The notes below the pieces were generated by a model. The model was given only the letters and a program-made list of their open reading frames with translations, was not told the origin of the DNA and made no database searches. A stretch of DNA of 12,468 nt from an uncultured Prosthecobacter sp. (GTDB lineage Bacteria > Verrucomicrobiota > Verrucomicrobiia > Verrucomicrobiales > Verrucomicrobiaceae): assembly GCA_937941745.1 (NCBI GenBank), contig CALDGV010000044.1:1-12468 (forward strand). The letters run 5' to 3'. This document shows positions 1 to 12,468 of the stretch, in pieces. The translations under genes and the position numbers were made by a program. Every line of letters starts with the position of its first letter. The first letter of the stretch is position 1.

Positions 1-464
1 CCAAGGAAGAATTCGAAAACGGCATCATCCGCGTCGAGTTCAAGCTGCCCAAGGCAGGCAACAACGGCATCGCCCTGCGCACGCCCCTCGGCGGACATTC
101 CGCCTCCGACGGCCTGGAGCTGCAGGTGATCGACAGCGATGGCTACAACGAGAAGCAGGCGGCCGCAGGCAAACCCGGCCTCAAGCCAGAGCAGTATCAT
201 GGATCCCTCTACCACTGCGTGGGTGCCAAGCACGGCTACCTTCGCCCCGTAGGTGAGTGGAACTTCCAGGAAATCGAAGTCCAGGGACAGCGCATCAAAG
301 TCACGCTCAACGGCACGAAGATCCTGGATGTGGACATCAACACCTTCGACCGCAGCCAGATCAAGAATCCTCCAAAAGGCCTGGACCGCACGAAGGGCTT
401 CATCGGCTTTGCCGGACACAGTGATCCTGTGGCCTTCCGCAGCTTCAAGGTGAAGAAGCTCTAG
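1..464 (+). CDS. DUF1080 (3-keto-disaccharide hydrolase family) protein, C-terminal part
   Basis: The frame is open from the window's left edge (first full codon at 3) to TAG at 462-464, so only the last 153 residues are present and the start lies outside. The residues read as the second half of a concanavalin-like DUF1080 beta-sandwich. Visible family hallmarks in order are GNNGIALR, LELQVIDSDGYNEK, YHGSLYHC, PVGEWNFQEIEVQGQRIKV, LNGTKILDVD and the closing GFIGFAGHSDPVAFRSFKV. Family members are usually exported and act on glycosides or 3-keto-sugars. They are heavily expanded in Planctomycetota and Verrucomicrobiota, one reason for the taxonomic guess. The domain ends at the stop with no extra C-terminal module. 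The substrate cannot be told from this fragment. Family assignment is confident; the hydrolase activity is family-level knowledge only. Confidence 0.88.
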   Translation, partial: KEEFENGIIRVEFKLPKAGNNGIALRTPLGGHSASDGLELQVIDSDGYNEKQAAAGKPGLKPEQYHGSLYHCVGAKHGYLRPVGEWNFQEIEVQGQRIKVTLNGTKILDVDINTFDRSQIKNPPKGLDRTKGFIGFAGHSDPVAFRSFKVKKL

Positions 465-507
465 GCGGCACAACCCGCAGACATCGCGCGGGACCCTTCA
501 TTCAACC

Positions 508-543
508 GTGCGACCGCAATTATTTTGCGGTCGCACTTTTTTT
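508..543 (+). terminator. Intrinsic terminator after the DUF1080 gene
   Basis: A perfect 12-bp stem (GTGCGACCGCAA at 508-519 with TTGCGGTCGCAC at 525-536) encloses a 5-base loop and is followed by seven T at 537-543. It lies 44 bases after the DUF1080 stop and 90 bases before the ribD start, so it separates the two transcription units. A promoter for ribD should lie between about 544 and 632 or overlap the terminator; no clear -35/-10 pair is visible there. Confidence 0.93.
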
Positions 544-632
544 ATGCCTTCGTCCGCGAGGCTGCACATGAAGGCCGAGGGCGGAAAAAGGCCGCTTGTC
601 ACCCTGGAGATCAGCGCTTTAAACGCACTTTC

Positions 633-1697
633 ATGGCCACAGCCCCTCAAGAACCCGACTCCCGCTGGATGCATCTGGCGCTGGATCAAGCTCAGCGTGG
701 GGTAGGTCTCACCAGCCCCAATCCACCTGTCGGAGCAGTGCTGGTGAATCATGGCAAGGTGATCGGCCAGGGCTATCACCACAAGGCAGGTGGACCGCAT
801 GCGGAGATCGAGGCCATCCGCGATGCGCAGACCTACAATCCGAAGCTCATTCCAGGCTCCACGATCTACGTCACCCTCGAACCCTGCTGCACCCAGGGCC
901 GGACAGGCCCCTGCACGGAGGCCATTAAGGCGGCTGGCATCAAACGGGTGGTCTGGGGGGCCACTGACCCCAACCCAAGACACGCAGGCAAAGCAAAGGA
1001 GGTGCTCCAGCAGGCAGGCCTCCAGGTCAGCAGCGGCGTTCTGGAGGCCGAATGCCGGGAGTTGATCCGGCCTTTCACCAAATGGATCACCAGCGGGCTG
1101 CCCTATGTGATCGCCAAAGCGGGTCAAAGCCTGGACGGACGGATCACGAGGCCTGCTGGCGAGGGCCAATGGCTGACCAGCGAGGCTGCGCGGGCTCATG
1201 GCAGGCGGCTGCGTGCCAGGGTGGACGCCATCCTGGTGGGGGCAGGCACGATCCGGGCAGACAATCCCCAGCTCACCCTCCGCGAATCAAGCGCAGCGCT
1301 GAAAGAACAGCCTTACCGAGTCATCCTGACCCGCTCCCATGACATGCCGGAAAGCTCCCATGTCTTCACCGATGAGCACAAGCACCGCACCTGGGTCCTT
1401 CGAGACCTCAGCTTTCAGGAGGCCCTGAAGGAGCTGGGCCAGCGCGGCATCGTCACGGTGCTCATTGAGGGCGGCTCAGACATCCTTGGCCAGGCCTTCG
1501 CGGCCCAGGCTGTGGATGAGGTGGCCTGGTATGTGGCACCTCGCATCTGCGGCAGCGCCGGACTGCCCGCAGTCGGCGGCCTGCCCCTGTCACAGTCGGT
1601 GGAAATCGGTCAGGTGCGCATCATGGCGCTCGGGGACAACGTCTGCATCACCGGCCATCCCATCTGGCCCAAACAAGACTCTGAGCCTGCTTCATGA
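633..1697 (+). CDS. ribD: Bifunctional riboflavin biosynthesis deaminase/reductase RibD
   Basis: The 354-residue product catalyses two cytosolic steps of riboflavin synthesis: deamination of 2,5-diamino-6-ribosylamino-pyrimidinone 5'-phosphate, then NADPH-dependent reduction of the ribosyl side chain. The N-terminal deaminase domain (about 10-145) carries the zinc motif HAE at 56-58 and EPCCTQGRTGPC, giving ligands His56, Cys85 and Cys94 with Glu58 as proton shuttle. The more usual PCSH is PCCT here. The C-terminal reductase domain (about 155-345) shows AKAGQSLDGR at 161-170, DAILVGAGTIRADNPQLT and the IEGGSDILGQAF loop near 278-289. The length is typical of the fused enzyme. The open frame extends upstream to a TTG at 525, but that codon lies inside the terminator hairpin, so the ATG at 633 is chosen; it has no good Shine-Dalgarno. 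The stop overlaps the next gene by four bases (ATGA). Confidence 0.95.
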   Translation: MATAPQEPDSRWMHLALDQAQRGVGLTSPNPPVGAVLVNHGKVIGQGYHHKAGGPHAEIEAIRDAQTYNPKLIPGSTIYVTLEPCCTQGRTGPCTEAIKAAGIKRVVWGATDPNPRHAGKAKEVLQQAGLQVSSGVLEAECRELIRPFTKWITSGLPYVIAKAGQSLDGRITRPAGEGQWLTSEAARAHGRRLRARVDAILVGAGTIRADNPQLTLRESSAALKEQPYRVILTRSHDMPESSHVFTDEHKHRTWVLRDLSFQEALKELGQRGIVTVLIEGGSDILGQAFAAQAVDEVAWYVAPRICGSAGLPAVGGLPLSQSVEIGQVRIMALGDNVCITGHPIWPKQDSEPAS

Positions 1698-2257
1698 GCC
1701 GCCCTGCCGTCATTTTCGATCGCGATGGCGTCGTGAACCTGACTCCCGGCCCGGGCTATGTGCTGCGCTGGGACGATTTCCATTTCTCACCGGGCATCAT
1801 TGAGGCGCTAGCCTTCTGCCGGACTCGCGGTTATGCCACCATCCTAGCCACCAGCCAGCAGGGTGTGGGGAAAAAGCTCATGTCGCAGGCAGATCTGGAC
1901 CACATCCATGCCAGCATGCAGTCGCACCTGCGGCAGCATGGCGCCCAGTTCGACGGCATCTATGCCTGCACCTGCCTGAAGACGGATCCTGGCTGCACCT
2001 GCCGCAAACCCAGCGCTGAAATGGTGCTGCGCGCGGCAGCCGAGCATGGGTTGGATTTAAGCCGGAGCCTTCTCGTTGGCGATGCTGACCGCGACATCGA
2101 AATGGGGATCAACGCGGGTGTGCCTGTCACCATCCGCATTGAGAGCGAAAACCCGCACCTGACTGCTGCGACCCATACCTTGCCAGACACGGCTGGACTG
2201 CCAGCACTCCTGCAAAAGCTACTCGGTGACGCAGATTTGCCCGTTGACGACTCCTGA
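1694..2257 (+). CDS. HAD-IIIA family phosphatase, GmhB-like
   Basis: The 187-residue soluble protein has the HAD motifs in order: FDRDGVVN (nucleophile Asp9, acid/base Asp11), ATSQQG near 52-57 as motif II, the lysine of CRKP (Lys105) as motif III, and VGDADRDIEMG at 128-138 as motif IV. Between II and III, the Cys-rich insert CTC (92-94) and CTC (101-103) corresponds to the structural zinc site of D-glycero-D-manno-heptose 1,7-bisphosphate 7-phosphatase. GmhB usually has CxH then CxC; here the His is Cys, and the usual TNQSG is TSQQG. The start codon sits in the ribD stop (ATGA overlap), implying translational coupling. GmhB would act in ADP-heptose synthesis for LPS. Coupling to ribD also makes a riboflavin-pathway phosphatase possible. 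HAD-IIIA assignment is sure; the substrate is not. Confidence 0.82.
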   Translation: MSRPAVIFDRDGVVNLTPGPGYVLRWDDFHFSPGIIEALAFCRTRGYATILATSQQGVGKKLMSQADLDHIHASMQSHLRQHGAQFDGIYACTCLKTDPGCTCRKPSAEMVLRAAAEHGLDLSRSLLVGDADRDIEMGINAGVPVTIRIESENPHLTAATHTLPDTAGLPALLQKLLGDADLPVDDS

Positions 2258-2280
2258 TCGGATCGTTCACACTTCCTCCA

Positions 2281-2718
2281 ATGTCCCGCCGCCCGTCCTC
2301 CTGCTTCATCGCCCTGGCGCTGCTCGCGCTGGGCTGGGCGCAGGTCTTTGGGCTGACACGTGGCTACTGGTGCGACTGCTCCGGCATTGGTCACATCAGT
2401 GCTTTCGATCACTGCCACGGGCATCACGGCAAGGACTGCCATCACGATGATTCTCCGCATCATTCTCATGAGGATCATGACGAAGACGATGGCGAGACTC
2501 ATGAACATGCCCCGGTGAAGGAATCGCTCGATGCTCAGACGCATGTCTCCATCGCCGCACCTTCTCTGGCCACCACCCTCATCGAGATCCTCCCGCTTTT
2601 CAGCCTCCGTCTGGAAGCGGATTGGCGCACCGAGCCTTCACCAAGGCCACCGCCGCTGATCGTGGACAGACGACCCTGGCCTTGTGTGCTCGCGCACACC
2701 TTAGCCCTGCGGATTTGA
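2281..2718 (+). CDS. Small exported His-rich protein heading the metal-efflux cassette
   Basis: The 145-residue protein has a basic N-terminus (SRRPSS) and a hydrophobic stretch at about 8-24, reading as a signal peptide or membrane anchor. Next comes a dense potential metal-binding region: CDC at 31-33, Cys45, Cys53 and thirteen His between 38 and 76, interleaved with Asp/Glu. The C-terminal half has a second hydrophobic patch (about 90-110), a Pro-rich stretch near 119-126 and the end PWPCVLAHTLALRI. I recognise no named family. It starts 23 bases after the HAD phosphatase and ends 40 bases before the outer-membrane factor, so it is probably the first gene of the cassette. Periplasmic binding or buffering of divalent metal is inferred from composition and context only. 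The ATG at 2281 is the only sensible start, since it precedes the signal-like segment directly. Confidence 0.72.
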   Translation: MSRRPSSCFIALALLALGWAQVFGLTRGYWCDCSGIGHISAFDHCHGHHGKDCHHDDSPHHSHEDHDEDDGETHEHAPVKESLDAQTHVSIAAPSLATTLIEILPLFSLRLEADWRTEPSPRPPPLIVDRRPWPCVLAHTLALRI

Positions 2719-2758
2719 GATCAGCGACTGCCTTTTGGATGCCGCTCACGCTGGCGGC

Positions 2759-3994
2759 ATGTCCGGCATGCCCGACCTCAAACTCTGCTTTTTCATGTAC
2801 CTGCACCTCTTCTGCCTCTTCGGCCTGGCCGCCACAGCACAGGCCCTGACTCTCGACTTCACAGACATCGCCTCCCGCGTTCGATCGCACCATCCCTCGC
2901 TCAAGGCAGCCCGCCTCGCCATTGATGAAGCCCGAGGCCGGCAGCTCGGTGCGGGCAGGCTTGCCAATCCCTCCCTGGAAACGAGCTTCCAAAACGAAAG
3001 CCGCGTCAGCCCACGCAGCACGATTTTCTCCCTCGACCAGGCTTTTCCAGTCACCAAACGCCTGGGTCTGGAAAAAAAGCTCTCGGCGCAGCTCGTCCAG
3101 GCAGCTGAACTGGAAGTGCGGGATGTCGAGCGACGCATCATCGCTGAAGCCAGGACGTTCGCGGTTAAGCTGCTCGCACTGGAGCAGCATCTGACTTTGC
3201 ACCGCCAGCAGATGGAACTCGCGCGAAAGCTCTCCACCTTTGCGAAAGAGCGTGCAGCTGCAGGGGAGGTCTCGCCACTCGATGCCGCCCAGGCCCAGGT
3301 GAACCTTCAGCGACTCCTGCTGGAGACCCGCAAGATGGAAACCGAACGCCTGGGGTTGACTGGCTCCCTCCGGCCCATGCTTGGTATAGCAGCAACAGAC
3401 ACTGTCCAGCTCTCAGGCAGTCTGACGACCACAACCCTGCCTTCTGGCATGAACTGGCATCGCCGGCCCGACTACCTTCTGGCCAAGACCAAAAGCGAAG
3501 CCGCCCAGACTGAAGCAGACCTGGCAAGGGCGCGGCGCTGGCAGGACATGAGTGCGGGCTTCTTTGCGGCGCGCGAGCAGCAGGACGTGGCCGCACGCAC
3601 CACCGAAAAAACTGGATTCGTCGGCTTCCGAATCTCCATTCTCCTCCCTCTATGGAACCGCAACCAGGGTGAAATCGCCGAAAAGGCCGCCAGCGCTGAG
3701 CGAGCTCGGCTGGAAGAGGAGGCGCTGGCCTCGCAGATCACCAGCGAGGCGGACACCGCACGCCGCGAGATGGAAGCCAATGCTGCGCTGCTCCGCGAAA
3801 CCCGCGATCAGCTTCTGCCCCTCGTCATTGAGCAGACCACAAAGCTCGAAAAAGCCTATGAGGCCGGCCAGACGGATCTGCTCACCCTGCTTCGTGCCAG
3901 GGATCAAAGACTTGAACTGGAATCTGGCGCACTGGATGCCGCCCGAGACTTCCATCTGGCCCGCATCCGCTTCGAAGCCGCCACCTCACGTTGA
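2759..3994 (+). CDS. CzcC-type outer-membrane factor (TolC family)
   Basis: The 411-residue protein is the outer-membrane channel of a tripartite RND exporter. Residues 1-29 form a signal peptide ending ATAQA before LTLDF. The mature part is two alpha-helical OEP repeats with family hallmarks: HPSLKAARLAIDEA, LANPSLETSF, the FPVTKRLGLEKK turn typical of CzcC proteins, AAGEVSPLDAAQAQVNLQ, and the mirrored AYEAGQTDLLTLLRARDQ near the C-terminus. Length matches CzcC/CusC proteins, but no lipobox cysteine follows the signal. The frame opens at a TTG (2735). ATGs occur at 2759, 2768 and 2795; 2759 or 2768 gives a well-formed signal peptide, and 2759 is chosen with little to separate them. It lies between the His-rich protein and the DUF3147 gene, and export of divalent metal is inferred from the whole cassette. 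Confidence 0.88.
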   Translation: MSGMPDLKLCFFMYLHLFCLFGLAATAQALTLDFTDIASRVRSHHPSLKAARLAIDEARGRQLGAGRLANPSLETSFQNESRVSPRSTIFSLDQAFPVTKRLGLEKKLSAQLVQAAELEVRDVERRIIAEARTFAVKLLALEQHLTLHRQQMELARKLSTFAKERAAAGEVSPLDAAQAQVNLQRLLLETRKMETERLGLTGSLRPMLGIAATDTVQLSGSLTTTTLPSGMNWHRRPDYLLAKTKSEAAQTEADLARARRWQDMSAGFFAAREQQDVAARTTEKTGFVGFRISILLPLWNRNQGEIAEKAASAERARLEEEALASQITSEADTARREMEANAALLRETRDQLLPLVIEQTTKLEKAYEAGQTDLLTLLRARDQRLELESGALDAARDFHLARIRFEAATSR

Positions 3995-4013
3995 ACCATC
4001 AGCCCTCATTCAC

Positions 4014-4364
4014 ATGACCTACTATCTGCTCAAGCTCTTTCTCTCTGCCGGAGTCATCGTTGCCGTCACGGAGATCGCCAAACGCAACAACGCTGCTGCC
4101 AGCATCATCCACTCCCTGCCGCTGACTTCACTGCTGGCCTTCGTCTGGCTTTATTTGGAGAACAAGGACTCCGCCCTCATCGGCCGACATGCCTTTGGCA
4201 CCTTTTGGTTCGTCCTGCCCACCCTGCCGATGTTTTTGATCATGCCCTGGCTGATCAAAAAGCTGGGCGGCTTCTGGCCAGCCCTGGGCGCAGGGATCGC
4301 ACTGACGATTGCGCTCTACTTTCTCACCATGGCCCTGCTGAAAAAGGCGGGCGTTGAACTCTGA
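4014..4364 (+). CDS. DUF3147 family four-helix membrane protein
   Basis: The 116-residue product is almost entirely transmembrane, with four predicted helices at about 4-20, 32-48, 62-80 and 87-108. Short charged turns separate them: EIAKRNN after helix 1, LENKDSALIGRH after helix 2 and IKKLGG after helix 3. The layout and phrases such as YYLLKLFLSAGVIVAVTEIAK, SLPLTSLLAFVWLY and FWPALGAG match my memory of DUF3147 proteins, which have no established function. The ATG at 4014 lies 19 bases after the outer-membrane-factor stop and the gene ends six bases before the adaptor, so it is inside the efflux operon. No Shine-Dalgarno is evident. A role in assembling the pump or moving metal across the inner membrane is possible, but nothing in the sequence proves it. 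The frame is open farther upstream, but that extension overlaps the channel gene out of frame and was rejected. Confidence 0.83.
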   Translation: MTYYLLKLFLSAGVIVAVTEIAKRNNAAASIIHSLPLTSLLAFVWLYLENKDSALIGRHAFGTFWFVLPTLPMFLIMPWLIKKLGGFWPALGAGIALTIALYFLTMALLKKAGVEL

Positions 4365-4370
4365 ATCATC

Positions 4371-5477
4371 ATGAAACCATTCTTGTTCTGCCTGTTTCTC
4401 AGCATTCAGGCCGCCGCCGCCACGCCAGACATCATCCTGGATGAAGTGGCGGTGGCCAACATGAACCTCGCTTTCGCCGAGGCGGAAGAGGCCACGTTTG
4501 AGGAGACGATTTTCGCTCTCGGCGGCATTGAGGTGCTGCCAGGGAAACGTGCGGTCGTCAGCAGCCGCATTCCAGGCCGCGCCTTCTCGGTGCTCGTCAT
4601 TCCGCATCAGGAGGTCGATGCCGGGGTGGAGGTCGCATGGGTCGAAAGCCGCCAGCCGGGCGATCCGCCACCGGTGGTGAAACTGGAAGCGCCCATTGCC
4701 GGCTTTGTGTCGAAAGTGAACATCGCGCAAGGCCAGCCGGTTTCACCAGATGACGCGCTGATGGAAATTCTCGATCTCAGCACCGTCGAAGCTGCAGCTC
4801 ATGTGCCGCAGCACCTGGCAGCAAAGTTGAAACTGGGTCAAAAGGCCCACATCCGCATTCAGGCCATGCCAGACAAGGTGTTTGAAGCAAAGCTCGCCCA
4901 CATCGCGGTGGAGGCGGATGTGACCACGGGCACCCTCGAAGCCGCTTTTCATGTCGCAAACCCCGAAAACGTACTGCGGCCGGGTATGAAGGCGGAGTTC
5001 AACATCGTCGTGAGCGAGCGGGAGAACGTGATGTCCATTCCTCGCAGCGCTTTGCAGGGCGATCCCGCTCAGCGTTTTGTGTATGTGAAGGACTACGAAT
5101 TGAAAAACGCCTTTGTGAAGGCGCCAGTCGTCCTCGGTGCCCAAAATGACCGCTTCGTCGAGGTCGTGAGCGGTTTGCTGCCCGGCGATGAGGTCGTCAC
5201 TCGTGGCGCCTATGCGCTTGCCTTTGCCGGCAAAGGCAGTGTGAGCCTCAAAGAGGCCATGGATGCCGCGCATGGCCATGCACACAACGAGGACGGCACG
5301 GAAATGACGAAGGAGCAGCAGGAAGCTGCGCACTCGAACCATGGTCATGATCACGACCACGAAGACGCTGAGAGCGACTGGAACACACTCACAACCTTTT
5401 TCGCCGCCACCAGTGGGTTGTTGCTGATGCTCCTGATCCTCACCGCCTTCAAACGCCGGGAGGTGCCGGCATGCTGA
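4371..5477 (+). CDS. CzcB-type periplasmic adaptor with His-rich tail and C-terminal TM anchor
   Basis: The 368-residue membrane-fusion protein should bridge the RND pump and the outer-membrane channel. Residues 1-17 are a signal peptide (AAAA before TPDI). The two lipoyl half-motifs are at about 66-91 (IPGRAFSVLVIPHQEVDAG) and 104-135 (KLEAPIAGFVSKVNIAQGQ). They are joined by only about ten residues (VESRQPGDPP), so the usual alpha-helical hairpin seems absent. Beta-barrel and membrane-proximal regions follow (about 138-290; LRPGMKAEFNIVV, IPRSALQ, VVSGLLPGDEVVTRGAYAL). The tail is unusual: eight His at 301-330, then a hydrophobic helix at about 340-360 and a positive KRRE end, implying a C-terminal inner-membrane anchor. 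It starts six bases after DUF3147 and overlaps the pump gene by seven bases (ATGCTGA). Adaptor identity is firm; the metal is not determined. Confidence 0.88.
   Translation: MKPFLFCLFLSIQAAAATPDIILDEVAVANMNLAFAEAEEATFEETIFALGGIEVLPGKRAVVSSRIPGRAFSVLVIPHQEVDAGVEVAWVESRQPGDPPPVVKLEAPIAGFVSKVNIAQGQPVSPDDALMEILDLSTVEAAAHVPQHLAAKLKLGQKAHIRIQAMPDKVFEAKLAHIAVEADVTTGTLEAAFHVANPENVLRPGMKAEFNIVVSERENVMSIPRSALQGDPAQRFVYVKDYELKNAFVKAPVVLGAQNDRFVEVVSGLLPGDEVVTRGAYALAFAGKGSVSLKEAMDAAHGHAHNEDGTEMTKEQQEAAHSNHGHDHDHEDAESDWNTLTTFFAATSGLLLMLLILTAFKRREVPAC
5457..5465 (+). promoter_or_regulatory. Strong Shine-Dalgarno for the RND pump gene
   Basis: GGGAGGTG at 5458-5465 places a GGAGG core seven bases before the pump ATG at 5471. 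It lies inside the adaptor reading frame, just before that gene's stop. It is the clearest ribosome binding site in the window; nearly all other starts here lack one. It suggests independent or re-initiated translation of the pump in addition to coupling through the seven-base overlap. Confidence 0.7.
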
Positions 5478-8400
5478 ATGCCCTCATCCGCTTCTCGCTG
5501 CATCACCGTCCGCTGATTCTGATGCTGGCGCTGGTGACGATGTTGTTTGGGTATCAAACGCTCATGCAACTGCCCGTCGAGGTGCTGCCTGACATGACCA
5601 AGCCCACCGTCACCATCTTGACGGAGGCACCCGGCCTTGCGCCGGAGGAGGTCGAAACACTCGTCACGCAGCCGCTCGAAAGCGCGGTGCAGGGTGTCGG
5701 AGGACTGGACCGCCTGCGCTCCAGCTCGGATGTGGGTCTGTCGCTCATCTTTGCGGAGTTCGGCTGGGGCACGGACATCTATCGCGCCCGCCAGCTCGTG
5801 CAGGAGCGCATGCAGGGTGTGCTCGCCATTTTGCCCGAGGGGGTGAAACCCGGCATGACGCCGGTTTCGTCGCTCATGGGCGAGATCTTGCTCGTGGGGC
5901 TGCGCTGCTCGATCAAGCCGGGCGAGCCAGGCCACGTCGCGCCGATGGACCTGCGCACACTGGCGGACTGGACGCTGCGGCGGCGGTTGCAGAGCATCAG
6001 CGGCATCGCCGAGGTGCTCACCATCGGCGGCGGGGTGAAGCAAATCCAGGTGCAGCCCGATCCTTACCGTCTGGCTGCGTTTGGCATCACCCTGGCGGAG
6101 GTGGAGGAGGCCGTGGGCCGTGCGGCGGGGAATGCCACCAGCGGCTATCTGCAAGCCGGGCCGCAGGAGATCATGGTGCGCAATCTCGGCATGACCACGA
6201 GCCTTGATGACCTGGCCAAGACCGTGATCAAGACCGTGGGCAGCCGCCCGGTGCTCATTAGCGATGTGGCGGAGGTGCGCCACGCCGTGCCGACCATGCG
6301 CGGCGATGCCAGCGTGAACGGCACGATGGGCGTGATCCTGAGCATTGATAAGGCGCCCGGCTTTGACACGCTGAAGCTCACCGAGCAGATCGAGGCCGCG
6401 TTGGAGGAACTGCGCCCCACGCTGCCGGAGGGTGTCACGGCCGAGGTGCTCTTCCGGCAGGGCGATTTTATCGAGCATGCCATCGGCAATCTGAAGGGAG
6501 CCATCCGTGACGGGGCCATCATGGTCACCCTCATCCTTTTCCTCTTCCTGCTCAGCCTGCGCACCACGGCCATCACGCTCATGGCCATGCCGCTGTCGTT
6601 TGCGGTCACGATCCTGACCTTCAAAGCCTTCGGCGTGAGCGTGAACTCCATGACGCTCGGCGGCCTCGCCGTCGCCATCGGCATGGTGGTGGACGATGCG
6701 ATTGTGGATGTGGAGAACGTCTTCCGCCGGCTGCGGCAGAACCAGGGCAAGCCGAAGCTCGAAGTGATCGCCGCCGCCTCAAGCGAGGTGCGGAACTCCA
6801 TCCTCTACGCCACCGTGCTCATCATCCTGGTCTTCCTGCCGCTGCTCGGCCTGGAAGGCATCGAAGGGAGGCTGTTCACACCGATCGCCATCGCCACGAT
6901 CACCAGCATGGCCGCGTCGTTTGTCGTCTCACTCACGGTGATTCCGGTGCTGTGCTCGCTGCTGCTGAAGACGGGTGGAAAAGCTCATGGCGATGGCTTC
7001 GTCGTGCGTGCGATGAAGTGGACCGTCGAGCGCACCTTCCTCAAGGTGGCGCTTGGCGCACCCATGCTCGTCCTGGCCTTTGCCGGCGTGCTGCTGATCG
7101 CCGCGCTGATGCTTTATCCGAAGATGGGCAAGGAGTTCCTGCCCGCCTTCAATGAAGGCAGCGCCACCATCTCGCTCGTCAGCGCTCCCGGCACCTCCCT
7201 GGCACAATCCAACGAAATAGGCGAGGTAGGCGTGCGCCTGCTGCAAGGCATCAAGGAAGTCAAAAGCGTGGGCCGCCGTGCCGGACGTGCGGAGCGGGAC
7301 GATCACGTCATGCCGGTGAGCGTGAATGAATTCGACGTGGAGTTTCACAAGACGGGCAGGCCGCGTGAGGTTGTCTTCGCAGAGATTCGCGAGCGGCTCT
7401 CCGGCATCCCCGGAACGTTTGTGAACGTCGGCCAGCCCATCGGTCATCGGCTCTCCCACATGCTCAGCGGCGTGTCCGCCAAGATCGCCGTGAAGATCTT
7501 CGGGGCGGACCTCGACGTGCTGCGGGAAAAAGGCGCGGAGGTCCGCGACCTCGGCCAGTCCATCCCCGGCCTCACCGATGTGAATCTCGAGGCGCAGGTT
7601 CCCATCCCGCAGATCAAGATCGAGGTGAACCGCGAGCGCGCCCTCGCCTACGACCTTCAGCCTGGCGACATCAACGAACAGGTTTCCACCCTGCTCGGCG
7701 GCAAGGTCATGACCGAGCTGCGCGAGGGCCAGCGCACCATGGACCTTGTTCTGCGCCTGCCAGAGGCATGGCGGGATTCGCCGGAGAAGATTGGCGAACT
7801 TCTCATCGAAACCCACAGCAGCCAGCTCATCCCGCTGAACCTCGTCGCCGAAATCCGCGAGGGCAAAGGCCCCAACGTCATCAATCGCGAAAACACCCAA
7901 CGTCGCATCGTCATCGCCGCCAACACCTCGGAACGCGATTTGGAAAGCCTGGTGCAGCAGTGGGAAAAGTTGGTGCGCGAGAAGGTGAAGCTGCCGGAGG
8001 GCTACTTCCTACGCTTCGAAGGCGAATTTCAGGCGCAGCAGGCTGCCGCCAGGCGCATCGCCTTCTACTTCGGCCTCGTGCTGGTGGCCATCACCATCCT
8101 GCTGCAGGGTTATTTCCGCAGCCTCTCGCTGGCGCTCCAGGTGATGCTGAACCTCCCGCTCGCGCTCATGGGTAGCCTCGCCCTGACGTGGGCGCTGATT
8201 GATAACATCAGCATCGCCACCCTCGTCGGCTTCATCGCCGTCGGCGGTGTGGCGGCGCGCAACGGCATCATGATGATCTCCCACTACCTGCATCTGATGC
8301 GGCATGAGGGCGAGACCTTCAGCCGCGCCATGATCGTGCGCGGCACGCTGGAGCGGCTCGTGCCCGTGCTGATGACCGCGCTCGCCGCAGGCATCGCCCT

Positions 8401-8575
8401 CATTCCGCTGCTGCTCGCCGCGAACGAGCCGGGGAAGGAAATCCTGCATCCCGTGGCCGTCGTCATCGTCGGCGGCCTCGTCAGCAGCACCCTGCTCGAC
8501 CTCATGGTCACGCCTGCCGTCTTTTACCTTTTTGGCCGCAAGGCCGCACTCAAACACATCCAAACCAGCCCATGA
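5471..8575 (+). CDS. CzcA/CusA-type heavy-metal efflux RND permease
   Basis: The 1034-residue inner-membrane pump uses the proton gradient to drive export of metal cations through the adaptor and channel. The fold is standard RND: TM1 at about 14-32, a first periplasmic domain opening LPVEVLPDMTKPTVTI, a TM cluster from about 340 to 500, TM7 near 535-555, a second periplasmic domain with VKIFGADLDVL at 674-684, a phrase typical of the heavy-metal branch, and a last TM cluster from about 860 to 1020. TM4 carries the proton-relay segment GMVVDDAIVDVEN with Asp408, Asp409, Asp413 and Glu415. C. metallidurans CzcA has DFGLIVDGAV there; its first relay Asp is Ala402 here, while the adjacent Asp pair resembles AcrB. 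The start overlaps the adaptor stop and its stop overlaps the next start (ATGA). Heavy-metal RND is sure; Zn/Co/Cd versus Cu/Ag cannot be decided. Confidence 0.94.
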   Translation: MLNALIRFSLHHRPLILMLALVTMLFGYQTLMQLPVEVLPDMTKPTVTILTEAPGLAPEEVETLVTQPLESAVQGVGGLDRLRSSSDVGLSLIFAEFGWGTDIYRARQLVQERMQGVLAILPEGVKPGMTPVSSLMGEILLVGLRCSIKPGEPGHVAPMDLRTLADWTLRRRLQSISGIAEVLTIGGGVKQIQVQPDPYRLAAFGITLAEVEEAVGRAAGNATSGYLQAGPQEIMVRNLGMTTSLDDLAKTVIKTVGSRPVLISDVAEVRHAVPTMRGDASVNGTMGVILSIDKAPGFDTLKLTEQIEAALEELRPTLPEGVTAEVLFRQGDFIEHAIGNLKGAIRDGAIMVTLILFLFLLSLRTTAITLMAMPLSFAVTILTFKAFGVSVNSMTLGGLAVAIGMVVDDAIVDVENVFRRLRQNQGKPKLEVIAAASSEVRNSILYATVLIILVFLPLLGLEGIEGRLFTPIAIATITSMAASFVVSLTVIPVLCSLLLKTGGKAHGDGFVVRAMKWTVERTFLKVALGAPMLVLAFAGVLLIAALMLYPKMGKEFLPAFNEGSATISLVSAPGTSLAQSNEIGEVGVRLLQGIKEVKSVGRRAGRAERDDHVMPVSVNEFDVEFHKTGRPREVVFAEIRERLSGIPGTFVNVGQPIGHRLSHMLSGVSAKIAVKIFGADLDVLREKGAEVRDLGQSIPGLTDVNLEAQVPIPQIKIEVNRERALAYDLQPGDINEQVSTLLGGKVMTELREGQRTMDLVLRLPEAWRDSPEKIGELLIETHSSQLIPLNLVAEIREGKGPNVINRENTQRRIVIAANTSERDLESLVQQWEKLVREKVKLPEGYFLRFEGEFQAQQAAARRIAFYFGLVLVAITILLQGYFRSLSLALQVMLNLPLALMGSLALTWALIDNISIATLVGFIAVGGVAARNGIMMISHYLHLMRHEGETFSRAMIVRGTLERLVPVLMTALAAGIALIPLLLAANEPGKEILHPVAVVIVGGLVSSTLLDLMVTPAVFYLFGRKAALKHIQTSP

Positions 8576-9012
8576 AAACCAAGCTCATCCTCCTCGCCAC
8601 TCTCATCACCAGCCTCGCTTTCAGCCATGAAGGCGTCGAACTCGGACCAAATGGCGGCCGCATTGTCGAGTTTAGTGACAACGAAACCCTGCACGGCGAA
8701 GTCACCGTCAAAGACGACACCTTTCACATCGCTGTGCTCGGCAAGGACATGAAACTTGTCTCCCTCGAAAAACAGTCCCTCACCGCAACGACGGGCGACC
8801 GCACCAAGCCGGTCAAACTAGAAGTCACGAAGGACTCGAAGGGCTTCATCATCCCCTTGGTGAAGGCCGGCGAATGGCTCATCCTTCGTTACAAAGACCA
8901 TGCTGAAGCCAAGGCCGTCACCGCCCGCTTTGAATACAACACCGCCACATGCGAAGAGTGCCAAGCTCAGGAGTGGCTGTGCAAGTGCAAGCCGGACACG
9001 GAGAAGAAATAG
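8572..9012 (+). CDS. Small exported protein with Cys-rich tail, cassette end
   Basis: The 146-residue product begins with a signal peptide (MKTKLILLATLITSLAFS). Cleavage after Ser18 would leave His19 as the new N-terminus, followed by EGVELGPNGGRI. The middle (about 30-122) looks beta-rich with alternating hydrophobics (LHGEVTVKDDTFHIAVLG, FIIPLVKAGEWLILRY). The C-terminus carries CEEC (127-130) and CKC (137-139), a plausible thiolate metal site. I recognise no named family, although small HEG/GPNGG-type periplasmic proteins occur beside heavy-metal RND genes. It starts inside the pump stop (ATGA), so it is co-translated and closes the cassette. A role in periplasmic metal binding, delivery or sensing is inferred. 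Its small beta-rich form invites comparison with the CusF metallochaperone, but I cannot align the two. Confidence 0.75.
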   Translation: MKTKLILLATLITSLAFSHEGVELGPNGGRIVEFSDNETLHGEVTVKDDTFHIAVLGKDMKLVSLEKQSLTATTGDRTKPVKLEVTKDSKGFIIPLVKAGEWLILRYKDHAEAKAVTARFEYNTATCEECQAQEWLCKCKPDTEKK

Positions 9013-9057
9013 CCTTGTGAACGCGTTTGGTCCGGCCCATTCCCATCATCCACCATC

Positions 9058-9498
9058 ATGTCCTACCAAAAAAACGCTGAAGCCCAGGGTATCACCTTTG
9101 AAAAACAAACCCCCGGCTACCTCAACCTCTGCATTCGCTCAGGCAACCAACTCATCACCTCCGGCCACGTAAGCGACCTCAAGGGCAAGCTCGGGGCGGG
9201 AGTGAGTGTTGATGAAGGCTACCAGGCTGCACGAAACTGCGCCGCCAAAATCCTGAACTCCGTTTGGAACACCCACGGGACTCTGGACGGCCTTCGAGTG
9301 GTCAAAGTCCTGGGTTGCGTCAATTCGACCCTCGATTTCACCGACCAACACCTCGTCATCAACGGGTGTTCAGATCTTCTGCATACCATTTTTGGCAAGG
9401 ATGGCGATGGTTACCATGCCCGCAGTGCCCTGGGTTTTGCACAGCTCCCAACCGGGGCTGCAGTAGAGGTCGAGGCCGTGTTTGAGATCCTGGGCTGA
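9058..9498 (+). CDS. RidA/YjgF/UK114 family protein
   Basis: The 146-residue cytosolic protein belongs to the RidA superfamily, whose best-known members hydrolyse reactive enamine/imine intermediates released by PLP enzymes. Visible signs are ITSGHVSDLKGKLG (the substrate-pocket Gly region), NSTLDF in the core strand and HARSALGFAQLPTGAAVEVE, in which Arg122 matches the carboxylate-binding arginine of E. coli RidA (Arg105). It is slightly longer than the roughly 128-residue canonical RidA and resembles the subgroup with GYQAARNCAAKILNSV in the first helix. That subgroup may have other substrates, so the symbol is left blank. It starts 45 bases after the metal cassette without a Shine-Dalgarno, so it may be read through from it or have its own promoter. 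No functional link to metal efflux is evident. Confidence 0.88.
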   Translation: MSYQKNAEAQGITFEKQTPGYLNLCIRSGNQLITSGHVSDLKGKLGAGVSVDEGYQAARNCAAKILNSVWNTHGTLDGLRVVKVLGCVNSTLDFTDQHLVINGCSDLLHTIFGKDGDGYHARSALGFAQLPTGAAVEVEAVFEILG

Positions 9499-9499
9499 C

Positions 9500-9519
9500 G
9501 CTGAGACCTTCGTTTCAGC
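9500..9519 (+). terminator. Weak hairpin after the RidA gene
   Basis: GCTGAGA at 9500-9506 can pair with TTTCAGC at 9513-9519 (one G-U) around a six-base loop just after the RidA stop. No T-run follows, so it is at best a weak or Rho-assisted end. It is listed because no better terminator exists between the RidA gene and the first porin. Confidence 0.25.
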
Positions 9520-9562
9520 TTAGTAAACTGTGAACAACTCAATAATTTTCAGAAAAAGCTGC

Positions 9563-9591
9563 TTGGCATTCGAGCGCCCTCTGCTTAATTT
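9563..9591 (+). promoter_or_regulatory. Candidate sigma-70 promoter of porin 1
   Basis: TTGGCA at 9563-9568 (five of six to TTGACA), a 17-base spacer and TAATTT at 9586-9591 (a weak -10 keeping the T, A and final T) lie about 70 bases before the porin start, downstream of an A/T-rich stretch (9538-9556). The same TTGGCA occurs at 10939-10944 upstream of porin 2, also behind a run of A, but the -10 there is not recognisable. This is a tentative call. Confidence 0.35.
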
Positions 9592-9607
9592 CATGGATAC
9601 GGTGGGA

Positions 9608-9620
9608 GGTCTCCCGGACC
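9608..9620 (+). promoter_or_regulatory. Conserved leader block upstream of porin 1
   Basis: GGTCTCCCGGACC lies 41 bases before the porin 1 ATG. The identical 13 bases occur at 10976-10988 before porin 2, in a leader otherwise substantially diverged. The block can fold as a GGTC/GACC stem with a TCCCG loop; in this copy GGAGGT (9605-9610) can alternatively pair with ACCTCC (9622-9627). A regulatory RNA element or protein site in the 5' leader is inferred from conservation. Confidence 0.45.
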
Positions 9621-9661
9621 AACCTCCATCCACATCAACAAACTAAATCAACCAACTAACC

Positions 9662-10537
9662 ATGAAAAGCATGACCTCCGTCATTACAAAGTCGGCTATC
9701 GTTCTTGCGGCTTGCGCCAGCATGAACGCTTTCGCCGGCACCTCGAGCGGCAAGGCTCCGGCTCCCGCCCCGGAACCTGAGTCTGGCGCTCTGTTCGACA
9801 CCCTTGGCGCTACCCTGGAAGTGGGCTACGACACCCGCTACTACGATCGTGGCCTCTATCGTGCCGACAACACCGTCTGGACCGGCCTGAGCATCAATGT
9901 TCCTCTCACGGAGCAGCTCTCCCTCGGTCTCGGTGCTACCTACATCACCACCGTTGAGACCACTGGTCCTAGCGGCGGCCTCAACAATGGCGTGGGTGAC
10001 ATCGACTTCTCCGAGCTCGATCTCAGCGCCTCCCTGACCTATGACGCTGGCTTCGCCAAGCTGGGTCTGGTTTACACTCACTACGAATACTTCGACGCTT
10101 TCTCCGGCACCAGCTTTGGCGTTCCGGTGCGTGGCGGTGAAGGTGCCATCACTGGCGCTGACGAAGTGGGAGCAACCTTCTCCACTTCCGTTGGACCTGT
10201 GGACCTGTTCGGTGGTTACTTCTATAACTTCCGTATCGGTGGTTCCTACTTCGACCTGGGAGCTCGTCTTCCTATCGAAATCACACCTTGGCTGAGCATC
10301 GTTCCTGCCGTTCAGACTGGCTACGCTCTTGACTACTACACCAGTGGTCTCGTTGCTGCCAGCACCCCTAGCGGCTTCTCCCACGTTGTTCCGTCGATCT
10401 CCGCTCCGATCAAGCTGACCAAGACTGCAACGCTGACCCCCTACATTGCTTACAACATCTCCCTTGGCGCTCGCCACAGCCTGAACGCTCAGGACAACGA
10501 GTTCTTCGGCGGTGTGAAGCTTGGCGTGACCTTCTAA
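9662..10537 (+). CDS. TorF-like outer-membrane beta-barrel protein, paralogue 1
   Basis: The 291-residue protein has a signal peptide (about 1-25, ending NAFA before GTSSG), a Pro/Ala linker (KAPAPAPEPES) and then alternating aromatic/hydrophobic strands of a beta-barrel: LGATLEVGYDTRYYDRGLY, NTVWTGLSINVPL, LSLGLGATYITTVE, ASLTYDAGFAKLGLVYTHYE and others. It ends in GVKLGVTF, the C-terminal aromatic typical of Bam-assembled proteins. The YDTRYYDRG opening strand resembles TorF-family putative porins. It shares roughly 80% of residues with the gene at 11027; both are 291 residues. Codons end in T (GCT, GGT, CGT, GTT) more often than in the upstream genes, which together with a dedicated leader and strong terminator suggests high expression. 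The start follows an A/C-rich leader without Shine-Dalgarno. The transported solute is unknown. Confidence 0.85.
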   Translation: MKSMTSVITKSAIVLAACASMNAFAGTSSGKAPAPAPEPESGALFDTLGATLEVGYDTRYYDRGLYRADNTVWTGLSINVPLTEQLSLGLGATYITTVETTGPSGGLNNGVGDIDFSELDLSASLTYDAGFAKLGLVYTHYEYFDAFSGTSFGVPVRGGEGAITGADEVGATFSTSVGPVDLFGGYFYNFRIGGSYFDLGARLPIEITPWLSIVPAVQTGYALDYYTSGLVAASTPSGFSHVVPSISAPIKLTKTATLTPYIAYNISLGARHSLNAQDNEFFGGVKLGVTF

Positions 10538-10571
10538 GAGTTCACGATCAGCCAACTGATCTACTACACAG

Positions 10572-10606
10572 CATCCGGCCAGATATTCTGGCCGGATGTT
10601 TTTTTT
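10572..10606 (+). terminator. Intrinsic terminator of porin 1
   Basis: CATCCGGCCAGA at 10572-10583 pairs perfectly with TCTGGCCGGATG at 10587-10598 (12 bp, 3-base loop), followed by eight T at 10599-10606. It lies 34 bases after the porin 1 stop, so porin 2 needs its own promoter. Confidence 0.94.
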
Positions 10607-11026
10607 GGCACTGACGATCCAGGCAAAAGAAACGATGAGTCCCACGAAATATGGGATGCACCATTTGAGGATCGAATCTGTGAACTTCATTTTTGTCTTC
10701 CGCAAACATCAGCATAGTTCGTGCCAGTTTTTGGAAATGATTTTCCAATTTATCGCCTGAACAAAACTAGGTGTGGACTGAGGCGTTCGTGACCGCATCA
10801 AAAGGTGAGGGTAGCCGAGTCACAGAACCCAAGACGATTCGACTGTGGCATGCTCTTGGTGAAAAAACGCCATGGCGTGCCGTCTTAGGAGCACCTGTTT
10901 AGCGCCACCAAGCTGATGTTTTCAACATCTTCAAAAAGTTGGCACCGCTCCTGCTACTTCATGTTGAGGCTCAGTGGTCTCCCGGACCGTTGGCCAAGCC
11001 ATCAACTAACCCAATTGAACCAACAC
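10607..11026. other. 420-base non-coding gap between the two porin genes
   Basis: No convincing gene is present. The visible structures are an inverted repeat TTGGAAA/TTTCCAA (10731-10737 and 10742-10748) in A/T-rich sequence, a perfect 12-base palindrome ACGCCATGGCGT (10867-10878), and GATGTT/AACATC (10915-10920 and 10924-10929). Next come TTGGCA (10939-10944) and the conserved leader block. A reading frame in phase with porin 2 opens at an ATG at 10916, but its 37 extra residues lack protein-like character and place the signal peptide internally. The gap is much longer than the others in the window and could hold distant regulatory sites or a small RNA; neither can be shown. Confidence 0.6.
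10976..10988 (+). promoter_or_regulatory. Conserved leader block upstream of porin 2
   Basis: GGTCTCCCGGACC is identical to the block at 9608-9620 and lies 38 bases before the porin 2 ATG, nearly the same spacing (41 bases) as in porin 1. It is preceded in both leaders by CTGCT and TTCATG and followed by an A/C-rich stretch with CAACTAAC. A GGTC/GACC stem is possible here too; GGCT (10968-10971) and AGCC (10997-11000) could form an outer stem. Confidence 0.45.
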
Positions 11027-11902
11027 ATGAAAAGCATGACCTCCGTCATTACCAAGTCAGCATTCATTCTTGCCACCTGCGCGACGATGAATGTATTCGC
11101 CGGCACCTCGGGCAAAGCTCCGGCTCCCGCCCCAGAACCGGAATCCACCGCCCTGTTCGACACCCTTGGAGCCACACTGGAAGTCGGTTACGACTCCCGC
11201 TACTACTTCCGTGGCCTTTGGTTTGCCGACAACACCGTCTGGACCGGCCTCAACATCAGCGTCCCGCTGACTGAGCAGCTGTCCCTCGGACTCGGTGCCC
11301 TTTACACCACCACCGTCGAAACCACCGTCCCAGACACCACCGGATTGAACAACGGTGTGGGCGATTTCGATTACTCCGAACTCGACCTCAGCGCCTCGCT
11401 CACTTACGACGCCGGATTCGCTAAATTCGGCCTGGTTTACACCCACTACGAATTCTTTGACACCTTCTCAGGCTCCATTTTCGGTGCTTCTGCTGGTGCA
11501 GGGGAAGGTGCCATCACTGGTGCTGACGAAGTGGGCGTGACCGTGGCTACCTCGGTGGGTCCTGTGAACCTCTACGGCGGATTCTTCTACGACTTCCGCA
11601 TTGGTGGTTCCTACTTCGAAGTGGGTGCTGACCTGCCCATCGAAGTCACTCCCTGGCTGAGCATCGTTCCTGCCGTCAAAGGCGGTTACGCGATCGACTA
11701 CTACACCAACGGCGTGAACGGCACCAGCACTCCTAGCGGTTTCACTCACGTCATCCCGTCGATCTCGGCTCCGATCAAGCTGACCAAGTCGGCCACCCTG
11801 ACGCCTTACATCGCTTACAACATCTCCCTTGGTGCCCGCCACAGCCTGAACACTCAGGACAGCGAGTTCTTCGGTGGTGTGAAGCTCGGTGTGACCTTCT
11901 AA
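11027..11902 (+). CDS. TorF-like outer-membrane beta-barrel protein, paralogue 2
   Basis: This 291-residue protein is the tandem paralogue of the gene at 9662. The signal peptide (to NVFA), the APAPAPEPES linker, the barrel strands (SRYYFRGLWFADNTVWTGL, ASLTYDAGFAKFGLVYTHYE, FRIGGSYFEVGADLPIEVT) and the terminal GVTF are shared. Differences cluster at strand turns: the position after TTVETT, the stretch around SIFGASAGAGEG, and NGVNGTSTPSG. DRGLYRAD in copy 1 is FRGLWFAD here. The ATG at 11027 was chosen over the in-frame ATG at 10916 because it aligns with copy 1, is directly followed by the signal peptide and follows an A/C-rich leader as in copy 1. Codon choice is more C-ending than in copy 1. 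Its separate terminator and long upstream gap imply independent regulation. The solute specificity is unknown. Confidence 0.85.
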   Translation: MKSMTSVITKSAFILATCATMNVFAGTSGKAPAPAPEPESTALFDTLGATLEVGYDSRYYFRGLWFADNTVWTGLNISVPLTEQLSLGLGALYTTTVETTVPDTTGLNNGVGDFDYSELDLSASLTYDAGFAKFGLVYTHYEFFDTFSGSIFGASAGAGEGAITGADEVGVTVATSVGPVNLYGGFFYDFRIGGSYFEVGADLPIEVTPWLSIVPAVKGGYAIDYYTNGVNGTSTPSGFTHVIPSISAPIKLTKSATLTPYIAYNISLGARHSLNTQDSEFFGGVKLGVTF

Positions 11903-11934
11903 TCTGCGGAGTCTCTTCGGACTCATTCATTCAA

Positions 11935-11968
11935 ACTCCCGATCAGCATGCTGGTCGGGAGTTTTTTT
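11935..11968 (+). terminator. Intrinsic terminator of porin 2
   Basis: ACTCCCGATCAG at 11935-11946 pairs with CTGGTCGGGAGT at 11951-11962 (12 bp with one G-U, 4-base loop), followed by a T-run to 11968. It is well formed for the plus strand. On the minus strand only a short T-run follows the stem, so it is a poor terminator for the convergent gene. Confidence 0.92.
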
Positions 11969-12022
11969 ATGCCACGTTCACCGATACTGCCTCACGCATA
12001 GCGCTCGACTTCCATCGAACTT

Positions 12023-12468
12023 CTACCAGTCCGTCACCGCGCCGTCGGGGCTGAACTCGCGCAGGACGATCTCTTGTTGGAAGGGATGTTTCTTCACCTC
12101 CGCCTCGTTGATGGTGATGCCAAGGCCGGGTTTCGTGTTCGGGCGGACGATGCGGCCTTTTTTCTCGATGATGAAGCCTTCCTCGACCACATCCTGCCGC
12201 CACGGCACGTCGTTGTGCACGGTTTCGCAGATGATGTAGCTCGGCTGGCTGAAACCGAACTCAAGCGACGCGGCGGTGCTCACGGGGCCCTGCGGATTGT
12301 GCGGGGCCAGAGCAATGCGATGCGCCTCCGCGAGCGCGGCGATGCGTTTGGCTGCGCTGAGACCGCCGCAGTGCGTGATGTCAAGCTGGCAGATCTCGAC
12401 CGCCCGTTTCTCGAACATGTCTTTGAAGGCCTCCAGGTTCGTCACGCGCTCGCCGCTGGCCACGGGCG
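12023..12468 (-). CDS. Enolase-superfamily sugar-acid dehydratase-like protein, C-terminal part
   Basis: The last 148 residues of a mandelate racemase/muconate lactonizing enzyme-type protein are encoded on the minus strand. The frame runs off the right edge of the window and stops at TAG (complement of 12023-12025). Visible superfamily features are ASGERVTN (metal-ligand Glu of the GER motif), [18 protein letters not shown] with the dyad Asp, [14 protein letters not shown] with the general-base His, and IICE with the later conserved Glu. The tail, [18 protein letters not shown], is the usual capping segment end. The pattern is closest to galactonate dehydratase-like (DgoD) members, but this superfamily changes substrate easily, so only dehydration or epimerisation of a sugar acid is proposed. 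It is convergent with porin 2, with 120 bases between the stops. Confidence 0.88.

Follow-up and report, generated by a model that had tools for sequence, protein, structure and literature searches.

The stretch of DNA analysed in this paper (the window, 12,468 nucleotides from an uncultured Prosthecobacter sp.) raises the question of how an RND efflux pump can be joined to its outer-membrane channel when the periplasmic adaptor appears to lack the helical hairpin. In passages of an adaptor review, the role of this hairpin in recruiting and opening TolC-type channels, together with the contact between pump and channel, is treated as an old dispute, and BesA, a hairpin-less adaptor with a solved structure, as one of the chief objections to the tip-to-tip model (PMC4446572). 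The window encodes a probable metal pump with a hairpin-less and apparently tail-held adaptor, and thus offers a natural test of pump assembly.

The adaptor is encoded at positions 4371-5477 of the plus strand, a reading frame that the initial annotation had placed correctly. The ORF is a real, conserved gene. Its product of 368 amino acids (P0001) matches the Pfam family HlyD_D23 (E 5.8e-25) and lies above the curated cut-off of the NCBIfam model TIGR01730, RND_mfp (130.5 bits against 94.9); the best match of both models covers the protein from the second lipoyl half onward. Conservation was computed over 55 adaptors of the same clade with sequences down to 34% identity, L063 being excluded as the same gene as L001. 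According to sequence, regular expressions and a helix at residues 2-13 of the AlphaFold2 model, the protein starts with a Sec signal peptide of approximately residues 1-18 (4371-4424), apparently cleavable and without a lipobox; by regular expression, an AxA motif lies between positions 11 and 60 in 41 of the 55 clade adaptors. The first lipoyl half (about residues 60-93; 4548-4649) includes the modelled strands 60-63, 69-74 and 87-93. It is followed by the loop ESRQPGDPPP (residues 92-101; 4644-4673), recognised by conservation and motif counts and found in the place of the hairpin, then by the second lipoyl half (about residues 102-135; 4674-4775), assigned from Pfam and the model, and by a further adaptor segment (4776-5231) assigned from Pfam, NCBIfam and the model. 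The C-terminal region consists of SLKEAMDAAHGHAHNEDGTE (residues 292-311; 5244-5303) with a near-invariant HxHxH motif, seen in clade conservation and in counts among relatives; a variable linker rich in His, Asp and Glu (residues 312-336; 5304-5378), delimited by hydropathy, conservation and the model; a predicted transmembrane helix (residues 339-360, or 339-362 in the model; 5385-5450), delimited by the same three means; and a basic tail, KRREVPAC (5451-5474), expected on the cytoplasmic side from the excess of Lys and Arg after the helix. The stop codon of the adaptor and the start codon of the RND pump overlap in ATGCTGA (5471-5477).

The absence of the hairpin is supported by the structure model, by alignment and by Foldseek. 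AlphaFold2 modelling of the adaptor alone (pLDDT 86.1) placed no hairpin anywhere in the protein, and the top three PDB chains in a Foldseek search with this model were all BesA; the architecture is of the BesA type, in which a short loop joins the lipoyl halves and the other three domains are kept. The short gap between the lipoyl half-motifs, described at first sight as about ten residues, amounts to 14 residues, VESRQPGDPPPVVK, in the alignment with relatives, where it is flanked by residue 90 and, at 105, by the second lipoyl half. This length is shared by 61 of 62 hairpin-less rows, with 12 residues in the remaining one (L092), whereas the linker measures 66-115 residues in 27 adaptors with a hairpin, drawn from ten genomes in which relatives occur (27 of the 30 loci L033-L062, the other three giving no match to the clade profile). 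Within the clade, neither a hairpin elsewhere in the protein nor a relative combining a hairpin with the absence of the tail was found.

Conservation of the loop over the 55 clade adaptors is 0.94, the mean for the core being 0.65. The two best-conserved stretches of the clade contain KEAMDAAHGH, the best 10-mer at 0.95, and ESRQPGDPPP. The view of the loop as a flexible remnant was therefore rejected, though one clade member (L086) is without the motif; the other exceptions, L088, L091 and L092, belong to class B of the tree described below. It should be added that the conservation of the loop could reflect the lipoyl fold or contacts between adaptors instead of channel docking.

At the C-terminus, the eight His anticipated at 301-330 are located at 301, 303, 305, 321, 324, 326, 328 and 330, and the anticipated hydrophobic helix corresponds to the best 19-residue hydropathy window, 342-360 (mean 2.09), with KRRE after it. 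When the mature protein was shuffled, 8 His in 30 residues were reached in only 2 of 5000 shuffles, and the hydropathy maximum in 557 of 5000, so that the helix is not significant by composition alone. Hydropathy was for this reason rejected as proof, and the support for the predicted helix is its conservation and topology. The helix was recognised in 54 of the 55 clade adaptors, the exception (L022) reaching the end of its contig. In these 54 proteins a mean of 2.65 Lys or Arg residues occurs within up to ten residues after the helix, compared with 0.69 in the 15 residues before it; they are more numerous after the helix in 50 proteins, equal in 3 and fewer in 1. The model gives the helix a pLDDT of 89 for the block 341-350 and 88 for 351-360, and falls below 50 at residues 323-335. 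Conservation of the sequence is 0.45 in the helix and 0.37 in the linker, and within the variable tail region the HxHxH motif alone is fixed.

The predicted helix is also the only recognisable anchor of these adaptors, in agreement with the membrane anchor first proposed, since a lipobox-like motif was found in only one of the 55 relatives (L020). The designation of the protein as a reversed-anchor adaptor holds for the position of the predicted helix; the word reversed is overstated. Both chain ends of an adaptor meet at the membrane-proximal domain, a domain described in PMC4446572, and a C-terminal anchor would therefore be a small topological step. His-rich ends are also present in metal adaptors of the phylum that have no membrane helix, both hairpin-less and hairpin-bearing, which indicates that the anchor is unnecessary for whatever such ends do.

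The nearest relatives of the adaptor belong to Verrucomicrobiaceae. In a survey of 288 Verrucomicrobiota genomes, with up to six candidates scored per genome, 24 genomes held at least 28 full-length relatives (E <1e-100), and in 6 further genomes the E value of the top match lay within 1e-71 to 1e-42. Some match at 1e-15 exists in 194 of the 288 genomes, in most cases a hairpin adaptor whose alignment starts at residue 104. Three sets of 120 proteins were compared for their motifs, each made up of the best-scoring matches and hence of near relatives of its query. Among the best 120 of 2962 relatives of the window protein, all 120 carry the loop motif, the C-terminal helix and AHGHxH. Among the best 120 of 508 relatives of L087, the loop motif is present in 120 and the helix in 118, the two proteins without it being short, and AHGHxH in none. 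Among the best 120 of 964 relatives of L089 and the Legionella protein, which include Legionella, Omnitrophica and Chlamydiae names, all 120 have the loop motif and none has the helix or AHGHxH.

A tree of 67 adaptors, built by a quick search from 249 columns without loop and tail and rooted at the midpoint, places the window-type adaptors in one clade, A (SH-aLRT 100). Clade A is nested among proteins with the loop SRxxGNPPP (class B; support of A and B together, 87), and apart from both the IhpB-like hairpin-less proteins (class C) and the hairpin adaptors. The presence of the hairpin changes at least four times on this tree, two changes being forced by starred branches; the direction of change is not set by the tree. 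This suggests that the hairpin-less state probably has more than one origin. The Verrucomicrobiota adaptors of the IhpB-like, hairpin-less kind (L098-L105) form a separate branch; in most of them the N-terminal region is rich in His and the end is of the GHGH type.

The C-terminal helix occurs in clade A and in the class B members L087 and L090, and was found in none of the 27 hairpin-bearing adaptors of the ten genomes. The co-occurrence of short linker and helix proposed in the initial annotation is seen throughout the clade and breaks down outside it. Hairpin-less adaptors without the helix exist in Legionella, in Omnitrophota and among the IhpB-like proteins, and a hairpin adaptor with a hydrophobic C-terminal segment exists in Calothrix; the two traits are thus not tied to each other, and the idea of an obligatory package was abandoned. 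Anchoring at the C-terminus may have more than one origin. The Calothrix case is a hairpin-bearing HME adaptor encoded on a plasmid (L095, 4287-5984), with a C-terminal hydrophobic segment (1.76) and an Arg cluster; the same pattern is present weakly (1.35) in a hairpin-bearing HME adaptor of a Leptolyngbya plasmid (L094, 4308-5966).

As to its neighbours, the adaptor gene stands in an operon of the HME type, with outer-membrane factor, adaptor and CusA/CzcA-type pump, which agrees with its first description as a metal adaptor. All genes of the operon lie on the plus strand. At its head is a His/Cys-rich ORF (2281-2718) whose product is probably secreted and is possibly a metal buffer or sensor; it has a tblastn match at 19 of 32 related loci. 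The outer-membrane factor follows at 2735-3994 and is of standard size, its start being uncertain (modelled from 2795). Between it and the adaptor is a small membrane protein (4014-4364; tblastn match at 3 of 32 loci), and the pump is followed directly by a small protein (8572-9012; 21 of 32 loci) that is probably secreted and ends in a Cys-rich sequence, CEECQ...CKCKP; neither product reached the cut-off of any Pfam family. Over the 32 loci, the outer-membrane factor is found upstream of the adaptor in 31 (missing in L032) and the pump downstream in 30 (missing in L022 and L028), all misses being at contig ends. The window also contains two tandem copies (9662-10537 and 10916-11902) of a protein that bears a signal peptide and matches no Pfam family. 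The copies share 81% identity over 292 residues and are probably outer-membrane barrels that resulted from a local duplication. A partial enolase-superfamily protein (MR_MLE_C, 1e-31) lies on the minus strand at the window end (12023-12463).

The pump of 1034 amino acids (5471-8575) scores 782.9 bits against TIGR00914, with a cut-off of 701.45, and aligns with CusA over its full length. The Cu(I)/Ag(I) methionine triad of CusA (M573, M623 and M672), which marks only the CusA branch, is aligned with Ser, Val and His. A CusA-like Cu(I)/Ag(I) pump is thus disfavoured, and divalent cations are the more likely substrate.

The partner channel has an ordinary TolC/CusC/SilC fold and length in its model (pLDDT 86.9), and so offers no compensation for the missing hairpin. 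An elongated channel or pump was considered as such a compensation, and none was seen in the channel model or in the CusA alignment. What differs is one residue. In a profile alignment with OprM and SilC, the Arg encoded at 3893-3895 (R387 in the numbering of the listed ORF) is aligned with OprM D416 at the second periplasmic tip, a residue given in PMC8277102 as the counterpart of TolC D374 in the Asp ring or secondary gate. In clade A, this column is basic in all 29 channels (26 Arg, 3 Lys), namely the window and 28 of the 32 loci, with complete frames. It holds 6 Gln and 1 Ile in class B, and 2 Glu, 1 Asn and 1 Gly in class C. Beside hairpin adaptors it holds 10 Asp, 5 Glu, 3 Ser, 2 Gln, 1 Ile and 1 Met, with a basic residue in 0 of 22 channels, only 5 of which adjoin HME pumps close to that of the window (Asp, Glu, Ser, Asp and Glu), the other 17 adjoining pumps much less like it. 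These 22 were counted from 24, of which two without the tip region were excluded; one locus (L177) contributes two, and the adaptors beside the 24 have linkers of 66-210 residues. An acid at the gate column or at the other ring position was found in 2 of 29 channels of clade A, 3 of 7 of class B, 4 of 4 of class C and 20 of 22 on the hairpin side.

The channels of clade A are as little as 24% identical in pairs, and the basic gate residue has therefore been kept despite wide drift; it may go back to one ancestral event. Class C retains Glu at the gate in 2 of 4 channels and a ring acid in all 4, indicating that a channel need not give up its gate when the adaptor has no hairpin. The Arg or Lys residue fits a pump that would open its channel without a hairpin, the relationship being correlative. 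The possibility that the channel tips are unusually conserved was discarded, as the top 10-mers lie elsewhere (LLPLWNRNQG, DFHLARIRFE) and the sole difference is which residue occupies the gate position. Among the loci with hairpin adaptors, L173 has a single open frame (1460-6052) that matches an RND pump and an outer-membrane factor, a possible fusion of pump and channel.

The best explanation of these observations, and a rather probable one, is that the protein is the adaptor of an HME-RND tripartite pump, with loops that dock the channel, a changed gate, a C-terminal anchor and a His segment at the membrane. Six adaptors would ring the RND trimer through their usual domains, and the ESRQPGDPPP loops, one at each of the six lipoyl tips, would take the place of hairpins in meeting the entrance of the outer-membrane channel. 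The channel would dock on or near the pump itself, with a smaller distance between pump and channel than in AcrAB-TolC. With no hairpin reaching up to pull an acidic gate open, the partner channel may have lost that gate in favour of Arg or Lys and may open without being pried apart. The C-terminal helix would stand in for the N-terminal lipid or helix as the anchor, and would keep the His-rich segment near the pump entry at the surface of the membrane; there the segment may act as a buffer or sensor of metal or pass it on. A non-standard contact with the channel, as already supposed in the initial annotation, is made more plausible by the conservation of the loop and the change at the gate position. 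The weakest point is the presumed role of the tail in keeping metal ligands beside the pump, because the linker is variable and His-rich ends occur elsewhere without a membrane helix. A stronger version, in which loss of the hairpin and rewiring of the gate are coupled into one design, with a docking loop, an Arg/Lys ring that needs no hairpin, a pump shorter than AcrAB-TolC and a tail-anchored segment collecting metal, is tentative and on the doubtful side. If it were true, these operons would be natural hairpin-minus, gate-changed pumps.

Among the alternatives, the best survivor, itself rather unlikely, is that the protein is an ordinary hairpin-less adaptor of the BesA, Legionella or IhpB kind, its tail being a decoration of the lineage without a special role. 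Several hairpin-less classes are indeed present among the adaptors compared here, and hairpin-less sequences from Borrelia, Treponema, Spirochaeta and Legionella had already been noted by Greene et al. Against this reading stand the strong conservation of the loop and HxHxH down to 34% identity and the changed residue at the gate of the partner channels. It is unlikely, somewhat more so, that the C-terminal helix mainly docks the membrane domain of the pump, like a fused AcrZ, with the His stretch as a hydrophilic spacer. The overlap of the adaptor stop with the pump start, the retention of the helix while the linker varies, and the relatives of L087 (best 120 of 508), which keep the helix in 118 and AHGHxH in none, are in keeping with docking. 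However, the poor conservation of the helix better suits a plain anchor, and HxHxH, lying in the best-conserved stretch of the clade, is not needed by a spacer.

A mixed ring, in which a hairpin-bearing adaptor encoded elsewhere would share the ring and contact the channel normally, is quite unlikely. RND pumps with two adaptors are known, TriABC for example, and each of ten genomes holding a relative has 8 to 29 RND_mfp matches (E <=0.001); but the operon has a single adaptor between its own channel and pump, and the changed gate of the partner channels would be unexpected if an ordinary hairpin still opened them. Least probable of all is a pump and adaptor confined to inner membrane and periplasm with the channel separate, a view that follows from the loss of the usual physical link without any enlargement of pump or channel, and that is opposed on two grounds: 31 of 32 loci have a channel of the same family ahead of the adaptor gene, with L032 truncated at the end of its contig, and BesABC, which has the same defect, was judged in work cited in PMC3807786 to function as a tripartite pump.

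Compared with known systems, a tripartite HME pump with docking loops and a tail-held adaptor would differ from those of CusB and ZneB, HME adaptors with a helical hairpin domain. SilB of Cupriavidus metallidurans has, according to passages of PMC4446572, a C-terminal metal-binding extension comparable in position to the tail described here; that extension is a CusF-like beta-barrel domain, whereas the window protein ends in a disordered linker of His and acidic residues and a predicted membrane helix. IhpB (NCBIfam NF045680, divalent metal ion exporter adaptor; IhpABC of Bradyrhizobium) is an HME adaptor like the window protein, and the alignment to its model (residues 20-283 to 58-314 of 326) crosses the loop with no columns for a hairpin. 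However, the score of 72.4 bits is far under the cut-off of 450 of this equivalog model, and the IhpB-like proteins L098-L105 have no terminal membrane helix, mostly bear His-rich tails of the GHGH type and occupy another branch. The SRxxGNPPP adaptors of Legionella, Omnitrophota and Chlamydiota (P0244, P0252, P0326 and others) share the loop motif, and the order outer-membrane factor, adaptor, RND pump was found at both loci examined (L093 and L136); they differ in the helix and AHGHxH, which are absent from the best 120 of 964.

The hairpin-less architecture itself is not new, given BesA and the sequences from Treponema, Spirochaeta and Legionella noted by Greene et al. What sets the present adaptor apart is its predicted anchor at the C-terminus, the conservation of its loop and the altered residue at the gate of its partner channel. 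Two adaptor reviews, one of them PMC4446572, mention in their passages on anchoring only the N-terminus and not the C-terminus, and among the open-licence papers listed by literature searches no title or abstract opening names a hairpin-less Verrucomicrobiota adaptor or a C-terminally anchored RND adaptor. The closest known system remains BesA of BesABC from Borrelia burgdorferi (PDB 4KKS, 4KKT, 4KKU), the best Foldseek match, which likewise lacks the alpha-hairpin and has a short loop of nine residues between the lipoyl halves. Its partner channel was reported to have an unusual gate (passages of PMC4446572 and PMC8277102), and the gate of BesC was called disrupted in the earlier of these reviews (PMC4446572). 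BesA is described as N-terminally lipidated, with a flexible loop and a multidrug pump, whereas the adaptor of the window combines a predicted C-terminal helix, a conserved loop and HxHxH with an HME pump. The present adaptors form a large clade that lies outside the spirochetes and has a short loop of fixed length, a pump and channel of ordinary size and a changed gate residue; they provide a second, comparative handle on the dispute over hairpins and channel opening.
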